Under the pieces are notes generated by a model. The model had not been told where the DNA came from, made no database searches, and saw only the letters and a list, made by a program, of their open reading frames with translations. A stretch of DNA of 64,000 nucleotides. Origin: Peptococcaceae bacterium (lineage in GTDB: Bacteria; Bacillota; Peptococcia; Peptococcales; Peptococcaceae). Location: positions 1 to 64,000 of the forward strand of contig JAFQEO010000016.1 of assembly GCA_017399005.1 (NCBI GenBank). Reading direction: 5' to 3'. Below, piece by piece: positions 1-64,000 of the stretch; position 1 is the first letter of the stretch, and each line of letters begins with the position of its first letter. The position numbers were made by a program, and so were the translations under genes.

Positions 1-476
1 AGAATGTAAATGCTAATGAATATGTAAATGTTAATGAGAATGTAAATGATTTTAATATAACTTTATGTAGTAATAGTAGCAGAGGAAGAAGCGCAGACGA
101 GGCGGATGAACATACACTGGTTTTTTACGGAACCAATCAGCGCCCAACCACCAGCGCAGAGTTGCACATGAGTGAGGCGCTTACCGATGAACTGTACAGC
201 ACCTATATGCACAACAAACCAACCCGCTACGATTACGAGTGTATTTTTGAACGAGTGCATGAAAGAGCCGTTAATGCTGACGGCGAGGCCTATGCCGCCT
301 ACAGCCCGGTAAAGGCAGATTTACTGCGCTATGTGTTTAAAACAGCGGCCGAACAGCAAAAAACGGGCTGGTACTATATGGACGGTATCCTGAAAAAATG
401 TGAGGAAAACGGCATAACAACCGCAGAGGAGGCGTTACAGCATGAATATCGGTGGAAGAGGGGAGAGATTGCTTAA
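1..476 (+). CDS. DnaD-like phage replisome organizer, 3' part only
   Basis: The reading frame is open from base 3 and stops at 474-476, so the gene enters from the left edge. The first visible part is an asparagine-valine-rich linker (NVNANEYVNVNENVND), followed by a short basic Ser/Arg stretch. The last ~100 residues hold a DnaB_2/DnaD-type signature, Gly-Trp-Tyr-Tyr...Ile-Leu-x6-Gly-Ile-Thr-Thr. Proteins with a DUF4373-type N-terminus, an NVN-rich linker and a DnaD C-terminal domain act in phage replication, where they help load the helicase. The N-terminal domain lies outside the window. The next gene begins inside the last 35 bases, so the two are probably co-transcribed. The family call is inferred from the motif and linker style. 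Confidence 0.6.
   Translation, partial: NVNANEYVNVNENVNDFNITLCSNSSRGRSADEADEHTLVFYGTNQRPTTSAELHMSEALTDELYSTYMHNKPTRYDYECIFERVHERAVNADGEAYAAYSPVKADLLRYVFKTAAEQQKTGWYYMDGILKKCEENGITTAEEALQHEYRWKRGEIA
3..50 (+). repeat. in-frame AAT-GTA type codon repeat
   Basis: Degenerate repeats of aatgta, aatgct, aatgaa and aatgag run in frame through the partial DnaD-like gene and encode Asn-Val/Ala/Glu alternations. They form a low-complexity interdomain linker. Changes in copy number by whole codons would only alter linker length. Confidence 0.7.
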
Positions 477-945
477 ATCGCCCCGCTACAAGCGGGAATG
501 GCGAAACATCTGCGCCATCCTGCCCGCCTATCTGCCCGATGGCACCAACGGCACCGAGATAACCTATACCGACGGCACCGCAGAACCGGTGGAACGTCGC
601 CTTGACTGGGTGCTGAATGATATATTAGGACATTTAAAAAGCAGCAAAGCCATACTGGAAAAACAGAGCAAAATCATTCTGGATAAAGAAGTCCGGCGTG
701 TGCCGCTGATACTCTGCCCCGACTTTGCCCTGGTGCCGGTAAAAGGCAGAGAAGCCGTGGGCGAACACGATAAAAGCACCGGCTATATTGTGCTGAAACA
801 GACCGAAAAAATTATGCCCGGTAAAGGAGGCGGCTGCCGCATCTGCTTTCAGGGTGGTGCTTCGTTAAACGTGTACGACACACCCCGCACCTTGTGGAAG
901 AATATCCAGCTGGCAGAACAGATAAACCGGCAGATGTGCGCATAA
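442..945 (+). CDS. hypothetical protein, possibly ComK-like
   Basis: A 167-residue protein that starts inside the 3' end of the DnaD-like gene (35-base overlap). No motif is diagnostic. The order of elements (AILPAYLP near residue 25, a mid-region Arg-Arg-Val-Pro-Leu-Ile-Leu strand, a Gly-Gly-Gly-Cys-Arg-Ile strand and a final helix LWKNIQLAEQIN) loosely resembles ComK-type competence or phage regulators. In those, a KPPI-like strand is followed by a C-x-W strand and a terminal SF..Q helix. The resemblance is weak and could be chance. The position suggests a phage or element gene. A Nudix box, HTH and catalytic motifs are absent. Confidence 0.35.
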   Translation: MNIGGRGERLLKSPRYKREWRNICAILPAYLPDGTNGTEITYTDGTAEPVERRLDWVLNDILGHLKSSKAILEKQSKIILDKEVRRVPLILCPDFALVPVKGREAVGEHDKSTGYIVLKQTEKIMPGKGGGCRICFQGGASLNVYDTPRTLWKNIQLAEQINRQMCA

Positions 946-952
946 CGCCGCA

Positions 953-1153
953 TTATTTTTTGTAGTCTTCAATGAAGAATTTCAAATTCTGCGCAAGTTT
1001 TTCTTCATCAAAAGGATTTGGATATAACGTATCGTCAGCGTATTTCTCCCATTGTGCCAGATTTTCTTCTAATACGATGTTTGCGATATGCTTTAATTCT
1101 TTATTCGTCAGTGGTTTTCGCCAGATTCCTTTGTATGGTATTTTTCTTGTCAT
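953..1153 (-). CDS. small hypothetical protein next to Xre regulator
   Basis: A 66-residue, charged, soluble protein with no signal or membrane segment. The start at 1153 is supported by a GGAGGCG ribosome site 6 bases upstream on the reverse strand. It is transcribed divergently from the Xre gene at 1299, and the shared 145-base gap carries three CCTAACA-type boxes. Divergent pairing with a small regulator is typical of phage or toxin-antitoxin-like modules. The sequence itself does not reveal a function. The overlapping forward frame has no ribosome site and is treated as a shadow. Confidence 0.55.
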   Translation of the reverse strand: MTRKIPYKGIWRKPLTNKELKHIANIVLEENLAQWEKYADDTLYPNPFDEEKLAQNLKFFIEDYKK

Positions 1154-1187
1154 AATATCGCCTCCAATGGTTTTGGTGTTCGATGAT

Positions 1188-1290
1188 ACCTAACAAAATA
1201 ATAACTGAATAAATGTAATTACACAATCATATTTTGTGAGTTTTTGCCTAACATACTTTTCAAGGAAACTAAGATAAGCTTTTGTTAGGT
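1188..1290. promoter_or_regulatory. operator-like CCTAACA boxes in divergent gap
   Basis: ACCTAACAAAA at 1188-1198 is repeated inverted as TTTTGTTAGGT at 1280-1290, with a third, shorter box GCCTAACA at 1246-1253. The boxes lie between two divergent genes, one of which encodes a DNA-binding Xre protein. Autoregulatory binding is inferred. Confidence 0.5.
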
Positions 1291-1298
1291 GATAGATA

Positions 1299-1544
1299 AT
1301 GGAAGAGATTATTTTTGATGCGGATATTTATAATACGATACGAAAAAACATAAAGAAGTATCGCAAGGAAAAAGGCCTGACTTCTGCTCAGCTGGCAGAA
1401 ATGGTGGATTTGTCCCATGATTTTATCCGGCAGATTCAAAGTGAGAAGACAGGTTATAATTTTTCAGTTGAGACATTTTACAAAATTTCCGTTGCGCTGG
1501 GTGTTACGATGGATATGCTGGCGCAAAAAGACAGTGACAATTAA
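1299..1544 (+). CDS. Xre-family HTH transcriptional regulator
   Basis: An 81-residue single-domain regulator. A Cro/C1-type helix-turn-helix occupies about residues 14-70 (R-x-N-I-K-x-Y-R-x-E-K-G-L-T...QLAEMVDLS...FIRQIQSEKTG...). The third helix and the ending LGVTMDMLAQ are typical of small phage-like repressors. A weak ribosome site (TAGGTGA) precedes the ATG and overlaps the inverted TTTTGTTAGGT box, so autorepression is plausible. It faces the small gene at 953-1153. The target and any inducer are unknown. A role in control of the surrounding element remnant is inferred. Confidence 0.8.
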   Translation: MEEIIFDADIYNTIRKNIKKYRKEKGLTSAQLAEMVDLSHDFIRQIQSEKTGYNFSVETFYKISVALGVTMDMLAQKDSDN

Positions 1545-1557
1545 ATCTGGCTGTAGA

Positions 1558-1592
1558 AGAGTATTCCCAAAATCGTAGGGATATTCTTTTTT
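1558..1592 (+). terminator. intrinsic terminator after Xre gene
   Basis: Stem AGAGTATTCCC / GGGATATTCT (one G-U pair) with a 10-base loop, followed by a T run. It lies 14 bases after the Xre stop codon. Confidence 0.65.
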
Positions 1593-1782
1593 ATAATTTC
1601 AAAATAATATATTCGAATCCATTGAAAACTCTGTAAATATATGGTTTCTAAACACAGGAACTGCAGTGCAGAATTATAAAAAATCACAGCATACAACGCA
1701 GTAAGATATAGGACAGCAGGGCAGACAATTCCGAATTGAAATACAGGAGGAATGTGTATGACAGAGGGTGGAGGTGCATAAC

Positions 1783-2043
1783 ATGTTGCTGGGTGAATGG
1801 AAACTGGAAGAGGCAATGGAATATAAAGAGCAGAAAGGCCGGGAGGAAGGCAGAAAAGAAGGCAGAGAAGAAGGCAAGCTTTTAGAACGTGAAAAAATGA
1901 TTTATGCCCTAAAAGGTGTTCTTGCCTCGGAAGTAATAGCGGAAAAGTTTCAGCTGTCACTGGAGTATGTACTGGCAGTTCTGAGTGGGGCTTCGGTGGT
2001 ATCGGAGCCGGAAGTGCCGTATAATGTGAAGAAAAAAGAATAG
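1783..2043 (+). pseudogene. C-terminal remnant of PD-(D/E)XK (Rpn-type) transposase
   Basis: About 86 codons starting at ATG 1783 encode WKLEEAMEYKEQKGREEGRK..., the charged EEGR/KEGR tail and terminal helix-turn pattern typical of the C-terminus of Rpn/YhgA-like PD-(D/E)XK family transposase proteins. Those proteins are usually near 300 residues. The nuclease domain (~200 residues) is missing. A strong AGGAGG at 1745-1750 serves a different frame that ends after seven codons (ATG 1758 to TAA 1779-1781), consistent with decay. A second weak site (GGTGGAGG) precedes ATG 1783, so a short tail peptide could still be made. A GTG at 1768 is a possible alternative start. Confidence 0.5.
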
Positions 2044-2064
2044 AAGTATAAAAGGATAAATCAG

Positions 2065-2097
2065 CCACATCTGCAAAATTGCGGGTGTGGTTTTTTT
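2065..2097 (+). terminator. intrinsic terminator after transposase remnant
   Basis: Stem CCACATCTGC / GCGGGTGTGG with G-U pairs, a six-base loop and seven T residues. Confidence 0.7.
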
Positions 2098-2148
2098 ATG
2101 CCCTGAAACGCAGTAGAAACAGCCCCAAAATCTTTTTTCAACTTTCCG

Positions 2149-2248
2149 TTAATGAACAGTTTGTGTCCTTAATAGACAGAAAAAGTCCTTAATAAACAGG
2201 TTATGTCCTTAATCAACACAAAATGTCCTTAATGTGCAATTAAGGATT
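2149..2248. repeat. five direct repeats with exact 20-bp period
   Basis: Units begin at 2149, 2169, 2189, 2209 and 2229 and share TTAATNNACA followed by a variable stretch and GTCC. The last unit diverges and forms a perfect inverted repeat CCTTAAT-gtgca-ATTAAGG (2227-2245). The array occupies most of the 297-base gap before the DUF1659 gene. A protein-binding iteron or operator array is inferred from the two-helical-turn spacing. Confidence 0.75.
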
Positions 2249-2283
2249 TTGAGACATTTCTCTCTTTCCGGTAAGATACATGA

Positions 2284-2301
2284 TGTCAGGACGACCTGAC
2301 A
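2284..2301. promoter_or_regulatory. perfect 7-bp hairpin TGTCAGG/CCTGACA
   Basis: Inverted repeat with a four-base loop, 40 bases before the DUF1659 gene. No T run follows, so it reads as an operator or leader hairpin rather than a terminator. Confidence 0.45.
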
Positions 2302-2340
2302 GAAAACAACACAAAATAAAACGGAAAGGAGGAATGGAAG

Positions 2341-2559
2341 ATGGCAGGTGAAACCGTAAAAATGAATCTTGGCTATACAGATGTGGCCGATGGCAGCAGC
2401 AGTTCCCGAAGCTGGGGCAACATCAATCCGGAGGCCAGTGAGGCGACTCTGGTGAAAGTGGCAAAGCTGATGAACTCTCTGCAGGATACCAGTGTGAAAA
2501 CGCTGACCAGTGTAAAGCGTGTGGAAAGCAAAGAGCTGGACATGACTACCGAGGTGTAG
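2341..2559 (+). CDS. DUF1659 family small protein
   Basis: A 72-residue soluble protein preceded by AAAGGAGG. Its central pattern Trp-Gly-Asn-Ile-Asn-Pro-Glu-Ala-Ser and the following helix ATLVKVAKLMNSLQD match the DUF1659 layout (a strand, then N-I-x-P-x-A, then a helix ending in SLQ). DUF1659 genes commonly precede DUF2922 genes in Bacillota, as here (53 bases downstream). The biochemical role of the pair is not known. It sits downstream of the 20-bp repeat array and upstream of a short gene and an M15 peptidase, and probably forms an operon with them. Confidence 0.7.
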   Translation: MAGETVKMNLGYTDVADGSSSSRSWGNINPEASEATLVKVAKLMNSLQDTSVKTLTSVKRVESKELDMTTEV

Positions 2560-2612
2560 TGCGGATGATGTAAGAAACCAGAAAAACGGAAATAGAAAGG
2601 AGGTGCCGTGAT

Positions 2613-2843
2613 ATGGCAAGTACAAGTCATAAACTGACATTTGGCATGGAAACAGAAGCGCAGACCGAGTTTGGCTTTACCATTCATGATGTGCGTGAGG
2701 ATGTGACTGCCGAGGAGGCATCCAGTGTCATTGATGCGATTATTGCAGAAAATGTGCTGATGGATGATGAAGGGAATCTGGCGTCAGTGGCAGTGAGCTG
2801 CGACCGTGTGACAACCACAATCACTCCGTTCTGGGAAGGCTAA
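2613..2843 (+). CDS. DUF2922 family small protein
   Basis: A 76-residue protein with an AAAGGAGG ribosome site. It follows the DUF2922 layout: an N-terminal strand (LTFGMETEAQ), a loop with REDVTAEEASSVIDAIIAEN, then a C-terminal strand pair containing VAVSCDRVTTTIT. It is the usual partner of the DUF1659 gene just upstream. No catalytic residues or membrane segments are visible and the function is unknown. Confidence 0.7.
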   Translation: MASTSHKLTFGMETEAQTEFGFTIHDVREDVTAEEASSVIDAIIAENVLMDDEGNLASVAVSCDRVTTTITPFWEG

Positions 2844-2944
2844 GCCCCCGGACGGAACCGTGATGTACAGCAAAGCGTACAAATTATTACTGCTACGAGA
2901 CATAAAATAAACAATGTAAACAGATAAGAAAGGAGAGCAATACG

Positions 2945-3124
2945 ATGATGAAACGTATGATGCATAAAGTAAAACTGGTACTGGCCGGTGCGGTGATTGC
3001 CGCACTGGACCGGGTGATTCTGGAACTGGAGGAGTATCTGGAACGGGAATACAACGAGGCGCAGGAGGCGCCTTTGGGGGAACAGGGAGGGAATGGTTAT
3101 GTATGCAGTAACGGTGTACAGTAA
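2945..3124 (+). CDS. short hypothetical protein before M15 peptidase
   Basis: A 59-residue frame with a good AAAGGAG site 9 bases before ATG 2945. A basic N-terminus (MMKRMMHKVK) is followed by a hydrophobic segment LVLAGAVIAAL and an acidic helix LELEEYLEREYNEAQEA. It could be a short membrane-associated or phage-type accessory protein. Its 3' end overlaps the M15 gene by 32 bases in another frame, which suggests coupled translation. No family was recognised. Confidence 0.5.
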   Translation: MMKRMMHKVKLVLAGAVIAALDRVILELEEYLEREYNEAQEAPLGEQGGNGYVCSNGVQ

Positions 3125-3497
3125 AGCGGCGGAGGGTGAAAAACCGCTGATGGAAAATTTCAGGGTGCGGGAGTTTGCCTGTAAAGACGGGTCGGATATG
3201 ATACTGATAAACCTTGAGCTGGTAGAGCTTCTGCAGCGCATCCGCACTCACTTCCGGGCACCGGTAACCATAACATCGGCCTACAGGAGCCCCTGCCACA
3301 ACAAAAAGGTAGGCGGGGCAAAAACGTCCCAGCATCTGTACGGCATTGCCGCCGATATACAGGTAAAAGGCATAGCGCCTAAAACGGTAGCCGCCTATGT
3401 GGAACAGCTGATGCCCGACAAGGGCGGTATCGGCATATACCCTACTTTTGTACACGTTGATGTGAGAAAGATGAAGTCTCGCTGGCGAGGCAACTAG
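3093..3497 (+). CDS. M15-type D-Ala-D-Ala carboxypeptidase / endolysin domain
   Basis: A 134-residue Peptidase_M15_3 domain without a signal peptide. After the N-terminal FRVREFACKDGSD, the family core includes ITSAYRSPCHNKKVGG, the zinc-ligand motif SQHLYGIAADI (His and Asp) and the second ligand His in VHVDVR. Such domains cleave D-Ala bonds in peptidoglycan cross-links or stems. A small signal-less version at the end of a phage-like run suggests an endolysin or element-borne cell-wall enzyme. GGGAGG precedes ATG 3093, and ATG 3099 is also possible. An exactly palindromic 22-bp sequence (3545-3566) follows, so its transcript probably ends before rnpB. Confidence 0.75.
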   Translation: MVMYAVTVYSKAAEGEKPLMENFRVREFACKDGSDMILINLELVELLQRIRTHFRAPVTITSAYRSPCHNKKVGGAKTSQHLYGIAADIQVKGIAPKTVAAYVEQLMPDKGGIGIYPTFVHVDVRKMKSRWRGN

Positions 3498-3544
3498 ATA
3501 GGGATGCTAAAAATCCTGCGTCCCTGGGATGTGTCTTTTGACGC

Positions 3545-3566
3545 TGCCAGAAAATTTTTTCTGGCA
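3545..3566. terminator. 22-bp palindrome between M15 gene and rnpB promoter
   Basis: TGCCAGAAAA-TT-TTTTCTGGCA is fully self-complementary. The U-rich tract falls inside the stem and not after it, so termination is uncertain. It abuts the -35 region of the rnpB promoter and could be a binding site. Confidence 0.4.
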
Positions 3567-3581
3567 CTTTGTGGCGGTTTA

Positions 3582-3590
3582 TGGTATAAT
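3582..3590 (+). promoter_or_regulatory. extended -10 promoter of rnpB
   Basis: TGGTATAAT is a consensus extended -10 (TG-n-TATAAT). It ends ten bases before the first base of the RNase P RNA. No good -35 is visible. Confidence 0.75.
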
Positions 3591-3599
3591 ATTTAATCA

Positions 3600-3951
3600 G
3601 TGCTGGGGTGAGTAAGTGAAATGGTCGCGGCCGCAAGGCTGAGGAAAGTCCGGGCTCCACAGGGCAGGATGCTTGCTAACGGCAAGTGAGGGTGACCTTA
3701 AGGAATAGTGCCACAGAAAACAAACCGCCTCTGTTCGCAGGGGTAAGGATGAAACGGTGCGGTAAGAGCGCACCAGCGGCAAGGTGACTTGTCGGCTCGG
3801 TAAACCCCATCTGGTGCAAGACCTAATAGGAGAATGTATGGAGTGGCCCGCTTCGTTCTCGGGTAGGTCGCTAGAGATTCCAGGCAACTGGGATTCGAGA
3901 TAGATGACCATTCAACGACAGAACCCGGCTTACGGCTTAGTCAACCAGCAC
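3600..3951 (+). ncRNA. rnpB: RNase P RNA, class A
   Basis: This is the catalytic RNA that removes tRNA 5' leaders. Conserved segments are present in order: GAGGAAAGTCCGGGCTCC near 3639, the ACAGAAAACAAACCGCC-type region, GGTAAGAGCGCACCAGCGGC, GGTAAACCCCA, GGTGCAAGACC and the terminal ACAGAACCCGGCTTA. Helix P1 is closed by GTGCTGG (3600-3606) with CCAGCAC (3945-3951), which sets the ends. The GGTAAGAG...CACCAGCGGC arrangement is class A, whereas Bacilli carry class B. This is the best taxonomic marker in the window. Confidence 0.97.
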
Positions 3952-3963
3952 GATACATAGTTG

Positions 3964-4007
3964 TGCCCCGGAAAACAGAACATCTGCTTTCCGGGGCATT
4001 GTTTTTT
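3964..4007 (+). terminator. rnpB terminator
   Basis: Eleven-base stem TGCCCCGGAAA / TTTCCGGGGCA with a 13-base loop and a T tract. Confidence 0.9.
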
Positions 4008-4072
4008 ATGAGAACAAATTGTATAAAACTGTATGAATTTAGAACTGTATTGATATGGAAAGGAAGGCAGAT

Positions 4073-5293
4073 ATGAAACAGCAGATGCAGAAACCATCCG
4101 GAAAATCTATGCTGATTTATCTGGCGGTGCTGGCGATTTCGGTGCTTTATATTGTGGTGGGTCATCAGATTGCCATGATAAACTATCAGCCGTTCAGCGG
4201 TGATGATGAATCCATTGTGATAAAGGCCACAGTGGTGGATGTGGTAGATCGCTACATGGAGGAATACCAGATTAGCGAAACCGAGTTTGCGCAGAATGAA
4301 ACCATTCTGTTTACTGCCGAGGTGCGCAGCGGGGAGTTAAAAGGCGAAGTGATTGATGCGGCACAGACACTGGATTATTTTACAGCGCTGAATCCGCGTG
4401 CAGTGGAGCCAGGCGACAAGGTGCTGCTGTATACCATTCCGGGAGGTATGGCGGAAAACCAGTGGCTGTTAAGTGATTATCAGCGGTCAGATCAGATTTT
4501 TATGCTGCTGGCGGTATTTCTGGTGCTGGTACTGCTCTTTGGCAGATGGCAGGGCTTTAATACCATTCTATCGCTGAGCCTGACCTGTCTGGCAGTATTT
4601 TATGTGTTTGTACCGGCGGTGCTGGCTGGTGAAAACATTTATGTGTGGGCCATTATCACCTGCATTTATATGACATTTATGACGCTGTTTATTGTAAATG
4701 GCGTAAATCGTAAGAGCCTTGCGGCCATTCTGGGATGTCTGGCTGGTGTGGCGCTGGCTGGGATTCTGACCGTTATGATGGATCAGAGTATGATGCTGAC
4801 CGGTGTTCTGGATGAAAACTCCGTAATTCTGTATGGGCTCAAACCGGATAATCCGCTGGATTTAAGGGCGATTATTTTTGCATCCATTATTATCGGGGCA
4901 GTGGGGGCTATTATGGACGTATCCATTTCCATTGCGGCAGCGCTGGCTGAATTGAAGGAAAAAGTGCCGAATATTAGCTTTAAGGAACTGCTGCAGTCTG
5001 GTATGACCATCAGCCGTGATATTATGGGCACTATGTCCAATACGCTGATTCTGGCTTATATCGGTGGTTTTATGAGCGGGGTTCTGCTGATGGTGGCCTA
5101 TAACAGCTCCATGCTGGATTTATTTAACCGCGAAATGATTGTGGTGGAATGTCTGCAGGCGCTGGTGGGCAGTCTGGGTATTCTGATGACATTGCCGTTT
5201 ACATCGCTGATTTGTGCGCTGCTGTTTAAGGGCAGCGGAACCGGTGTAAGTAGTCAGCAGAATGTGCTGCCGGCAGATGAACAGGTGCAGTAA
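4073..5293 (+). CDS. YibE/F family multi-spanning membrane protein
   Basis: About 406 residues. One N-terminal membrane segment (LIYLAVLAISVLYIVVG) is followed by an ~100-residue extracytoplasmic region, then about seven to eight hydrophobic segments. The GRWQGFNTILSLSLTCLAVF region and IIIGAVGAIMDVSISIAAAL with a following cytoplasmic ELKEK loop are typical of YibE/F proteins. The transport substrate of this family is not established. The start at 4073 is preferred over ATG 4055 because AAAGGAAGG (4059-4067) lies at proper spacing. It begins the YibE/F-nth-rnhA run, 38 bases ahead of nth, with no terminator between them. Confidence 0.8.
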   Translation: MKQQMQKPSGKSMLIYLAVLAISVLYIVVGHQIAMINYQPFSGDDESIVIKATVVDVVDRYMEEYQISETEFAQNETILFTAEVRSGELKGEVIDAAQTLDYFTALNPRAVEPGDKVLLYTIPGGMAENQWLLSDYQRSDQIFMLLAVFLVLVLLFGRWQGFNTILSLSLTCLAVFYVFVPAVLAGENIYVWAIITCIYMTFMTLFIVNGVNRKSLAAILGCLAGVALAGILTVMMDQSMMLTGVLDENSVILYGLKPDNPLDLRAIIFASIIIGAVGAIMDVSISIAAALAELKEKVPNISFKELLQSGMTISRDIMGTMSNTLILAYIGGFMSGVLLMVAYNSSMLDLFNREMIVVECLQALVGSLGILMTLPFTSLICALLFKGSGTGVSSQQNVLPADEQVQ

Positions 5294-5331
5294 TACCGGG
5301 CTCTGGCTGCAGTAAAGCGGAGGCGAATGTT

Positions 5332-6087
5332 ATGACTTCTGAATCGTTGAAAACGACAGATACCAATAAAAAAACGGAAAAGAAAAAATCTGCAAAAAAA
5401 GAAACCGTGAAAAAAAAATCGGGGAAAAAGCCGAGAGTAACAAAAGCAGAAAAAGAAAAACAACAGCTGGCGCTGGCGATTGTAAATCGCTTAAAAGAGG
5501 CGTATCCTGATGTGGATTGCACACTGGAATACGACCAGGCCTGGAAACTGCTGGTGAGTGTAAGGCTGGCAGCGCAGTGTACCGATGCCCGTGTCAATGT
5601 GGTGGTGCAGGATTTATACGCAAAATACCCAACACAGGCGGCACTGGCGGAGGCATCGGTAGAAGATATTGAGGCAATTGTGCGGCCATGTGGTTTAGGG
5701 CCAAGCAAGGCAAGGGATATCAGTGCCTGTATGAAAATTCTGCAGGAGGAACACGGCGGTCAGGTGCCGGATAATTTTGATGCGTTGCTGAAACTGCCCG
5801 GTGTGGGGCGTAAAAGCGCCAATCTGATTATGGGTGATGTATTTGGACAGCCTGCTATTGTAACCGACACCCACTGTATCCGGCTGGTAAACCGTATGGG
5901 GCTGGTGGATGGCATCAAAGAGCCGAAAAAAGTGGAGATGGCATTATGGAACCTGATTCCGCCGGAGGAAGGCAATGATTTCTGTCACAGGCTTGTAGAA
6001 CACGGGAGAGCAGTTTGTACGGCGCGTACGAAACCGTATTGTGAGAAGTGCTGTATTAACGATATTTGTAAACGAAACGGAATATGA
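5332..6087 (+). CDS. nth: endonuclease III (DNA glycosylase/AP lyase)
   Basis: A 251-residue base-excision repair enzyme that removes oxidised pyrimidines and nicks abasic sites. The helix-hairpin-helix LPGVGRKSAN carries the catalytic Lys, and VTDTHCIRL carries the catalytic Asp. The C-terminal [4Fe-4S] ligands are in VCTARTKPYCEKCCINDIC, with seven residues between the first two cysteines, one more than the classical spacing. The first ~45 residues are an unusual tail with about 16 lysines, likely disordered and DNA-binding, which makes the protein longer than the usual ~210. The ribosome site is GGAGGCG. It sits in a likely operon with a YibE/F gene and RNase HI. Confidence 0.93.
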   Translation: MTSESLKTTDTNKKTEKKKSAKKETVKKKSGKKPRVTKAEKEKQQLALAIVNRLKEAYPDVDCTLEYDQAWKLLVSVRLAAQCTDARVNVVVQDLYAKYPTQAALAEASVEDIEAIVRPCGLGPSKARDISACMKILQEEHGGQVPDNFDALLKLPGVGRKSANLIMGDVFGQPAIVTDTHCIRLVNRMGLVDGIKEPKKVEMALWNLIPPEEGNDFCHRLVEHGRAVCTARTKPYCEKCCINDICKRNGI

Positions 6088-6133
6088 GCGCAGCGAAGCT
6101 GAGAGGGCAGAATCAGAATTTGAGGTGAAAAGG

Positions 6134-6793
6134 ATGGCACAGAAATTTTATGCGGTAAGACAGGGGCGTAAAACAGGGCTCTTTACCACCTGGGATGACT
6201 GCAGGGCACAGGTGCAGGGGTATTCGGGAGCGGTGTACAAAAGTTTCCCGACACTTGCCGAGGCGCAGCAGTACCTGTGGGGCAGCATAGAAACTAGTGA
6301 TTTGCCGAAAGGTTCTGCTGTAAGCGCAGATGACAAACCGGATGGAGCAAATCAGCCGGATGTGAATCATCTGGCCGATGGTGAAATGGTTGCCTATGTA
6401 GACGGCAGTTTTCATCTGCAAAAGCGAATGTTTGCCTACGGCGCTGTGATTTTCTATAACGGAAAGGAATATCGTTTTGCCGGCAGCGATGCCGATGCAG
6501 AACTGGCAGAAATGCGCAATGTGGCCGGGGAGATTCGCGGGGCGGAAAAGGCTATGGCTTTTGCTTTGGAGGAAAGTGCAAAGGTGCTGCATATCTATCA
6601 CGATTATGAAGGTATTGCCCGCTGGTGCACCGGTGAATGGCAGGCAAAAAAAGCAGGAACACAGCGTTACCGCGATTTTTACCGGCAGGTGAAACAGCAG
6701 GGGCTGAATGTGCAGTTTCACAAGGTGAAGGGCCATTCCGGTGACCAGTACAATGACCTGGCCGATAAACTGGCAAAAGAAGCCCTGGTATAA
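6134..6793 (+). CDS. rnhA: RNase HI with N-terminal hybrid-binding domain
   Basis: About 219 residues. An N-terminal viroplasmin-like RNA/DNA hybrid-binding domain (KFYAVRQGRKTGLFTTWDDC...YKSFPTLAEAQQYL) is joined by an acidic linker to an RNase H fold. Catalytic acidic residues are visible in YVDGSF, NVAGEIRGAEKA, HDYEGI and NDLADKLA. It degrades RNA in RNA/DNA hybrids, for example at replication primers and R-loops. GAGGTG (6122-6127) fits ATG 6134. The frame extends upstream into the end of nth, but without a ribosome site. It is the last gene of the YibE/F-nth run. Confidence 0.93.
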   Translation: MAQKFYAVRQGRKTGLFTTWDDCRAQVQGYSGAVYKSFPTLAEAQQYLWGSIETSDLPKGSAVSADDKPDGANQPDVNHLADGEMVAYVDGSFHLQKRMFAYGAVIFYNGKEYRFAGSDADAELAEMRNVAGEIRGAEKAMAFALEESAKVLHIYHDYEGIARWCTGEWQAKKAGTQRYRDFYRQVKQQGLNVQFHKVKGHSGDQYNDLADKLAKEALV

Positions 6794-6870
6794 AGGGATA
6801 ACCGTAAAAGAAATGGCTGACATCATTCAGATTTAATTTTCTGATAGATTCCATTGTAACTGTTTTGTCC

Positions 6871-6899
6871 TTGTATTTTTCGGGTAAAAAGTATATGAT
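6871..6899 (+). promoter_or_regulatory. sigma-A type promoter of tatA
   Basis: TTGTAT, a 17-base spacer and TATGAT, 48 bases before the tatA start. Confidence 0.6.
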
Positions 6900-6946
6900 A
6901 GAGATATCAAAAAAATGAACGGTATGAAGACAAAGGAGGTTCTCAA

Positions 6947-7135
6947 ATGTTTGGTTATATTGCTAACATTGGTCCTGCAAGTTTAGTGTTAATTCTGATT
7001 ATCGCTCTGGTAATCTTCGGGCCTGGTAAACTGCCTGGCGTTGGTAAAGCGTTAGGGGAAAGCATCAGCGGTTTTAAAAAAGGTCTGAATGGTGACGAAG
7101 GCGAAAAGAAAGAAGAAACAAAAGAAGTTGAATAA
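6947..7135 (+). CDS. tatA: twin-arginine translocase subunit TatA
   Basis: A 62-residue protein with the TatA layout: a short periplasmic start, one membrane helix (ASLVLILIIALVIFGPGKLP), the FGPGKLP hinge, an amphipathic helix (VGKALGESISGFKKGL) and an acidic/lysine tail. TatA oligomers form the passage for folded proteins bearing twin-arginine signals. The ribosome site is AAAGGAGG. It is monocistronic, with its own promoter and a strong terminator. No tatC is in the window. Confidence 0.93.
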   Translation: MFGYIANIGPASLVLILIIALVIFGPGKLPGVGKALGESISGFKKGLNGDEGEKKEETKEVE

Positions 7136-7141
7136 CAAATG

Positions 7142-7174
7142 GCTGCTGCCCTGTATCGGGGCAGCAGTTTTTTT
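7142..7174 (+). terminator. tatA terminator
   Basis: Stem GCTGCTGCCC / GGGCAGCAG followed by seven T residues. Confidence 0.9.
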
Positions 7175-7259
7175 CACATTTATCTGTAATTTTTTATTTG
7201 TAAGTATCCAAATTTTATGAATTGTGTAAATCGTTCATGATTTGCTTTGGAGGGGCATT

Positions 7260-8210
7260 ATGAGTCAGGAATTTTATGTGGTAGTCAATCAGGTGCTGGT
7301 GTTTGCGATTCTGATGCTGATTGGCTTTATTATGGCAAAAGCAAAAGTGATGACAGCCGATGTGTTAAACGGCTTATCGAAATTAATTGTAAATCTGCTG
7401 CTGCCGTGTCTGATTTTTTATATTATTATCGGCAACGGTATCACCGTGCAGCATATTCTGGCCAATCGCACATTTGCGCTGGGGATTCTGCTGATGTATG
7501 CTGTTTTGTGCCTTCTGGGCTATGCTGTGGCCGGTGCCGGCGGTTTGCGGCGAAGCGGTCAGGATATGTTTACAGTGGCAACTATGTTCTGCAATATCGG
7601 GTTTATGGGTGTACCGCTGATTGAATCTATGTTTCCGGGCAACAGTCAGGTAGCTGTCTGCCTTTTGATTTACTTTGTGATTGACCAGTTTCTGCTCTGG
7701 ACAGCGGGGCTGTTTTTATGTACCCGTCATGTGAAAAAGCGAAACAATACCGGGGCTTTGATGAATCTGCTGAATCCGATGATTATTGGCATCACCATTG
7801 CGCTCGTTCTGCTGTATTTCAATATTCATCTGCCGTCTCCGGTACTGACCACAATCAAAGGGCTGGGTGACTGCAGCCGTTATCTGGCGCTTTTATATCT
7901 GGGTGCGTTGCTGGCAACCATGCCGCTTCTGCAAATGCTGATGAAACCTTATGTATACTGCCTGATTGTTCTGAAAATGACCATTGTGCCACTGATTGGC
8001 TACTTTGTGGCATCGATGTTCTTTAACCATGTGACAAGCCTTCTGATAGCAACCATTCTGAGTTTACCGCCAATGGTGGCTCACACTATGATGGCACGTA
8101 CCTATGGCGGCGATGAACGGGTGGCCGCGGAAACCGTGTTTGTGAGTACCATTGCGTGTTTAGGAACGATACCTCTGGTGCAGTTTTTAATCGGATTCCT
8201 GTTTTTGTAG
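7260..8210 (+). CDS. AEC family transporter (auxin efflux carrier type)
   Basis: About 316 residues with ten hydrophobic segments in the AEC 5+5 layout. Recognisable parts are the first helix LVFAILMLIGFIMAKAKVM, then LSKLIVNLLLPCLIFYIIIG, the crossover segment TVATMFCNIGFMGVPLIESMF, and the second-half NPMIIGITIALVLLYF and LPPMVAHTMMARTYGGDE. Family members export or exchange organic anions such as malate or other dicarboxylates. The substrate here cannot be read. GGAGGGG (7249-7255) fixes ATG 7260. An upstream in-frame TTG has no ribosome site. It appears to be a single-gene unit between the tatA terminator and the ACT promoter. Confidence 0.85.
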   Translation: MSQEFYVVVNQVLVFAILMLIGFIMAKAKVMTADVLNGLSKLIVNLLLPCLIFYIIIGNGITVQHILANRTFALGILLMYAVLCLLGYAVAGAGGLRRSGQDMFTVATMFCNIGFMGVPLIESMFPGNSQVAVCLLIYFVIDQFLLWTAGLFLCTRHVKKRNNTGALMNLLNPMIIGITIALVLLYFNIHLPSPVLTTIKGLGDCSRYLALLYLGALLATMPLLQMLMKPYVYCLIVLKMTIVPLIGYFVASMFFNHVTSLLIATILSLPPMVAHTMMARTYGGDERVAAETVFVSTIACLGTIPLVQFLIGFLFL

Positions 8211-8235
8211 TATACACAATACAGGCATTGTGCAG

Positions 8236-8264
8236 TTGCTTTTTGTATAAGTGTATATTATAAT
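8236..8264 (+). promoter_or_regulatory. promoter of ACT-UPF0210 operon
   Basis: TTGCTT, a 17-base spacer and a perfect TATAAT, 68 bases before the start codon. Confidence 0.7.
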
Positions 8265-8331
8265 AAATTAATTGCAGCTTTATTCACAAGCTGTGTTATA
8301 TAATCAATAATATAACTTGGAGGTTCGCGCA

Positions 8332-8616
8332 ATGGAGACAAATAAAAATCGCGTTGTTGTAACAGTTGTAGGGAGAGATAAAAAAGGAATTATTGCAGCG
8401 GTATCCGGTGCATTAACTGAGAGAGAAGTAAACATTCTGGATATCAGCCAGACCATTCTGCAGGAATTCTTCACCATGATTATGATTGTAGATATGGCAG
8501 ATGCTACTGTAAGCTTCAGCGAACTGCGGGAAGAACTGGGGCTGTTAGGTCAGAAATTCGGCGTGGTTATTTCCTGCCAGCATGAAGAAATTTTCCAGTA
8601 TATGCATCGCATCTAA
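8332..8616 (+). CDS. ACT domain protein (UPF0237 type)
   Basis: A 94-residue single ACT domain. The strand VVVTVVGRDKKGIIAAVSGALTE and the motif NILDISQTI are typical of UPF0237 proteins, and the second half is FTMIMIVDMADATVSFSELREEL. ACT domains bind small ligands, usually amino acids, and dimerise. TGGAGG (8318-8323) fixes the start. It lies 12 bases upstream of the UPF0210 gene, and the two are neighbours in many Bacillota, so a regulatory subunit role is inferred. The ligand is unknown. Confidence 0.88.
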   Translation: METNKNRVVVTVVGRDKKGIIAAVSGALTEREVNILDISQTILQEFFTMIMIVDMADATVSFSELREELGLLGQKFGVVISCQHEEIFQYMHRI

Positions 8617-8628
8617 GGAGGAAGACCA

Positions 8629-9996
8629 ATGCCTATCTCTATTTCCAATGAAGAAATTTTAGAAACTATAAATATGATTGAATCGGAAAATCTGGATATC
8701 CGCACAATTACAATGGGGATTTCTCTGCGTGACTGTGCCCACAGCGATATCGATGTGGTATGTGACCGGATTTACAAAAAAATCACAACGTATGCAAAAG
8801 ATCTGGTGAAAATCGGGGAAGAAGTGGCAGAAGACTACGGGATTCCAATTATCAATAAACGCATCTCTGTAACCCCGATTGCTATCGTGGCAGATGCCTG
8901 TGAAGCGCCGGATTATGTGAAAATTGCAAAAACACTGGATGCTGCGGCAAAAGAAGTGGGCGTAAATTTTATCGGTGGTTTCTCTGCTCTGGTACAGAAA
9001 GGGATGACCAAAGGCGATGAAAAACTGATTCGTTCTATTCCACGTGCTCTGGCAGAAACCGATTTTGTATGTGCATCGGTAAATGTAGGCTCCAGCCGTG
9101 CCGGTATCAATATGGATGCTGTGCGTCTGATGGGCGAAATGGTAAAAGAAAGTGCAGAGTTAACAGCTGATAATGACGGTTTAGGCAGTGCCAAACTGGT
9201 GGTATTCTGCAATGCGGTAGAGGATAACCCGTTTATGGCAGGTGCGTTCCATGGCGTTGGGGAACCGGAAGTGGTTCTGAACGTAGGGGTAAGCGGTCCG
9301 GGTGTTGTGCTGAATGCAGTGCGCAAAATTCCAGATGCACCATTCGATGAACTGGCAACCACCATTAAACATACTGCTTTCAAAGTAACCCGTTCCGGTG
9401 AACTGGTTGGCCGTGAAGCAGCTCGTCGTCTGGGTGTTCCGTTTGGTATCGTTGACCTGTCTCTGGCACCAACTCCAGCCGTTGGCGACAGCGTTGCCGA
9501 TATTCTGGAAGCAATGGGTCTGGAACGCGTTGGTACTCACGGTACCACAGCAGCTCTGGCAATGCTGAACGATGCAGTAAAAAAAGGCGGCGCTATGGCG
9601 TCTTCCCATGTTGGGGGCTTAAGCGGTGCATTTATTCCAGTCAGTGAAGATGCCGGCATGATTCGTGCCGTAGAAGAAGATGCGCTGCATCTGGATAAAC
9701 TGGAAGCTATGACATGCGTATGTTCGGTAGGTCTGGATATGATTGCAATCCCTGGCGATACCAGTGCCGAAACCATTGCGGCAATTATTGCAGACGAAGC
9801 GGCAATCGGTATGATTAACAAAAAAACAACCGCAGTTCGTGTTATTCCGGTACCAGGCAAAAAAGTGGGCGAAACCGTAGTATTTGGCGGTCTGTTAGGA
9901 TATGCGCCAATTATGGATGTAAACAAATACAGCTCTGATGTATTTGTAAAACGCGGTGGTCGTATTCCGGCACCAATCCATTCGCTGAACAACTAA
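8629..9996 (+). CDS. PFL family protein (UPF0210/DUF711)
   Basis: A 455-residue protein of the UPF0210 family, whose fold is related to pyruvate-formate-lyase barrels. Visible family stretches are [20 protein letters not shown], the NKRISVTP segment, [43 protein letters not shown] and [20 protein letters not shown]. No glycyl-radical motif is seen, so it is not an active formate-lyase of the classical kind. The reaction is unknown. The strong AAGGAGG site overlaps the stop of the ACT gene, so the pair is translated together. High usage of CTG, GGT and CGT codons suggests strong expression. Confidence 0.9.
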
Positions 9997-10021
9997 TCAA
10001 CGAATCGTACGATAAAAAAAC

Positions 10022-10069
10022 AAGACCGGTCACTGTCAGTCTTTCATCAGATGACAGCGCCGGTCTTTT
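10022..10069. terminator. bidirectional terminator
   Basis: Outer stem AAGACCGG / CCGGTCTT with an inner CTGTCA/TGACAG stem, followed by T residues forward and preceded by an A run that becomes T on the reverse strand. It serves UPF0210 and the convergent dehydrogenase gene. Confidence 0.85.
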
Positions 10070-10084
10070 CGTATGCGTTTTTGT

Positions 10085-11176
10085 TTAATCCTGTGCGTTG
10101 CGTTCTGCAAGTTTAGCGAATGCTTCCTGCAGCATTGGAACCGTTACGCTGTACGGATAATGGCGTAGATCTTTGGTGTCTGGCAGCAGAGGCAGTAAAG
10201 ATTCCATCTGCTCGGATGTGATTTCCATGTCGGCCAGAGAAACAGGCAGTGCTACGGATTTGTTAAACTGGTAGATGCGTTCAAATTCATCCATCTGGTT
10301 GTCGCAGAGCAGCAGAATAAGAACCCCAAAACCAACCACTGCACCGTGCAGATGGGTTTCTTCAAAATGCGGCAGGGTGGTCAGTGTATAGAAAATAGCA
10401 TGTGCCAGACCACTGTTGTAATCCGGGGTATGTTCCCGGGTAATCAGAATGGATACCAGCCCTGTGGTTACAATAACCGCCAGAATTACCTGTTCCAGTT
10501 CATAGGTGCAAATCTGTTTTTTGTTGTCTTCCATAGCTTTCATGCCGTATTTCATCAGAGGTTCCACGCACTGGCGGCTGATTTCAATGCCAACGGCAAA
10601 GTAGTGCTCCAGTTCGTCTCCTCGGGAAGATACTGTACATTCATAATATTTGGCAATGGTATCGCCCAGCCCGGCCCACAGATACCGGCTTGGTGCTGCT
10701 GCAATGATTGCTGTATGAATAAAGGCATGAACCGGCGGTTCTAAAAAGAAGAACATATCTTTGAAGCTGCCGTCGGCATGGTACATAATGGCAACGGTGG
10801 TAACCGCTGCACAGGTAGCTGCAATGGTCGGGAAGGTAAATACCGGTTTTCCAGCTTTGACGCTGAGGCATTTGCAGGTATCCAGCGCTTTCCCGCCGCC
10901 AATGGCAAAAATCATATCGGCTTCCTGTACCTGCGGTAATGCCAGAAGCATTTCCACATTTTCATAGCTGGCTTCTCCGCCATACCAGATATAATCGACA
11001 ATTTCCAGGCCAGAGCCCTCGACTGCGCGGTCAATTTCAGGTTTTGCCACATTCATAGCGGTATGGCCGCCAATGGCAACAATTTTTCTGCCATGCGGCA
11101 GACAGAATTTCGGAATATTATTGTAAATCTCCGCCCCGATGGAGTAATGGGGCAGCATCATGCTGTAGTTTTGCAT
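10085..11176 (-). CDS. iron-containing alcohol dehydrogenase family (glycerol dehydrogenase-like)
   Basis: A 363-residue NAD(P)-dependent, metal-dependent dehydrogenase of the GldA branch. The Rossmann-side motif AIGGGKALDTCK binds the dinucleotide. Likely metal ligands are the Asp in GLGDTIAKYYE and two His residues in GLAHAIFYTL and HLHGAVVGFG. Enzymes of this branch reduce or oxidise glycerol, hydroxyketones or 2-oxoacids, and the substrate is not readable. GGAGGG lies 6 bases before ATG 11176. It stands alone on the reverse strand and shares a terminator with the UPF0210 gene. Confidence 0.82.
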   Translation of the reverse strand: MQNYSMMLPHYSIGAEIYNNIPKFCLPHGRKIVAIGGHTAMNVAKPEIDRAVEGSGLEIVDYIWYGGEASYENVEMLLALPQVQEADMIFAIGGGKALDTCKCLSVKAGKPVFTFPTIAATCAAVTTVAIMYHADGSFKDMFFFLEPPVHAFIHTAIIAAAPSRYLWAGLGDTIAKYYECTVSSRGDELEHYFAVGIEISRQCVEPLMKYGMKAMEDNKKQICTYELEQVILAVIVTTGLVSILITREHTPDYNSGLAHAIFYTLTTLPHFEETHLHGAVVGFGVLILLLCDNQMDEFERIYQFNKSVALPVSLADMEITSEQMESLLPLLPDTKDLRHYPYSVTVPMLQEAFAKLAERNAQD

Positions 11177-11382
11177 AAAAATCCCTCCGGAATGAGTATT
11201 CGGCTAAGTTTATTGTAACGCATTACAGAGACACAGGCAATCAGAAATTTAATAATTGCAATTAACTGTAAAAAAATTAAAGTTTTTTCCTATTTAATGT
11301 CAGAAATAGCTTGCGTAAGATACAGATTTATGGTAAAAATATAGGTGGATAATCTAGATTCTTTAACAAGGGGAGCAGAATT

Positions 11383-12066
11383 ATGAAAAAAGTATACGAA
11401 GGTAAAACAAAAGACGTATTTGAACTGGAAAACGGCAATGTACTGCTGAAATTTAAAGACGACTGCACCGGTAAAGACGGCGTATTTGACCCAGGTGAAA
11501 ACTCCGTTGGTTTAACCATCGAAGGTATTGGCCGTGCAAATCTGGAAACTTCCGTACTGTATTTTGAACTGTTGAAAGAAGCAGGTATCAAAACACACTA
11601 TGTAAGCGCAAACATTGAAGATGCTACCATGGAAGTTCTGCCTGCAACTGTATTCGGCAAAGGCCTGGAAGTAATCTGCCGCTTAAAAGCAACCGGCAGC
11701 TTCATCCGTCGTTACGGCGCATACATCGAAGATGGTACACCATTAGAAGGTGGCTATGTAGAAACCACATTTAAAGATGATGCAAAAGGTGACCCTCTGG
11801 TAACATCCGAAGGCTTAGCTGCACTGGGCATCATGAGCCAGGAAATGTTTAACGACATGAAAGAACAGACTCTGAAAATCACCAGCATTGTTGCTGCTGA
11901 TTTAGCGAAAAAAGGTCTGGATCTGTATGACATTAAATTTGAATTCGGCTACAACAATGATGAAGTTATCCTGATTGACGAAATCGCAAGCGGTAACATG
12001 CGTGTTTACAAAGACGGCGTAATCGTTGACCCAATGGAACTGACCAAAATCATTCTGGGCAAATAA
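11383..12066 (+). CDS. purC: SAICAR synthetase
   Basis: A 227-residue phosphoribosylaminoimidazole-succinocarboxamide synthase, the ATP-dependent step that joins aspartate to CAIR in purine synthesis. The start [13 protein letters not shown], the [13 protein letters not shown] segment, [21 protein letters not shown] and [13 protein letters not shown] are typical of the family. It is the usual length. It is not clustered with other pur genes here and has its own terminator. I see no purine riboswitch in the ~200 bases upstream. Confidence 0.95.
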
Positions 12067-12103
12067 TTCCCGTTTGTATCCGGTTGGAAAAATGCAGGAA
12101 TCG

Positions 12104-12132
12104 AAGGCACTATCTGCGGATAGTGCCTTTTC
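12104..12132 (+). terminator. purC terminator
   Basis: Perfect 11-base stem AAGGCACTATC / GATAGTGCCTT with a TGCG loop and a short T tract. Confidence 0.88.
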
Positions 12133-12180
12133 TTATACATAGATGCAGAAAAGGAATCAGCAGGAAATGGAGGCGGCAAA

Positions 12181-12828
12181 ATGGAACAGATGACAGATTA
12201 TCGGCTGTTTAACGGCATTGAACCGGCTAATCTGCCAGTGATGCTTACCTGTTTAGGATATCGGGCGGAAACGTATAAAAAAGGCGACTTTATTTCGATG
12301 GAAGGCGAACATCTGGAAAACATAGGACTGATTGCATCCGGCAGTGTGGATATGATTAAAGAGGATTTCTGGGGCAATAAAACGATTCTGATGCGAATGG
12401 GGCAGGGCAGCATTTTTGGCGAAACATTTATCTGCGGCAGCGATTCGCTGGCTACGGTCAGTTTCTGTGCTGCCAGTGATACCACAGCGATTTTTCTGCC
12501 GTTTAAACGAGTGATGCACACCTGCACCAATGCCTGTGCGTTTCATCACCGGCTGGTGGAAAATATGGTGCAGCTTATCGCCGATAAAAATCTGGAACTG
12601 ATGCGCAAGGTGGAAGTGGTCACCAAAAAAACATTGCGGGAAAAAATTCTGGCTTATTTATCGCAGCAGGCACAGCAGCATGGAGGCAGTTATTTTGAGA
12701 TTCCGCTGGGCCGTATGGAACTGGCCGAGTATCTCTGTGCCGACCGCAGTGCGTTAACCCGTGAACTGAATGCAATGAAAGAAGAAGGAATTCTGGATTA
12801 CGACCGCAATATGTTCCGGCTTCTGTAA
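12181..12828 (+). CDS. Crp/Fnr family regulator next to hcp
   Basis: A 215-residue regulator with an N-terminal cyclic-nucleotide-binding-like domain (about residues 15-130, with YKKGDFISMEGEHLENIGLIASGSV and GQGSIFGETF), a long dimer helix, and a C-terminal winged HTH (IPLGRMELAEYLCADRSALTRELNAMKEEGIL). Scattered cysteines (FICG, SFCA, HTCTNACAF) do not form the N-terminal Fnr cluster. Crp/Fnr proteins of the HcpR group control hybrid cluster protein genes under nitrosative stress. Adjacency to hcp supports that role, but ligand and group assignment are inferred. GGAGGCGG precedes the ATG. Confidence 0.8.
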   Translation: MEQMTDYRLFNGIEPANLPVMLTCLGYRAETYKKGDFISMEGEHLENIGLIASGSVDMIKEDFWGNKTILMRMGQGSIFGETFICGSDSLATVSFCAASDTTAIFLPFKRVMHTCTNACAFHHRLVENMVQLIADKNLELMRKVEVVTKKTLREKILAYLSQQAQQHGGSYFEIPLGRMELAEYLCADRSALTRELNAMKEEGILDYDRNMFRLL

Positions 12829-12857
12829 AAACATAAAATTAAAAATTTTTCATTATG

Positions 12858-12908
12858 ACAGACGAATGTTGCACAGGCAACGTCCGTCTGTTTTTTCTTC
12901 TGTATAAT
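12858..12908 (+). promoter_or_regulatory. terminator palindrome plus hcp -10 element
   Basis: Fifteen-base stem ACAGACGAATGTTGC / GCAACGTCCGTCTGT with an ACAG loop (12858-12891) and T run to 12896 terminates the regulator gene. A perfect TATAAT lies at 12903-12908 without a recognisable -35. The palindrome centre (12874.5) is about 41 bases before the expected hcp start site, which is the class II position for a Crp/Fnr activator. Confidence 0.65.
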
Positions 12909-12969
12909 AAAAGCATAGAAAGACACTAGAAATTCGAAAAAATTTTAGAAAATACAGGAGGAACTCATT

Positions 12970-14535
12970 ATGACACAGAATATGTTTTGCTTTCAGTGTG
13001 AACAGACCGCAGGAGGAAAAGGCTGTACCGGATGTGCCGGTGTTTGCGGCAAAAAGGCAGATACCGCGCTGCTGCAGGACCAGCTGACAGGTGCTCTGAT
13101 TATGCTGGCTCATCAGGCAAAAATGAAAGGTGCAGAAAGTGCATCCATTGATAAACTGATTCGTGAAGGTTTGTTCAGTACATTAACCAATGTGAATTTT
13201 AACAACGAAACCGTTCAGCAGATGACCAACGAGATTCATAAAGAAACCCTGCGTATTGGCGGTGAAGTTTCTGATTACGATATGAAAAAAATCTGGGAAG
13301 CAGATGAAGATGTACGTTCTCTGAAATCGCTGATTCTGTTTGGTATTCGCGGTGTGGCGGCGTATGCGTATCATGCAGCTGTACTGGGTTATCAGGATGA
13401 AAGTGTTAATGCATTTTTCTATAAAGCACTGTCGGCATTGCAGGAAGACTGGGGGTTAACGGAACTGCTGCCAATTGTAATGGAAGTAGGCGAAGTAAAC
13501 CTGACCTGCATGGCTCTGCTGGATAAAGCCAATACCGAAACCTTTGGTCATCCGCAGCCAGTAGAAGTTTCTCTGACTGTGGAAAAAGGTCCGTTCATCG
13601 TGATTACCGGTCATGATTTATACGATTTAAAACAGCTGTTAGAACAGACAGAAGGCAAAGGAATTAACATTTATACCCACGGTGAAATGCTTCCGGCACA
13701 TGCGTATCCGGAACTGAAAAAATATCCGCATCTGAAAGGCAATTACGGGACTGCATGGCAGAATCAGCAGAAAGAGTTTGACGGAATTCCTGCACCGGTT
13801 CTGTATACCACCAACTGCCTGATGCCTCCAAAAGGCACTTATCAGGATCGTTTGTTTACAACAGAAGTAGTATCCTATCCGGAACTTGTGCATATTGGTG
13901 AAGACAAGGATTTCAGCCCTGTGATTGCAAAAGCGCTGGAACTGGGCGGCTACGCAGAAGACCAGCACTTTAAAGGGATGAATGGCGGCGACAAAGTAAT
14001 GACCGGCTTTGCCCATAATGCCGTGCTGTCAGTGGAGGATACCGTTATTGATGCGGTAAAAGCCGGTGCCATTAAACATTTCTTCCTGGTGGCAGGATGT
14101 GACGGTACAAACGGAAAACGCAGCTACTACCGTGACTTTGTGGCAGCAACTCCGCAGGATACCGTGGTATTGACCCTTGCCTGCGGCAAATACCGCTTCC
14201 ATGATTTGGATTTAGGTACGATTGGCGGTTTACCTCGCTTACTGGATATCGGCCAGTGTAACGATGCCTACAGCGCTGTGAAAATTGCAGTGGCACTGGC
14301 AGAAGCCTTTGACTGCGGTGTAAATGATCTGCCCCTGTCCATGATTCTGTCCTGGTATGAACAGAAAGCGGTAAGTATTCTGTTAACCTTACTGCATCTG
14401 GGCATTAAAAATATCAAATTAGGGCCAACACTGCCGGCATTTGTATCGCCGAATGTACTGAACTATCTGGTAGAAAACTTTAATATCGCACCGGTTACCA
14501 CAGTAGAAGAAGATATGAAAGCAATTTTAGGGTAA
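12970..14535 (+). CDS. hcp: hybrid cluster protein / hydroxylamine reductase
   Basis: A 521-residue iron-sulfur protein. The N-terminal cysteine set MFCFQCEQTAGGKGCTGCAGVCGK binds the [4Fe-4S] cluster. Hybrid-cluster ligands are expected in the GHD segment (VITGHDLYDL), in HGEMLPAHAYPEL, in YTTNCLMPP, in VAGCDGTNGKRSYY, in TLACGKYRF and in IGQCNDAYSAV, all of which are present. The family reduces hydroxylamine in vitro and is linked to nitric oxide detoxification. It is a little shorter than the 540-550 residue norm. It is monocistronic with a strong terminator and probably controlled by the adjacent Crp/Fnr protein. Confidence 0.95.
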   Translation: MTQNMFCFQCEQTAGGKGCTGCAGVCGKKADTALLQDQLTGALIMLAHQAKMKGAESASIDKLIREGLFSTLTNVNFNNETVQQMTNEIHKETLRIGGEVSDYDMKKIWEADEDVRSLKSLILFGIRGVAAYAYHAAVLGYQDESVNAFFYKALSALQEDWGLTELLPIVMEVGEVNLTCMALLDKANTETFGHPQPVEVSLTVEKGPFIVITGHDLYDLKQLLEQTEGKGINIYTHGEMLPAHAYPELKKYPHLKGNYGTAWQNQQKEFDGIPAPVLYTTNCLMPPKGTYQDRLFTTEVVSYPELVHIGEDKDFSPVIAKALELGGYAEDQHFKGMNGGDKVMTGFAHNAVLSVEDTVIDAVKAGAIKHFFLVAGCDGTNGKRSYYRDFVAATPQDTVVLTLACGKYRFHDLDLGTIGGLPRLLDIGQCNDAYSAVKIAVALAEAFDCGVNDLPLSMILSWYEQKAVSILLTLLHLGIKNIKLGPTLPAFVSPNVLNYLVENFNIAPVTTVEEDMKAILG

Positions 14536-14539
14536 AAAC

Positions 14540-14576
14540 AAAGACAGGTTTGCAACAAATGCAGACCTGTCTTTTT
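14540..14576 (+). terminator. hcp terminator
   Basis: Stem AAAGACAGGTTTGC / GCAGACCTGTCTTT followed by T residues. Confidence 0.88.
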
Positions 14577-14672
14577 GCTCTAAAAATATTGCAGGATAAA
14601 TAGTGGCATGATAGAATGATTTTATCAAATAGGATTGCACAACGGATTCTGGAAGTGAAAGGAGCTGGTTCC

Positions 14673-15200
14673 ATGGAATTCCGATTTGAAACTACATATG
14701 ATAAAAATGCGTTTACCGCAATGGCGAGAACCTTGCGAAAAACTGTGCGAAAAAAACACAGTCGTCGCTCACATATTCTGGGCGGCCTGGTTGTGGCTCT
14801 GGGATTATTTTTTCTGTTTCTGCCAGATGAAAACGGTATTGTATTTGATAGCTCTGCCATTATTACCATTCTTGCAGTTGCAGCAATTATCGTTGTTTTC
14901 TTCTGCGAAGACCAGTTGAATGGTCTTGTTGCTATGAAACGAATGCTCCCGGGACTTGAAAAGGATACTGCTGTTTTCCGTGAGGATGGATATATATCAG
15001 AAAATGCTATCGGAAAAAGCGAGTGGCAGTACAGCAATATTCATGCAATTGCAGAAACACCTGATTATTTTATATTTATTTTTGGCAATAATCATGCCCA
15101 GTTATATGATAAGTGGCATATGTCCGGTGGAACAGCTTCTGAATTTCGCAGCTTCATGGAAGAAAAAACCGGCAAAAACATAGAAATGCTGGATAAATAA
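14673..15200 (+). CDS. YcxB-like membrane protein
   Basis: About 175 residues. An N-terminal ~40-residue cytoplasmic part is followed by two adjacent membrane segments (LGGLVVALGLFFLFLP and SSAIITILAVAAIIVVFF). A C-terminal soluble domain contains FREDGYISENAIGKSEWQYSNI and ETPDYFIFIFGNNHAQL, matching the YcxB-like domain pattern (strand E-W-..I..I.E...YF..F). The function of this family is not known. AAAGGAG (14658-14664) fixes ATG 14673. It converges on the toxN-like gene and shares a bidirectional hairpin with it. Confidence 0.7.
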   Translation: MEFRFETTYDKNAFTAMARTLRKTVRKKHSRRSHILGGLVVALGLFFLFLPDENGIVFDSSAIITILAVAAIIVVFFCEDQLNGLVAMKRMLPGLEKDTAVFREDGYISENAIGKSEWQYSNIHAIAETPDYFIFIFGNNHAQLYDKWHMSGGTASEFRSFMEEKTGKNIEMLDK

Positions 15201-15213
15201 AGCCGGAAAAATG

Positions 15214-15243
15214 GACAGCCGACTAAAACGGTTGTCTATTTTT
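15214..15243. terminator. terminator between converging genes
   Basis: Stem GACAGCCG / CGGTTGTC (one G-U pair) followed by TATTTTTG. It overlaps the last codon of the toxin gene on the other strand. Confidence 0.7.
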
Positions 15244-15748
15244 GTTGGAGAATAAAATTTTTACACGCTGCTTCTAAAACGCGATATTTAAAACAGCGCT
15301 GAGCGAGTTTACTGTCTGGATTTTCAGTAACCATCTGATAGAGTTTTAGAGCCTGTTCTGAAATATTACTGTTGTTCAATAATTTCAATTCTCTTTTCAG
15401 CAGTGCAATATATTTTCCTGCATCTTGTTCATTTTTTACACTAAGAATATCGTTAATTGTCAAATCCCTGATATAATCTTTCGGGACAGGAAACATATAG
15501 TTTAGATTTACAACAAACAGCAGCTTATCTTGATGATAGAATTTTAGAAAATCGATATCAGGACGGAGTGCTTCGTGTCGTTTTTTAGGAGAAGAAATCT
15601 GTGTTACATAATAAAGGTTATCAGTTTCAAAAAGAACTCCAAAAAAGGGCTTTAGTTTTTCTTTTCCATAATCTGTTTTAGGAATGCGATTTTCTATTGT
15701 CCGTAGATAATTTAGAAAGAAGTTGTCGATTAATTTCCAGTTATACAT
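15236..15748 (-). CDS. ToxN/AbiQ-type endoribonuclease toxin (type III TA)
   Basis: A 170-residue protein with the ToxN/AbiQ layout: N-terminal YLRTIENRIP, then KPFFGVLFETDNLYYVTQISSPKKRH, an IDFLKFY segment, FVVNLNYMFPVP and a helical C-terminus ending in YRVLEAACKNFI. ToxN enzymes cut RNA and are held inactive by short repeat RNAs transcribed just upstream. Here three RNA repeats and an attenuating terminator precede the gene on the same strand, as expected. GGGAGG lies 11-12 bases before ATG 15748. A role in plasmid or island maintenance, or in phage abortive infection, is inferred from the family. Confidence 0.87.
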   Translation of the reverse strand: MYNWKLIDNFFLNYLRTIENRIPKTDYGKEKLKPFFGVLFETDNLYYVTQISSPKKRHEALRPDIDFLKFYHQDKLLFVVNLNYMFPVPKDYIRDLTINDILSVKNEQDAGKYIALLKRELKLLNNSNISEQALKLYQMVTENPDSKLAQRCFKYRVLEAACKNFILQQK

Positions 15749-15768
15749 GATTTAGTCGAATCCTCCCG

Positions 15769-15803
15769 AAAAAAACAATGGAGATGCTGTTTTCAGCATC
15801 TCC
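15769..15803 (-). terminator. attenuating terminator between antitoxin RNA and toxin gene
   Basis: On the reverse strand, stem GGAGATGCTG / CAGCATCTCC with a four-base loop, then ATTGTTTTTTT. In type III loci such a terminator makes most transcripts antitoxin only and lets a few reach the toxin. Confidence 0.85.
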
Positions 15804-15810
15804 GTACTTT

Positions 15811-15950
15811 CGATTATTCTCGTTAAACTGATTTTTTACAGGTATCAGAAACCTCGTTATAAACTGATTTTGCACAGGTGTCAGAAACCTCTTTCATAAA
15901 CTGATTTTACGCAGGTGTCAGGAACCTCTGCGAGAATAATCAACTAACAC
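15811..15950 (-). ncRNA. type III antitoxin RNA with three 36-37-nt repeats
   Basis: Reverse-strand transcript region starting about 15950. Three tandem units each carry GAGGTTYCTGAYACCTG, a variable middle and AAAATCAGTTTA. The forward-strand AACCTC marks fall at 15850, 15886 and 15923, giving periods of 36 and 37. Repeat number and length match ToxI-like antitoxins, which the toxin cleaves into single units that form pseudoknots and bind it. An 11-base inverted repeat GATTATTCTCG / CGAGAATAATC (about 15812-15822 and 15931-15941) encloses the whole array. The RNA boundaries are inferred from promoter and terminator. Confidence 0.85.
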
Positions 15951-15956
15951 AATTCT

Positions 15957-15985
15957 ATTATATACAGGAACTATATAAAATACAA
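15957..15985 (-). promoter_or_regulatory. promoter of type III TA locus
   Basis: Reverse strand TTGTAT (15980-15985), a 17-base spacer and a perfect TATAAT (15957-15962). It would start RNA near 15950, just before the enclosing inverted repeat. Confidence 0.75.
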
Positions 15986-16036
15986 TACTTAAATTTATAA
16001 ATTTCTGGAAATGCTGTATGAAAATATTAACTATTT

Positions 16037-16861
16037 TTACTCCCACACATAAATATCGCCGGTGCCGACTTCGTGTATCGGCAGTTTTTTTGCCATAGCA
16101 ATTTTAGCTGCCAGAGATACGCAGTGGCATGGGTAGAGTTCTTTCAGATTTAGAGATTCCAGATAATCGATGGTCTGATGCAGACGGTCATCCACATCAA
16201 ACAGATGAAATCCGCCAATGATTCGCACGATTGGTTTATGTTCAAATAACTGCTGTGCATAGCGGCAGATATTGCAGATGCCGCTGTGGGAACATCCGGT
16301 AATGATGGTTAATCCATCAGAGCCGTTATAAACCAGTGCGGTATCGTCTAATAAAAGGTCTGGTTCAGCAGTGTTGCCGTTAAGGGTGTAACTGCTGGCA
16401 ATGGATTTGTTTTCAAATGCAAAATGCCGTGGAATCTGACCAAGAAACCAGAGATCTGGCGAAATCTGTACCGGTTCCGAAGAAAGCTGCAGAGTGCAAA
16501 GCTTTTGCAGAGATTCTGCGGTATATGGTGCTCCAATATCTTCTTTAAAATCCTCGTGCTGAATGTATTTTGGCCACAGAGCTGCCGGATGAGCCAGAAT
16601 CGTCTTATCATTCAGCAGATTGTGTTCTGCCAGCGCAGAAAGGCCTCTGGTGTGGTCGTTGTGCCCGTGAGATAATACAATCATCGGTGTCTCTGACAAA
16701 TCAATGCCGAGTGTTTCGGCATTTTTTATAAATACATCGCTGTATCCGGTGTCAAACAAGATGGTACTGCCGTTATCCTCCAGATAAAAGGAAAGTGCCG
16801 GTTCTCCAAGAAGGTAGCGGTCAATAATAGTATAGTTATCGCATAAAACGGTTAGTTTCAT
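16037..16861 (-). CDS. MBL-fold metallo-hydrolase
   Basis: A 274-residue metallo-beta-lactamase fold protein of the group often annotated as dihydropterin ribofuranosyl-aminobenzene phosphate synthase-like. Metal-binding motifs are SHGHNDHTRGL (HxHxDH type), TGCSHSGI, IGGFHLF and a terminal PCHC. The beginning LTVLCDNYTIIDRYLLGEPALSFYLE and ILFDTGYSD are typical. The substrate is unknown. It is transcribed downstream of the aminotransferase gene with only 16 bases between them, so the two form an operon. A GAGG site lies 9 bases upstream of the start. Confidence 0.85.
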   Translation of the reverse strand: MKLTVLCDNYTIIDRYLLGEPALSFYLEDNGSTILFDTGYSDVFIKNAETLGIDLSETPMIVLSHGHNDHTRGLSALAEHNLLNDKTILAHPAALWPKYIQHEDFKEDIGAPYTAESLQKLCTLQLSSEPVQISPDLWFLGQIPRHFAFENKSIASSYTLNGNTAEPDLLLDDTALVYNGSDGLTIITGCSHSGICNICRYAQQLFEHKPIVRIIGGFHLFDVDDRLHQTIDYLESLNLKELYPCHCVSLAAKIAMAKKLPIHEVGTGDIYVWE

Positions 16862-16877
16862 AATGGAATCCTCGCTG

Positions 16878-18056
16878 TTATTTCAGATAATCCGCCAGTT
16901 TTTCAAGGCGTTTCAGAGCTTCGGTTAATGTGTCTTTTTCACGGGCAAAATGAAGACGAATCAGATGATGAACCGGTTCCCGGAAAAAGCTGGAGCCGGG
17001 TACGGCAGCAACACCGATGGTTTCGGTCATCCATTCACAGAACTGTAAATCGCTCCAGTTATAAAACCGGGGCAGTGCCAGCCATGCGGAAATATCAATC
17101 ATTACATAATAAGTAGCCTGCGGAATGTTATGAGCAATACCCAGAGTATCCAGACCGTCCAGAAAATACTGCCGCTTTTCTGTATAAATCTGCTGCAGTT
17201 CCTGATAATAACTTTCCGGGAAGTTCAGGGCTGTGACAACAGCTTCCTGTAATGGTGCCGGTGCTCCTACCGTGAGAAAGTCATGCACTTTGCGACAGGC
17301 ATCGGCAATTTCTGCCGGAGCAATCAGATAGCCAAGCCGCCAGCCGGTAATGGAATAGGTTTTGCTGAACGAATTGCAGGTGATGGTGCGTTCCCACATG
17401 CCGGGCAGAGAAGCGATGGCGATATGACGGTATGGTTCATAAATAATATGTTCATACACTTCATCGGTAATTACAAAAGCATCGTAGCGGATAGCCAGTT
17501 CTGCAATCAACTCCAGTTCTTCCAGGCTGAATACTTTGCCGCAAGGGTTCGATGGATTACACAGCACCAGAGCTTTTGCGCCGTCCTGAAAAGCCTTTTC
17601 CAACAGCGCAGGGTCAAATGTATAGGCTGGAGGCACCAGCGGAATAAATATCGGTTCGGCTCCGCATAAAATCGTATCGGCCATATAGTTTTCGTAAAAT
17701 GGAGAGAAGATTGCAACTTTGTCGCCAGGGTTACAAACAGTCATCATAGCACACATCATGGCTTCGGTGCTGCCGCAGGTTACCAGTACCTCATCTTCGG
17801 CAGAAACAGCATGATGCAGTACCGGTGCGGCTTTTTTTGCAATAGCTTCCCGAAGATTATCGGCACCGTATGTGACAGAGTACTGATGAGGGCCTTCGTC
17901 GGCAATGGTTTTTAAGGTATCGGTTAACGCTTTTGGCGGAGGGAAATCCGGAAATCCCTGCGAAAGATTAATAGCTCCGCAGGCATCGCTGATGCGAGTC
18001 ATGCGGCGAATTACCGAGTCGGTAAACAAGTGAATTCTGTTGCTCATTTGAGGCAT
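16878..18056 (-). CDS. PLP-dependent aminotransferase, class I/II
   Basis: About 392 residues. Family marks in order are INLSQGFPDFPPP, the substrate-side HQYSVTYGADNLREAI, the cofactor loop CGSTEAMMCAM, NPSNPCGKVFS, the ITDEVYEHIIYE Asp/Tyr pair, the PLP-lysine motif NSFSKTYSITGWRLGY, and the C-terminal Arg in IRLHFA. This is the aspartate aminotransferase / kynurenine-glutamine transaminase-like subgroup. The amino donor cannot be read. A GGCAGGGG site favours ATG 18056, and an internal ATG at MSNRIH is possible. A promoter lies at 18121-18149, and the MBL hydrolase follows in the same operon. Confidence 0.9.
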   Translation of the reverse strand: MPQMSNRIHLFTDSVIRRMTRISDACGAINLSQGFPDFPPPKALTDTLKTIADEGPHQYSVTYGADNLREAIAKKAAPVLHHAVSAEDEVLVTCGSTEAMMCAMMTVCNPGDKVAIFSPFYENYMADTILCGAEPIFIPLVPPAYTFDPALLEKAFQDGAKALVLCNPSNPCGKVFSLEELELIAELAIRYDAFVITDEVYEHIIYEPYRHIAIASLPGMWERTITCNSFSKTYSITGWRLGYLIAPAEIADACRKVHDFLTVGAPAPLQEAVVTALNFPESYYQELQQIYTEKRQYFLDGLDTLGIAHNIPQATYYVMIDISAWLALPRFYNWSDLQFCEWMTETIGVAAVPGSSFFREPVHHLIRLHFAREKDTLTEALKRLEKLADYLK

Positions 18057-18120
18057 AAGCACCCCTGCCTTTCAATAAATAACTTGCATCTTTCGGTTGC
18101 AAAAGAATTGATTGTTATTT

Positions 18121-18149
18121 AGTATAAGGGAAAGAAATCAGGATGTAAA
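18121..18149 (-). promoter_or_regulatory. promoter of aminotransferase-MBL operon
   Basis: Reverse strand TTTACA (18144-18149), a 17-base spacer and TATACT (18121-18126), about 65 bases before the start codon. Confidence 0.65.
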
Positions 18150-18222
18150 GTTATGAGTTCTGTTGTCAAGTAGCAGAATTTATTTTTGTGCTGTCGCACC
18201 AAAAAATACTTGCGGCAGTTGC

Positions 18223-18251
18223 TTGACTAACATCAGGGCAAGTGCTAATAT
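18223..18251 (+). promoter_or_regulatory. promoter of short RNA / leader
   Basis: TTGACT, a 17-base spacer and TAATAT, pointing to a start near 18258. It lies in a 365-base gap (18057-18421) between divergent genes. Confidence 0.7.
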
Positions 18252-18257
18252 ACAAAA

Positions 18258-18319
18258 CTGTAACTTAAATATATTCTGCCGAAAGGCAGTACAACCGCCC
18301 CTTGCGACGGGGCGTTTTT
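18258..18319 (+). ncRNA. candidate ~62-nt small RNA or attenuated leader
   Basis: The predicted transcript carries a CTGCC-GAAA-GGCAG hairpin (18276-18289) and ends in CGCCCC / GGGGCG plus five T residues (18296-18319). No open reading frame with a ribosome site lies inside. It may be an independent small RNA or an attenuator for the gene at 18422, which begins about 100 bases later. No known riboswitch or T-box was recognised. Confidence 0.45.
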
Positions 18320-18421
18320 CATGGAAAAATTAAAAAATCGATTTATGGAATCTATTTCGACAAAAAAATAGAAGATATAATATTTCTGTGCAAATGCACA
18401 ACAAAAAGGGAGTTGGATCTT

Positions 18422-18871
18422 GTGGCACTGAACATTTTAGGTGAAATTAAACATATTGCTTCTGTAAACGAGGCGCGTGATACACTGGCTCGTCTGGTAG
18501 ATTATATTACCTTCCGTCCGCTGGAGTATAATGAACCAAAAGTAACCTATGACTCCATGGCCGTACGTGACCTGGGTATCAATGCAGCGGCAGTCAAACT
18601 GATTAAATTTTTCCAGCAGGTTGTAAAAGAAGATCCTTCTGCAAATATGTTTCTGCAGCTTTTAAAACAGTATTTCCTCAATGCATACGACTGGTCCGAT
18701 CTGCAGCAGGATGGCTACGAGGAATTTGAAAGTGATGCTCTGTGGTTCTGCCAAGAAATGGACGAATATCTGCGTAAAATGTCTATCTTTGCCGGTGGTG
18801 CCATGAAGAAAAAATATCAGCCAATGGGTGAAAAAGTACTGCGCCGTCGTGTAGATGCAGAACAGAAATAA
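18422..18871 (+). CDS. conserved-looking hypothetical protein, GTG start
   Basis: A 149-residue soluble protein. GGGAG (18408-18412) and 9-base spacing point to GTG 18422 as the start. The open frame continues upstream through the leader terminator, which argues against an earlier start. The protein is largely helical with an acidic middle (YDWSDLQQDGYEEFESDALWFCQEMDEYL) and a basic C-terminal tail (MKKKYQPMGEKVLRRRVDAEQK). No motif identifies a function. Codon use resembles that of the well-expressed housekeeping genes in the window, and it has its own terminator. Confidence 0.7.
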   Translation: MALNILGEIKHIASVNEARDTLARLVDYITFRPLEYNEPKVTYDSMAVRDLGINAAAVKLIKFFQQVVKEDPSANMFLQLLKQYFLNAYDWSDLQQDGYEEFESDALWFCQEMDEYLRKMSIFAGGAMKKKYQPMGEKVLRRRVDAEQK

Positions 18872-18893
18872 AACAATACAACATATAAAAAGT

Positions 18894-18930
18894 AAATCCT
18901 CTGGTGAATTCCATCCGCCAGAGGATTTTT
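18894..18930. terminator. terminator after hypothetical gene
   Basis: Perfect stem AAATCCTCTGG / CCAGAGGATTT with further T residues. An A-rich stretch upstream could let it act in both directions. Confidence 0.85.
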
Positions 18931-18966
18931 GTATATCTATATAATCTTTATACGCAGTTTTTCGGT

Positions 18967-19134
18967 TTACAGTGTCGGCAGAATTTCTTTCATCTGTTGA
19001 ATCATTTCCACAGTCAGAGAAGGTACTGCTTCTGCAACCACTTCCGCAGGAATCCCCATCTGTAATAATTTAATGGCACTTTCCACAGCCGATTCCTCGA
19101 TTTTCGCCGCCATCTGTTCATTGTTGTTTTCCAT
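18967..19134 (-). CDS. 55-residue protein resembling an Rpn-type transposase tail
   Basis: A short frame (MENNNEQMAAKIEESAVESA... ending EILPTL) with a clear AAAGGAGC site. The segment AIKLLQMGIPAEVVAEAVPSLTVEMIQQM has the helix-turn-helix-like pattern seen at the extreme C-terminus of PD-(D/E)XK Rpn/YhgA-like proteins. It may be a free-standing tail peptide or the end of a decayed gene. No nuclease domain is nearby. Confidence 0.5.
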   Translation of the reverse strand: MENNNEQMAAKIEESAVESAIKLLQMGIPAEVVAEAVPSLTVEMIQQMKEILPTL

Positions 19135-19180
19135 AGAAAAAGCTCCTTTCAGCAGGATGATAGAAGAGTTGTAACATAGT

Positions 19181-19216
19181 AAAAAACAAGCTCCTGATAA
19201 AATATCGGGAGCTTGT
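19181..19216 (-). terminator. yebC terminator
   Basis: Reverse-strand stem ACAAGCTCC / GGAGCTTGT followed by a T run, 16 bases beyond the yebC stop codon. Confidence 0.8.
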
Positions 19217-19232
19217 AGTGTTTATGAATGAA

Positions 19233-19943
19233 TTACATCTGCATGTTGGTCCATACGTTCTGAACGTCGTCGTCTTCTTCCAGCTGGTCCATCAGTTTGT
19301 CCATCTGTTTCTGCAGAGCTGGGTCCAGAGCGGTGTACATGTTTGGCAGCATGGTGATGTCAGCCTGTACGAATTCGTATTTGCCTTCTAATGCTTCACG
19401 AACGGCTGCAAAATCGTTTGGAGCGGTGATGATTGCATAGCCGTCTTCTTCAGCCTGGAAGTCTTCTGCACCGGCTTCTAAAGCTGCTTCCATCAGTTCA
19501 TCCTCGTTCACGGAATCATCGGCAGCAATTAAAATCTGACCTTTGCGTTCAAACATGTAGCTAACGGAACCTGCAGTACCCAGGTTGCCGCCGTTACGGT
19601 CCAGATAGTAACGAACGTTACCAGCTGCACGGTTTTTGTTGTCGGTTAATACATCGATAATCATTGCGATACCGCCAGGGCCGTAGCCTTCGTATGTGAT
19701 CTGTTCGTAGTTGGAACCACCGTCTTCACCGGTACCTTTTTTGATAGCACGGTTGATATTATCGTTTGGCATGTTGTCTGCTTTTGCTTTCTGGATAGCC
19801 AGTTTCAGCGCAGCATTATAATCAGGATTACCGCCGCCCTGACGCGCAGCTACAGAAATAGCACGTGCGTGTTTGGTGAACACGTTGGAGCGCAGAGAAT
19901 CCATTTTATTTTTTTTACCTTCAATATTGTGAATACGTCCCAC
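19233..19943 (-). CDS. yebC: YebC/PmpR family protein
   Basis: About 236 residues. The conserved body begins RIHNIEGKKNKMDSLRSNVFTKHARAISVAARQGGGNPDYN and continues with AKADNMPNDNINRAIKKGTG, YEGYGPGGIAMIIDVLTDNKNR and GNLGTAGSVSYMFERKG. Family members act as transcription factors or as translation-rescue factors at proline-rich stretches. The start is GTG 19943, with GGAGAG six bases upstream. The frame remains open further upstream but lacks a site. The usual MAGHSKW start is replaced by a short GRIHNIE variant. It is not beside ruvC here. Confidence 0.9.
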   Translation of the reverse strand: MGRIHNIEGKKNKMDSLRSNVFTKHARAISVAARQGGGNPDYNAALKLAIQKAKADNMPNDNINRAIKKGTGEDGGSNYEQITYEGYGPGGIAMIIDVLTDNKNRAAGNVRYYLDRNGGNLGTAGSVSYMFERKGQILIAADDSVNEDELMEAALEAGAEDFQAEEDGYAIITAPNDFAAVREALEGKYEFVQADITMLPNMYTALDPALQKQMDKLMDQLEEDDDVQNVWTNMQM

Positions 19944-20151
19944 AAATATCTCTCCTTTTTGATTGTGTAAAAATCTTTCCAACTCATTAGTATAGCGCAG
20001 AGTTTCTGAAATTGCAATTCATAATTTACAAAAATTCTGCTAAAATCGGCAAATCCGGATAGTTTTTCTGCTGCAGATGCATAAATATTGCCGGCACGGA
20101 GAGACTAGCAGAAAGAATCTGTAATCAAAAACAGGTGAAGGAGGAGATTTT

Positions 20152-21354
20152 ATGGGATTTACGGCTGGACGACTGATTCTTGCAATTTTTGCGCTGCTGT
20201 TTTTTTCGTATGCAGCAAAAAAGCTGCTGAATAGCAGACTGGACCGGAAAATCACCTGCACAGCGGTGTTAAGCATAGTATGTCTGGTTTTATGTGGTTA
20301 TGCGGTTACACAGTGGCAGATGAATGAAACCTTTCTTCCGGTCTGGAATACATCGATGAAAACCGAGGAGGAACAGGCTGCTGGTGAGTATTATACTCTG
20401 TGTGATAAAGATAGCGGTGAAGAACTGGAATATCTGAACCGGGCGGTGTTTGAAGGAGATGAACTGCTGACGGGGGATAATCGGCATTACCGGATTCACA
20501 AAGTGGAAGGACAGAAGGCACATTGTGAATTTATGGAACAGCGGAATTTAAAACCGGTGCTGGAAGAATTGCAATCTGCTGCTGCAGAGGCTGGAAGCTG
20601 GCCGGGAAATTTTCAATCCATTGCGATTTACTGTACCCATACCGATGAGAGTTATGTACCTACTTCTGGAACGGAAAGCAAAAACGGAGGGGGCGATATT
20701 TTACAGGTGGCTTCCACCATGGCAGAAGTTCTGGAAAAACAGGGTATCCATGTAATTCACAGTGAAAATATTCATGACCCGCATGATGTAAATGCCTATC
20801 AGCGTTCGCGCAAAACGGCATCACAGCTTCTGCAGGAAGCTCCGGCAGCCATCATTGATGTACATCGTGATGGGGTACCCGACCCTGCTTATTATGCGAC
20901 CGAACTGGACGGTGAACCGGCAACCCAGATTCGTCTGGTAGTAGGAAGACAGAACCAGAACAGTGAGGCCAATATTGAATTTGCCGAGAAAATGAAAGCC
21001 TATTACGATAATGTAAAGCCTGGTTTAATCAAATCGATTTTTATGGCAAAAGGAAATTATAATCAGGACCTGGCACCTCACTCCATTTTGCTGGAGGTTG
21101 GGACGCATACCAACTCACTGGAAGAGGCTAAGGTTGGAGCTCGTGAATTTGCGGAGGTGCTGCCGCAGTTTCTAGGCCTGAAAAATGCATCCGGAAATCA
21201 GCCGGAGAAGGCTGCGGAATCACAGAAAACAGAAAACGAAACAGATACTGGCGGATTTGGCAAAGCCATTCTGTGGCTTATTCTGATTGCAGCTGCAGGC
21301 GGTCTGGTATTTGTGTGGATCAGTCGTGGTTCCTTTACAGGCAGGAAACAGTAA
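20152..21354 (+). CDS. spoIIP: SpoIIP-like peptidoglycan hydrolase
   Basis: A 400-residue membrane-anchored protein. Two N-terminal hydrophobic segments are followed by an ~270-residue SpoIIP domain. Catalytic-type motifs are IYCTHTDESYVP (His near 163 and Glu), IDVHRDGV (His near 238) and ILLEVGTHTNSLEEA (Glu near 315). The RLVVGRQNQNSEANIEFAEKMKAY and NYNQDLAPHSI stretches are typical. A third hydrophobic segment sits near the C-terminus, which is unusual for the family. SpoIIP cleaves glycan-linked stem peptides during engulfment in spore formers. It is the first gene of a three-gene operon with YIEGIA and its partner. AAGGAGG precedes the ATG. Confidence 0.87.
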   Translation: MGFTAGRLILAIFALLFFSYAAKKLLNSRLDRKITCTAVLSIVCLVLCGYAVTQWQMNETFLPVWNTSMKTEEEQAAGEYYTLCDKDSGEELEYLNRAVFEGDELLTGDNRHYRIHKVEGQKAHCEFMEQRNLKPVLEELQSAAAEAGSWPGNFQSIAIYCTHTDESYVPTSGTESKNGGGDILQVASTMAEVLEKQGIHVIHSENIHDPHDVNAYQRSRKTASQLLQEAPAAIIDVHRDGVPDPAYYATELDGEPATQIRLVVGRQNQNSEANIEFAEKMKAYYDNVKPGLIKSIFMAKGNYNQDLAPHSILLEVGTHTNSLEEAKVGAREFAEVLPQFLGLKNASGNQPEKAAESQKTENETDTGGFGKAILWLILIAAAGGLVFVWISRGSFTGRKQ

Positions 21355-21355
21355 T

Positions 21356-22246
21356 ATGAATCTGTATACAGAAGCTGTTCTGCTGGGAACTGCTGCAGGA
21401 TTTTTATCCCGGCTGTATATGCTGCGTACCGATTATCGCAATTATCCATCCTATCCTCACGGATATGTGATTCATCTTTCGCTGGGGCTGATTGCAGCCA
21501 GTCTGGCGGCATTAGCTCTGCCTGCATTGCTGGAAGAGGAATACACCGCTATTACATTTCTTGTGCTGTGTGCCCAGCAGTTTCGGGATATCCGTAATAT
21601 GGAGCGGGAAACACTGATGAATCTGGAGGAAAATAAACTGGTTCCCCGTGGTACCGATTATATCGAAGGCATTGCCAAAGTGTTTGAATCCCGCAATTAT
21701 CTGGTGATGTTGGTGGCAATGGTAACATCAGGTGCGGTACTTTACGGAGGTATTAGCCTTGGGGTTCCGGTCAGTCTTCTGATGATTCTTCTGGCCCGGT
21801 TTCTGATGCGTGGAAGTTTTATTCGCGATATTGCCAGAGTGGAACCTGGACGGCTCCATTTTGAAAAGTCACTGCTGTATGTGGACGATATTGTAATCAT
21901 GAATGTAGGTGACCCGGCAGCACGGGAAAAAATTCTGAAAGAAGGGGTCGGGCTGCTGCTGCATCCATATGATGATGATGGCCGTTCGGTATTGAACAGT
22001 CTGGGGCAGAGACAGGCTCTGCTGCATGATATTTCTATGCTGATGGGAAATAAGCTGGAAATCGGAGAACCGGAATGGTCACCGGCAGCCAGAAAAAATA
22101 TGGAGACCGGTTCTCTGGCATTGTTTCTGATGCCAAATGAAAAAGATATGCCATGCCTGATAGAAGCGGCAAAACGGACACCGGTGCTGGAAAGTGCCGT
22201 GCAGAAACCGCTGGCCAGCACAGTTGGAAGAAAGGCGGCAGACTGA
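21356..22246 (+). CDS. YIEGIA family membrane protein
   Basis: A 296-residue protein that contains the family-naming motif Tyr-Ile-Glu-Gly-Ile-Ala (about residue 100) followed by KVFESRNYLVMLVAMVTS. Four to five hydrophobic segments fill the first half. The second half is soluble (LHFEKSLLYVDDIVIMNVGDPAAREKILKEG...). It starts one base after the spoIIP stop codon and overlaps the next gene by one base, so the three genes are translationally coupled. The family is found in spore-forming Bacillota lineages and its molecular role is not established. The ribosome site is weak (CAGGAAA), consistent with coupling. Confidence 0.85.
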   Translation: MNLYTEAVLLGTAAGFLSRLYMLRTDYRNYPSYPHGYVIHLSLGLIAASLAALALPALLEEEYTAITFLVLCAQQFRDIRNMERETLMNLEENKLVPRGTDYIEGIAKVFESRNYLVMLVAMVTSGAVLYGGISLGVPVSLLMILLARFLMRGSFIRDIARVEPGRLHFEKSLLYVDDIVIMNVGDPAAREKILKEGVGLLLHPYDDDGRSVLNSLGQRQALLHDISMLMGNKLEIGEPEWSPAARKNMETGSLALFLMPNEKDMPCLIEAAKRTPVLESAVQKPLASTVGRKAAD

Positions 22247-22431
22247 TGAAAGATATGATTCTTGCCGTAGTGGTAACCCGGCAGAACAGCGATAAAGTAC
22301 AGGGGATGAACAGTATTTTTATCGCAGAGACTGTGGAAGAACAGCAGCGTACAGCATTGCTGCTGAGCCGTATTATGAAAGCAATGGCACATGACCTGGA
22401 AAACGGCGTTATCATTCTGGTACAGCATTAA
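22246..22431 (+). CDS. capping complex subunit for YIEGIA
   Basis: A 61-residue protein that begins in a TGATG overlap with the YIEGIA gene. The sequence MILAVVVTRQNSDKVQGMNSIF, then a helix EEQQRTALLLSRIMKAMAHDLENG and a final strand VIILVQH, matches the small partner commonly encoded right after YIEGIA. The position supports the call. No catalytic residues are expected. A strong terminator follows at once. Confidence 0.75.
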   Translation: MKDMILAVVVTRQNSDKVQGMNSIFIAETVEEQQRTALLLSRIMKAMAHDLENGVIILVQH

Positions 22432-22474
22432 AAAACAGGCATCGAGTCCCTTTTTCGGGATGGATGCCTGTTTT
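22432..22474. terminator. terminator of spoIIP operon
   Basis: Outer stem AAAACAGGCATC / GATGCCTGTTTT with an inner TCCC/GGGA hairpin and flanking A and T runs. It could act for both strands. Confidence 0.88.
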
Positions 22475-22494
22475 ATGATTTGTGATAAAGCCGT

Positions 22495-22674
22495 TTACTG
22501 TTCCGCTATTTGTGTACTCTGCAGAGCACGGCTGATTTTCTGCTCCACAATTTCGCGGAGGCAGTATGGAACATTGCCGGCACGTTTATGTTTTACAATA
22601 CATTCGCAGCATTTACCGTGTGAGGCGCATTTAACACCGGGACACGGACATGGATTTGTATTATCGCATGTCAT
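22495..22674 (-). CDS. small cysteine-rich protein (DUF6485-like)
   Basis: A 59-residue protein with seven cysteines in the first 40 positions, arranged C-x5-C-x-C-x3-C and then CCEC, followed by HKRAGNVPYCLREI. This pattern resembles the DUF6485 group of small Cys-rich proteins (C.C...C...GKCCEC...H...G..P.C). Zinc or iron-sulfur binding is likely. The rest of the protein is a short helix. A weak AAGAAGG site lies upstream on the reverse strand. The function is unknown. Confidence 0.6.
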   Translation of the reverse strand: MTCDNTNPCPCPGVKCASHGKCCECIVKHKRAGNVPYCLREIVEQKISRALQSTQIAEQ

Positions 22675-22788
22675 AACAGAAAAGCCTTCTTTCAGAAACG
22701 AAATAGAAAAACGAATTATAAAGACGAACTGGAAAAGTCAGAAAATCCTGCCGGATAAAAATGTAGAAACACTTTTATTATCGGCAGT

Positions 22789-23088
22789 TTACGGCAGATA
22801 TTTCAACACATGATTTGTCAGCAGACGCAGTTCAATCGGACTGCGGTTTAAGCCAATCAGACAGTCAAAATTAACATTCATTTCAGCAGCCAGCACTTCC
22901 ATGGTATCCGGCTGGTAGTTAATCCACAAATAACCGTCCGGCTGTTTGCCGTCCGGTATGTCATAATAGTTGATTACCGTACCGTTTGGCAGAGGCTCCC
23001 GTTTTGTCAGTATCACCATCTGATTCAGTTCCGGCGGAACCGCTTTTTCAATGCGACGCATTTTTTCAATCATCTGTTCCGAACCCAT
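22789..23088 (-). CDS. hypothetical protein divergent from LexA-box gene
   Basis: A 99-residue soluble protein with GGGAGG 10 bases before ATG 23088 and a probable promoter at 23115-23142. Segments such as EPLPNGTVINYYDIPDGKQPDGYLWINYQPD suggest a small beta-rich domain, and the C-terminus is helical (SPIELRLLTNHVLKYLP). I do not recognise a family. It is transcribed away from the small membrane gene at 23304 and shares its regulatory gap, so shared control is possible. Confidence 0.6.
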   Translation of the reverse strand: MGSEQMIEKMRRIEKAVPPELNQMVILTKREPLPNGTVINYYDIPDGKQPDGYLWINYQPDTMEVLAAEMNVNFDCLIGLNRSPIELRLLTNHVLKYLP

Positions 23089-23114
23089 AAATAGAACCTC
23101 CCTTGTTAGTGTTT

Positions 23115-23142
23115 ATTATAATCAAATGCGGCAAAAAAACAA
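23115..23142 (-). promoter_or_regulatory. promoter of reverse-strand hypothetical gene
   Basis: Reverse strand TTGTTT (23137-23142), a 16-base spacer and a perfect TATAAT (23115-23120). Confidence 0.55.
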
Positions 23143-23156
23143 GATGAAAATAAAAT

Positions 23157-23243
23157 CGAACATTTTTTCGTTTTTTCTATTGACGAACAAATGTTTTTGC
23201 TGTATATTAAAAACAGAACAAAGATTCGAAGAACGAATATTCG
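23157..23243 (+). promoter_or_regulatory. promoter with three LexA (SOS)-box-like sites
   Basis: The promoter is TTGACG (23180-23185), a 17-base spacer and TATATT (23203-23208). Sites close to the Gram-positive SOS box CGAACRNRYGTTYG lie at 23157-23170 (CGAACATTTTTTCG), 23184-23197 (CGAACAAATGTTTT, overlapping -35 and spacer) and 23230-23243 (AGAACGAATATTCG). Each has one to three mismatches, depending on the exact consensus used. LexA control is inferred. Confidence 0.6.
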
Positions 23244-23303
23244 CAAAACGAACAGAAGTAAAATCAGAAAAAAACGATACATGAAAAAGGAGCTGTGAAT
23301 ATT

Positions 23304-23669
23304 ATGGAAACTGCAAGAAGATACGAAACCTGTAAAAACGAATATAGAGAAACTACAAAACGGAGAACAGACAGGGAAGCCGGAAAATACAGATTACTGG
23401 CACTGATGACAGGGCTGTTTCTGTTTGGCGGTCTGCTGCTGATTGAACATATGCCAATGGTGCAGCTAGCAGCAGCAGTTCTGTTCTGTATTGTGAGTGC
23501 AGTATGCCTTTTGTATGCACTGATGAAACTTCAGGTGATGGAGTTTCAGCCAGGCTCTTTCTGGTATCGCCTGAATTTATATGTAAACCGTAATACTTCT
23601 GCCGGAACCTCCGGAAGACAGGCTGCACGCAGCACGGTTTATGCAATGATTATAAATGATTATAAATAA
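23304..23669 (+). CDS. small two-helix membrane protein, possibly SOS-regulated
   Basis: A 121-residue protein. A charged N-terminal stretch (METARRYETCKNEYRETTKRRTDREAGK) precedes two membrane segments (LLALMTGLFLFGGLLLIE and LAAAVLFCIVSAVCLLYAL). The C-terminal tail is basic and Ser/Ala-rich. AAGGAG and spacing favour ATG 23304 over the nearer GTG 23295. No family was recognised. The promoter carries three SOS-box-like sites, so a DNA-damage-induced membrane protein, for example a division inhibitor analogous in role to YneA or SulA, is a hypothesis. No LysM or FtsZ-binding motif is visible. Confidence 0.65.
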   Translation: METARRYETCKNEYRETTKRRTDREAGKYRLLALMTGLFLFGGLLLIEHMPMVQLAAAVLFCIVSAVCLLYALMKLQVMEFQPGSFWYRLNLYVNRNTSAGTSGRQAARSTVYAMIINDYK

Positions 23670-23922
23670 ATAAGAACCGGACGAAAAAAGAGTCAGTGAT
23701 TTCTGCCTTTCCTGTCGGTTTTGATAAACGAACAGACAGAGAATCCCGGATATATGTAATTTCTGGTTGACATTTGAGAAGAAGATACGCATACTAATAC
23801 TGTACTGATTCCATAGTAATACGATAAGTGCAACAGGCGGCCGTGTTTTCTGTTGATTTATGCAGAGGCTGCATCAGAATCTGACAGGATTGAATATCCG
23901 GAGTCTTGAGGAGGCAGAAATT

Positions 23923-24537
23923 ATGAAGCATAAAAAACAGAATCGCGTAATGGCAGTTTTTCTGTGCATGATTTTTCTAATGGCCATTCTGGGCGGATGC
24001 GGCAATACAGACAGCCAGACGCAGGAGAATGACACTGCAGCGGAATCGCTGGAAGATGGTGTGTATGTTACCCTGTATATGTCCAGTGAACTGGAGGAAC
24101 ATACAGAAGAGAACACAGCAGAAAACGGGGAAGATTCCAGAGAACCCGGTGAGGTGGAAACGCTGGACGATTTAACAGCAACTATCGTGGCCATTGTGCC
24201 GGAGGAGTCACTCAATGCAGAAACCATCGTTTCAGAATATAATCAGCTGGTTATCACAAGCCTGTACGGCGAGGAAGTTGTGATTAATGAGGTGAAACAG
24301 GAAGGAAACCAGGTGTGGGTAGACTTTGACTCGAAAAGCGTAACTGCACTGCCGTTAGAGGAAGGTACAGAAGGGCAGCTGTTCTATTATCTGTCTCGCA
24401 GTATTACGGATAATCTGGGAGATGTAGACAACATTTATCTGACCATGGATGGCGGGCAGGATTTCCGTCTGGCGCATTTATGGTTCGAAGCCAGTCGTCC
24501 GTTCTATTCCGGTGCTATGCCGGTAGAAGGCGAATAA
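23923..24537 (+). CDS. lipoprotein with GerMN-like domain
   Basis: A 204-residue secreted lipoprotein. A basic start and hydrophobic core end in the lipobox MAILGGC, followed by an acidic low-complexity linker (~residues 25-85). The C-terminal ~110 residues (ETIVSEYNQLVITSLYGEEV..., VWVDFDSKSV, EGTEGQLFYYLSRSITDNLGDVDNIYLTMDG) follow the GerMN pattern of strand V-W-V-D-F, a helix and a final strand. GerMN domains occur in spore germination and envelope proteins. GAGGAGG precedes ATG 23923. It is probably a single-gene unit with its own terminator. Confidence 0.7.
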   Translation: MKHKKQNRVMAVFLCMIFLMAILGGCGNTDSQTQENDTAAESLEDGVYVTLYMSSELEEHTEENTAENGEDSREPGEVETLDDLTATIVAIVPEESLNAETIVSEYNQLVITSLYGEEVVINEVKQEGNQVWVDFDSKSVTALPLEEGTEGQLFYYLSRSITDNLGDVDNIYLTMDGGQDFRLAHLWFEASRPFYSGAMPVEGE

Positions 24538-24590
24538 ACAATTATCAGTCAGACATAAATCAGACATAATAAAAGAATATAACAATAACA

Positions 24591-24631
24591 AAAGAGATGT
24601 GCAGTCCGGTGGGACAGGCACATCTCTTTTT
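24591..24631. terminator. bidirectional terminator
   Basis: Perfect 12-base stem AAAGAGATGTGC / GCACATCTCTTT with T runs on both strands. It separates the lipoprotein gene from the convergent hydrolase gene. Confidence 0.85.
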
Positions 24632-24711
24632 GTATGTCTGCATAGTTGTTTATTTGCTTGCTGTCTGAATATATTTGCTGCAGGAAAGCAGATAATCAAA
24701 CCGGTTTTGCG

Positions 24712-26070
24712 TTATTCTGCGCTGCAGGTTTTGATAAAGTCCGCAATCGTGTCGCTGGCATCGGTACTGAATGTGCCTTTCTGCTGATATTCAGCCGGTG
24801 TGCTTTTGCCGGTACCGGTCATAAACAGATGATTCAGATTATCATACAGCTGCATTGAGGCATTCATATCCGGAGCCGATTCTACAGTTTCTTTCCATAA
24901 ATTAAAGTCGGTAGTGGTTACCTGATAATCTCTGGCACCCTGCAGGAACAGCAGAGGTTTATCGATATTCTGCACTTCTGTCAGAGGGTTGTAGTTCTGT
25001 AAATCCAGCCAGTAGCTGGCAGGAACATTGCCCAGTTCGGCAGCAGTCAGGTTGGAATCTGGAGTCAGAGATTTAATATTATTTCGCATTTGCAGGGTCT
25101 GCTCCAGCAGTTTGTTTTTGCTTGTATCATCTAGCGATTTATCAAGACTGAGAATATACTCTGTCTGTTCAAAAATCAGGTCTTCCATTGGCCGTGCAGA
25201 AGCTGCAAGGAAAATATATCCGGCAGCGTCCGGAGTCTGCTGTGCAATACGAGGCATCAGATAACCGCCAAGGCTGTGACCGGCAATAAAAATCTGTTCG
25301 CTGTTGATGGTGTTTCGTGTTTTCAGGAATTCCACGGCAGCTTTTATATCATCAATGGTTTCTTCCTGTACAGTCAGATTATCCATCTCAGCCATTTCGG
25401 CAGCGTATAGATAAGTACGTTTGTCGTAGCGCAATACAGCAATGCCCTGCTGGGATAACTGGCTGGCTAAATCCATAAACGGCAGGTTTGGACCAATCTG
25501 TTCATTTCGGTCGGAAGGACCGGAACCATGAACCAGAATCACAACAGGAAATGGACCATTGCCTTCCGGCAGGGTCAGGCTTCCGCTGATTGGATATTCT
25601 TCCGTGCCAAATGTGACCTCTGTGTCCCGTTCAAGCTGAAGGCTGTTGCTGGCTGCTGTGTTGTCGGTAATAAAAAAGCCGCAGATTTCCCCCTGATTGT
25701 TAAATGTCAGGCGTACGGTTACCGAACCGCGTTTAAAATAACAGGGTACATCGGCAATCTGGTAGCCATCTTTGCTAATGATAGAAATATCGGTTTTGTA
25801 ATAATCAAATGTACCGTACTGTACGGTAAAGTCGCTCCATACTTTCTGCACATCACTCTGAGAAATTTCTTTTTTCAGAACATCATCAAAGCAGTTGTAA
25901 AAACCGCTGTAGTCCAGTTTAACCAGCAGGTCAATACAGGAAAATGTCCGCTCGGTAAAATTAATCTGGGTGGATGCTGCAGGTGCAGAGGCATCTTTTC
26001 CGCAGCCGGTTACGGTAAATGTACAGCCCAGTGCCAGGGCGAGCAGTAAAACAGTGATATATTTTTTCAT
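24712..26070 (-). CDS. lipoprotein alpha/beta hydrolase with DUF3887-like N-domain
   Basis: About 452 residues. The signal MKKYITVLLLALALG ends in lipobox TVTGC. Residues ~30-130 form a DUF3887-like domain (LLVKLDYSGFYNCFDDVLKKEISQSDVQ), and the remainder is an alpha/beta hydrolase: ILVHGSGPSDRNE (oxyanion region), the nucleophile elbow GHSLGGYLMPR, the acid strand LLFLQGARDYQV and the histidine in YDNLNHLFMTG. Such proteins are esterases or peptidase-like enzymes at the cell surface. The substrate is unknown. GGAGTG favours ATG 26070 over an upstream ATG. It follows the M29 peptidase gene by 14 bases, so the two form an operon. Confidence 0.82.
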   Translation of the reverse strand: MKKYITVLLLALALGCTFTVTGCGKDASAPAASTQINFTERTFSCIDLLVKLDYSGFYNCFDDVLKKEISQSDVQKVWSDFTVQYGTFDYYKTDISIISKDGYQIADVPCYFKRGSVTVRLTFNNQGEICGFFITDNTAASNSLQLERDTEVTFGTEEYPISGSLTLPEGNGPFPVVILVHGSGPSDRNEQIGPNLPFMDLASQLSQQGIAVLRYDKRTYLYAAEMAEMDNLTVQEETIDDIKAAVEFLKTRNTINSEQIFIAGHSLGGYLMPRIAQQTPDAAGYIFLAASARPMEDLIFEQTEYILSLDKSLDDTSKNKLLEQTLQMRNNIKSLTPDSNLTAAELGNVPASYWLDLQNYNPLTEVQNIDKPLLFLQGARDYQVTTTDFNLWKETVESAPDMNASMQLYDNLNHLFMTGTGKSTPAEYQQKGTFSTDASDTIADFIKTCSAE

Positions 26071-26084
26071 AGGCAACACTCCTG

Positions 26085-27194
26085 TTATTTCAGGTTTTCG
26101 CTGTTCAGGCATTGCAGTTCGTCCAGAACAAACACGCCGTCTTTGCGAATCAGCACATCGTCAAAATAAATTTCGCCGCCACCGTAAGCAGGGGTCTGAA
26201 TATATACTAAATCCCAGTGGATTTTCGATTCGTTGCCGTTAAATGCATCTTCATAGCAGCGTCCCGGTGTTAAATGAATGCTGCCCATAATTTTTTCATC
26301 AAACAGAGTGTCTTTCATCGGATTCAGAATATATGGATTCACACCGATTGCGAATTCCCCCAGATAACGGGCTCCTTCGTCCATATCCAGAACCGCATTG
26401 ATTTTTTCCGTGTTGTTTGCAGTTGCTTCGATGATTTTCCCGTCTTTGAATGTAAAGCAGATATTATCATACGTGAAGCCCTGAAATACCGATGGGGTAT
26501 TATACGTGATGGTGCCGTTTACCGAGTCACGTACCGGTGCGGTATATACTTCCCCGTCCGGGATATTGCATTTGCCGTCGCATTTGATGGCAGGAATATC
26601 TTTGATTGAGAAGGTCAGGTCGGTTCCTTCCCCGGTAATACGAACCTTGTCGGTACGATTCATCAGTTCAACCAGCACATCCATAGCGTTAGACATTTTT
26701 GCATAGTCCAGATTGCACACATTGAAGTAAAAGTCTTCAAATTCTTCCAGACTGGTGTTTGCCAGCTGTGCCATGGAATTGTTCGGATAGCGCAGAACTA
26801 CCCATTTGGTGTTGTTTACCCGTTCATTTAATACATCATTGTTCATGGCGGTATTCAGCTGCATCTGTTCTTTTGGCACATCGGAAAGTTCGGCAATATT
26901 GTCCGATGCGCGAATGCCGATATAGGCATCCATCTGTTTCATTTGTGCCATTTCCAGGTCAGCTTTCAGCTGCAGCTGTTCTTCGCTGCACTGCAGCATC
27001 AGTTCCCGGTTGATTGTGTAATCTTCCAGCTGTACATACGGATACGCACCAGCTGCATAGGCTTCTTTCACCAGCTGTTTTGCCAGCGGATAAGCAGTGG
27101 TACCGAATACATGAATCATTACTTTTTCTTTTGGCTGCAGAGAGCAGGAGTAGTTGATTAAATTATAAGCCAGTTCTTTCATTCTTGGATCCAT
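26085..27194 (-). CDS. M29 family metallo-aminopeptidase
   Basis: A 369-residue enzyme of the AmpS/PepS (M29) family, which removes N-terminal residues using two metal ions. Recognisable parts are QPKEKVMIHVFGTTAYPLAK, LRYPNNSMAQLA, the metal-site motif NIPDGEVYTAPV, YLGEFAIGVNP, MGSIHLTPGRCYEDAFNGN and IHWDLV with the ligand His and Asp. Length is close to the family norm (~370-410). It is cytoplasmic, with no signal peptide. It is the first gene of a two-gene reverse-strand operon with the lipoprotein hydrolase. Confidence 0.9.
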   Translation of the reverse strand: MDPRMKELAYNLINYSCSLQPKEKVMIHVFGTTAYPLAKQLVKEAYAAGAYPYVQLEDYTINRELMLQCSEEQLQLKADLEMAQMKQMDAYIGIRASDNIAELSDVPKEQMQLNTAMNNDVLNERVNNTKWVVLRYPNNSMAQLANTSLEEFEDFYFNVCNLDYAKMSNAMDVLVELMNRTDKVRITGEGTDLTFSIKDIPAIKCDGKCNIPDGEVYTAPVRDSVNGTITYNTPSVFQGFTYDNICFTFKDGKIIEATANNTEKINAVLDMDEGARYLGEFAIGVNPYILNPMKDTLFDEKIMGSIHLTPGRCYEDAFNGNESKIHWDLVYIQTPAYGGGEIYFDDVLIRKDGVFVLDELQCLNSENLK

Positions 27195-27417
27195 TGAAAT
27201 ACGCGTCCTTTCAGGATACCGCAGACAGCGGTATCAGAGATTTTAGTGTCTGTAATTCTGTCATTATTGTCTCCATTTTAACACATAGTAAACCATCTGG
27301 GCAAGGTTTGTGGTATAAACATGCAGAGATACGAATATCCGGCCATGAATTCTGTTGTAAATACAGAGGGAAAATGTTAAAATAAAAAAATGTAAATGAG
27401 AATAAGGAGAGATAACT

Positions 27418-28206
27418 ATGACATTGATTCGCACAATTGTGGTATATATTTATATCATTGCAGCGGTTATTCGCGGTTCTTTCTGCTATAAAAAATTCCA
27501 GAAACAGAAAGATGTTCTGGGGGAGGAACTGGTACAGCAGAAAATACATGACCATGCCAGCGGTGTGGCAAAACGTATCATGAAACTGAGCGGAGCCAGA
27601 ATGAAAGTAAACGGTGTGGAAAATCTGCCGAAGGAAGGCGCAGTGTTGTATGTATCCAACCACCAGAGCTTTATGGATGTTCCGGCAATTATGGCGGTAC
27701 TGGATCGTCCGACTGGTTTTATTGCAAAAGATGATTTAGGAAAAATTCCGTTCTTTAAAGAGTGGGTTGTGCAGCTGAAAGCAGTGTTAATTGCCCGCGG
27801 CGATGCCCGTAAAGCACTGACAGCCATTATTCAGGCTGCCAAATTACTGCAGCAGGGGCACTGTATGGTTCTGTATCCGGAAGGTACACGCAGCAGAGAC
27901 GGCAAACTGCTGGAATTTAAAGCAGGAAGCCTGAAGGCAGCACAGAAAGGGAATGCAGCCATTGTACCGGTTGCCATTGATGGTGCTATGGATGTTATGA
28001 AGCGTGACAGCTACTGGATTCACAAGGCAGATGTTACAGTTACGATTATGCCTGCCATTCCGGCAGAGGAAGTAAAAGCTGCGGATACAAAAGAACTGGC
28101 AGATCGTTTGAAAAAACAGATTGCAGATGTTCTGGGGCAGGAATTTGTTCCACAGGCTGTGCTGGACCAGATGGCAGAGCAGAATGCGGAACAGGGAGCG
28201 GAATAA
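27418..28206 (+). CDS. plsC: 1-acyl-sn-glycerol-3-phosphate acyltransferase
   Basis: A 262-residue PlsC-type acyltransferase that adds the second acyl chain in phosphatidic acid synthesis. One N-terminal membrane segment (IRTIVVYIYIIAAVIRG) is followed by motif I SNHQSFMDVPAI (H-x4-D), then FIAKDDLGKIPFF, motif III LYPEGTRSRDGKLLEFKAG and motif IV IVPVAIDG. The C-terminal tail is slightly extended and Gln/Glu rich. The ribosome site is AAGGAGAG. It leads an operon, with recQ starting two bases after its stop. Confidence 0.92.
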   Translation: MTLIRTIVVYIYIIAAVIRGSFCYKKFQKQKDVLGEELVQQKIHDHASGVAKRIMKLSGARMKVNGVENLPKEGAVLYVSNHQSFMDVPAIMAVLDRPTGFIAKDDLGKIPFFKEWVVQLKAVLIARGDARKALTAIIQAAKLLQQGHCMVLYPEGTRSRDGKLLEFKAGSLKAAQKGNAAIVPVAIDGAMDVMKRDSYWIHKADVTVTIMPAIPAEEVKAADTKELADRLKKQIADVLGQEFVPQAVLDQMAEQNAEQGAE

Positions 28207-28207
28207 T

Positions 28208-29671
28208 ATGTACAGGCTGGAGGAAGCCGAGGAACTGTTAAAAAAATACTACGGCTATCGCGCGTTTAAGCCTATTCAGAAAAAGGCTATCGAGTCAGTT
28301 TTAAACGGGCAGGATACCTTTGTGGTGATGCCTACTGGCGGAGGAAAATCGCTTTGCTATCAGATTCCGGCACTGATGCTGGATGGATTGACACTGGTGA
28401 TTTCTCCGCTGATTTCTCTGATGAAAGATCAGGTGGATCAGTTGCTGCGGCTTGGAATCCGGGCTGCATGCATGAACAGTATGCTGGATGAGGAACAGTA
28501 TCAGCAACTGAAAGTGCAGATTCAGGAGAAACAGATTCAGATTCTGTATGTTGCTCCGGAACGGCTGCGTTCCGGAGATTTTTTGTCGCTGCTTCGCCGT
28601 CAGAAAATTGCACTTGTTGCTGTGGATGAAGCGCATTGCGTATCGCAGTGGGGGCATGATTTCCGGCCAAGTTATCATGCCATCAGCCAGTTTATCCGGA
28701 CGCTTCCGGTAAGGCCTGTAGTGGCAGCCTTTACGGCTACCGCTACCGCAGAAACCCGCGAGGACATTATCCGGCGTCTGGAACTGCAGAAACCGAATAT
28801 CTACCGGGCAAGTTTTAATCGTTCCAATCTGATTCTGGCTGTGGAGCAGGATGGAAACCGCAGGGAGAAACTTCTGGAGTTTGTGCAGAATCATCGCGGT
28901 CAGTCCGGGATTATCTACTGCAATACCCGCAAGGAAGTGGATAAAATCTGGGATATGCTGCGCAGGGCAGGTATTCCCGTTCTGCGTTATCATGGCGGCA
29001 TGGAAGACTGGGAACGCAACGAAAATCAGGAAAAGTTTATCTATGAACAGGTGGATTTAATTGTGGCTACCAATGCATTTGGCATGGGCATCAACAAGCC
29101 GGATGTGCGCTATGTGGTGCATTATAATCTGCCAAAAAATATGGAGTCCTATTATCAGGAGATTGGACGTGCCGGCAGAGACGGATTGCCGAGCCTGTGT
29201 GTGCTGTTTTTCTCCTATTCCGATGTGCATGTAAACCGGTATTTGCTGGAACAGAGCAGCAAATCGGAAGAACGATTGCAGGTGGAACTGCAGAAACTGG
29301 ATGCTATGGTGCGTTATGCCGATACGAAATCCTGTCTGCGCCAGCATATTCTGCAGTATTTTGGTGAATCTGCAAAAGATAGCTGTCAGGGATGCAGCAA
29401 CTGTTGTGAAGTGCGTCTGGGCAAACCGGAAATGCAGCAGATGGAAGAGGAACTGCTGAACGAACTGCGCGGACTGCGTCTGATGCTGGCCATTGAGGAA
29501 GGGGTACCGTCTTATCGTATTCTCAGCGATGAAACCCTGCTGGAACTGGCGAAAAAACAGCCGGTCAGCAGAATTGCTCTGGAACAGATTACCGGTATGG
29601 GTGAAAGCCGCATAGAACGATACGGAGAAACACTGCTGAAAACCATTACCCGGTATCAGCAGGAGAATTAG
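28208..29671 (+). CDS. recQ: ATP-dependent DNA helicase RecQ
   Basis: A 487-residue RecQ-core helicase. Motifs in order are FKPIQKKAIESVLNGQD (motif 0), MPTGGGKSLCYQIPA (Walker A), the DEAH box in VAVDEAHCVSQWGHDFRPSY, AFTATATAETREDI, ATNAFGMGINKPDVRYVVHYN and YYQEIGRAGRDG. A zinc-binding cysteine set CLRQHILQYFGESAKDSCQGCSNCC follows. The winged-helix and HRDC regions are short or absent compared with the ~600-residue E. coli enzyme, as in other short RecQ forms. It restarts forks and unwinds branched DNA. The start is ATG 28208 with GGGAGCGG upstream, right after plsC. Confidence 0.93.
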   Translation: MYRLEEAEELLKKYYGYRAFKPIQKKAIESVLNGQDTFVVMPTGGGKSLCYQIPALMLDGLTLVISPLISLMKDQVDQLLRLGIRAACMNSMLDEEQYQQLKVQIQEKQIQILYVAPERLRSGDFLSLLRRQKIALVAVDEAHCVSQWGHDFRPSYHAISQFIRTLPVRPVVAAFTATATAETREDIIRRLELQKPNIYRASFNRSNLILAVEQDGNRREKLLEFVQNHRGQSGIIYCNTRKEVDKIWDMLRRAGIPVLRYHGGMEDWERNENQEKFIYEQVDLIVATNAFGMGINKPDVRYVVHYNLPKNMESYYQEIGRAGRDGLPSLCVLFFSYSDVHVNRYLLEQSSKSEERLQVELQKLDAMVRYADTKSCLRQHILQYFGESAKDSCQGCSNCCEVRLGKPEMQQMEEELLNELRGLRLMLAIEEGVPSYRILSDETLLELAKKQPVSRIALEQITGMGESRIERYGETLLKTITRYQQEN

Positions 29672-29698
29672 CAGAAAAATCCGAAGAGGAGGAATGTC

Positions 29699-30934
29699 AT
29701 GAAACTGGATTTTAGCAGAGAAACACGAAACCGGATGCTGGCCAATATGCTGGTGGTGCTGGTGGGCCTTTCCTTTTATTTTGCAATGACGCATATTAAT
29801 GTTATCAGCAGTTTTCTCGACACCATGATGGAAATTCTGCGTCCGTTTATATACGGGTTTGTGCTGGCATTTCTGCTGAACAGCCCGGTAAAATATTTTG
29901 ACCGTGTACTGGCAAAACGGTTGAAAAACCGTAAAATAAGCCGTGCTCTGGCAGTTATTACGGGCATGGTGCTGTTCTTTCTGATCATCGGGCTTCTGAT
30001 TGCCGTGTTAGTGCCGCAGCTGATGGACAGCGTGGTAATGCTGGTAAAAAATATTCAGGATTTTGCCTCCAATCTGGAAGGTTATGTGGCAGAACTGACG
30101 AGTGTTCTTCAGCAGGAATATCATCTGGATCCTGCCTTATATGAAAACCTGACAAGCACATGGGAAAGCATTCTGGCTATGGGGAGTTCGCTTCTGCTGA
30201 GCGGTTTTCAGCGTCTGCTGGGTCTGACCGGTCAGCTGACCACCTGGGTGCTGGATTTCTTTATTGCGCTGATTGTATCGGTTTATCTGCTGATGAGCAA
30301 AGAACATTTTTTTGCACAGTGGAGAAAAACACTGTATGCCTTTTTCAAAAAAGAAACCGTGGAAAACCTGCTTTATGTTGGCCGTTTAACCAGTTCTACC
30401 TTTAACGGTTTTATCAACGGAAAACTGATTGATTCGCTGATTATCGGGATTCTGACATTTATCTGCCTGAGTATTATGAATATGCCATATGTACTGCTGG
30501 TTAGTGTAATCATCGGGGTAACCAATATTATTCCGTTTTTTGGTCCGTTTATCGGTGCCATTCCAAGTACCTTTATTATTTTAATCGTAGACCCGCTTCA
30601 GGCAGTGTGGTTTGTAATTTTCATTCTGGTTTTACAGCAGATTGACGGTAACATTATAGGGCCGAAAATTCTGGGCAGCAGTACCGGCTTACCGGCAATC
30701 TGGGTGATGTTTGCCATTTTAGTTGGTGGCGGTCTGGCAGGATTTGCAGGTATGATTGCCGGTGTACCGACCATGGCGGTTATTTACACGTTATTCAAAG
30801 CTTATGTGAAACAGAAACTGGAACAGAAAGAACTGCCATCGGGTACTGAAGAGTATCTGGCATCGGATAGGAGTCCGTATCAGATAAGGGAGGAAAAACA
30901 GCATGCGACAGAACCAGCTGGATCAGATTCGTAA
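29699..30934 (+). CDS. AI-2E family transporter
   Basis: A 411-residue membrane protein with about eight helices in the AI-2E (TqsA/YdiK/YtvI-like) layout: two N-terminal helices with FIYGFVLAFLLNSPVKYFDR, a long extracytoplasmic helical region (LEGYVAELTSVLQQEY), then FNGFINGKLIDSLIIGILTFI, VTNIIPFFGPFIGAIPSTFIILI and a last pair containing GGGLAGFAGMIAGVPTMAVIY. The family includes autoinducer-2 exporters and sodium/proton antiporters, and the substrate here is unknown. GAGGAGG precedes the ATG. Its end overlaps pheA by 32 bases. Confidence 0.85.
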   Translation: MKLDFSRETRNRMLANMLVVLVGLSFYFAMTHINVISSFLDTMMEILRPFIYGFVLAFLLNSPVKYFDRVLAKRLKNRKISRALAVITGMVLFFLIIGLLIAVLVPQLMDSVVMLVKNIQDFASNLEGYVAELTSVLQQEYHLDPALYENLTSTWESILAMGSSLLLSGFQRLLGLTGQLTTWVLDFFIALIVSVYLLMSKEHFFAQWRKTLYAFFKKETVENLLYVGRLTSSTFNGFINGKLIDSLIIGILTFICLSIMNMPYVLLVSVIIGVTNIIPFFGPFIGAIPSTFIILIVDPLQAVWFVIFILVLQQIDGNIIGPKILGSSTGLPAIWVMFAILVGGGLAGFAGMIAGVPTMAVIYTLFKAYVKQKLEQKELPSGTEEYLASDRSPYQIREEKQHATEPAGSDS

Positions 30935-31946
30935 CCTGCAGCTGCAGATTGAAGCAATGGAGCAGGAAATAGAACATTTATATGCAGAACGAAAAAATCT
31001 GGTGCGCGAGAGTGAATCCCGTATGCAGGATTTGCTGCGGACTATGGATGAACCGGTAAGCGGTGCAGGACATATCAGTGAACTGGATAGAATTTTAAAC
31101 GCTCGTGCAGAACTTCCGGAAAAAGCCCGTGTAGCCTGTCAGGGTGTGGAAGGCTCCTTTTCGCATCAGGCTGCAGACCAGTTCTTTAAAGAGCCGGATA
31201 TTCAGTTTTTTGAACAGTTTGAAGATGTATTTCAGGCAGTGGAAAACGGAGATGTGGAGTTTGGGATTCTGCCAATCGAAAATTCCACAGCCGGTTCGGT
31301 TATCCAGGTTTACGACCTGATGCGAAAACACAATTTCTATATCATTAAAGATACAAAAGTGCTGGTGCGACATAATCTGCTGACCGCTATGGAATGCCAT
31401 CTGGAGGATATCACCGATGTTTATTCCCATCCGCAGGCATTAAGCCAGTGTCAGGAATTTCTGGAACAGTATCCTGCTATTCAGGTGCATGAATATTCCA
31501 ATACGGCAGCTGCAGCCAAATTTGTGGCTCAAGAGCGCAATACCCGCATGGCAGCCATTGCATCGGAAAAATGTGCCCAGCTGTACAATCTGCATCTGCT
31601 GCAGAAAGACATTCAGGATGTATCCGGCAATGCTACAAGATTTATCTGTATCAGCAAAACCCCGGGCTTTTCGGCATCCGCCAATCGCATCAGCCTGTGT
31701 CTGACCGTACCGCATAAACCGGGTTCGCTGTATCATCTGCTGCATAAATTTGCGCTGAATAACCTGAACCTTTGTAAACTGGAAAGCCGTCCGTATCCAA
31801 AGAAAAAATTCGAGTATCTGTTTTATCTGGATGTGGAAGGACGCTGTGACGATTTTCAGGTACGCTGGCTTTTGAATGACCTGAACAATCAGCTGGGTTA
31901 TTTTAAATTCCTTGGCAGTTACGATGAAAAACAGGCAGAAGTATAA
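30903..31946 (+). CDS. pheA: prephenate dehydratase with degenerate N-terminal chorismate-mutase-like helix
   Basis: A 347-residue enzyme for phenylpyruvate formation in phenylalanine synthesis. Residues 1-45 (LDQIRNLQLQIEAMEQEIEHLYAERKNLVRE) resemble the first helix of an AroQ chorismate mutase, but the domain is too short to be active. The dehydratase domain runs from VACQGVEGSFSHQAA, through ILPIENSTAGSV, to GNATRFICIS (catalytic Thr-Arg-Phe). The ACT domain has KPGSLYHLLHKFALNNLNLCKLESRP, the ESRP motif that binds phenylalanine for feedback inhibition. It is the last gene of the plsC operon, and translation is probably coupled to the AI-2E gene. Confidence 0.93.
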   Translation: MRQNQLDQIRNLQLQIEAMEQEIEHLYAERKNLVRESESRMQDLLRTMDEPVSGAGHISELDRILNARAELPEKARVACQGVEGSFSHQAADQFFKEPDIQFFEQFEDVFQAVENGDVEFGILPIENSTAGSVIQVYDLMRKHNFYIIKDTKVLVRHNLLTAMECHLEDITDVYSHPQALSQCQEFLEQYPAIQVHEYSNTAAAAKFVAQERNTRMAAIASEKCAQLYNLHLLQKDIQDVSGNATRFICISKTPGFSASANRISLCLTVPHKPGSLYHLLHKFALNNLNLCKLESRPYPKKKFEYLFYLDVEGRCDDFQVRWLLNDLNNQLGYFKFLGSYDEKQAEV

Positions 31947-32036
31947 GAAGTATAAGAAGTATAAACAGAAACAGATGAATGGAACCGGAATCACAGGGAG
32001 AGAGCCTGTCATAAACAGGTAGATGCCGCCATATAG

Positions 32037-32083
32037 ATATAACGTCATGATACAATCTTTAACGCAGAAGGAGGACGTTATAT
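32037..32083 (+). promoter_or_regulatory. 10-bp inverted repeat around RBS of the SpoIVFA-like gene
   Basis: ATATAACGTC (32037-32046) pairs with GACGTTATAT (32074-32083). The loop contains the AAGGAG site, and the 3' arm includes the first two bases of the ATG. In RNA this could hide the start of translation. As DNA it could be an operator. Confidence 0.5.
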
Positions 32084-32741
32084 GGCAGATTATCACCGTT
32101 CCGGACGGAAAACACCAGGCAGAGCTTTCTGGCGCTTTTGCGGCCAGATGGCAGGTTCGCTCGGTGTTTTTTTTCTGGTGCTGACCATTTTTCAGAGCAC
32201 ATCACCGGGGAGTATTTCGTGGCAGAGCTGGCTTCGGCAGAGTTTTACTGCAGATGCCGACCTGGCTCCGGTCATGCAGTTTTTTTACCAGTGGGACATC
32301 CCGTATGAAGAAGCTGCCGTGCGTGTCAACGCATCACCGCATTCCGTACAGGAAACCATGGCAGTGCCCGTAAATGGCAAAGTGCTGACAGGCTGCTTTG
32401 ACGATGAAACACAACTGGCCAGCCGTTTTGAAGAAGGAATCTGGATTGATGCCGAGCCTGACGAAACAATCTGTGCTGCCTATAGCGGCACGGTGACAGG
32501 TATCTGGGAAGAGGCAGGAACCAGCATCGTGGAAGTGTCGCATGCCAACGGCCTGATTACCATTTATGGAAACTGCGGAGAATATTATGTGCAGCTGGAT
32601 GAACCCGTAGAAAAAGGCCAGGCACTGGGACACACCAGAAAAAAAGAAAACAGGGGGAATTTTTATTTTGCAGCCCGTTATCTGGGTGAGCCGGTAAATC
32701 CTATGGAACTGATTAACCAGAAAACAGCCGCTTCGTCATGA
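32082..32741 (+). CDS. SpoIVFA-like degenerate M23/LytM domain protein
   Basis: A 219-residue protein with one membrane anchor (GSLGVFFLVLTIFQS), an ~80-residue linker and a LytM-like domain. The domain keeps the fold pattern (FEEGIWIDAEPDETICAAYSGTV, VEVSHANGLITIYGNCGEYYV, VEKGQALGHT, NFYFAARYLGEPVNP), but the zinc ligands of active M23 peptidases are not conserved (HxxxD region reads RFEEGIWID, HxH region reads NFYF). This matches SpoIVFA-type proteins, which regulate the SpoIVFB protease or form septal complexes during sporulation. AAGGAGG precedes ATG 32082. Confidence 0.7.
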   Translation: MADYHRSGRKTPGRAFWRFCGQMAGSLGVFFLVLTIFQSTSPGSISWQSWLRQSFTADADLAPVMQFFYQWDIPYEEAAVRVNASPHSVQETMAVPVNGKVLTGCFDDETQLASRFEEGIWIDAEPDETICAAYSGTVTGIWEEAGTSIVEVSHANGLITIYGNCGEYYVQLDEPVEKGQALGHTRKKENRGNFYFAARYLGEPVNPMELINQKTAASS

Positions 32742-32757
32742 AACGGCTGTTTTTTTG
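32722..32757 (+). terminator. terminator after SpoIVFA-like gene
   Basis: Stem AACAGCCG / CGGCTGTT followed by a T tract. It overlaps the last codons of the gene. Confidence 0.85.
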
Positions 32758-32864
32758 TGTCTGTGTGCAAAATAGTTTTTCGTCCGCTACTTAGCTTCAA
32801 TAACATAGATAGCCCGTTTCACTTTTTATATGAAAGCAGGTGTTGTAAATTTTTAGAGGAATAT

Positions 32865-33521
32865 TTAGCCTAATACAGCGGCTTTCAGATGGTCGATGCC
32901 TAAACGTTCGATGGTGCGGATGGAACGTTCTTTGCCGTCTTTGTTTTCCTGCAGATACTGATATACCTTATCCAGCAGTGCCAGCAGTTCTTCTTCGGTT
33001 AAATCCTGTGCAATTACTTCGCCAACGCCCGGTTTGGAGCCGCCGTTACCGCCAACGGTTAACATCCAGCCTTTTGCGGTAGCCAGAATGCCCAGATCAC
33101 GTACGCGAGGCATTGCACAGCCCAGTAAACAGCAGCTTACGCCAACTTTTACCTTGCCTGCTTCGTGCGCTTTGGAGATGCGTTCTACTTCGCGGCCCAT
33201 TGCGTGGTTGTCTTTGCCAGGGGTTGCAAATTTACAGAATTTGCTGCCAGGGCAAACGATTACTTTGCCTTTCGGGAAGCATAAGCGGTCACCGAAGGTC
33301 TGTTCCAGATCTTCCCACAGTGGGTTTACATTTGCTTCTTTAACATCCATGAAGTTGATTTTTTTTGCAGTGGTAGCCATTAAGGATGTTACTTCATATT
33401 TTTTTGCCAGCTCGGACAGAACGGCAAAATCGTCCGGAGTCATATAACCCTGGTCAATACTTACACCAACCGAATAGGTGCCGTCTTTATGCATGCTGAC
33501 ATGATGTTTAAACTGTTCCAT
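32865..33521 (-). CDS. small siroheme/[4Fe-4S] sulfite-nitrite reductase-like protein
   Basis: A 218-residue protein with one NIR_SIR ferredoxin-like half-domain (GTYSVGVSIDQGYMTPDDFAVLSELAKKY) and the metal-binding cysteines CPGSKFC and CCLLGC (C-x5-C ... C-x3-C) that hold a coupled siroheme and iron-sulfur cluster. A glycine-rich GGNGGSKPGVGEV segment follows. Full assimilatory reductases are about 550 residues. Short forms like this are known in anaerobes, and their substrate (sulfite, nitrite or another) is often undefined. AGGAGG fixes ATG 33521. It is a single-gene unit with a repeated ACCAGTTATG element upstream. Confidence 0.8.
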   Translation of the reverse strand: MEQFKHHVSMHKDGTYSVGVSIDQGYMTPDDFAVLSELAKKYEVTSLMATTAKKINFMDVKEANVNPLWEDLEQTFGDRLCFPKGKVIVCPGSKFCKFATPGKDNHAMGREVERISKAHEAGKVKVGVSCCLLGCAMPRVRDLGILATAKGWMLTVGGNGGSKPGVGEVIAQDLTEEELLALLDKVYQYLQENKDGKERSIRTIERLGIDHLKAAVLG

Positions 33522-33593
33522 TGTGATTCCTCCTGAAAATAAATATCTTTGCATAGTATAGCATAAATTACAGGCTTCGCATAGAATTTTTGT

Positions 33594-33624
33594 ACCAGTT
33601 ATGTCGGTTTTGCGACCAGTTATG
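33594..33624. promoter_or_regulatory. ACCAGTTATG direct repeat, 21-bp period
   Basis: ACCAGTTATG occurs at 33594-33603 and 33615-33624, in the gap between the divergent reductase and membrane protein genes. The two-turn spacing suggests a regulator binding site. Confidence 0.45.
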
Positions 33625-33688
33625 CATAAGTTGTAGAATTATAGATTGCAGTATGATATACTATATTATCACAAAGGGGGAATGCATC

Positions 33689-34555
33689 ATGCTGTCAACA
33701 ACAGAAATTACAAAACGCAGCTTCCAGCTGTACAAAGAAAACTGGAAACCGATGCTTTTGTTAGGAGCGGTTGTGCTTGTACTGGCAGAGCTGACGGGCA
33801 CATCTGCGGAAGGGGATATATCTGCTTCCGTACTGGCACTTGTGCTGTCTGTGCTGGTTGCACCATTAACGCAGGGCGGTTATTATTTTTATCTGATGAA
33901 TGTATGGAGTGAAAAGCCGGCCTCTGTGCGTGATATTTTATATTTCTGCAAATCAGCAGGGATGTATGGCAAAGCGTTATGCTTTTTTATCTGCTATATG
34001 ATTGCAACATCGGTAATCATATTGTTTTCCTTTGTGCCGGTTCTGTTTGCTGCTTTTATGAATATTCCAGTTCACTCAATGCTGATAGCGTACGGTATAA
34101 CGTTATTGCTTCTGATTCCGTTTTTCTATCTTGTATTAAGACTTATGTTAGCTCCATATCTTTACGTCTGTGACCCGGAGGAGAGTGCAATTACCGTTAT
34201 TGCAAAATCCTTTGAAATGATGAAAGGGTATGTGTGGAAATACCTTCTGATTTCCCTGGCAGTGCTGTTAATTGAACTGATTTATATTCTTCCGGAATAT
34301 CTGCTGACATCAGCCGGAGTAAATGACGGAATGGTCCTTGCACTTACTTTTATTCCAAATCTTCTGGTATATCCGCTGGTTTACCTTATGACAGCCGGTT
34401 TTGCCTGCGAGGTTCTGCGCGAACATGGCATTATTGTCGATGAAAATGCGGAACTGGTGGAAGCTTGTACCGAATCCTTCGCCTGTGCGGATTCCGATGT
34501 GCAGGATGCCTTGATTGCAGAGAAAAACGACGACATTTATTACGATGAAACTTAG
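33689..34555 (+). CDS. DUF975-like integral membrane protein
   Basis: A 288-residue protein with about six hydrophobic segments. The start EITKRSFQLYKENWKPMLLLGAVVLV, the APLTQGGYYFYLMNV segment, and the IAKSFEMMKGYVWKYLLISLAVLLIE motif are similar to DUF975 / YciC-like membrane proteins. The C-terminal ~45 residues are acidic and cytoplasmic. AAGGGGG (33674-33680) fits ATG 33689, and a nearer in-frame upstream extension has no site. Its biological role is unknown. It is divergent from the siroheme protein gene. Confidence 0.6.
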   Translation: MLSTTEITKRSFQLYKENWKPMLLLGAVVLVLAELTGTSAEGDISASVLALVLSVLVAPLTQGGYYFYLMNVWSEKPASVRDILYFCKSAGMYGKALCFFICYMIATSVIILFSFVPVLFAAFMNIPVHSMLIAYGITLLLLIPFFYLVLRLMLAPYLYVCDPEESAITVIAKSFEMMKGYVWKYLLISLAVLLIELIYILPEYLLTSAGVNDGMVLALTFIPNLLVYPLVYLMTAGFACEVLREHGIIVDENAELVEACTESFACADSDVQDALIAEKNDDIYYDET

Positions 34556-34565
34556 CAGGAAATCC

Positions 34566-34600
34566 AAACTGCCGGTCTGAAAAAAGGTCGGCAGTTTTTT
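34566..34600 (+). terminator. terminator after DUF975-like gene
   Basis: Stem AAACTGCCG / CGGCAGTTT with T tract. Confidence 0.85.
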
Positions 34601-34699
34601 ATTGTATCGTTTTGTTCAAAACCTCTTGTTTTCGGGTATGATTTATGATAGCGTAACAGCAAAGAGATATCGTAAAGAATCAAAAACGGTGGTGAGATT

Positions 34700-36319
34700 G
34701 TGAAAGATTTACGGGAGCAGATTGTGGCGTATGAGCCGGAGAATGATGTAGAGCAGCAGTACAAAGAGGAAATTCTGCGTCAATGGGACTGTACGGGCGA
34801 TGAGATTTTTGAGCGGCCGGATGAAGGACATTTTACGGCATCGTCGATTATTCTGAATCCGGCTATGGATAAGATGCTGATGGTGTATCACAATATTTAT
34901 CAATCGATGGGATGGACCGGGGGCCATGCGGACGGGGCACAGAATCTTCTGCAAAAGGCAATGGACGAAGCAAAAGAGGAAACGGGCATTCAGGAGGTAT
35001 ATCCTCTTTGCAGCGAAATTCTGTCGCTGGATATTTTGCCGGTTCACAGTCATAAAAAGCGGGGCAGACTGGTATCAGCGCACAGGCACTATAATGTAAC
35101 CTACGGTCTCATTGCACCGGAAAAGCAGAAGCTTACAATAAAGCCGGATGAAAACAGCGAGGTTCGATGGGTATCGCTGGATGAATGGAAACCGCTCTGC
35201 AGTGAGCCGCATATGATTCCTGTCTATGAAAAAATCATTGAGCGCATGAAGCAGAAACAGCAGGAGAAAACAGGGCTTTATTCGTATCTGGCTGATGTGC
35301 TTTTGCCGTGGTTTGCCGATAATGCCCGGGATTTGCCCTGGCGTAAAGATAAAGAACCGTACCATATCTGGCTTTCGGAAATTATGCTGCAGCAGACCAG
35401 AGTGGAGGCAGTAAAAGGGTATTATCACCGGTTTTTAGAAAAACTGCCGGATATCAAAGCGCTGGCAGAGGCCCCGGAGGACGAACTTTTAAAGTTGTGG
35501 GAAGGCCTGGGCTATTATTCCCGTGTGCGCAATTTGCAGAAAGCAGCACAGGTGATTATGGAGCAGCACAACGGTGTGTTCCCGTCTGATTACGCTAAAA
35601 TCCTGGCGCTGCCTGGTATCGGTGATTACACGGCAGGGGCTGTAGCCTCTATCTGTTTTGATGCATCCACACCGGCTGTTGACGGCAATGTGCTTCGAGT
35701 TATCAGCCGCATTACCGAGGATTATCAGAATATTCTGGCTCCGGCTATGAAAAAACGTATTGCAGATAATCTTCGTCGCGTGTATCCGGGCGGTGAGATG
35801 GCCTATACCTTTAACCAGAGTCTGATGGAACTGGGTGCCACAGTCTGTGTACCAAACGGTGCGCCCAAATGTGAAATATGCCCGATGAATGGTGTGTGTC
35901 TGGCCTGTAAAAACGGAACATGGACTGTGCTGCCTCAGAAAGAGGCAAAGAAAAAACGGCGTATTGAATATAAAACCGTGTTTGTTCTGCAATGCAATGG
36001 TAATACAGCGGTGCAGAAACGACCGGCAAACGGGCTGCTGGCATCGCTCTGGCAGTACCCGAATGTAGAGGGCACACTGGATACGCAGGCTGCGCTGAAT
36101 CAGGCGCAGGAATGGGGCGTAAAACCTGTGAGTGTGGACAAGGTACTGCCGGGCAAACATATTTTCAGCCATGTGGAGTGGCACATGACCTGTTATTATT
36201 TGCAGTGCGAGAACCAGAGCGACTTGTTTGTATGGGCTGATGAAAATGCCATGAATACACAGATTGCGCTGCCGACTGCATTCCGGATTTTCCGGGAGTC
36301 GGAGGAAAGAAGCCAGTAA
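34700..36319 (+). CDS. mutY: NUDIX-MutY fusion: nucleotide hydrolase plus adenine glycosylase
   Basis: A 539-residue protein in three parts. Residues ~1-185 are a NUDIX hydrolase whose box (75-97, GHADGAQ...DEAKEETGI) is slightly degenerate (Gln for the first Glu, Asp for Arg). Residues ~195-410 are MutY: catalytic Glu227 in LSEIMLQQT, LPGIGDYTAGAVAS hairpin, Asp328 in AVDGNV, and [4Fe-4S] cysteines 383, 391, 394 and 400. Residues ~420-530 are the NUDIX-like domain that reads 8-oxoguanine. MutY removes adenine opposite 8-oxoG. The extra N-terminal NUDIX may act on oxidised nucleotides, which is inferred. The start is GTG 34700 with GGTGGTGAG. Confidence 0.88.
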   Translation: MKDLREQIVAYEPENDVEQQYKEEILRQWDCTGDEIFERPDEGHFTASSIILNPAMDKMLMVYHNIYQSMGWTGGHADGAQNLLQKAMDEAKEETGIQEVYPLCSEILSLDILPVHSHKKRGRLVSAHRHYNVTYGLIAPEKQKLTIKPDENSEVRWVSLDEWKPLCSEPHMIPVYEKIIERMKQKQQEKTGLYSYLADVLLPWFADNARDLPWRKDKEPYHIWLSEIMLQQTRVEAVKGYYHRFLEKLPDIKALAEAPEDELLKLWEGLGYYSRVRNLQKAAQVIMEQHNGVFPSDYAKILALPGIGDYTAGAVASICFDASTPAVDGNVLRVISRITEDYQNILAPAMKKRIADNLRRVYPGGEMAYTFNQSLMELGATVCVPNGAPKCEICPMNGVCLACKNGTWTVLPQKEAKKKRRIEYKTVFVLQCNGNTAVQKRPANGLLASLWQYPNVEGTLDTQAALNQAQEWGVKPVSVDKVLPGKHIFSHVEWHMTCYYLQCENQSDLFVWADENAMNTQIALPTAFRIFRESEERSQ

Positions 36320-36352
36320 GGAAATTAAGGCAAATACTGCATCCTGAATGAT

Positions 36353-36394
36353 AAGGCTTCTGCCTGATTGGAAAAGAATCAGGCAGAGGCCTTT
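36353..36394. terminator. bidirectional terminator
   Basis: Seventeen-base stem AAGGCTTCTGCCTGATT / AATCAGGCAGAGGCCTT (one mismatch) with T run forward. It lies between convergent genes. Confidence 0.88.
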
Positions 36395-36397
36395 TGT

Positions 36398-36655
36398 TTA
36401 CGGCAGAGAATCCAGAACAGCGTCCAGAAAATGAACTGGTGAAAGCTGATGCAAAGTAAACTGCAGAGCAAGATTTTCTACAAACTCCTGATTCACAGAA
36501 ATATCGTTAATCTGTGATATGGCCTGGCGAAGTCCGTTTTCGCACTGGTAAAGCGCCAGCCCGTAAGCGGTGTATGTGCCCGTATCCGGATGGGATTGTA
36601 TTGTTTTGACTGGCTGATACTGCCATTGAAAAATGGTCTGATGAGTTGCTGGCAT
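36398..36655 (-). CDS. small protein, DUF6514-like
   Basis: An 85-residue protein with GGAGAT seven bases before its ATG at 36655. The pattern TYTAYGLALYQCENGLRQAISQINDISVNQEFVENLALQFTLHQLSPVHFLDAVLDSL (YGI/L-x-I, then I-x-D-I-S, then a helix and L-x-P-x-H-x-x-D-x-L/I-D-x-L) resembles the DUF6514 group of Clostridia. No catalytic or membrane features are visible. The function is unknown. Confidence 0.55.
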   Translation of the reverse strand: MPATHQTIFQWQYQPVKTIQSHPDTGTYTAYGLALYQCENGLRQAISQINDISVNQEFVENLALQFTLHQLSPVHFLDAVLDSLP

Positions 36656-36884
36656 AGAAATATCTCCATTCTTTTTTATTTGTTTTGGTTTTATTTATTT
36701 TGATAATTTTGTCAGTTATCGGCTAAAGCTGTTTATAATCTGTATGAATTGCCGGTATCTTTATCCTAACGGCGAAACAGGGATTTCAGCAAGGACTGCC
36801 GATTCCTTTCTGCAGACAGATGAATAGAGCAAAGCGGAGAATTTTGCAGAAAAAGGCGGAGCTATGGCATTTGCACCGCATTTC

Positions 36885-36893
36885 TGTTATAAT
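36885..36893 (+). promoter_or_regulatory. extended -10 promoter of dihydrouridine synthase gene
   Basis: TGTTATAAT fits TG-n-TATAAT, 48 bases before the start. The rest of the 286-base gap from 36656 shows no gene or clear structure. Confidence 0.55.
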
Positions 36894-36941
36894 AAAATTT
36901 ATTGTGTTTCTGAAAATCTGACACATTGCAAGGAGTCGTTT

Positions 36942-37862
36942 ATGAAATTTTATTTAGCGCCCATGGAGGGCGTAACCGGATATATTTATCGCAATGCGTA
37001 TCAGAAATATTTTCATAATATTGACTGTTACTATACACCGTTTCTGGCGCCTAACAAAAATCACGGGTTCAGCTCCAGAGAAAAAAATGATATAAAGCCT
37101 GAGCACAATGCTGGAATGCGGGTGGTGCCGCAGGTGCTGACCAGTCAGGCCGAATATTTTATTCGTACCGCAAAAGACCTGGAACAGCTGGGTTATGACG
37201 AGGTCAATCTGAATCTGGGATGCCCGTCGGCCACGGTGGTAACCAAGCGGAAAGGGGCAGGGCTGTTAGCGGATACAGCTTATCTGGAGCATTTTCTGGA
37301 GGATATTTTCAATCAGGTGAGCATCGATATTTCTCTAAAAACACGAATTGGTATGAAATCGGCGGAGGAACTGGATGACCTGCTTGATTTATACAATCAG
37401 TTTCCGGTAAAAGAGCTGATTATTCATCCCCGTGTACGGGAGGATTTTTATAACAATACACCGGACTGGAACGCATTTGGCAAAGCGACAGAGCAGAGCC
37501 GTCACAAACTGTGCTATAACGGGGATTTATTTACCGTGAGCGATTATCAGCGTTTTTGTGAAACCTTTCCGCAGATAGATGCGGTGATGCTGGGGCGCGG
37601 TATTCTGCGCAATCCGGGTATTGTAAATGAGATGCAGGGCGGGGCTCCGGCAGATAAAAAAACGCTGAAGCTGTTCCACGATGAACTGCTGGGAAATTAT
37701 CAGGCGGCGTTTTCCGGCGACCGTCCGGTTATATTCAAAATGAAAGAGCTGTGGGTGCATATGCTGCCCCTTCTGGACCCGGAGCAGAACTATGCAAAAA
37801 AAATCCGTAAGGTAGAAAAAATCAGCGAGTATCGGAATATTGTAACACCGCTGTTTGAATAA
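36942..37862 (+). CDS. tRNA-dihydrouridine synthase family protein
   Basis: A 306-residue FMN-dependent Dus enzyme that reduces specific uridines in tRNA. It begins at once with the family signature FYLAPMEGVTGYIYRNA, then VPQVLTSQAEYFIRTAKDL, EVNLNLGCPSATVVTKRKGAGLL with the catalytic Cys, LKTRIGMKSAEEL, IIHPRVREDFYNN, YNGDLFTVSDYQRF and AVMLGRGILRNPGI. Which of DusA/B/C it matches cannot be decided by eye. AAGGAG favours ATG 36942 over an upstream ATG. It is a single gene ahead of the hisS promoter. Confidence 0.9.
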   Translation: MKFYLAPMEGVTGYIYRNAYQKYFHNIDCYYTPFLAPNKNHGFSSREKNDIKPEHNAGMRVVPQVLTSQAEYFIRTAKDLEQLGYDEVNLNLGCPSATVVTKRKGAGLLADTAYLEHFLEDIFNQVSIDISLKTRIGMKSAEELDDLLDLYNQFPVKELIIHPRVREDFYNNTPDWNAFGKATEQSRHKLCYNGDLFTVSDYQRFCETFPQIDAVMLGRGILRNPGIVNEMQGGAPADKKTLKLFHDELLGNYQAAFSGDRPVIFKMKELWVHMLPLLDPEQNYAKKIRKVEKISEYRNIVTPLFE

Positions 37863-37924
37863 AAATTAATTACTGAAAACAGTCGATTTTTTGCATGAAA
37901 ATGGAAAAAAATAGCCTTGAATTG

Positions 37925-37953
37925 TTGACAAAACAGTGCTGTTTCACTAAAAT
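37925..37953 (+). promoter_or_regulatory. hisS-aspS promoter with palindromic spacer
   Basis: Perfect TTGACA, a 17-base spacer and TAAAAT. The spacer contains the palindrome AAACAG-TG-CTGTTT (37931-37944). The leader to the start codon is only ~30 bases, too short for a T-box. Confidence 0.75.
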
Positions 37954-37990
37954 TAATAAGATAGGACTGTAAACCGAAAGGATTGAGAAT

Positions 37991-39256
37991 ATGCTGACCA
38001 CAAGACCAACGGGGACTAACGATTTTCTCCCTGGTGAAAGTGAAAAATGGCAATATATCGAGCAGTTGTGCCGTCAGGTTTGTGCTGAATACGGCTATAA
38101 GGAAATCCGGCTGCCGATTTTTGAACATACAGAAGTATATCTGCGCAGTGTGGGCGAAACCAGTGATATCGTAGAAAAAGAAATGTACTCTTTTGAAGAT
38201 AAAGGCTTCCGTCACATGACTCTGCGTCCGGAAGGCACTGCAGGCACTGTACGTGCATTCCTGGAAAATAAATTATATGCGGACCCGCAGCCAACCAAGC
38301 TGTACTACATGGGGCCGATGTTCCGTTACGATAAACCGCAGGCGGGTCGTTACCGTCAGTTCAACCAGTTTGGCATTGAAGTGTTCGGTGCTGACCATGC
38401 AGCTATCGATGCGGAAGTTATTACACTGGCTGTTGAAATTTTTAGACGCCTGGGCTTAACTGGCCTGAGTGTAAAAATTAATACCGTAGGCTGTGCCGAC
38501 TGCCGTCCAAAACATATGGAAGAGCTGAAAACCTACTTCCGTCAGTATGAGGACAAACTGTGCGCTACATGCCGCGACCGTCTGGAACGCAACCCTCTGC
38601 GTATTCTGGACTGCAAGGAAGACGGCTGCAAAGAGGTATGCAAAGGTGCTCCAACCACCATCGAGGCAGCATGCGACAATTGCAGCAGTCATTTTAACAA
38701 GCTGTTAGAATATCTGGATGCTGTAGGCATCAGCTATGAAATTGATACCAATCTGGTACGCGGGCTGGATTATTATGTTCGCACCGCTTTTGAAGTTGTA
38801 ATCAACAGCGTGGGCTCTGCACAGAATGCACTGTGCGGCGGCGGCCGTTACAACGGCATGGTGGAACAGTTCGGCGGCGATGACATGCCTGGTATCGGTT
38901 ATGCGATGGGTATGGAGCGTCTGCTGCTCACATTAAAAGAGCAGGGCATTGAACTGCCTGTAAGCAAGCATCCGGATGTATATATTGCTCCGCTGGGCGA
39001 AGCGGCGCAGAAAGAAGCCTTTGTGCTGACACAGGCTCTGCGCGGCAAAGGCATCTACACCGAAAAAGATTATCTGGGCAAAAGCCTGAAAGCACAGATG
39101 AAAGCGGCTGACCGCTTCCAGGTGGCATACACCGTTATTATTGGTGACAGCGAGCTGGAAAAAGGTGTGGCGGTTGTTCGTGAAATGGCTACCGGTGAAC
39201 AGCATGAAGTGGAGTTATCCCGATTAGTAGAGGATTTGGAAGGGAGATTAAAATAA
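37991..39256 (+). CDS. hisS: histidyl-tRNA synthetase
   Basis: A 421-residue class II synthetase. Motif 1 lies in YGYKEIRLPIFE, motif 2 in YYMGPMFRYDKPQAGRYRQFNQFGIEVFG, the histidine A motif in LVRGLDYYVRTAFE and motif 3 in GGGRYNGMVEQFGG...GIGYAMGMERLLL. The C-terminal anticodon-binding domain (HPDVYIAPLGEAAQKEAFVLTQALR...) is complete. The ribosome site is AAAGGATTGAG. The aspS start codon follows its stop directly, a gene pair common in Bacillota. Confidence 0.97.
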   Translation: MLTTRPTGTNDFLPGESEKWQYIEQLCRQVCAEYGYKEIRLPIFEHTEVYLRSVGETSDIVEKEMYSFEDKGFRHMTLRPEGTAGTVRAFLENKLYADPQPTKLYYMGPMFRYDKPQAGRYRQFNQFGIEVFGADHAAIDAEVITLAVEIFRRLGLTGLSVKINTVGCADCRPKHMEELKTYFRQYEDKLCATCRDRLERNPLRILDCKEDGCKEVCKGAPTTIEAACDNCSSHFNKLLEYLDAVGISYEIDTNLVRGLDYYVRTAFEVVINSVGSAQNALCGGGRYNGMVEQFGGDDMPGIGYAMGMERLLLTLKEQGIELPVSKHPDVYIAPLGEAAQKEAFVLTQALRGKGIYTEKDYLGKSLKAQMKAADRFQVAYTVIIGDSELEKGVAVVREMATGEQHEVELSRLVEDLEGRLK

Positions 39257-41044
39257 ATGTTAAAACGTACACACAATTGTAACGACCTGCGTAAAGAACA
39301 TGTAGGTCAGGAAGTTATTCTGACAGGCTGGGCTCAGAAACGCAGAGACCACGGCGGCGTTATTTTTATCGACCTGCGTGACCGTTCCGGTATCGCACAG
39401 GTAACCGCAAGCCCTGAAACCTGCAGCGAAGAAGTATTCAAAGCTGCAGACTCCGTAAGAAGCGAATATGTACTGGCTGTAAAAGGTACTGTTCGTCTGC
39501 GTCCTGAAGGTATGACCAACGAAAAACTGGCTACCGGTGATATCGATGTGGTAGCTACCGAATTAGTAATTCTGAACAAAGCCAAAACACCTCCATTCTA
39601 TCTGACTGATGATGTAGACGTAGATGAAAACATCCGTCTGAAATACCGTTATTTAGACCTGCGTCGTCCTGTAATGAAAAACAACATTATGCTGCGCCAC
39701 AGAGTGGTAAAAGCAATGCGTGACTACATGGACGAACAGGGTTTCCTGGAAATCGAAACACCAATCCTGCAGAAAAGTACACCGGAAGGTGCTCGTGACT
39801 ACTTAGTGCCAAGCCGTGTGCATGAAGGCGAATTCTTTGCGCTGCCTCAGTCTCCTCAGCAGTTCAAACAGCTGCTGATGGTAGCCGGTATGGAAAAATA
39901 TTTCCAGATTGCCCGCTGCTTCCGTGATGAAGACCTGCGTGCAGACCGTCAGCCTGAATTTACTCAGCTGGACATGGAATTATCCTTCGTTGATGAAGAC
40001 GATATCATGACCCTGAACGAAGGCTTAATCAAACACATCTTCAAAGTGGCATTAGACCGTGACATTCCAACACCATTCCGCAGAATGACCTGGGATGAAG
40101 CAATGAACAAATACGGTTCCGATAAACCGGATCTGCGCTTTGGTCTGGAAATGGTAGACCTGTGCGATATCGCAAAAGGCTGCGGTTTCAAAGTATTTGA
40201 CCAGGCTGTAGCAAACGGTGGCGTTGTAAAAGCAATCAATGCAAAAGGCGGCGTACACAAACTGTCCCGTCGTGATATCGATGCTCTGACCAAATATGTA
40301 TCCATCTACGGTGCAAAAGGTCTGGCATACTTCAGCATCAGCGATGAAAATGAAGTAAAATCTCCTCTGCTGAAATTCTTAAGCGAAGACGAAGTAAAAG
40401 CAATCTTCGACCGTGTTGGTGCAGAACCAGGCGACATCATCTTCTGTGTAGCTGACACCTTCAAAACCACCTGCGATGCTCTGGGCCATCTGCGTCTGGA
40501 ACTGGGCAGACGTTTCGGATTAATTGACGAAGACGAACTGAGCTTCCTGTGGGTAACCGAATTCCCGCTGTTAGAATGGGATGACGAAACCGAACGTTAC
40601 TATGCAATGCACCATCCATTCACCTGCCCAATGATGGAAGACGTTCCTTTAATGGAAACCGACCCTGGCAAAGTAAGAGCACGTGCATACGATATGGTAT
40701 TAAACGGTGTGGAAGTTGGCGGCGGTTCTATCCGTATTCATGAAGCAGAGCTGCAGGAAAAAATGTTCAAACTGCTGAACATGGCTCCAGAAGAATACAA
40801 CGACCAGTTCAGTGGCCTGCTGAATGCGTTCCAGTACGGTGCTCCTCCACACGGCGGTTTAGCATTCGGTGTTGACCGTCTGTTAATGCTGATGGCAAAA
40901 CGCGACACCATCCGTGATGTAATTCCATTCCCTAAAACACAGAGTGCAATGGATGTTATGATGGAAGCTCCATCTCCAGTAGCCGATGCACAGCTGCGTG
41001 AACTGCACATCAAACTGGATGTAAAAGAAAAAGAAGAAAAATAA
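39257..41044 (+). CDS. aspS: aspartyl-tRNA synthetase
   Basis: A 595-residue bacterial-type class II synthetase. An N-terminal OB-fold (VILTGWAQKRRDHGGVIFIDLRDRSGIAQV) recognises the anticodon. The catalytic core has motif 1 (FLEIETPILQKSTPEGARDYLVPSR), motif 2 (QIARCFRDEDLRADRQPEFTQLDMELSF) and motif 3 (GLAFGVDRLLMLM). The GAD insertion (about residues 290-415) marks the bacterial form. It may also charge tRNA-Asn if a GatCAB system exists, which is not visible here. GAAGGGAG at the end of hisS serves the start. Codon use indicates high expression. Confidence 0.97.
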   Translation: MLKRTHNCNDLRKEHVGQEVILTGWAQKRRDHGGVIFIDLRDRSGIAQVTASPETCSEEVFKAADSVRSEYVLAVKGTVRLRPEGMTNEKLATGDIDVVATELVILNKAKTPPFYLTDDVDVDENIRLKYRYLDLRRPVMKNNIMLRHRVVKAMRDYMDEQGFLEIETPILQKSTPEGARDYLVPSRVHEGEFFALPQSPQQFKQLLMVAGMEKYFQIARCFRDEDLRADRQPEFTQLDMELSFVDEDDIMTLNEGLIKHIFKVALDRDIPTPFRRMTWDEAMNKYGSDKPDLRFGLEMVDLCDIAKGCGFKVFDQAVANGGVVKAINAKGGVHKLSRRDIDALTKYVSIYGAKGLAYFSISDENEVKSPLLKFLSEDEVKAIFDRVGAEPGDIIFCVADTFKTTCDALGHLRLELGRRFGLIDEDELSFLWVTEFPLLEWDDETERYYAMHHPFTCPMMEDVPLMETDPGKVRARAYDMVLNGVEVGGGSIRIHEAELQEKMFKLLNMAPEEYNDQFSGLLNAFQYGAPPHGGLAFGVDRLLMLMAKRDTIRDVIPFPKTQSAMDVMMEAPSPVADAQLRELHIKLDVKEKEEK

Positions 41045-41053
41045 GCAATCTCC

Positions 41054-41097
41054 AATCCACTCTTATCCGTACTACGAGATAAGAGTGGATTTTTTTT
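41054..41097 (+). terminator. hisS-aspS terminator
   Basis: Fourteen-base stem AATCCACTCTTATC / GATAAGAGTGGATT followed by eight T residues. Confidence 0.92.
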
Positions 41098-41137
41098 ACC
41101 CTATACGGTATAATAAATTTAATAGGAGGTGTTTTGT

Positions 41138-41650
41138 ATGAACGCTGCAGAAAAACTAAATGTAACACTGGAAGAATTTATGCAGATGCCGAAAGATGAA
41201 CACCAGAAATATGAACTGATTGACGGCATTGTTTATATGGCGCCAAGCCCATCGCGTGAACATCAAATAATTGCTTATGAATTAACTGGCCAGATGTACC
41301 ATGTTTTAAAACAGCTGGGCTGCACAGCCGCTGGGGAATTAGATATTAGCTGGGACGGGAATGTGTTAAGACCGGATTTAGTGGTATTCTGCAATCGTGA
41401 TGATGAAATTCCGGAAATTGTTTTTGAAATATTAAGCCCGTCCACACGCCATCGGGATTTGGGTATCAAACTTGTGAAATACCAGCAGATGGGTGTAAAA
41501 GAATACTGGATTATCGACCCAAAAGCCAGAACTATCACCGTGCATGATTTTGTGAACGAGCATGCAGAAACCTATATTATTGGAGAAACCGCCCGTTCGT
41601 TTATCCGCCCTGAACTGGAATTTGAAGTAACAGGGATTTTTGGAGAATAG
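41138..41650 (+). CDS. Uma2 family (DUF820) PD-(D/E)XK endonuclease-like protein
   Basis: A 170-residue protein with the Uma2 layout: TLEEFMQMPKDEHQKYELIDGIVYMAPSPSREHQIIAYELTGQ, the acidic motif RPDLVVFC, EIVFEILSPSTRHRDLGIKLVKYQQMGVKEYWIIDP with the Glu and Lys of a PD-(D/E)XK site, and a final ARSFIRPELEFEVTGIF strand. The role of single-copy Uma2 proteins is not established, although many are linked to mobile DNA. AGGAGG fixes ATG 41138, and a weak promoter with TATAAT lies just upstream. It has its own terminator. Confidence 0.85.
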   Translation: MNAAEKLNVTLEEFMQMPKDEHQKYELIDGIVYMAPSPSREHQIIAYELTGQMYHVLKQLGCTAAGELDISWDGNVLRPDLVVFCNRDDEIPEIVFEILSPSTRHRDLGIKLVKYQQMGVKEYWIIDPKARTITVHDFVNEHAETYIIGETARSFIRPELEFEVTGIFGE

Positions 41651-41664
41651 CATATTGATTTTTC

Positions 41665-41692
41665 AGCAGTCGAATTTTTCGGCTGCTTTTTT
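41665..41692 (+). terminator. terminator after Uma2 gene
   Basis: Stem AGCAGTCGA / TCGGCTGCT (G-U pair) followed by T residues. Confidence 0.75.
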
Positions 41693-41705
41693 ATTTGTTT
41701 CGGAC

Positions 41706-41744
41706 TTGACTGATATGTTGCATTGTAGTATGATTAATCATACT
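41706..41744 (+). promoter_or_regulatory. promoter with 18-bp palindrome over the -10
   Basis: TTGACT, a 17-base spacer and TATGAT (41729-41734). The exact palindrome AGTATGATTAATCATACT (41727-41744) covers the -10, so a bound repressor would block RNA polymerase. The AbrB-like protein encoded next is the first candidate. Confidence 0.7.
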
Positions 41745-41779
41745 TATTGTACCGGTTATACTTTGTGGGAGGTAAAAAT

Positions 41780-41989
41780 ATGAAAGTTCAGGATGGCAAA
41801 TTTGCATGGATGGTCAAAATAGGTGAGAAAGGTCAGTTTGTGATTCCAAAAGAAGCGAGAGATATGTTTGACCTTCAACCGGGAGAGGAGATTCTGGTAC
41901 TTGGGGATGAAAAGCGGGGGATAGCCATTCTTTCAAAAGAGATGCAGAAAGAATACATTGCACGCATTTTTTCGGAAATCGAGGACTGA
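41780..41989 (+). CDS. AbrB/SpoVT-type DNA-binding protein
   Basis: A 69-residue swapped-hairpin regulator. The core MVKIGEKGQFVIPKEARDMFDLQPGEEILVLGDEKRGIAIL matches the AbrB/MazE pattern (V-x-x-KGQ-x-V-I-P-x-x-x-R). A short C-terminal helix (SKEMQKEYIARIFSEIE) follows. GGGAGG fixes ATG 41780. It is encoded 16 bases upstream of a glycosyltransferase gene and just downstream of a palindromic operator, so it probably represses its own operon. Confidence 0.85.
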   Translation: MKVQDGKFAWMVKIGEKGQFVIPKEARDMFDLQPGEEILVLGDEKRGIAILSKEMQKEYIARIFSEIED

Positions 41990-42005
41990 AAGCAGGTGAA
42001 ATAAC

Positions 42006-43187
42006 ATGTTGAAAATTGTTTTCTTTTGTATACCTGCACACGGACATACCAATCCTACATTAGAAGTGGTAAGAGAACTGACAACAAGAGGACATCAGGT
42101 CTGGTACTATTCCTATAATATGATGAGGGAAAAAATAGAATCTACCGGAGCTGTTTTTGTATCCTGTGATGACTGCGATATGGAGATGAACCTGTCGCCG
42201 AAAGATGCGGCACGTATAGGAAAAGATCTGGCGTTATCCACCAGAATTCTTGTGGACACAACACTTGCTCTTGACGATAAAGTCTGTGCGGATATGGAAC
42301 GGTTAAAACCGGATTGTATTGTTGCGGATTCCATGGCAGCCTGGGGAAAAGCGGTTGCAATGAAACAGGGAATTCCTTTTGTATCTTCCACTACAACCTT
42401 TGCGTTTAATCAGCACTCGGCAAAAATTATGAAGCAGAGCTTTGGCGACTTTTTAAAGATGCTGTTATCCATGCCGGAAGTATCGAAACAGATTAAGCGA
42501 CTGCAGAAAAAGGGCTATCCGGTAAAAAATATTCTCGACATCCTTCAAAATGATAATAACACACACACTATTGTATATACATCACCGGAGTTTCAGCCCT
42601 GTTCCGAAACGTTTTCAGACAAATTCGCCTTTGTCGGTCCTTCTATTCGTCCGGCAGCATCAGAAATAAAAAAGACAGCGGACAAGCTTGTCTATATTTC
42701 TATGGGAACAGTCAACAATGACAGGATGTTATTATATAAAAACTGTATTTCCGCTCTGGCAGATACCGGATATCAGGTAATATTATCCGTAGGGAATCTG
42801 GTACCGGTTGAAGATTTTGGAACACTGCCGGAAAATATATCCGTTTTCTCGCATGTAGACCAGATTGCTGTGCTTCAGCAGGCAGATGTTTTTGTGTCAC
42901 ACTGTGGAATGAACAGTGCCAGTGAAAGTCTTTATTTCGGGGTTCCGCTTGTTATGCTGCCGCAGACAGCGGAGCAGAGCGGCGTAGCTGAACGCGTATA
43001 TCAGCTTGGTGCTGGTATCAAACTGGCTAAAACCGATGAGGCATCTATACTGCATGCAATTAATACCATGCTGACAGATGACAACTATAAGCAGAATGCG
43101 ATGGCTTTGTCGGAAAGTTTTAAACAGTGCAGCGGGGCGAAAGGTGCTGCAGATAAAATTATCCAGGTATGCAAAAATAGAACATAA
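42006..43187 (+). CDS. MGT-type glycosyltransferase (macrolide glycosyltransferase-like)
   Basis: A 393-residue GT-B enzyme of family GT1. The N-domain starts with VVFFCIPAHGHTNPTLEVVRELTTRGH. The sugar-nucleotide domain shows YISMGTVNN, the VFSHVDQIAVLQQADVFVSHCGMNSASESLYFGVPLVMLPQTAEQ signature with the donor-binding His and Glu/Gln, and a GAGIKLA loop. These enzymes move glucose or similar sugars from UDP-sugars to hydrophobic acceptors such as macrolides or lipids. The acceptor here is unknown. CAGGTGA precedes ATG 42006. It is co-transcribed with the AbrB-like gene. Confidence 0.88.
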   Translation: MLKIVFFCIPAHGHTNPTLEVVRELTTRGHQVWYYSYNMMREKIESTGAVFVSCDDCDMEMNLSPKDAARIGKDLALSTRILVDTTLALDDKVCADMERLKPDCIVADSMAAWGKAVAMKQGIPFVSSTTTFAFNQHSAKIMKQSFGDFLKMLLSMPEVSKQIKRLQKKGYPVKNILDILQNDNNTHTIVYTSPEFQPCSETFSDKFAFVGPSIRPAASEIKKTADKLVYISMGTVNNDRMLLYKNCISALADTGYQVILSVGNLVPVEDFGTLPENISVFSHVDQIAVLQQADVFVSHCGMNSASESLYFGVPLVMLPQTAEQSGVAERVYQLGAGIKLAKTDEASILHAINTMLTDDNYKQNAMALSESFKQCSGAKGAADKIIQVCKNRT

Positions 43188-43199
43188 TGGTATGTGTTT

Positions 43200-43232
43200 A
43201 AGGTTCTCCTGTCAAAGTTGGGGAACCTTTTT
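43200..43232 (+). terminator. terminator of abrB-glycosyltransferase operon
   Basis: Stem AAGGTTCTCC / GGGGAACCTT with T run. Confidence 0.75.
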
Positions 43233-43307
43233 CTGTTTTCAGGATTTAGACGCATTTCTGAGCGAAGGAATAAAAAATGTAGATTGCTTCACATGCTGAA
43301 AATTTTC

Positions 43308-43358
43308 TTGACATTGTTTGTCTAATGCAGTAGACTAAAAATGTCTAATGGAGTAGAC
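43308..43358 (+). promoter_or_regulatory. blaI-type promoter with two GTCTA-N6-TAGAC operators
   Basis: TTGACA (43308-43313), a 17-base spacer and TAGACT (43331-43336). Operator 1 GTCTAATGCAGTAGAC (43320-43335) covers the -10, and operator 2 GTCTAATGGAGTAGAC (43343-43358) lies 23 bases on, at the start site. Two dyads over a promoter are the usual arrangement for BlaI/MecI repressors. Confidence 0.82.
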
Positions 43359-43374
43359 AAAAGGAGTGATATTT

Positions 43375-43737
43375 ATGGAAACGCCTAAAATTTTTGATAG
43401 TGAATACAAATTTGCAAGTATTGTGTGGGCGTATGAGCCGGTTACTACAAAGGAACTGGTGAAGCTCTGTCAGGACGAGCTGGAATGGAAACGCACCACA
43501 ACCTATACAGTGTTAAAACGATTATGTGAGCGGGGTATCTTTCAGAATGAGAATTCGGTGGTGACCTCGCTGATACCGAAGGAACAGATTCAGAAAGGCG
43601 AGAGCCGTCAGTTTGTGCAGCGCACTTTTGGAGGGTCACTGCCGGGGTTTATTGCTGCATTTTTAGGCAACGACAAACTGACCGAACAGGAGGCAGAAGA
43701 GCTGAAAGCTATGATTGATCAGCACAGGGAGGGCTAG
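43375..43737 (+). CDS. blaI: BlaI/MecI/CopY family repressor
   Basis: A 120-residue winged-helix repressor. The DNA-binding part is IFDSEYKFASIVWAYEPVTTKELVKLCQDELEWKRTTTYTVLKRLCERGIFQNEN with the characteristic TTTYTVLKRL recognition helix. The C-terminal dimer domain is SRQFVQRTFGGSLPGFIAAFLGNDKLTEQEAEELKAMI. In the classical system, the repressor is cut by the BlaR1 sensor peptidase after a signal at the membrane. AAGGAG fixes ATG 43375. It is followed after two bases by a BlaR1-like gene. A beta-lactamase target gene is not seen nearby. Confidence 0.9.
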   Translation: METPKIFDSEYKFASIVWAYEPVTTKELVKLCQDELEWKRTTTYTVLKRLCERGIFQNENSVVTSLIPKEQIQKGESRQFVQRTFGGSLPGFIAAFLGNDKLTEQEAEELKAMIDQHREG

Positions 43738-43739
43738 AT

Positions 43740-46679
43740 ATGACAGCATTGGAACAATTGTTTTTAGACGTAGTCAATTTATCACTCACAGCCAGCTGGG
43801 TGATTGCAATCGTGTTATTACTGCGCTTGGCATTAAAGCCTGTGCCCAAAAAATATGTGTGCCTGTTGTGGTTTGTGGTACTGTTTCGATTACTCTGCCC
43901 GGTGACACTGGAGAGCGAGTTCAGTCTGGTACCGCCTCATGAGGAAGTAAAGTATGAGATAGTGTATACTACACCGCAGGTGGAAACGAACTCTGAGCCG
44001 GTAAATACAGTTCTGAACCAGACGTTGAATCCGGTTTTAGAACAGAACTCGGCACCAAACCCTATGGGCAGCGTCAATCCGCTGCAGGTGTATATTTTTA
44101 TTGCGGCATGGCTGTGGGTTATCGGCATAGCTGTATTGTGCGGCTATACACTTATCAGCTGGGTTTGGTTACGGCATCAGCTGGCGGAATCCATCCCCGA
44201 TGAGGGCAATGTATATGTAAGCGATGCCATTACCTCACCCTTTGTGTTTGGCATCGTAAATCCTAAAATTTATCTGCCATACGGATTGGAGGATGACGAA
44301 CGCCGGTGGGTGCTGCTGCATGAACAGAGCCATATTGCGCGTAAGGATTATCTGGTGAAGCCGTTATTCTGGCTGGCGGTTATCCTGCACTGGATGAATC
44401 CGCTGGTGTGGATTGCGTGGTTCTGCTTTAGTCGCGATTTGGAATTAGCCTGTGATGAACGGGCAACGGCAGCTATGAATAAAAATGAAAAATGGAGCTA
44501 CAGTAATACCCTGCTGAATCTGGCAGTGGAGAAACGTTCTATCAAATGCCCGGTGGCATTCAGCAACAATGGGGTGCGTCAGAGAATTGAACGAATATTG
44601 AAGTATAAACAGCTGCCGAAGGTGATAATCGGTGTAGTGCTGATAGCATTGATGATTTGCGGAGTTGGGCTGCTGATGAATCCGACTGAGGTTTATACAT
44701 TGGCAGAGTTTGAGCCAAAGCTGGTGAAAGAATATCCAGAGGGGATTAGCAACATCAAAATTCAATATGGTGCAATCGAAGCTCCGGTGTATTCGGGGTA
44801 TGATGAAGCGGAAACGAGAATGGAATTTCGAAATCAGCTGGCGAATCTGAAAGTAACGAAAGCAAAAGAAACTGAATTTCCGTTTACGAACACTATGATA
44901 TCCTTTATGGGTGTGCTGGAATACGGGTATGATTCAGAACGAGATATGATGTATGGTTCATCAGAAGGTTGCGAACTTGTAATTTCTGACGATTTTACAA
45001 CAATCTTTGCTAAGGATACGCTGAAAGTAAAAAATCCTGATGCGTTAAAAGAATTGCTTCTGCCGTACTGTAACGAGGCAAAAACTCGATATCAGCAAAC
45101 AACCTTTTATGCAGATTTGAACCATGACGGTACAGATGAAACGATAATCCTAAACAAAGGAAACTGGTCTTCCATGGATGAAGTGCGATTGGGAGTCTAT
45201 CAGGACGATGGAACGCTTCTCTATAGTGATTCTTTGTATGCTGCACATGTCGGCTGGAAGACCTATTTCCTCTATGAGAAAGATGGCAAAGACTATCTTC
45301 TGGAATTCAATCCAACCATGTATCAGGGTAATGCAGCTTATTCGTGGTACATGATGGACTTTGATCGAAGTGGAAAACTGCGTATCGTAGATGAAGACAG
45401 GGTAGAGTTCAGTGTAAATCCAGAACAGTTTTATGAGTTTGATGTAGATGCTATCTATGCGTTTCTGCAGGAAACCGAAAATATGCTGAACGATGCGACA
45501 TTATTAGTTTCGGTAGAAGATGGGGAATTGCTGTATAGCACGGCACAAAAAACGCACTGGCTCGGGGTGTTTTATTATCTGGACTGGCTGGATGAAGCGA
45601 AAGGCGATACCCTAGAGCAGAAACTGTATGCCTATCAGCAGAAGGTTTATTACGAACGCCCTGAATATTTATTACGTCAGTGGCTTATGGAAAAACAGGG
45701 TTTTGACGAGACAGCGCACTATCTGGATAATCCAAAGCTGATAGATATTGACGGTGACCAGTCTGTGTCCTATGAGTGGAAACAGAAATCGGATAATGAG
45801 GTAACTGGAATTTATGCAATCAGTGCAATGAATTCTGACGATTATATGGATGTAAAAGAAGGCAGAAATTATTATATCTATGCAGGAGAGCGTTGGAAGT
45901 TACTTGAAAATAGTGTGGAAATGGACAGAATACATGAAATGGTAGATGCGTGGGCAGAAGCGTATGCCAATAGAGATGGACAGAAACGTTATGATATGTT
46001 AAAACGCGAATATCAGCTTCAAATTGATAATCGAGGCTCTACGTACGAATTATGGATGCCGTACTGGAGTGAAGATAAACAGGTTCTTGATTTGCGTGGT
46101 TCTAGTCCGTGGGTTGAAAGCTGGACAATAAATACCAATGAGGATCCAGAAAACTATCTGGCTGTCATTACCTATGATATGGCGGATTCCGCAAAACAAC
46201 ACTATATTTATCAGGAACAGATTAAGATTCAGCAGATTAATGATACACTGAAAGTAACATCCTGTGATGTAACAATTTCAAATCTGACCTCAGAACAATG
46301 TTGGAAGGCTGTAAACATTGTAGCAGACTTGCAAAACGGTCGTGAAACATGGCGATTAGACCCAGAACAGGTGGCTTTTGCTTTTCTGTCAGATTATTTG
46401 AACATTTCGCCAGAGGAGATTGTAGAGGATGACAGGACACAGACCGGAGGACGCTATTCACCGGGATATAATAGAGTAACATATATGATGAAGAACGGAG
46501 ATACCTATACCGTCCAGCTCTATCAGCCACTGATTCAAACCGATGTTTCCGACTGTGATTTCTGGGCGGTGGAAAGTTACACATATAATGAATGGGGCGG
46601 GGATGGTTTCCAGTCATTTAAACCATATCATTATGATGTTCGGCATGATGCATGGGCTTCGCTGCACATTAGAGAGTAA
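43740..46679 (+). CDS. BlaR1-like M56 membrane peptidase, paralog 1, with non-penicillin-binding sensor region
   Basis: A 979-residue protein. The first ~320 residues are an M56 module: three N-terminal membrane helices, the zinc site HEQSHIARKD (His194-His198), the distal ligand region ACDERATAA and a fourth helix (VIIGVVLIALMICGVGLLM). BlaR1 and MecR1 end in a ~260-residue penicillin-binding domain. Here it is replaced by ~650 extracytoplasmic residues with a calcium-loop-like ADLNHDGTDETIIL (near 458), NPTMYQGNAAYSWYMMDFDRSGKLRIVDED, and later segments with WAEAYANRDGQ. No SxxK-type active site was found in the expected position. It shares an operon with blaI. Confidence 0.85.
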   Translation: MTALEQLFLDVVNLSLTASWVIAIVLLLRLALKPVPKKYVCLLWFVVLFRLLCPVTLESEFSLVPPHEEVKYEIVYTTPQVETNSEPVNTVLNQTLNPVLEQNSAPNPMGSVNPLQVYIFIAAWLWVIGIAVLCGYTLISWVWLRHQLAESIPDEGNVYVSDAITSPFVFGIVNPKIYLPYGLEDDERRWVLLHEQSHIARKDYLVKPLFWLAVILHWMNPLVWIAWFCFSRDLELACDERATAAMNKNEKWSYSNTLLNLAVEKRSIKCPVAFSNNGVRQRIERILKYKQLPKVIIGVVLIALMICGVGLLMNPTEVYTLAEFEPKLVKEYPEGISNIKIQYGAIEAPVYSGYDEAETRMEFRNQLANLKVTKAKETEFPFTNTMISFMGVLEYGYDSERDMMYGSSEGCELVISDDFTTIFAKDTLKVKNPDALKELLLPYCNEAKTRYQQTTFYADLNHDGTDETIILNKGNWSSMDEVRLGVYQDDGTLLYSDSLYAAHVGWKTYFLYEKDGKDYLLEFNPTMYQGNAAYSWYMMDFDRSGKLRIVDEDRVEFSVNPEQFYEFDVDAIYAFLQETENMLNDATLLVSVEDGELLYSTAQKTHWLGVFYYLDWLDEAKGDTLEQKLYAYQQKVYYERPEYLLRQWLMEKQGFDETAHYLDNPKLIDIDGDQSVSYEWKQKSDNEVTGIYAISAMNSDDYMDVKEGRNYYIYAGERWKLLENSVEMDRIHEMVDAWAEAYANRDGQKRYDMLKREYQLQIDNRGSTYELWMPYWSEDKQVLDLRGSSPWVESWTINTNEDPENYLAVITYDMADSAKQHYIYQEQIKIQQINDTLKVTSCDVTISNLTSEQCWKAVNIVADLQNGRETWRLDPEQVAFAFLSDYLNISPEEIVEDDRTQTGGRYSPGYNRVTYMMKNGDTYTVQLYQPLIQTDVSDCDFWAVESYTYNEWGGDGFQSFKPYHYDVRHDAWASLHIRE

Positions 46680-46712
46680 TATAGAACGTAACATCGAGGG
46701 GAGGACAAATGG

Positions 46713-49364
46713 ATGGAGCAGATTTTTTTAGACGTAGTCAATTTATCACTTACAGCCAGCTGGGTGATTGCAATTGTATTGTTACTGCGCTTGGTATTAA
46801 AGCCTGTGCCCAAAAAATATGTGTGCCTGTTGTGGTTTGTGGTACTGTTTCGATTATTATGCCCGGTATCGCTGGAGAGTGAATTCAGTCTGGTACCGCC
46901 TCATGAGGAAGTAAAGTATGAGATTGTGTATACTACACCGCAGGTGGAAACCAACTCTGAGCCGGTAAATACAGTTCTGAACCAGACGGTGAATCCGGTT
47001 TTAGAACAGAACTCGGCACCAAACCCTATGGGCAGCGTCAATCCGCTGCAGGTGTATATTTTTATTGCGGCATGGCTGTGGGTTATCGGCATAGCGGTAT
47101 TGTGCGGCTATACACTTATCAGCTGGGTTCGGTTACGGCATCAGCTGGCAGAATCGGTTCCTGACGGGGAGAATATTTACCTGAGTGATGCCATTGCCTC
47201 GCCCTTTGTGTTTGGCATCGTAAAGCCAAAAATTTATCTGCCTTACGGGCTGGATGATGACGAGCGCCAATGGGTATTAGCCCACGAACAGAGCCATATT
47301 GCCCGGAAGGATTTTATTGTGAAGCCGTTATTCTGGCTGGCGGTTATCCTGCACTGGATGAATCCGCTGGTGTGGATTGCGTGGTTCTGCTTTAGTCGCG
47401 ATTTGGAATTAGCCTGTGATGAACGGGCAACCGCCTCCATGAATGGCAACGAAAAATGGAATTACAGCAATACCCTGCTGAATCTGGCAGTGGAGAAACG
47501 CTCTATCAAATGCCCGGTGGCATTCAGCAACAATGGGGTGCGTCAGAGAATCGAGCGGATATTGAAGTATAAACAGCTGCCGAAAGTGATAATCAGTATC
47601 GTACTGGTAGTGCTGATAATTTGCGGAATTGGGCTGATTCTGAATCCGGCAGAAGTTTATAAATTATCCGACTTTGAGCCCAAACTGGTGAAAGAGTATC
47701 CAGAAGGAATTAACAAGATTAATATACAATATGGTTCAATTGATACAAACCTAAATTCAGTATATGATGCAGATAGAATCGAGCAGTTGCGGAATGCATT
47801 GGCAGAACTGGAAGTAAAGAAAACAATAGAAAATGATTATCCGTTCACAAGTGCGATGATTAGTATTGGTGGTGTATTAGAACATAAAGCGTATGATCCA
47901 GAGAAAAAGATGGGGTCCATGTCAATGGAAAATTGTACGCTGGTGCTATCTGGTGATTTCACTACAATTTATGGTCAGGAAACACTGAAAGTGAAGAAAA
48001 AGGATGCATTGAAAGAGTTAATTTTGCCTTATTGTATTCAAGCATGGGATGACTACCGTAATACTACATTTTCTGCAGATTTGAATCATGACGGCATTGA
48101 TGAAAAAATCATTCTTAACGCAGGGAACTGGAGTGCAATGGATGAAGTGCGGCTTGGTATTTATCAGCAAGATGGAATGCTTTTGCATACTGCGGCGTTA
48201 TATGGAGGACATGCAGGATGGAACAATTATTTCCTCTATACGAAAGACGATAAAGACTATCTTCTGGAATTCAGCCCTACCATGTATCAGGGATATGCAG
48301 ATTATTCGTGGAAGCTGATGGATTTTGACCGAAGCGGGAAACTGCGTATAGTGGATGAAGACACTGTGAAGTTTAACAGTCACGCATATCCATATGAATT
48401 TGATGTAGAGGCTATCCTTACATTTATGGAAGGGGCAGAGCGTGTGATTCGTCCGTCGATGCTGCTGGTTTCTACCGAAGACGGGAAACTGGAATACAGC
48501 ACGGTTAATCAGCCTCACACCCGCACTGCAGAAAGCTATCTGCGTTCATGGCTGGATATGACACCATCGGCGTTAAATATGGGTATGGATACCTGGAATA
48601 CCCTATCGCTGAAAGAACAGCTTTATAATTATGAATACGATTTGCAGGAAGCGGCGCGATATAATCTGGCTCACGCATGGGCAGAGGCTTATGGGGAAGA
48701 AACAGAAGAAAGCAATGAAAGCCGCTATGCACTGCTGAGCGAGAATTTGCAGAAATCCGTGGATACTATGCGCAGACAGAACGGTGCGACCGATGAGATA
48801 TGGCTGCCGTATAGCAAGTATGCCAGAGTGCCAATGGTGAGTTCTTATCAGATTATGCTGAACCCTCCAACAGGGCAGGGCAACGATAGCTTTACAGAAA
48901 ACTGCAGCGCGCTGATTCATTATGAGGGTTATGACAATGCGGGCAAGCCGTTTATTACCGAGGAGCTTATTGTGCTGGCGCAGGAAGGAAATGAATGGCG
49001 TGTAATCGATGGCGAAACGGTGATTTACTGTATGACAGAGGCGGAGTATCAGTTATCACAGCAGATTATCGCACAGCTGAAAGAAGGACATCACTCGTGG
49101 ATATTAGACCCGGAACTGGTGGCTGTTGAATTTATACATCGCCATCTGAACCTGCAAAATGGTACGAATACCGCATGGGATAAAGAAAAACAGATGCTCG
49201 TTTACACCGTGGACGGCAGGGAATATGGCGTTTATTTATCGCAGCCGGTAAAAAATGTCTTGCAACCAGCCTGTAATTTCTGGTATGTTAATGGATATGA
49301 GATAGAAGGAAACGACTATTATATCAGTCTTGAGGAATGGGCTGAGGTTCACCTCGGTCTGTAA
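46713..49364 (+). CDS. BlaR1-like M56 membrane peptidase, paralog 2
   Basis: An 883-residue tandem copy of the preceding gene. The first ~320 residues are almost identical in protein and DNA, including HEQSHIARKD (His191-His195) and ACDERATAS. The outer region keeps the ADLNHDGIDEKIIL loop, GNWSAMDEVRLG, PTMYQGYADYSWKLMDFDRSGKLRIVDED and WAEAYGEETEES, but the rest has diverged and is ~100 residues shorter. GGGGAGG ten bases upstream supports ATG 46713. Both copies should report to the same BlaI protein while sensing different ligands, which is inferred. It starts 33 bases after copy 1. Confidence 0.85.
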   Translation: MEQIFLDVVNLSLTASWVIAIVLLLRLVLKPVPKKYVCLLWFVVLFRLLCPVSLESEFSLVPPHEEVKYEIVYTTPQVETNSEPVNTVLNQTVNPVLEQNSAPNPMGSVNPLQVYIFIAAWLWVIGIAVLCGYTLISWVRLRHQLAESVPDGENIYLSDAIASPFVFGIVKPKIYLPYGLDDDERQWVLAHEQSHIARKDFIVKPLFWLAVILHWMNPLVWIAWFCFSRDLELACDERATASMNGNEKWNYSNTLLNLAVEKRSIKCPVAFSNNGVRQRIERILKYKQLPKVIISIVLVVLIICGIGLILNPAEVYKLSDFEPKLVKEYPEGINKINIQYGSIDTNLNSVYDADRIEQLRNALAELEVKKTIENDYPFTSAMISIGGVLEHKAYDPEKKMGSMSMENCTLVLSGDFTTIYGQETLKVKKKDALKELILPYCIQAWDDYRNTTFSADLNHDGIDEKIILNAGNWSAMDEVRLGIYQQDGMLLHTAALYGGHAGWNNYFLYTKDDKDYLLEFSPTMYQGYADYSWKLMDFDRSGKLRIVDEDTVKFNSHAYPYEFDVEAILTFMEGAERVIRPSMLLVSTEDGKLEYSTVNQPHTRTAESYLRSWLDMTPSALNMGMDTWNTLSLKEQLYNYEYDLQEAARYNLAHAWAEAYGEETEESNESRYALLSENLQKSVDTMRRQNGATDEIWLPYSKYARVPMVSSYQIMLNPPTGQGNDSFTENCSALIHYEGYDNAGKPFITEELIVLAQEGNEWRVIDGETVIYCMTEAEYQLSQQIIAQLKEGHHSWILDPELVAVEFIHRHLNLQNGTNTAWDKEKQMLVYTVDGREYGVYLSQPVKNVLQPACNFWYVNGYEIEGNDYYISLEEWAEVHLGL

Positions 49365-49387
49365 ACGGTGAAAGGGAGATTATAATT

Positions 49388-49891
49388 ATGCATATCCGAC
49401 ATGCGGAAATAAATGAGTTAGATACCATCATGGAGATTTATGCCTATGCGAGAGGGTTTATGGCGGAAACGGGAAATCCCAAGCAGTGGGGTGCCACCAA
49501 CTGGCCGCCTCGCACCATGATTGAACAGGATATCAGGGATAAAACCTGCCATGTATGCTGTGAGGGCGATGAAATTCTGGGTGTGTTTTATTACAACTAC
49601 GGGAAGAACATCGACCCGGCATATAATTATATTGTAGATGGTGACTGGAAGGATGCCAGCCCTTACGGTGTGGTGCATCGCATTGCATCAGGCGGCAAGG
49701 CTAAAGGGGTAGGCAAGTTCTGTATCCGCTGGGCTGTGGAAAAAAGCGGCGGCCATCTGCGTATGGATACCCACGGGGATAATAAAATTATGCAGAATCT
49801 GCTGACCGGTTTGGGTTTTGTTCACTGCGGCACCATTTATGTGGTGGAGGATAATGACCCGCGCCTGGCGTATGAAAAACTGGCGGAGTAA
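49388..49891 (+). CDS. GNAT family N-acetyltransferase
   Basis: A 167-residue GNAT fold. It starts HIRHAEINELDTIMEIYAYARGFMAETGNPKQWG, a form common in GNAT enzymes of gut Bacillota. CCEGDEILGVFYYNYG is the central strand, and ASGGKAKGVGKFCIRWAVEKSG is the acetyl-CoA loop (motif A, here variant). HLRMDTHGDNKIMQNLLTGLGFVHCGTIYV is motif B. The acetyl acceptor is unknown. The ribosome site is AAGGGAG, 23 bases after the M56 gene. It may be the last member of the blaI operon. Confidence 0.85.
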   Translation: MHIRHAEINELDTIMEIYAYARGFMAETGNPKQWGATNWPPRTMIEQDIRDKTCHVCCEGDEILGVFYYNYGKNIDPAYNYIVDGDWKDASPYGVVHRIASGGKAKGVGKFCIRWAVEKSGGHLRMDTHGDNKIMQNLLTGLGFVHCGTIYVVEDNDPRLAYEKLAE

Positions 49892-49896
49892 AGAAT

Positions 49897-49951
49897 AAAG
49901 ACAGGCAGTACAGTTGCGTGTTATCATGCAATCTGCGCTGCCTGTCTTTTT
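49897..49951. terminator. bidirectional terminator
   Basis: Twelve-base stem AAAGACAGGCAG / CTGCCTGTCTTT with an inner TTGC/GCAA hairpin and T runs. It ends both the GNAT gene and the convergent ABC operon. Confidence 0.85.
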
Positions 49952-49964
49952 GTATGTGTATTGC

Positions 49965-50738
49965 TTAATATAGTGTCGGTTTTGAGAAGTGATAGAAGGT
50001 CTGTGTGCCTTCTTTAAACAGATGGGTTTTAATATTGAATATCCGGTCGATTTCGCCGCTTCGAATTACTTCCTGCGGTGAGCCTTCGGTCTGAATCATG
50101 CCGTTATCCATCAGGATAATGTGGTCGGAGTATTCCAGTGCCAGATTCAGGTCGTGCAGTACCATGATGATGGTTTTTCCGGCTTCGTTCAGGCTGCGAA
50201 TCAGTTCCATAATATCAAAGCGGATATTGATATCCAGATAGGTGGTTGGTTCATCCAGAAAGATAATATCGGTATCCTGCGCTAAAGCCATGGCAATGTA
50301 GGCTCTTTGCCGCTGCCCGCCGGACAACCGGTTTACCATGCGGTGCCGGTAGTCTTCGGCTTTTACATATCGTAACGCCTGGTCGATAATCTGTTTATCC
50401 TGCGGCATTAAGCCCTGGCCGTATTTCTGATGCGGATAGCGGCCGTAAGCCACTAAATCCTCCACAGTGATTTCCGGCGGATGGTTGGTCTGGCTCAGAA
50501 GTGCCACCTGTTTTGCCAGCTCTTTGTTTTTCATGCCGTGCACATCTTCGCCGCGCAACAGCACTTTGCCGGATGATGGCTGAAGCAGTCGGCAGATAAC
50601 TTTTAACAGTGTACTTTTGCCGCAGCCGTTAGGCCCCAGAATGGAGGTTACCTTGTATTCCTCAAAAGATGTGGTGATATTCTGCAGCAGGTTGGGCTGA
50701 CCGGGATAGGAATAGCATACGTTTTCCAGTTTAATCAT
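49965..50738 (-). CDS. iron/heme/cobalamin-type ABC transporter ATP-binding protein
   Basis: A 257-residue FecE/FhuC/BtuD-type ATPase. Walker A is GPNGCGKSTLL, the Q-loop lies in VALLSQTNHPPEITVEDLVAYGRYPHQ (typical of siderophore and vitamin B12 importers), the signature is LSGGQRQRAYIAMAL, Walker B is DIIFLDEPTTYLD, and the switch His is in VLHDLNLAL. The gene overlaps the permease gene by 8 bases and is the last of the permease-linked set. It energises uptake of the substrate delivered by the lipoprotein encoded at 51722. Confidence 0.92.
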   Translation of the reverse strand: MIKLENVCYSYPGQPNLLQNITTSFEEYKVTSILGPNGCGKSTLLKVICRLLQPSSGKVLLRGEDVHGMKNKELAKQVALLSQTNHPPEITVEDLVAYGRYPHQKYGQGLMPQDKQIIDQALRYVKAEDYRHRMVNRLSGGQRQRAYIAMALAQDTDIIFLDEPTTYLDINIRFDIMELIRSLNEAGKTIIMVLHDLNLALEYSDHIILMDNGMIQTEGSPQEVIRSGEIDRIFNIKTHLFKEGTQTFYHFSKPTLY

Positions 50739-51729
50739 GGTTGCTCCTCCTGTTGCGAATAATCAGATAGATAAAGAATGGACCGCCGATGAAGGATAAC
50801 AGAATCCCTACTGGAATCTCGTAAGGCGCAAATGCCACACGGGAAATTACATCGCAGAGTACCACAAAGGCTGCACCGCCAAAGGCACTGGCCGGTACCA
50901 GATAGTGATTGTCGTTGCCGATTAAAAAACGGATAGCGTGAGGCACAATCAGCCCTACAAAGCCGATTAACCCTGCAAAGCTGACTGCAGCCCCGGCAAG
51001 AATGGCGGAGGTGAAAATCAGCAGAAAACGAATCACATTGACCGACATCCCTAAAGAACGGGCGGTTTCGGTACCCAGCGAGATAATATTCATATCACGG
51101 CGCAGAAGCATAGCCAGAACCAGACCCACGAAGATATACGCCACAGGGAAGTTCAGGCTTTTTAAGGTGATGCCGGAAAGGCCGCCTACTAAAAAGGTGC
51201 TGGCACCGATGTAGGCATCGGGATATAAAATCATAATGCAGTTCATCCCCGCGCCTAAGATACTGCTCATGGCAATACCGGTTAATACCAGTGTAATGCG
51301 GGATACTCCCGGCCCCATTGCCAGTGCGAAAATCAGCATGGCCGTAGCAAGAGCCCCCAGAAAGGCCGAGAACGGCAACAGAGCAGGATGGGATGGTAAA
51401 AAGGCAGAGCATAACAGCACCATCAGCCCGGCACCGGAGTTTACCCCGATGATATTAGGGCTGGCTAGAGGATTCTGCAGCACTGCCTGCAGAATAGCCC
51501 CGGAAACAGCCAGAGCACTGCCTGCCAGCAGCGCCCCTAGAACGCGGGGCAGACGACTATGTATCACAATGCGATAGGCCGGGTCGGTAATATCTCCAGC
51601 AAGGAACGCACGCATAAAATCAGCCGGGGACACCTGGGTGGAACCCAGGCATAACCCCAGCACGATGGATACAATGGTCAGTGCGATGGTGCAGAACACC
51701 ATCAGCATCCCTTTTTTACGACTATTCAT
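50731..51729 (-). CDS. FecCD family ABC transporter permease
   Basis: A 332-residue BtuC/FecCD permease with about ten membrane helices. Family marks are SRLPRVLGALLAGSALAVSGAILQAVLQNPLASPNIIGVNSGAGL near residues 55-100, and SFAGLIGFVGLIVPHAIRFLIGNDNHYLVPASAFGGAAFVVLCDVISRV, which includes the ATPase-coupling loop. A single permease gene implies a homodimer. It overlaps the ATPase gene by 8 bases and the binding protein gene by 8 bases, so all three are translationally coupled. Confidence 0.93.
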   Translation of the reverse strand: MNSRKKGMLMVFCTIALTIVSIVLGLCLGSTQVSPADFMRAFLAGDITDPAYRIVIHSRLPRVLGALLAGSALAVSGAILQAVLQNPLASPNIIGVNSGAGLMVLLCSAFLPSHPALLPFSAFLGALATAMLIFALAMGPGVSRITLVLTGIAMSSILGAGMNCIMILYPDAYIGASTFLVGGLSGITLKSLNFPVAYIFVGLVLAMLLRRDMNIISLGTETARSLGMSVNVIRFLLIFTSAILAGAAVSFAGLIGFVGLIVPHAIRFLIGNDNHYLVPASAFGGAAFVVLCDVISRVAFAPYEIPVGILLSFIGGPFFIYLIIRNRRSNHD

Positions 51730-52684
51730 GCAGTAAATCCGCTAAGTAGGCGTAGCTGTCCGCCCAGGCAGCGTTTGGTTTATACAGGAATTTGTCCTTT
51801 GGCAGCAGGATATAACGGTCGCTGGTTACAGCAGTCAGGCTGCTCCATGCAGGATTGCTCTCCACATTTTCTTTCAGGTTTTTCTGTGCCAGTGCGTCAT
51901 CGTTGCCCATTGGAATTACAAAGATGTAGTCCGGGTCGGTTTCGATGATATTTTCTACACTGAAATCCTGCAGCAGGCTCGGGTTGTCATCCAGAATGTT
52001 ATGGCAGCCTAAATCAGCCAGCATTTTGCCGGTCATAGTATCGGAGCTCTGTGCACGGATACCGCCGGAGAAGGTAATCATCAGAAGAACGGAAGGTTCG
52101 GTTTCCAGCTTATTATCTGCGATAATCTGTTCAATATTTTCCTGAACAGCCACACCGTTTGTCTGGTAGGCATCTGCATTGCCTGTGATGTCGCAGCAGA
52201 TTTTCAGCATGTTCAGATAGTCTTCAAAATGGGTCACGCTGAAATATGCAGCCGTGATACCGGCTTCACTCAGCGCATCTTTTAAAGCCACATGGCTGTC
52301 GGTACGGGTTGTCTCGGAGGATAACAGCACTAAATCAGGGTCTAACGCCAGAATTTCCTCAATGTTCGGGTCCTGATAGGTGCCCACGTTGGCAATGCCT
52401 TCCGGAAGCCCCAGGTCACGGTTATCCACGGTGTCATAGGATGTGCCAACCAGGGTGTCAGCGCCGCCGGCTAATACCCATACTTCGGAGAAGCTGCCCA
52501 TTAAGGATACCACACGCTGTGGATTGTTTACAGTAATTTCCTGCCCAAGTGCATCGGTAAAGGTATAGCCTTCCACCGGTGTCTGTTCTTCTGCAGGCTG
52601 CTGGTTTCCGCCGCATGCACTCAGGCAAAGACAGGCAATCAGCAGGAGGGAGAGGATGGAAATAAATTTACGGTTTTTTAACAT
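51722..52684 (-). CDS. ABC transporter substrate-binding lipoprotein (iron/heme/cobalamin class)
   Basis: A 320-residue lipoprotein with signal ILSLLLIACLCLSAC (lipobox LSAC) and a class III (BtuF/FhuD-type) fold: TFTDALGQEITVNNPQRVVSL, LAGGADTLVGTSYDT, the LPEGIANVGTYQDPNIEEILALDPDLVLLSSE hinge helix region and DYIFVIPMGND. It captures an iron chelate, heme or corrinoid outside the membrane. The ligand cannot be read. AAAGGAGAT precedes ATG 52684. A radical SAM gene of heme-pathway type ends 65 bases upstream, hinting at iron or heme as the substrate, by inference. Confidence 0.9.
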   Translation of the reverse strand: MLKNRKFISILSLLLIACLCLSACGGNQQPAEEQTPVEGYTFTDALGQEITVNNPQRVVSLMGSFSEVWVLAGGADTLVGTSYDTVDNRDLGLPEGIANVGTYQDPNIEEILALDPDLVLLSSETTRTDSHVALKDALSEAGITAAYFSVTHFEDYLNMLKICCDITGNADAYQTNGVAVQENIEQIIADNKLETEPSVLLMITFSGGIRAQSSDTMTGKMLADLGCHNILDDNPSLLQDFSVENIIETDPDYIFVIPMGNDDALAQKNLKENVESNPAWSSLTAVTSDRYILLPKDKFLYKPNAAWADSYAYLADLLHE

Positions 52685-52749
52685 AAGGTATCTCCTTTAA
52701 AATGGATTCCATTCACATTCAATTTATATGAATAGATTGGCGGTATAGA

Positions 52750-53751
52750 TTATTTGTTTAACTGTTTACCGAATGCGCAGTAGCTGTCTTCTGCCAGAAT
52801 ATCCCCCTCGTGATAATATGCGGAACGGGCACGGCATCCGCCGCAGATGTTTTTGTATCCGCATTTTCCGCAGGAGCCTTTGTAATCCTGTGTGCGCAGA
52901 GTTTTGAATACTTCTGCGTTTTTCCAGATTTCATCAAATGGCTGTTCATGCACATCGCCGGCTTCTTCCACCATGTAAGCGCATGGACGCACTTTGCCAA
53001 TCGGGCTGATGATGCAGTAGGTTAAACCAGCCAGACAGCCTCTGGTAAAGCGAGGGTCTAAATCCACGCCAACCTGTTTTGCCACGCGGGTAAACTGCGG
53101 AGCGCAGGTTGGTTTAATTGGAATGGATACCTGTTTCTGTTTTTCCATAATGGAGCGCAGCAGGTTTTCGTATTCCAGCGATTCCACAGCGGTATCTTCA
53201 ATATAAACACCACGACCAACCGGAATCAGGAAGAATACATATTCCGCCATTGCACCCATTTCCACAGCGAAATCAATGATATCCAGAATTTCGTGTTTGT
53301 TCCAGTCCATGATAGTTGTGTGAATCTGGAATGGCAGCCCTACTTCGCGGCAGTTTTTCATGCCCTGTACGGTTAATTCGTAAGCGTTTGGCAGCCCGCG
53401 GAACTGGCTGTGTTTTTCAGGGTCCAGGCTGTCCAGGCTGATGCCCATAGCTGTTGCACCGGCATCTTTTAATTTCTGAGCCACTTCTTTTGTAATCAGG
53501 GTGCCGTTGGTGCCGAATACCGGGCGCAGCCCTTTGGATGCTGCGTAAGCCACCAGTTCATAAATGTCAGGGCGCATTAACGGTTCACCGCCGCTGAAAA
53601 TCATAATTTTAAAACCGGCACGGGCAATCTCGTCGATTAATTTTTTGCCTTCTTCGGTTGTCAATTCGGCATCTTTCTGATTGCCTGCGTCCTGATAGCA
53701 GTGTTTGCAGGTTAAGTTACATTCGTTGGTTGTCATCCAGGATACGATCAT
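52750..53751 (-). CDS. radical SAM/SPASM protein, AhbC/AhbD/NirJ-like
   Basis: A 333-residue enzyme. The radical SAM cluster motif is CNLTCKHC near the N-terminus, followed by IMIFSGGEPLMRPDIYELV, GTNGTLITKEVAQKLKDAGA, MGISLDSLDPEKHSQFRGLPNAYELTVQGM, and an EYVFFLIPVGRG segment. A C-terminal SPASM region contains cysteines in CAPQF, RGCLAGLTYC, PCAYM and CGKCGYKNICGGCRAR for auxiliary clusters. The overall pattern is like the Ahb/NirJ branch that modifies siroheme side chains toward heme or d1 heme. Related maturases cannot be excluded. It lies upstream of the iron-type ABC operon on the same strand. Confidence 0.75.
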   Translation of the reverse strand: MIVSWMTTNECNLTCKHCYQDAGNQKDAELTTEEGKKLIDEIARAGFKIMIFSGGEPLMRPDIYELVAYAASKGLRPVFGTNGTLITKEVAQKLKDAGATAMGISLDSLDPEKHSQFRGLPNAYELTVQGMKNCREVGLPFQIHTTIMDWNKHEILDIIDFAVEMGAMAEYVFFLIPVGRGVYIEDTAVESLEYENLLRSIMEKQKQVSIPIKPTCAPQFTRVAKQVGVDLDPRFTRGCLAGLTYCIISPIGKVRPCAYMVEEAGDVHEQPFDEIWKNAEVFKTLRTQDYKGSCGKCGYKNICGGCRARSAYYHEGDILAEDSYCAFGKQLNK

Positions 53752-53864
53752 GGTTTCTGTCTCCTTAATTTAATGATAATTTATTGTGCAGACTGTAATG
53801 CAGATAGCTTACAGATTCTTAAATTCCTAACTATATATTATAGTGTATTCAGGCGGTCTGCCGC

Positions 53865-53900
53865 AATCGTTTTTCAAAAATAAATTCAGAAAAAACGATT
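53865..53900. promoter_or_regulatory. AATCGTTTTTC / GAAAAAACGATT inverted repeat
   Basis: Imperfect 11-base stem with ~13-base loop in the 279-base gap between the divergent radical SAM and VWA genes. A short T run follows on the forward strand, but no forward gene precedes it. It may be an operator or the end of an unseen small RNA. Confidence 0.35.
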
Positions 53901-54030
53901 CTTTTTGCAAATTTATGATAAAGAATTTAGATAGCAGAAAAAGGAACGCGGATGGTTCGTGAAAAAAGTTTCTAACACAACCAATCAGGGTATAAAACAG
54001 TAAGAGCAAATGCGAAACGAGGTGTTCCCT

Positions 54031-55467
54031 ATGACAACATCTAATCCGATTATCCCCAATCGGGTACAGAATGATAGAGAGAAAGTGGAAGAACTGGCAA
54101 GGGAGGTTCTGCAGTTTTCCAGAGATATGCTCTCGGTTAAGATGCGGTTTCTCAATCCGGCGCTGAGCCGTTTAGAACCAATTTCGTCCGACTGGCATCT
54201 GGCTACCGACGGGGTGCGGCTTTTATATGACCCGCCCTATGTGGTGCATACCTATGTGCGGGAGAAAAACAGAATTACACGAAATTATCTGCATCTGACA
54301 CTGCATTGCGTATTTCAGCACTTTTATGTGGATTTGCGCATCAATCAGATGCTGTGGAATATCTCCTGCGATATGGCGGTGGAGAATCTGATTACCGAAA
54401 TGAATCTGGACTGCACAAAAGTTGAGCGGGAAACACGACAGCAGGAAGTGCTGGAGCCAATCCGCAAAGCCATCGGGCAGCTGACCGCAGAGAAAATTTA
54501 TCATTATCTGCTGCGCAACCGGCCTAAGGAAGATACCCTGATTCACTGGTGGAAACTGTTTATGGCCGATGACCACGAGGCCTGGTATATTTCCTCCATC
54601 AGCGATGAAATTGACGAGATGGGCGACCACAACTCCAATGTGGCAGGCGATTCGGATAAAACCGGCATGACCGATGCATCCAACGAGATGAGCGATAATC
54701 CGGACCGGCTCAGCCAGCAGAAACGGCAGCTCCGTGACCAGTGGGAGCAGGTGAGCCAGCAGATTCAGATTGACCTGGAGACCTTCTCCAAAAAAGCCGG
54801 CGACACGGCCAGAGGGCTGATGCAGAATCTGGCGGCTGTGAACCGGGAGAAATACGATTACGCATCGTTTCTGAAAAAATTTGCCTCCATCGGCGAAGTG
54901 ATGCAGGTCAACGATGATGAATTTGATTATATCTTTTATACTTACGGGCTGAACCTGTGCCAGAACGTGCCGTTAATCGAGCCGCTGGAATACAAAGATG
55001 TGAAGCGCATCAAAGAATTTGTCATTGCCATTGATACATCGGGCTCGGTAAGCGGAGAGCTGGTGCAGAGCTTTGTGCAGAAAACCTATAATATTATGAT
55101 GCAGCAGGAGAATTTTTTCAGCAAAATCAATCTGCACATTATCCAGTGCGATGCGGTGATTCACGAAGATGTGAAGATTACATCCAAAGCCGAGTTTGAG
55201 CGGTATCTGGCAAACATGGTGCTGCGAGGTTCCGGCGGAACTGATTTCCGGCCGGTATTCAAGCGGGTGGATGAAATGATTCGGGACAAGGAATTCACCA
55301 ATTTAAAAGGCCTGATTTACTTTACCGACGGCGAGGGTACCTTCCCGGAACAGCAGCCCGGTTATAAAACAGCCTTTGTATTTGTGAAAGATGACTACAA
55401 AGAACCGCAGGTGCCGGCATGGGCTATCAAGCTGGTGCTGCAGAAATACGAACTGGAAGATTTATAA
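54031..55467 (+). CDS. VWA-like domain protein with DUF2201-type N-terminus
   Basis: A 478-residue cytoplasmic protein. The N-terminal ~180 residues resemble the DUF2201 putative metallopeptidase domain (HLTLHCVFQHF, then WNISCDMAVENLI). An acidic/Gln-rich linker follows (about 200-255). The C-terminal ~150 residues are a von Willebrand A-like domain with metal-site motif AIDTSGSVSGEL and the later GSGGTDFRPVF and LIYFTDGEG. VWA proteins paired with MoxR ATPases assemble or remodel complexes and insert metals. GAGGTG favours ATG 54031 over ATG 54010. It is followed by a MoxR gene and an LRR gene. Confidence 0.82.
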   Translation: MTTSNPIIPNRVQNDREKVEELAREVLQFSRDMLSVKMRFLNPALSRLEPISSDWHLATDGVRLLYDPPYVVHTYVREKNRITRNYLHLTLHCVFQHFYVDLRINQMLWNISCDMAVENLITEMNLDCTKVERETRQQEVLEPIRKAIGQLTAEKIYHYLLRNRPKEDTLIHWWKLFMADDHEAWYISSISDEIDEMGDHNSNVAGDSDKTGMTDASNEMSDNPDRLSQQKRQLRDQWEQVSQQIQIDLETFSKKAGDTARGLMQNLAAVNREKYDYASFLKKFASIGEVMQVNDDEFDYIFYTYGLNLCQNVPLIEPLEYKDVKRIKEFVIAIDTSGSVSGELVQSFVQKTYNIMMQQENFFSKINLHIIQCDAVIHEDVKITSKAEFERYLANMVLRGSGGTDFRPVFKRVDEMIRDKEFTNLKGLIYFTDGEGTFPEQQPGYKTAFVFVKDDYKEPQVPAWAIKLVLQKYELEDL

Positions 55468-55504
55468 TGCAGTTTATAATCCTGTGAGAACGAACGTATT
55501 GAGT

Positions 55505-55580
55505 TATATTGAAGTGCCAGATTTATTTTGAAGTTATTTTGAAATTATATTGAAGCGTTAATTGAAGCGTTAAGCGTTAC
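55505..55580 (+). repeat. degenerate TTGAAG repeats between VWA and MoxR genes
   Basis: The 141-base spacer holds repeated ATTTTGAAGTT / ATATTGAAGCGTTA units, with ATTGAAGCGTTA present twice in tandem near 55549-55572. Short slippage-type repeats are the simplest explanation. A binding site is possible. Confidence 0.5.
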
Positions 55581-55608
55581 AGGAAAGCGAACAGAGAGGA
55601 GAACCTTT

Positions 55609-57135
55609 ATGAATATTAAACAGGCCAAAGAACAGATTAAAAATGCCATGACAGCATATTTTACGAAAGATGAACGGGGCAATTATATCGTACCTCTGCA
55701 CAAACAGCGCCCAGTGTTTCTGATGGGGCCTCCGGGCGTGGGCAAAACCGCCATTATGGAACAGGTGGCCGGAGAGCTGGGTGTGGGGATGCTGTCTTAC
55801 TCCATGACTCATCACACCCGCCAGAGTGCGCTGGGGCTGCCTTACATCGAGCATAAAACCTACGGCGGCAAAGAATATGCTGTATCCGAATACACTATGA
55901 GTGAAATCATTGCGTCTATCTATGATTTAATGGAAGAAACCGGCGTAAAAGAAGGGATTCTGTTCCTGGACGAAATCAACTGTGTATCGGAAACCCTAGC
56001 GCCAATCATGCTGCAGTTTTTACAGTACAAAGTGTTCGGCCGCCATCGTGTGCCCGACGGCTGGGTGGTAGTGACAGCCGGAAACCCGCCGGAATACAAC
56101 AACTCGGTGCGTGAATTTGACATCGTAACCTGGGACCGTTTAAAACGTATCGATGTGGAACCGGATTTTGACGTGTGGAAAGAATATGCCTACAAAACCG
56201 GTGTGCATCCATCGGTGCTGACCTATCTGGAAATCCGAAAATCCGATTTTTATAAAATTGAATCAACCATCGACGGCAAACGGTTTGTGACAGCCCGCGG
56301 CTGGGACGACCTGAGCCAGATGATTATCCTGTACGAGAAAAACGGTTTAACCGTGGATGAGGATTTAGTGGGGCAGTATCTGCAGGATGCCAAAATTGCC
56401 AAAAGCTTTGCTGTATATTATGATTTGTTCAACAAATACCGCAGCGACTATCAGGTGGAAGAAATTCTGGCGGGCAATGTAACCGATGAAATTAAAGACC
56501 GTGCCCGTGAGGCCGGTTTTGATGAACGTCTGTCGCTGATTGGTCTTCTGCTGGATGCAGTGACTGCAGAAGTGAAAGAGGTCATCGAGGGCAAGAAAGT
56601 GCTGGAACAGCTCATGCAGGTGTTAAAACAGTTCCGTACACAGATTGGCCGCGGCAGTGAATCGCCTGTGGAACTTCTGGAACGATTGAAAGATGCCGAA
56701 GTGCAGAAGCTGGACAAAGGCCGTAAAGCCGGCAGCTTATCGGCAGATGGCCAGGCTCGTATGGAAACACTGCTGGCGATTCTGGAAGAGGATATCGACC
56801 GCATTGCATCGGAAACAGACGGTATGAACGCATTCGGCCTCTTAAAAATGGATTTCGACAGCCGCGTAAAACAGATGAAACAGGCCGGAACCGATAAAGG
56901 TATCCTGCTGCAGAATCTGTTTATCTTCAGCGAGGAAGTATTCACAAACGGCCACGAACTGTTAATTATCGTAACCGAACTGACCGCCAACTACTACACA
57001 GCCAAATACATCAGCGAATACGGCTGCGAGAAATATTTTGAACACAACAAAGAGCTTTTGTTCTACGAACGCCAGAAAAAAATCATGCAGGAGTTAGACG
57101 GTTTAGAGATGGACGATTGGCAGGATGAAGAATAA
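55609..57135 (+). CDS. MoxR-type AAA+ ATPase
   Basis: A 508-residue AAA+ protein. Walker A is MGPPGVGKTAIMEQ, followed by MTHHTRQSALGLP, Walker B GILFLDEINCVSE, sensor region WVVVTAGNPPEYNNS and the REFDIVTWDRLKRIDVEPD arginine-finger region. The last ~200 residues are helical (coiled segments VKEVIEGKKVLEQLMQVLKQF and MDFDSRVKQMKQ). MoxR ATPases usually work with a VWA-domain partner, here encoded directly upstream. The ribosome site is GAGAGGAG. The substrate complex is not identifiable, and a link to the downstream LRR protein is inferred from co-orientation. Confidence 0.88.
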   Translation: MNIKQAKEQIKNAMTAYFTKDERGNYIVPLHKQRPVFLMGPPGVGKTAIMEQVAGELGVGMLSYSMTHHTRQSALGLPYIEHKTYGGKEYAVSEYTMSEIIASIYDLMEETGVKEGILFLDEINCVSETLAPIMLQFLQYKVFGRHRVPDGWVVVTAGNPPEYNNSVREFDIVTWDRLKRIDVEPDFDVWKEYAYKTGVHPSVLTYLEIRKSDFYKIESTIDGKRFVTARGWDDLSQMIILYEKNGLTVDEDLVGQYLQDAKIAKSFAVYYDLFNKYRSDYQVEEILAGNVTDEIKDRAREAGFDERLSLIGLLLDAVTAEVKEVIEGKKVLEQLMQVLKQFRTQIGRGSESPVELLERLKDAEVQKLDKGRKAGSLSADGQARMETLLAILEEDIDRIASETDGMNAFGLLKMDFDSRVKQMKQAGTDKGILLQNLFIFSEEVFTNGHELLIIVTELTANYYTAKYISEYGCEKYFEHNKELLFYERQKKIMQELDGLEMDDWQDEE

Positions 57136-57161
57136 TCGATAGAGATAAAATAAAAGTATAA

Positions 57162-58835
57162 ATGATAAATGCATTAAAATGTGAAAGTGTGATGGAAATG
57201 AAACAGCCTGAAAACCAGAATGCAAAAGACTTTACAATCGAACACGGTGTGCTGAAGCGATATAACGGCACAGCATCTGCGGTACAGATTCCGGAGGGGA
57301 TTCATACTGTGGGTTACGCAGCCTTTCGCGGATACAAATACCTGACGGAGGTTACCATCCCGGAAGGTGTGCGGAAAATCGACAGCCTTGCCTTTGCCGG
57401 TTGCCAGCAGCTGAACACCGTGCATCTGCCCGATGGCCTTGCAGAAATTGGCTACAGCGCATTTGAGGGGTGTACAGCGTTAAGCCGTATTGCGCTGCCG
57501 GAAGGGCTTCACAGCATTGACCGCATGGTCTTTCTGGGATGCGTGAATCTGGCGGAGATTTCATTTCCAGACAGCCTTTCCATTGTGGGACGGGATGCGC
57601 TGCGGGATACCGCATGGCTCTCGAATCAGCCCGATGGTGTCATCTATGCAGGGCGGCTGGCACTGTTTGCCAGAGGCAATATCACAGAGGCAGATATAAA
57701 GCCGGGTACAGTAAAAATCTGTGTGGATGCCTTTCGCAACTGCACTGCATTGAACCGGATAACCCTGCCCGACTCGCTGGAGATAATCGAGGACAGAGCC
57801 TTTCAGAACTGCCGCAAACTGACACAGATTGTAATTCCGCAGGCCGTAAAACAGATTGGCTATCGTGCCTTTGATGAATGTATCCGTCTCTCCGTGCAGA
57901 TGGATGCCAGTGCAGCGCAAATCGGGCGGCAGTGTTTTATGGATACGGCGCAGATGCGCATTACCCGTATGAATCCTGCAAAACTGCCTGACAACATGCG
58001 GCAGAGTGCGACTCTGGCCTTTGCCGATGATGTATGCAACGATGTGAAGCTGGAATCTTCGTTTTACGAGAGCTTTTTAAAATATATCTGCAGCCGACGC
58101 AAGCTGCTTTATCCGCTGGCGCTGGAACATTGGAATCTGCTGCAGCTTATGATGCAGGAACGAGTTATCCCGCTGGATGATGTGGATCTGATTCTGGATT
58201 CCATGCTGGGCGGGGAGCAGGCAGAGGCTGTGGCTGCGCTGATGCAGTATAAACAGAGCCTGTCGGATGATGGTGACCGTGCTGATGATGTTCTGGACAG
58301 CTGGGACGATTTTGAACTGGGCTGGGATTTACCGGCAGCGGAGAAAACCGTGGAAGATTTAAAAAAAGAGTGGGGTACGAAAAAACGGAACGATGGCACC
58401 TATACCTTAATGCTGTATCGGGGCAGTGATTTGGAACTGACCGTGCCAAACCGCATTGGCGACCAGATGATAACGGCTATTTCACCATCGGCCTTAAGCC
58501 CCGACCGGCACGGCATCAAGCGGGAAACCGCAGATCACCGGCGTAGTATTCGCACTGTGACAGTGCAGGAGGGCATTACTAAAATCGGCAACCATGCCTT
58601 TGCCGATTGCGATAACCTGATGCAGCTCACATTGCCCGAAAGCATTATCGAGATTGGCTACGAAGCCTTTCGCAACTGCACCGCGCTAACCGAGCTCACT
58701 CTTCCGCAGAGTGTGGAGCGCATCGGCCGGGGAGCCTTTGCCGGATGTGTGAATTTAAAAAGTGTCCGTATGCCAGAACATGTAGAAATGGCGGAGGACG
58801 TATTCAAAGGGTGTGAACATGTAAAGAGAGAATAG
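57162..58835 (+). CDS. BspA-like leucine-rich repeat (LRR_5) protein without signal peptide
   Basis: A 557-residue protein with about eight N-terminal LRR_5 units (pattern IPEGVRKIDSLAFAGCQQL, LPDSLEIIEDRAFQNCRKL), a helical centre (~280-400) with an acidic SDDGDRADDVLDSWDDFELG stretch, and three or more C-terminal units (VQEGITKIGNHAFADCDNL). BspA-like proteins are usually secreted, but no signal or anchor is visible, so a cytoplasmic adaptor or target of the MoxR-VWA pair is plausible. The start is uncertain (ATG 57162, 57192 or 57198), since no strong ribosome site is present. It starts 26 bases after the MoxR stop. Confidence 0.82.
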   Translation: MINALKCESVMEMKQPENQNAKDFTIEHGVLKRYNGTASAVQIPEGIHTVGYAAFRGYKYLTEVTIPEGVRKIDSLAFAGCQQLNTVHLPDGLAEIGYSAFEGCTALSRIALPEGLHSIDRMVFLGCVNLAEISFPDSLSIVGRDALRDTAWLSNQPDGVIYAGRLALFARGNITEADIKPGTVKICVDAFRNCTALNRITLPDSLEIIEDRAFQNCRKLTQIVIPQAVKQIGYRAFDECIRLSVQMDASAAQIGRQCFMDTAQMRITRMNPAKLPDNMRQSATLAFADDVCNDVKLESSFYESFLKYICSRRKLLYPLALEHWNLLQLMMQERVIPLDDVDLILDSMLGGEQAEAVAALMQYKQSLSDDGDRADDVLDSWDDFELGWDLPAAEKTVEDLKKEWGTKKRNDGTYTLMLYRGSDLELTVPNRIGDQMITAISPSALSPDRHGIKRETADHRRSIRTVTVQEGITKIGNHAFADCDNLMQLTLPESIIEIGYEAFRNCTALTELTLPQSVERIGRGAFAGCVNLKSVRMPEHVEMAEDVFKGCEHVKRE

Positions 58836-58836
58836 G

Positions 58837-58872
58837 AAATAGCCTGCTGGAGCGATTCTGCAGGCTATTTAT
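58837..58872 (+). terminator. terminator of VWA-MoxR-LRR operon
   Basis: Stem AAATAGCCTGC / GCAGGCTATTT followed by ATTGTT. The T run is weak but the stem is perfect. Confidence 0.75.
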
Positions 58873-58908
58873 TGTTAAGATAGGCATAGAAATTTTTATG
58901 AAATGATA

Positions 58909-58940
58909 TTGCAATTATTCGAGCTCTAGAATATAATTCT
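58909..58940 (+). promoter_or_regulatory. promoter of R-M operon with palindrome on the -10
   Basis: TTGCAA (58909-58914), a 17-base spacer and TATAAT (58932-58937). The palindrome AGAAT-ATA-ATTCT (58928-58940) covers the -10. The first gene's product has an N-terminal HTH and could bind here. Confidence 0.7.
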
Positions 58941-58965
58941 GTTATAAAATTCTGGAGGTGTGGTT

Positions 58966-60039
58966 ATGGAATTTATGTCTGCTAGAGAGGCTGCCGATAA
59001 ATGGGGTATTTCGCAAAGACGAGTTGCGGTTCTTTGCTCTGCAAACCGAATAGATAACGCGACTATGGTCGGTAATATGTGGATTATTCCTGCTGATGCA
59101 GAGAAACCGATAGATGCAAGAAGTATAAGACATAATAAAAAAAGCGAAGAAAAAAATGTAAAACCTTTTTTGAAATGGGCAGGTGGCAAAGGGCAGCTGC
59201 TTAAAGAAATTGAATATTATTATCCGTTTTCAGAAGGAAATATTACGAAATATGCAGAGCCATTCGTTGGCGGTGGTGCTGTTTTATTTGATATTCTAGG
59301 GAAATACGAACTGGAAGAAGTCTATATCAGTGATATTAATACAGAACTTATCAATACGTACTGTACGATTCGTGATGATATAGACTCTTTAATTGAACTG
59401 CTGCATGATATGCAGAATGATTTTGTTCCTATGGATACAGACAGTCGTAAAGTATATTATATGCAAAAACGTGATCGTTTCAATGAACTGAAAATCAGTG
59501 GAACTGAAGATAACAATACGGAGAAAGCGGCTCTGATGATATTTTTAAATAAAACCTGTTTTAATGGTTTGTTTCGGGTAAATAAAAAAGGTTTATTTAA
59601 TGTTCCGATGGGGGCATATAAAAATCCGATGATTTGTGATGAAAGTAATCTTCGGGCGGTATCTGAAAAATTACAAAGGGTTACCATTGTGCGTGGGGAT
59701 TATAAAGATTCGGCAGATTTTATTGATGAAAATACATTTGTCTATTTTGATCCGCCATATCGACCAATTACAAATACAGCGAGTTTCACTGCATACACAG
59801 AAACAGAATTTAACGATGAAAAGCAGATCGAGCTTGCACGATTTGTTGATGATATGCACCAGAAAGGTGCAAAGGTTGTAATTAGTAATTCCGATCCAAA
59901 GAACTCAAATACTGAGGATGATTTCTTTGATATTATCTACTCTGCGCATAGAATTAAGCGAGTCGAGGCCACAAGAATGATTAATAGTAAAAGTGAAGCA
60001 AGAGGAAAGATAAAAGAACTTTTAATATCAAATTTTTAG
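58966..60039 (+). CDS. Dam-family adenine methyltransferase (M.DpnII-like, GATC) with N-terminal HTH
   Basis: A 357-residue alpha-class N6-adenine methyltransferase. Residues 1-55 form a MerR/excisionase-like HTH (FMSAREAADKWGISQRRVAVLCSANRID). The catalytic part has KPFLKWAGGKGQLLKEI (SAM motif I), YAEPFVGGGAVLFDIL, NKTCFNGLFRVNKKGLFNVPMG (a Dam/DpnIIA hallmark), and VYFDPPYRPIT (DPPY motif IV). Its natural target is very likely GATC, as for M.DpnII. It protects host DNA from the nuclease encoded next. The extra HTH is absent from classical DpnIIA and may autoregulate the operon. TGGAGG fixes ATG 58966. Confidence 0.9.
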   Translation: MEFMSAREAADKWGISQRRVAVLCSANRIDNATMVGNMWIIPADAEKPIDARSIRHNKKSEEKNVKPFLKWAGGKGQLLKEIEYYYPFSEGNITKYAEPFVGGGAVLFDILGKYELEEVYISDINTELINTYCTIRDDIDSLIELLHDMQNDFVPMDTDSRKVYYMQKRDRFNELKISGTEDNNTEKAALMIFLNKTCFNGLFRVNKKGLFNVPMGAYKNPMICDESNLRAVSEKLQRVTIVRGDYKDSADFIDENTFVYFDPPYRPITNTASFTAYTETEFNDEKQIELARFVDDMHQKGAKVVISNSDPKNSNTEDDFFDIIYSAHRIKRVEATRMINSKSEARGKIKELLISNF

Positions 60040-60050
60040 GGGGCGTTAAT

Positions 60051-61007
60051 ATGATAATAGAGAAAAACATTGAAAAACTAGCTAGTAATTTTGAAAGTAA
60101 TTTATTAGATACAAATCGTGGCTATAATTACTATATTGATTGGTCAAATATAGATGGCTATCAAAAATATGAAATTGAACTTCATGCAATGGATACTTTA
60201 ATTGGAAAAAATGATGAAGAATTTTTTATTGCTTTTAAGAATTTAATAAAAAAATTACCTACAATAATTGAAGTATTTCCATACTTATTTGCTTTAGCAA
60301 AAGCAGAAGCCAATAAAGTTCGGAAAAATTCAGTTTTAAAAATAGTAGGTAGCGATATAGATAGTGACGACTTTCAAATATATTCTTTTAATGCAAGCAA
60401 ATTGCCCGAAACTATTACTGATGAAATAGTATTGAAGTATTTTAGTTTTTTTGAACAAATGGGGTTAAAAACATTATACCAAAATTTAATTGAGAAAAGT
60501 ACACAGGATTATATAGTGGGTGTTTTGGTTGGCAGTGACTCTAACGGACGGAAGAATAGAGGCGGAGAGGCATTTGAACTAGCCTGTCAGCCTATTATTG
60601 AAGCAATATGCGAAAGAAATGGAATAGAACTAATTATACAGAAAAAATTTGAAACATTAAAGGACTTTGGGCTTGATATTAGTGATGACATTGCTAATAG
60701 GAAAGCAGATTTTATTTTATTAGATTCAAAAACTAAAAAGTGTATGAATATTGAGGTTAATTTCTTTAATGGAGGGGGATCTAAGCCAGAAGAAATAATA
60801 GATTCATATATAAATCGTCAGGCAGATCTCGCATTAAATAACATTGGATTTGTACTAATAACGGATGGAAAGTGCTGGAAAGGCATTACTAATCAGTTAT
60901 ACAAAGGTTTTAGACATTTGGAATATTTAATGAATTTTAGATTAGCTAAATCAGGTATGCTTGAAAAAATAATCATAAAAGAATTTGGGGAAACAGTAAA
61001 TGGTTAA
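60051..61007 (+). CDS. DpnII-like type II restriction endonuclease (GATC)
   Basis: A 318-residue restriction enzyme similar to the DpnII/MboI family. N-terminal NYYIDWSNIDGYQKYEIELHAMDTLIGKND, the VGSDSNGRKNRGGEAFELACQPIIEAI segment and the catalytic-type region IANRKADFILLDSKTKKCMNIEVNFFNGGGSKPEEIIDSY (D-x13-E-V-N, a PD-(D/E)XK variant) are the main marks. It cleaves unmethylated GATC, by family knowledge. GGGGGCG precedes the ATG, 11 bases after the methyltransferase. The gene is noticeably AT-rich compared with the window, which suggests horizontal transfer. It overlaps the next gene by 8 bases. Confidence 0.85.
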   Translation: MIIEKNIEKLASNFESNLLDTNRGYNYYIDWSNIDGYQKYEIELHAMDTLIGKNDEEFFIAFKNLIKKLPTIIEVFPYLFALAKAEANKVRKNSVLKIVGSDIDSDDFQIYSFNASKLPETITDEIVLKYFSFFEQMGLKTLYQNLIEKSTQDYIVGVLVGSDSNGRKNRGGEAFELACQPIIEAICERNGIELIIQKKFETLKDFGLDISDDIANRKADFILLDSKTKKCMNIEVNFFNGGGSKPEEIIDSYINRQADLALNNIGFVLITDGKCWKGITNQLYKGFRHLEYLMNFRLAKSGMLEKIIIKEFGETVNG

Positions 61008-61746
61008 GAAAATTACCAAATGGGAACCGGAAGATTTTGAACTGGAAATGACAACACACTGGTCTTTTCCAAAACGTGGTGACTGGGCGACTCACGATGC
61101 AAAATGGCGTGGAAACTGGTCACCATATATTCCTCGAAATATTCTGCTCCGCTATTCAAAAGAGAACGACTTGGTTCTCGATCAGTTTGCAGGTGGTGGC
61201 ACAACCCTTGTAGAAGCAAAATTATTAAACCGAAATATTATTGGCGTGGATGTAAATGATGTAGCTCTTGCTCGTTGCAAAGAGAAAACTGCATTTGAAC
61301 GCGAAGGTGTAAATGGTAAAGTATATCTCCATAAAGGCGATGCCCGAAATCTTGATTTTGTGCCAAATGATAGTATTGATTTAATTTGCACGCACCCTCC
61401 ATATGCAAATATTATTCAATATAGCGAAGATATCCCTGAAGACTTATCATTGCTGAAAATAAATGATTTTCTTGAAGAAATGAAAAAGGTTGCAGCGGAA
61501 AGCTATCGTGTTTTGAAAAAGGACAAGTTCTGTGCAGTTCTTATGGGTGATACTCGTCAGAAAGGACATATGATTCCCATGTCTTTTGATGTCATGCGTA
61601 TTTTTGAGGAAGCTGGGTTTAAACTGAAAGAACTGATTATAAAAGAACAACACAACTGCAAGGCAACTGGATACTGGAAAACTAATAGTGTGAAATATAA
61701 CTTTTTGTTAATAGCACACGAGTATCTGTTTGTGTTTAGAAAATAA
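61000..61746 (+). CDS. second DNA methyltransferase with THPPY motif
   Basis: A 248-residue amino-methyltransferase. Motif order is beta-class-like or permuted: an N-terminal target part (TTHWSFPKRGDWATHDAKWRGNWSPYIPRN), SAM motif I LDQFAGGGTTLVEAKLLNRNIIGVDVN, and catalytic motif IV THPPYANIIQYS in place of DPPY. It then has SYRVLKKDKFCAVLMGD and a C-terminal helix. DpnII operons normally carry DpnA, a DPPY single-strand methylase. This protein is a different subtype (resembling TRM11-like or N4/N6 methylases), so it may replace DpnA. It starts within the nuclease gene, so the two are translationally coupled. Confidence 0.82.
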   Translation: MVKKITKWEPEDFELEMTTHWSFPKRGDWATHDAKWRGNWSPYIPRNILLRYSKENDLVLDQFAGGGTTLVEAKLLNRNIIGVDVNDVALARCKEKTAFEREGVNGKVYLHKGDARNLDFVPNDSIDLICTHPPYANIIQYSEDIPEDLSLLKINDFLEEMKKVAAESYRVLKKDKFCAVLMGDTRQKGHMIPMSFDVMRIFEEAGFKLKELIIKEQHNCKATGYWKTNSVKYNFLLIAHEYLFVFRK

Positions 61747-61757
61747 GGAGTAATACT

Positions 61758-62189
61758 ATGAAATTGGTAAAGATGATTCCTGAAATACTTATGGGGATAG
61801 GCGCTACACTAGTAATATGTCTATTTTTAACTATTTCAATTGGTTCTTCATTTGGTTTAGATGATTATCAAAAATTATTTGTTTATATAGCTTTTGCGTT
61901 ATCATTTGAGTTCCTTGTTATTTCTTTTTTGAAAGAATTAAAGGTATATGCAAAGAATAACAAGGTGTTTATTTTAATAGTTAGTGTATTTATAGCTATA
62001 TGTTATGCGGATTTGCGTTTCGTAGTGTTTTCCAATGCAATACAATTTGAAGATTTTGGAACTGCAATAATTCTTGCACTTGGTTTTATACCACTTTTCT
62101 TTGAAGAACGCATTGAAGAAATCAAAATAACAAAAAAAGCAAATAAATTTATTGCAAGGAATCTTAATTGTAGACATAGTAAAAATTAG
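61758..62189 (+). CDS. small AT-rich membrane protein in R-M operon
   Basis: A 143-residue protein with four hydrophobic segments (MGIGATLVICLFLTISIG, FVYIAFALSFEFLVISFL, VFILIVSVFIAICYADL, FGTAIILALGFIPLFF) and a basic C-terminal tail (RIEEIKITKKANKFIARNLN). AAGGAG precedes the ATG, 11 bases after the methyltransferase stop. Base composition matches the R-M genes, so it travelled with them. No family was recognised. A membrane effector in a defence island is conceivable but unsupported. Confidence 0.6.
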   Translation: MKLVKMIPEILMGIGATLVICLFLTISIGSSFGLDDYQKLFVYIAFALSFEFLVISFLKELKVYAKNNKVFILIVSVFIAICYADLRFVVFSNAIQFEDFGTAIILALGFIPLFFEERIEEIKITKKANKFIARNLNCRHSKN

Positions 62190-62200
62190 GAGGCAGTAGT

Positions 62201-62887
62201 ATGTCAAAAGGATTAGTTTACATACTTACAAACCCTTGCCTTGATGGATGGGTTAAAATAGGTATGACAGAACGTAATGATATTGAAAAACGATTGCAGG
62301 AATTGAATTCACCTACAAATATCCCGTTATCATATCGTTGTTATGCTGTTTATGAAGTGGAAAATCCACTCGAAGTTGAAAAAAGAATACATAGCATCAT
62401 TGATAGAGTGGATAATTCATTACACGCAAGAGAACAATTGAACAATGGCAGAATCAGAGAACGTGAGTTTTTTAAGATTTCTCCTGAAACAGCGTATGGT
62501 ATTTTTAAGGATATTGCAAGTTTGCGTGGAGATACGAACAAACTGAAGCTTTACGCACCTACACTCGAACAATCTCAAGAACAAGAGATTGCAGAAAGAA
62601 AAACAAAGCGTTCTAACAATTCATTTAAACTGTTAAACATTGCTGTTGGAGAAGAAATTGCATTTTTATATGATGATGCAGTTACAGCAAGGGTATTAAA
62701 CGATAAAAACCAAGTTGAATATAACGGGGATAGTTATTCAGTGACTAAATTAGCGTGTAAATTGTTAATCGAAAGATACGGATGGTCGGAAAATTTGCAT
62801 GTCAATGGTTGGATGTATTTCACAAAAGGGGGAATTTCACTAAGCGATTTACGTGATAGTATTGAAAGTGAAATGGGCGAAGATTAA
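62201..62887 (+). CDS. GIY-YIG nuclease-like (T5orf172) protein
   Basis: A 228-residue protein. The N-terminal ~110 residues have the T5orf172/MUG113 form of GIY-YIG: GLVYILTNPCLDGWVKIGMTER (the Y-I-L...K-I-G strand pair), IEKRLQELNSPTNIPLSYRCYAVYEVENPLEVEKRIHSII and EREFFKISPETAYGIFKDI, with the usual Arg and Glu. The C-terminal part (DDAVTARVLNDKNQVEYNGDSYSVTKLACKLL...HVNGWMYFTKGG) resembles a DUF4357-type domain. Such proteins are DNA-associated and common in R-M islands. AGGAGG precedes the ATG. It is the last gene of the AT-rich block. Confidence 0.82.
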   Translation: MSKGLVYILTNPCLDGWVKIGMTERNDIEKRLQELNSPTNIPLSYRCYAVYEVENPLEVEKRIHSIIDRVDNSLHAREQLNNGRIREREFFKISPETAYGIFKDIASLRGDTNKLKLYAPTLEQSQEQEIAERKTKRSNNSFKLLNIAVGEEIAFLYDDAVTARVLNDKNQVEYNGDSYSVTKLACKLLIERYGWSENLHVNGWMYFTKGGISLSDLRDSIESEMGED

Positions 62888-62951
62888 TCAGTATTAAAAA
62901 AGGGAATAGTTGCGGCAAAGAGAAAAATTGTTTAAAATAATTTGCTGAAAA

Positions 62952-62982
62952 TTCACTAGCAGCATACTTTGCAGCTAGTGAA
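62952..62982. promoter_or_regulatory. TTCACTAGC / GCTAGTGAA hairpin in gene-free gap
   Basis: Perfect nine-base stem, 13-base loop, no T run. The 323-base gap 62888-63210 otherwise holds a small CCATTC/GAATGG hairpin near 63030, a terminator and the promoter of the next gene. No gene is seen. Confidence 0.4.
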
Positions 62983-63082
62983 ATACATAATAAATCGAAC
63001 TTCTCTTATTGTTACAAAACAACAACCATTCTTCTAATGAATGGCTAGAGTTAGTACTAAAAGCATTAATCTAAGCTGAATT

Positions 63083-63120
63083 AAGACCCGGAGGGAGATA
63101 AATCCTTCTCCGGGTCTTTT
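63083..63120 (+). terminator. strong terminator after R-M block
   Basis: Stem AAGACCCGGAG / CTCCGGGTCTT with T residues. It is more GC-rich than the preceding genes and lies ~200 bases after the GIY-YIG stop. Confidence 0.85.
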
Positions 63121-63145
63121 GCTTTCTTTTATTGGAGTAAAATCG

Positions 63146-63174
63146 TTGAATTCTGTTTGAATATCAAGTACAAT
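63146..63174 (+). promoter_or_regulatory. promoter of hypothetical gene at 63211
   Basis: TTGAAT, a 17-base spacer and TACAAT. The expected RNA start (~63181) rules out an upstream ATG at 63157. Confidence 0.6.
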
Positions 63175-63210
63175 AAAAGCAAAGAGTCTTTGAAGGGAGT
63201 GACAGGCTGG

Positions 63211-63654
63211 ATGACTGAAAAAAACAGGAATAATCTGTTTTATGTATGCTCTCTAATTGAGTTTATTGCGAGAAAGACGTTAAACAAAAGAGGAAAAGTG
63301 GTAGAGGCTCTCAGTGCAGCCGGCATCCGGAAACAGCTTCAGGATGCGGATGTGAATCACAGCCTTTCTTTTGAACAGGTGAGTGATGAAGTGATTGAAG
63401 CCTATCACATTGAAAACGGTGATTTTGACACGATTAGCAATTGTGAATACAGCATCCCAAGCTGTACAGATATCGGGAAACTCTATACGATTCTGATTGC
63501 AGAATGCAGTGAAGAGGGAAAAGAAGCGGAGGAGCTGGAAAAAATATTCAAGTCGTTTATCAGCGATGAGATTTCCGATTTCCGTACAGGTCTGTATTAT
63601 CAGAATCCGGATTACCTGAAGTGGTCTTACAAGGAAGGCTGTCTGCTGGCTTAA
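63211..63654 (+). CDS. hypothetical helical protein
   Basis: A 147-residue soluble protein that starts NRNNLFYVCSLIEFIARKTLNKRGKVVEALSAAGIRKQLQDADVNHSLSFEQVSDEVIEAYHIENGDF. The first half is helical, with a pattern seen in small proteins encoded beside toxin-antitoxin or effector genes. The second half is acidic (EEGKEAEELEKIFKSFISDEISDF). GAAGGGAG lies 11 bases before ATG 63211. I do not recognise a named family. Base composition is back to that of the main chromosome. Confidence 0.6.
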   Translation: MTEKNRNNLFYVCSLIEFIARKTLNKRGKVVEALSAAGIRKQLQDADVNHSLSFEQVSDEVIEAYHIENGDFDTISNCEYSIPSCTDIGKLYTILIAECSEEGKEAEELEKIFKSFISDEISDFRTGLYYQNPDYLKWSYKEGCLLA

Positions 63655-63685
63655 AACAATGCAATTCATATACTGGTATATTGTG

Positions 63686-63711
63686 ATATGCAGCTCTCGG
63701 GCTGCATATTT
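63686..63711 (+). terminator. weak terminator-like hairpin
   Basis: Stem ATATGCAGC / GCTGCATAT with a six-base loop and only three T residues after it. Confidence 0.5.
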
Positions 63712-63752
63712 GCGTAAATAGAACAACAGAACGAAAGGGGGAGCAAATTATC

Positions 63753-64000
63753 ATGATTCATTCCTTTCCGCCGGTGATTGATAAAAACTGCCGTATACTT
63801 GTTTTAGGCTCTATGCCCAGCGTGGTTTCGCTGGAACGGCAGCAGTATTACGGGCACAAACAGAATTATTTCTGGCCTATGATGTATGCCATTTTTGATG
63901 AGCCGTACAGCGATGACTTTGAACAGAAAAAACAGATGCTTCTGCGCCATCAGATTGCTCTGTGGGATGTGCTGGCCAGCTGCGAGCGGGAGGGCAGTCT
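63753..64000 (+). CDS. DNA-deoxyinosine / uracil-DNA glycosylase family protein, 5' part
   Basis: The gene runs off the right edge after 82 codons. The visible part, IHSFPPVIDKNCRILVLGSMPSVVSLERQQYYGHKQNYFWPMMYAIF, has the UDG-superfamily signature Leu-Gly-Ser-Met-Pro-Ser...Leu-x4-Tyr-Tyr-x-His-x2-Asn-x-Phe-Trp. That is typical of the bacterial deoxyinosine glycosylase group. A further conserved segment, RHQIALWDVLASCEREGS, follows. It excises deaminated bases. AAAGGGGGAG precedes ATG 63753. The catalytic C-terminal motifs lie beyond the window. Confidence 0.85.
   Translation, partial: MIHSFPPVIDKNCRILVLGSMPSVVSLERQQYYGHKQNYFWPMMYAIFDEPYSDDFEQKKQMLLRHQIALWDVLASCEREGS

Follow-up and report, generated by a model that had tools for sequence, protein, structure and literature searches.

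One BlaI repressor and two tandem M56 sensor-proteases without penicillin-binding domains: opposite evolution of the sensor halves in a Peptococcaceae operon

The BlaR1/BlaI system is taught as a switch for beta-lactam resistance. An operon of a gut bacterium of the family Peptococcaceae raises the question of what such a switch might respond to when a single repressor is accompanied by two very large receptors, neither of which has a penicillin-binding domain. The operon is located in the window, a stretch of 64,000 nucleotides (assembly GCA_017399005.1, contig JAFQEO010000016.1, positions 1 to 64,000). Three open reading frames of the window are arranged on the same strand in the order BlaI, M56 sensor A and M56 sensor B, with intergenic gaps of 2 bases between BlaI and A and 33 bases between A and B. 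The features of the region are the following.

43308..43336, + strand: promoter-like sequence, TTGACA-17-TAGACT (10 of 12 matches), with its -10 inside operator 1
43320..43335, no strand assigned: operator dyad 1, GTCTAATGCAGTAGAC, from a motif search; the pair is kept before the orthologous blaI of two other species
43343..43358, no strand assigned: operator dyad 2, GTCTAATGGAGTAGAC, from a motif search; dyads 1 and 2 form the only such pair in the 2.4-Mb genome
43375..43737, + strand: blaI-type repressor, 120 residues (Pfam; full-length alignment with MecI/BlaI crystal structures)
43740..46679, + strand: M56 sensor-protease A, 979 residues (Pfam; BlaR1 alignment)
44319..44333, + strand: HEQSH zinc/catalytic motif of A, residues 194-198 (BlaR1 alignment, motif scan)
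44685..46676, + strand: outer region of A after TM4, residues 316-979, of no known family (Pfam, NCBIfam, PDB profile, model)
45114..45140, + strand: DLNHDGTDE of A, residues 459-467, a single FG-GAP/calcium-loop-like motif (motif scan, alignment, Pfam)
46713..49364, + strand: M56 sensor-protease B, 883 residues (Pfam; comparison with A)
47283..47297, + strand: HEQSH motif of B, residues 191-195 (motif scan)
47649..49361, + strand: outer region of B, residues 313-883 (alignment, model)
49388..49891, + strand: GNAT-family acetyltransferase, 23 bp 3' of B (open reading frame, Pfam)
49897..49949, + strand: strong terminator hairpin with a T tail at the operon end (-34.8 kcal/mol for the 75-base stretch that holds the hairpin)

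The original prediction described the locus as one BlaI with two tandem M56 proteins, and Pfam matches for all three agree with this description. BlaI is a member of the Penicillinase_R family (PF03965; E=1.6e-22, 80 bits compared to a cut-off of 22.6) and can be aligned from end to end with the structures of MecI and BlaI, which are winged-helix repressors. Its best start is the ATG at 43375, preceded by AAAGGAG. In this alignment, the Asn101-Phe102 pair at which S. aureus BlaI is cleaved corresponds to Ala-Phe, with the P1' Phe retained. BlaI is the most conserved part of the operon, being 82% identical to its orthologs from two other species, compared to 55-62% for the protease half and 31-43% for the outer half of the sensor. 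At the gene level, the adjoining repressor gene and the operator dyads in the shared promoter identify a BlaI/M56 regulatory pair. Each M56 gene that was fetched from the genus with enough upstream DNA lies directly 3' of blaI or of the first M56 gene of a tandem.

Promoter-like sites are about as frequent in the region as expected by chance (17 observed, 16.4 expected), so the promoter call leans on the position of the site and its overlap with the operator. An operator of the form GTCTA-N6-TAGAC had been predicted, and both dyads, which are 23 bp apart, have this form. With the two species in which it precedes the orthologous blaI, the pair is found at this locus in three species in all. The operator was also expected to lead to a wider regulon. 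This is not supported, because the genome-wide motif search found no further copy of GTCTA-N6-TAGAC in the 2.4-Mb genome, the paired site being present only upstream of its own operon. A looser search, in which single sites were allowed 3 mismatches, gave 18 matches on both strands (14 of them elsewhere), compared to 33 for a reversed-pattern control. As the mismatch-tolerant matches do not exceed the control and the paired site is unique, the idea of a wider regulon was dropped. Most other BlaI subfamilies of the genus have a dyad pair of their own sequence in their own promoter, as read by eye; TTAGACAAATGTC and TTCTATTGCAATAGAA are examples of such differing dyads. Because the other loci carry dyads of other sequence, the BlaI/M56 channels look insulated, each by its own operator.

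The acetyltransferase gene probably is co-transcribed with the sensors, since it starts 23 bp after B and ends at the strong terminator. It is probably a passenger that is read through from the operon, and not a conserved partner. A role as a conserved output was considered and rejected, because the G002 ortholog is located elsewhere, beside an unrelated gene. The upstream neighbours of the orthologous BlaI-M56 units of G002 and G003 differ, and no conserved target or output gene was seen around these loci. In the window, a gene for a macrolide-type glycosyltransferase (UDPGT/EryCIII-like; 42006-43187) lies just upstream of the operon in the same orientation and does not overlap the operators.

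Both sensors belong to the Peptidase_M56 family (PF05569), with E=2e-46 and 159 bits for A and E=9e-48 and 163 bits for B, compared to a cut-off of 31 bits. In the alignment of A with S. aureus BlaR1 (8exs, 8exp), HEQSH is matched to HEYAH, and E235 and D239 to E242 and D246. Both A and B retain HExxH together with the downstream Glu. The hydrophobic segments of A (residues 14-32, 39-57, 112-142, 212-230, which is re-entrant, and 295-313) follow the pattern expected for BlaR1. Thus the metalloprotease motif and the membrane helices that had been read from the sequence are both retained. The self-cleavage site is different: the Ser283-Phe284 pair of BlaR1 aligns with Ser275-Asn276 in A. Since Phe284 corresponds to Asn276, self-cleavage of sensor A may differ from that of BlaR1.

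The outer regions were said to lack a penicillin-binding domain. Neither Pfam nor NCBIfam gives a transpeptidase or class D signal in the outer region of A or B, and in a motif scan KTG/KSG is absent from both proteins and SxxK from B. A BlaR1 from the same genus (locus L072, species G001) served as the positive control for the same searches and was matched to Transpeptidase at 2e-36 and to the class D beta-lactamase at 3e-52. The blaR1_generic model, which has a cut-off of 400 bits, gives 506 bits for the control and 88-91 bits for A and B, all of them from the protease half. The transpeptidase- or class D-like outer domain with SxxK, SxN and KTG motifs, which marks the beta-lactam sensors BlaR1 and MecR1, was revealed neither by profiles nor by fold searches, and the 50 best fold-search matches of the outer-region models include neither a PBP nor a beta-lactamase. 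Because no such fold or motif was found and the positive control worked, the signal is very likely to be something other than a beta-lactam, as had been proposed. The control locus (L072:3940-6117) is a genuine BlaI-BlaR1 pair, whose sensor is class D-like and whose operator is of the classical TACAAATGTA form.

A profile search of the outer region against the PDB gave no match. Beyond the genus, the region is absent from 120 relatives and 46 genomes of the class, and the genome collection contains it at two loci only, both in MAGs of Peptococcaceae, of which one comes from deer colon. Among the genomes searched, the outer regions were seen only in this genus, and they fall into no Pfam or NCBIfam family. 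The outer regions of different M56 loci share no sequence relationship with each other.

The original prediction also placed a calcium-loop-like motif, DLNHDGxDE, and FDRSGKLRIVDED repeats in the outer region. A and B each contain the motif once, and the four homologs all conserve it. The repeats did not hold up: FDRSGKLRIVDED occurs once per protein, and no internal repeats above shuffled controls were detected in A or B. Calcium-responsive repeats were dropped for these reasons. The resemblance of DLNHDGxDE to FG-GAP-type loops is weak (Pfam E=0.15), and calcium loops of this type are usually structural. AlphaFold models of the outer regions, built with only four sequences, are of moderate confidence, the mean pLDDT being 66 for A and 72 for B. 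Fold searches with the whole models mainly produced meaningless matches to DDB1 propellers with a TM score of about 0.1. The middle part of the B outer region is predicted to have an NTF2-like fold, with a Foldseek probability of 0.93-0.99 to NTF2-like proteins and CaMKII hubs, a target TM score of 0.47-0.56, E of about 0.1 and moderate pLDDT. NTF2-like outer domains have been proposed to bind small molecules (PMC3924330), which makes this region a lead for ligand binding, but not a result.

The absence of a penicillin-binding domain is the rule here and not unusual. All six M56 genes of this genome are without it. Thirty M56 proteins, taken one each from 30 further genomes of the phylum and chosen as the best by the M56 profile and not at random, a few of them cut at the 3' end, include one with a transpeptidase domain and 29 without; other outer parts in this sample are DUF4825, DUF4309, DUF881, LRR or nothing recognisable. 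In another M56 protein of the window's own genome (L017:6985-8451, contig C17) the outer part is an M23/LytM domain whose zinc ligands, judged by eye, are lost (the GPHLHF-type end reads GPCLSF), which suggests that an inactive wall hydrolase serves as the sensor. The large size and the tandem arrangement are rarer than PBP absence. M56 matches at E<=1e-30 are present in 64 of 200 genomes, and two on the same strand within 4 kb were found only in the window's genome, at two loci. Among the matches listed from a search of 300 genomes, such a pair was again found only in this genome.

The opposite evolution of the two sensor halves is the strongest feature of the locus, one that the original prediction had missed. 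Over residues 1-320 A and B have 90% amino-acid identity, with dS of 0.30 and pS of 0.25 (0.20-0.31). After residue 320, just past TM4, the identity falls to 47%, dS is 1.60, which is saturated, and pS is 0.66 (0.60-0.72). Constraint on synonymous sites is not the reason for the low dS, because comparisons between species show saturation at the same protease-half sites (dS 1.4-2.0). In the outer half, A is about as distant from its G002 ortholog (dS of 1.45) as it is from B.

A second operon with one BlaI and two tandem giant M56 genes is present in the same genome (L016:6008-12102, contig C21; 763 and 1135 residues) and has an ortholog in species G001 (L073:4883-11730, sensors C24a and C24b; 1029 and 1122 residues). 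This second locus carries its own operators. Its protease halves group the two copies of a genome together (AU p about 1e-46; delta lnL 90). Its outer halves instead group the first sensors of the two species with each other, and likewise the second sensors (delta lnL 307). Support in the protease-half tree is 100 for (A,B), 98 for (C21a,C21b) and 98 for (C24a,C24b). The conflict between the trees is explained if the duplication is old and the protease half, but not the outer half, was homogenised repeatedly afterwards; a simple recent duplication fails to explain it. Judged by these trees, the second locus is a case of concerted evolution of an output module, while the input modules are preserved and diverge. 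The second sensor of the sister family contains two copies of a module of ~380 residues, which is present as one copy in G005, and C24a is ~260 residues longer than C21a.

In all C21-type sensors (L016, L073 and also L081) a conserved lipobox-like [AV]ASGC is found at the end of TM4, so the outer region might be cleaved off and carry a lipid anchor. In G003, two C21-type M56 genes with closely similar protease halves are located at separate contig ends (L079 and L081), and one of them is interrupted by a string of N; the assembly probably broke because of the tandem. The sensor A ortholog of G003 (L084:7047-9113) has two in-frame stops and is without the distal outer part, owing either to decay or to an assembly error.

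We consider it probable that the operon is an autoregulated switch of the BlaR1 type for non-beta-lactam signals, with two inputs and one repressor, in which the two protease halves stay similar and the two outer halves diverge. The position and conservation of the two promoter dyads suggest that dimeric BlaI would bind them and repress its own operon. A and B would each combine a cytoplasmic zinc-protease half with a large outer half that has no relation to penicillin-binding domains. Binding of a non-beta-lactam ligand, more likely a cue from the cell wall, a glycan or a small molecule, to either outer domain would activate the protease half, giving the switch an OR logic. BlaI would then be cut at the Ala-Phe pair aligned with Asn101-Phe102, and more sensors, repressor and probably the adjoining acetyltransferase would be made. 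The two sensors would share one repressor and possibly form mixed domain-swapped dimers. Recombination between the copies would keep the protease halves alike, because both act on the same repressor and perhaps in shared dimers, and the outer halves would diverge toward different ligands.

For A and B themselves gene conversion is read from dS alone, and the same history as at the second locus is inferred by analogy, because the related contigs of G002 and G003 end inside or just after A and provide no ortholog of B. The break at about residue 320 is fitted equally well by an alternative, introgression of a divergent outer half: A and B would be recent duplicates, one of which had its outer half replaced by recombination with a diverged homolog of another strain or species, and the protease half would never have been homogenised. 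At the sister locus, however, both outer halves have cross-species orthologs and the protease halves pair within genomes, a pattern that requires an old duplication plus homogenisation, and one process acting at two loci is more economical. We regard replacement as unlikely.

It is also quite improbable that B is redundant or decaying, a dosage duplicate that adds no separate input. B does lack ~80-95 outer residues found in both A and the G002 protein, and the two stops in the G003 ortholog suggest that sensors are lost in this lineage. Nevertheless, B has a full open frame and an intact catalytic motif, A-B dN/dS is about 0.2-0.3 in both halves, and A and B share several conserved stretches in the outer region even though its synonymous sites are saturated. 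The homology of BlaI and M56 to the bla system might be taken to mean that A and B are ordinary beta-lactam sensors whose penicillin-binding fold went unrecognised, but the lack of any Transpeptidase or class D match, of KTG and, in B, of SxxK, next to 3e-52 for the BlaR1 of the same genus, and the fold-search matches make this scarcely credible. The two-input switch can be extended, tentatively and with somewhat more doubt than confidence, to a recurrent design of the genus: tandem M56 proteins on one BlaI, with concerted protease/membrane halves, outer halves diversifying by gain, loss and duplication of modules, insulated channels, and possibly mixed dimers that would sense combinations of ligands.

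A literature search found no experimental answer to what signals the many non-penicillin M56 proteins sense. Here BlaR1/BlaI would serve as a sensing platform for general use. The genome has several copies that look insulated from each other, and recombination would hold the output half constant while the input half could vary freely. A single switch could receive two different signals. The loci constitute a natural series in which the control of an M56 protease by its outer domain could be studied, and the system is suited to asking whether two receptors share a repressor or form mixed dimers.

The closest known arrangement is the clo1313_0696 operon of Clostridium thermocellum, which also has one BlaI and two BlaR1-type genes, paired GTCTAT half-sites and autoregulation (PMC8457756). 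BlaI_0696 binds inverted repeats of GTCTAT, and paired sites appear to be required (PMC8457756). This operon is a direct precedent, so the arrangement in the window is not wholly new. The BlaI_0696 regulon has two further targets, whereas the paired site of the window is found only at its own operon; the comparison concerns operons and sites. The regulon of another C. thermocellum repressor, BlaI_1845, likewise consists of its own operon only (PMC8457756).

The operon shares with S. aureus BlaI/BlaR1 (8exp/8exs, cryo-EM; PMC9834060) the winged-helix BlaI, the M56 HExxH with its E and D ligands, four membrane helices and promoter dyads. S. aureus BlaR1 forms a domain-swapped dimer, whose active site has an inter-subunit Arg (PMC9834060). 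Unlike S. aureus BlaR1, the sensors described here have no penicillin-binding domain but outer regions of 570-660 residues with no recognised fold, and the P1' Phe of the self-cleavage loop is replaced by Asn; there are two receptors per repressor and no beta-lactamase or PBP target. A membrane protease with a non-PBP outer part is also found in the M56 proteins with DUF4825, DUF4309, LRR or M23 seen here, and M56 proteins with DUF4352 (PMC3924330) or M23 (PMC9662197) have been described. The outer regions of the window differ from all of these in that they match no Pfam or NCBIfam family. The operon is a real, well formed variant of a known system, and its tandem with opposite evolution of the sensor halves merits the attention of specialists.
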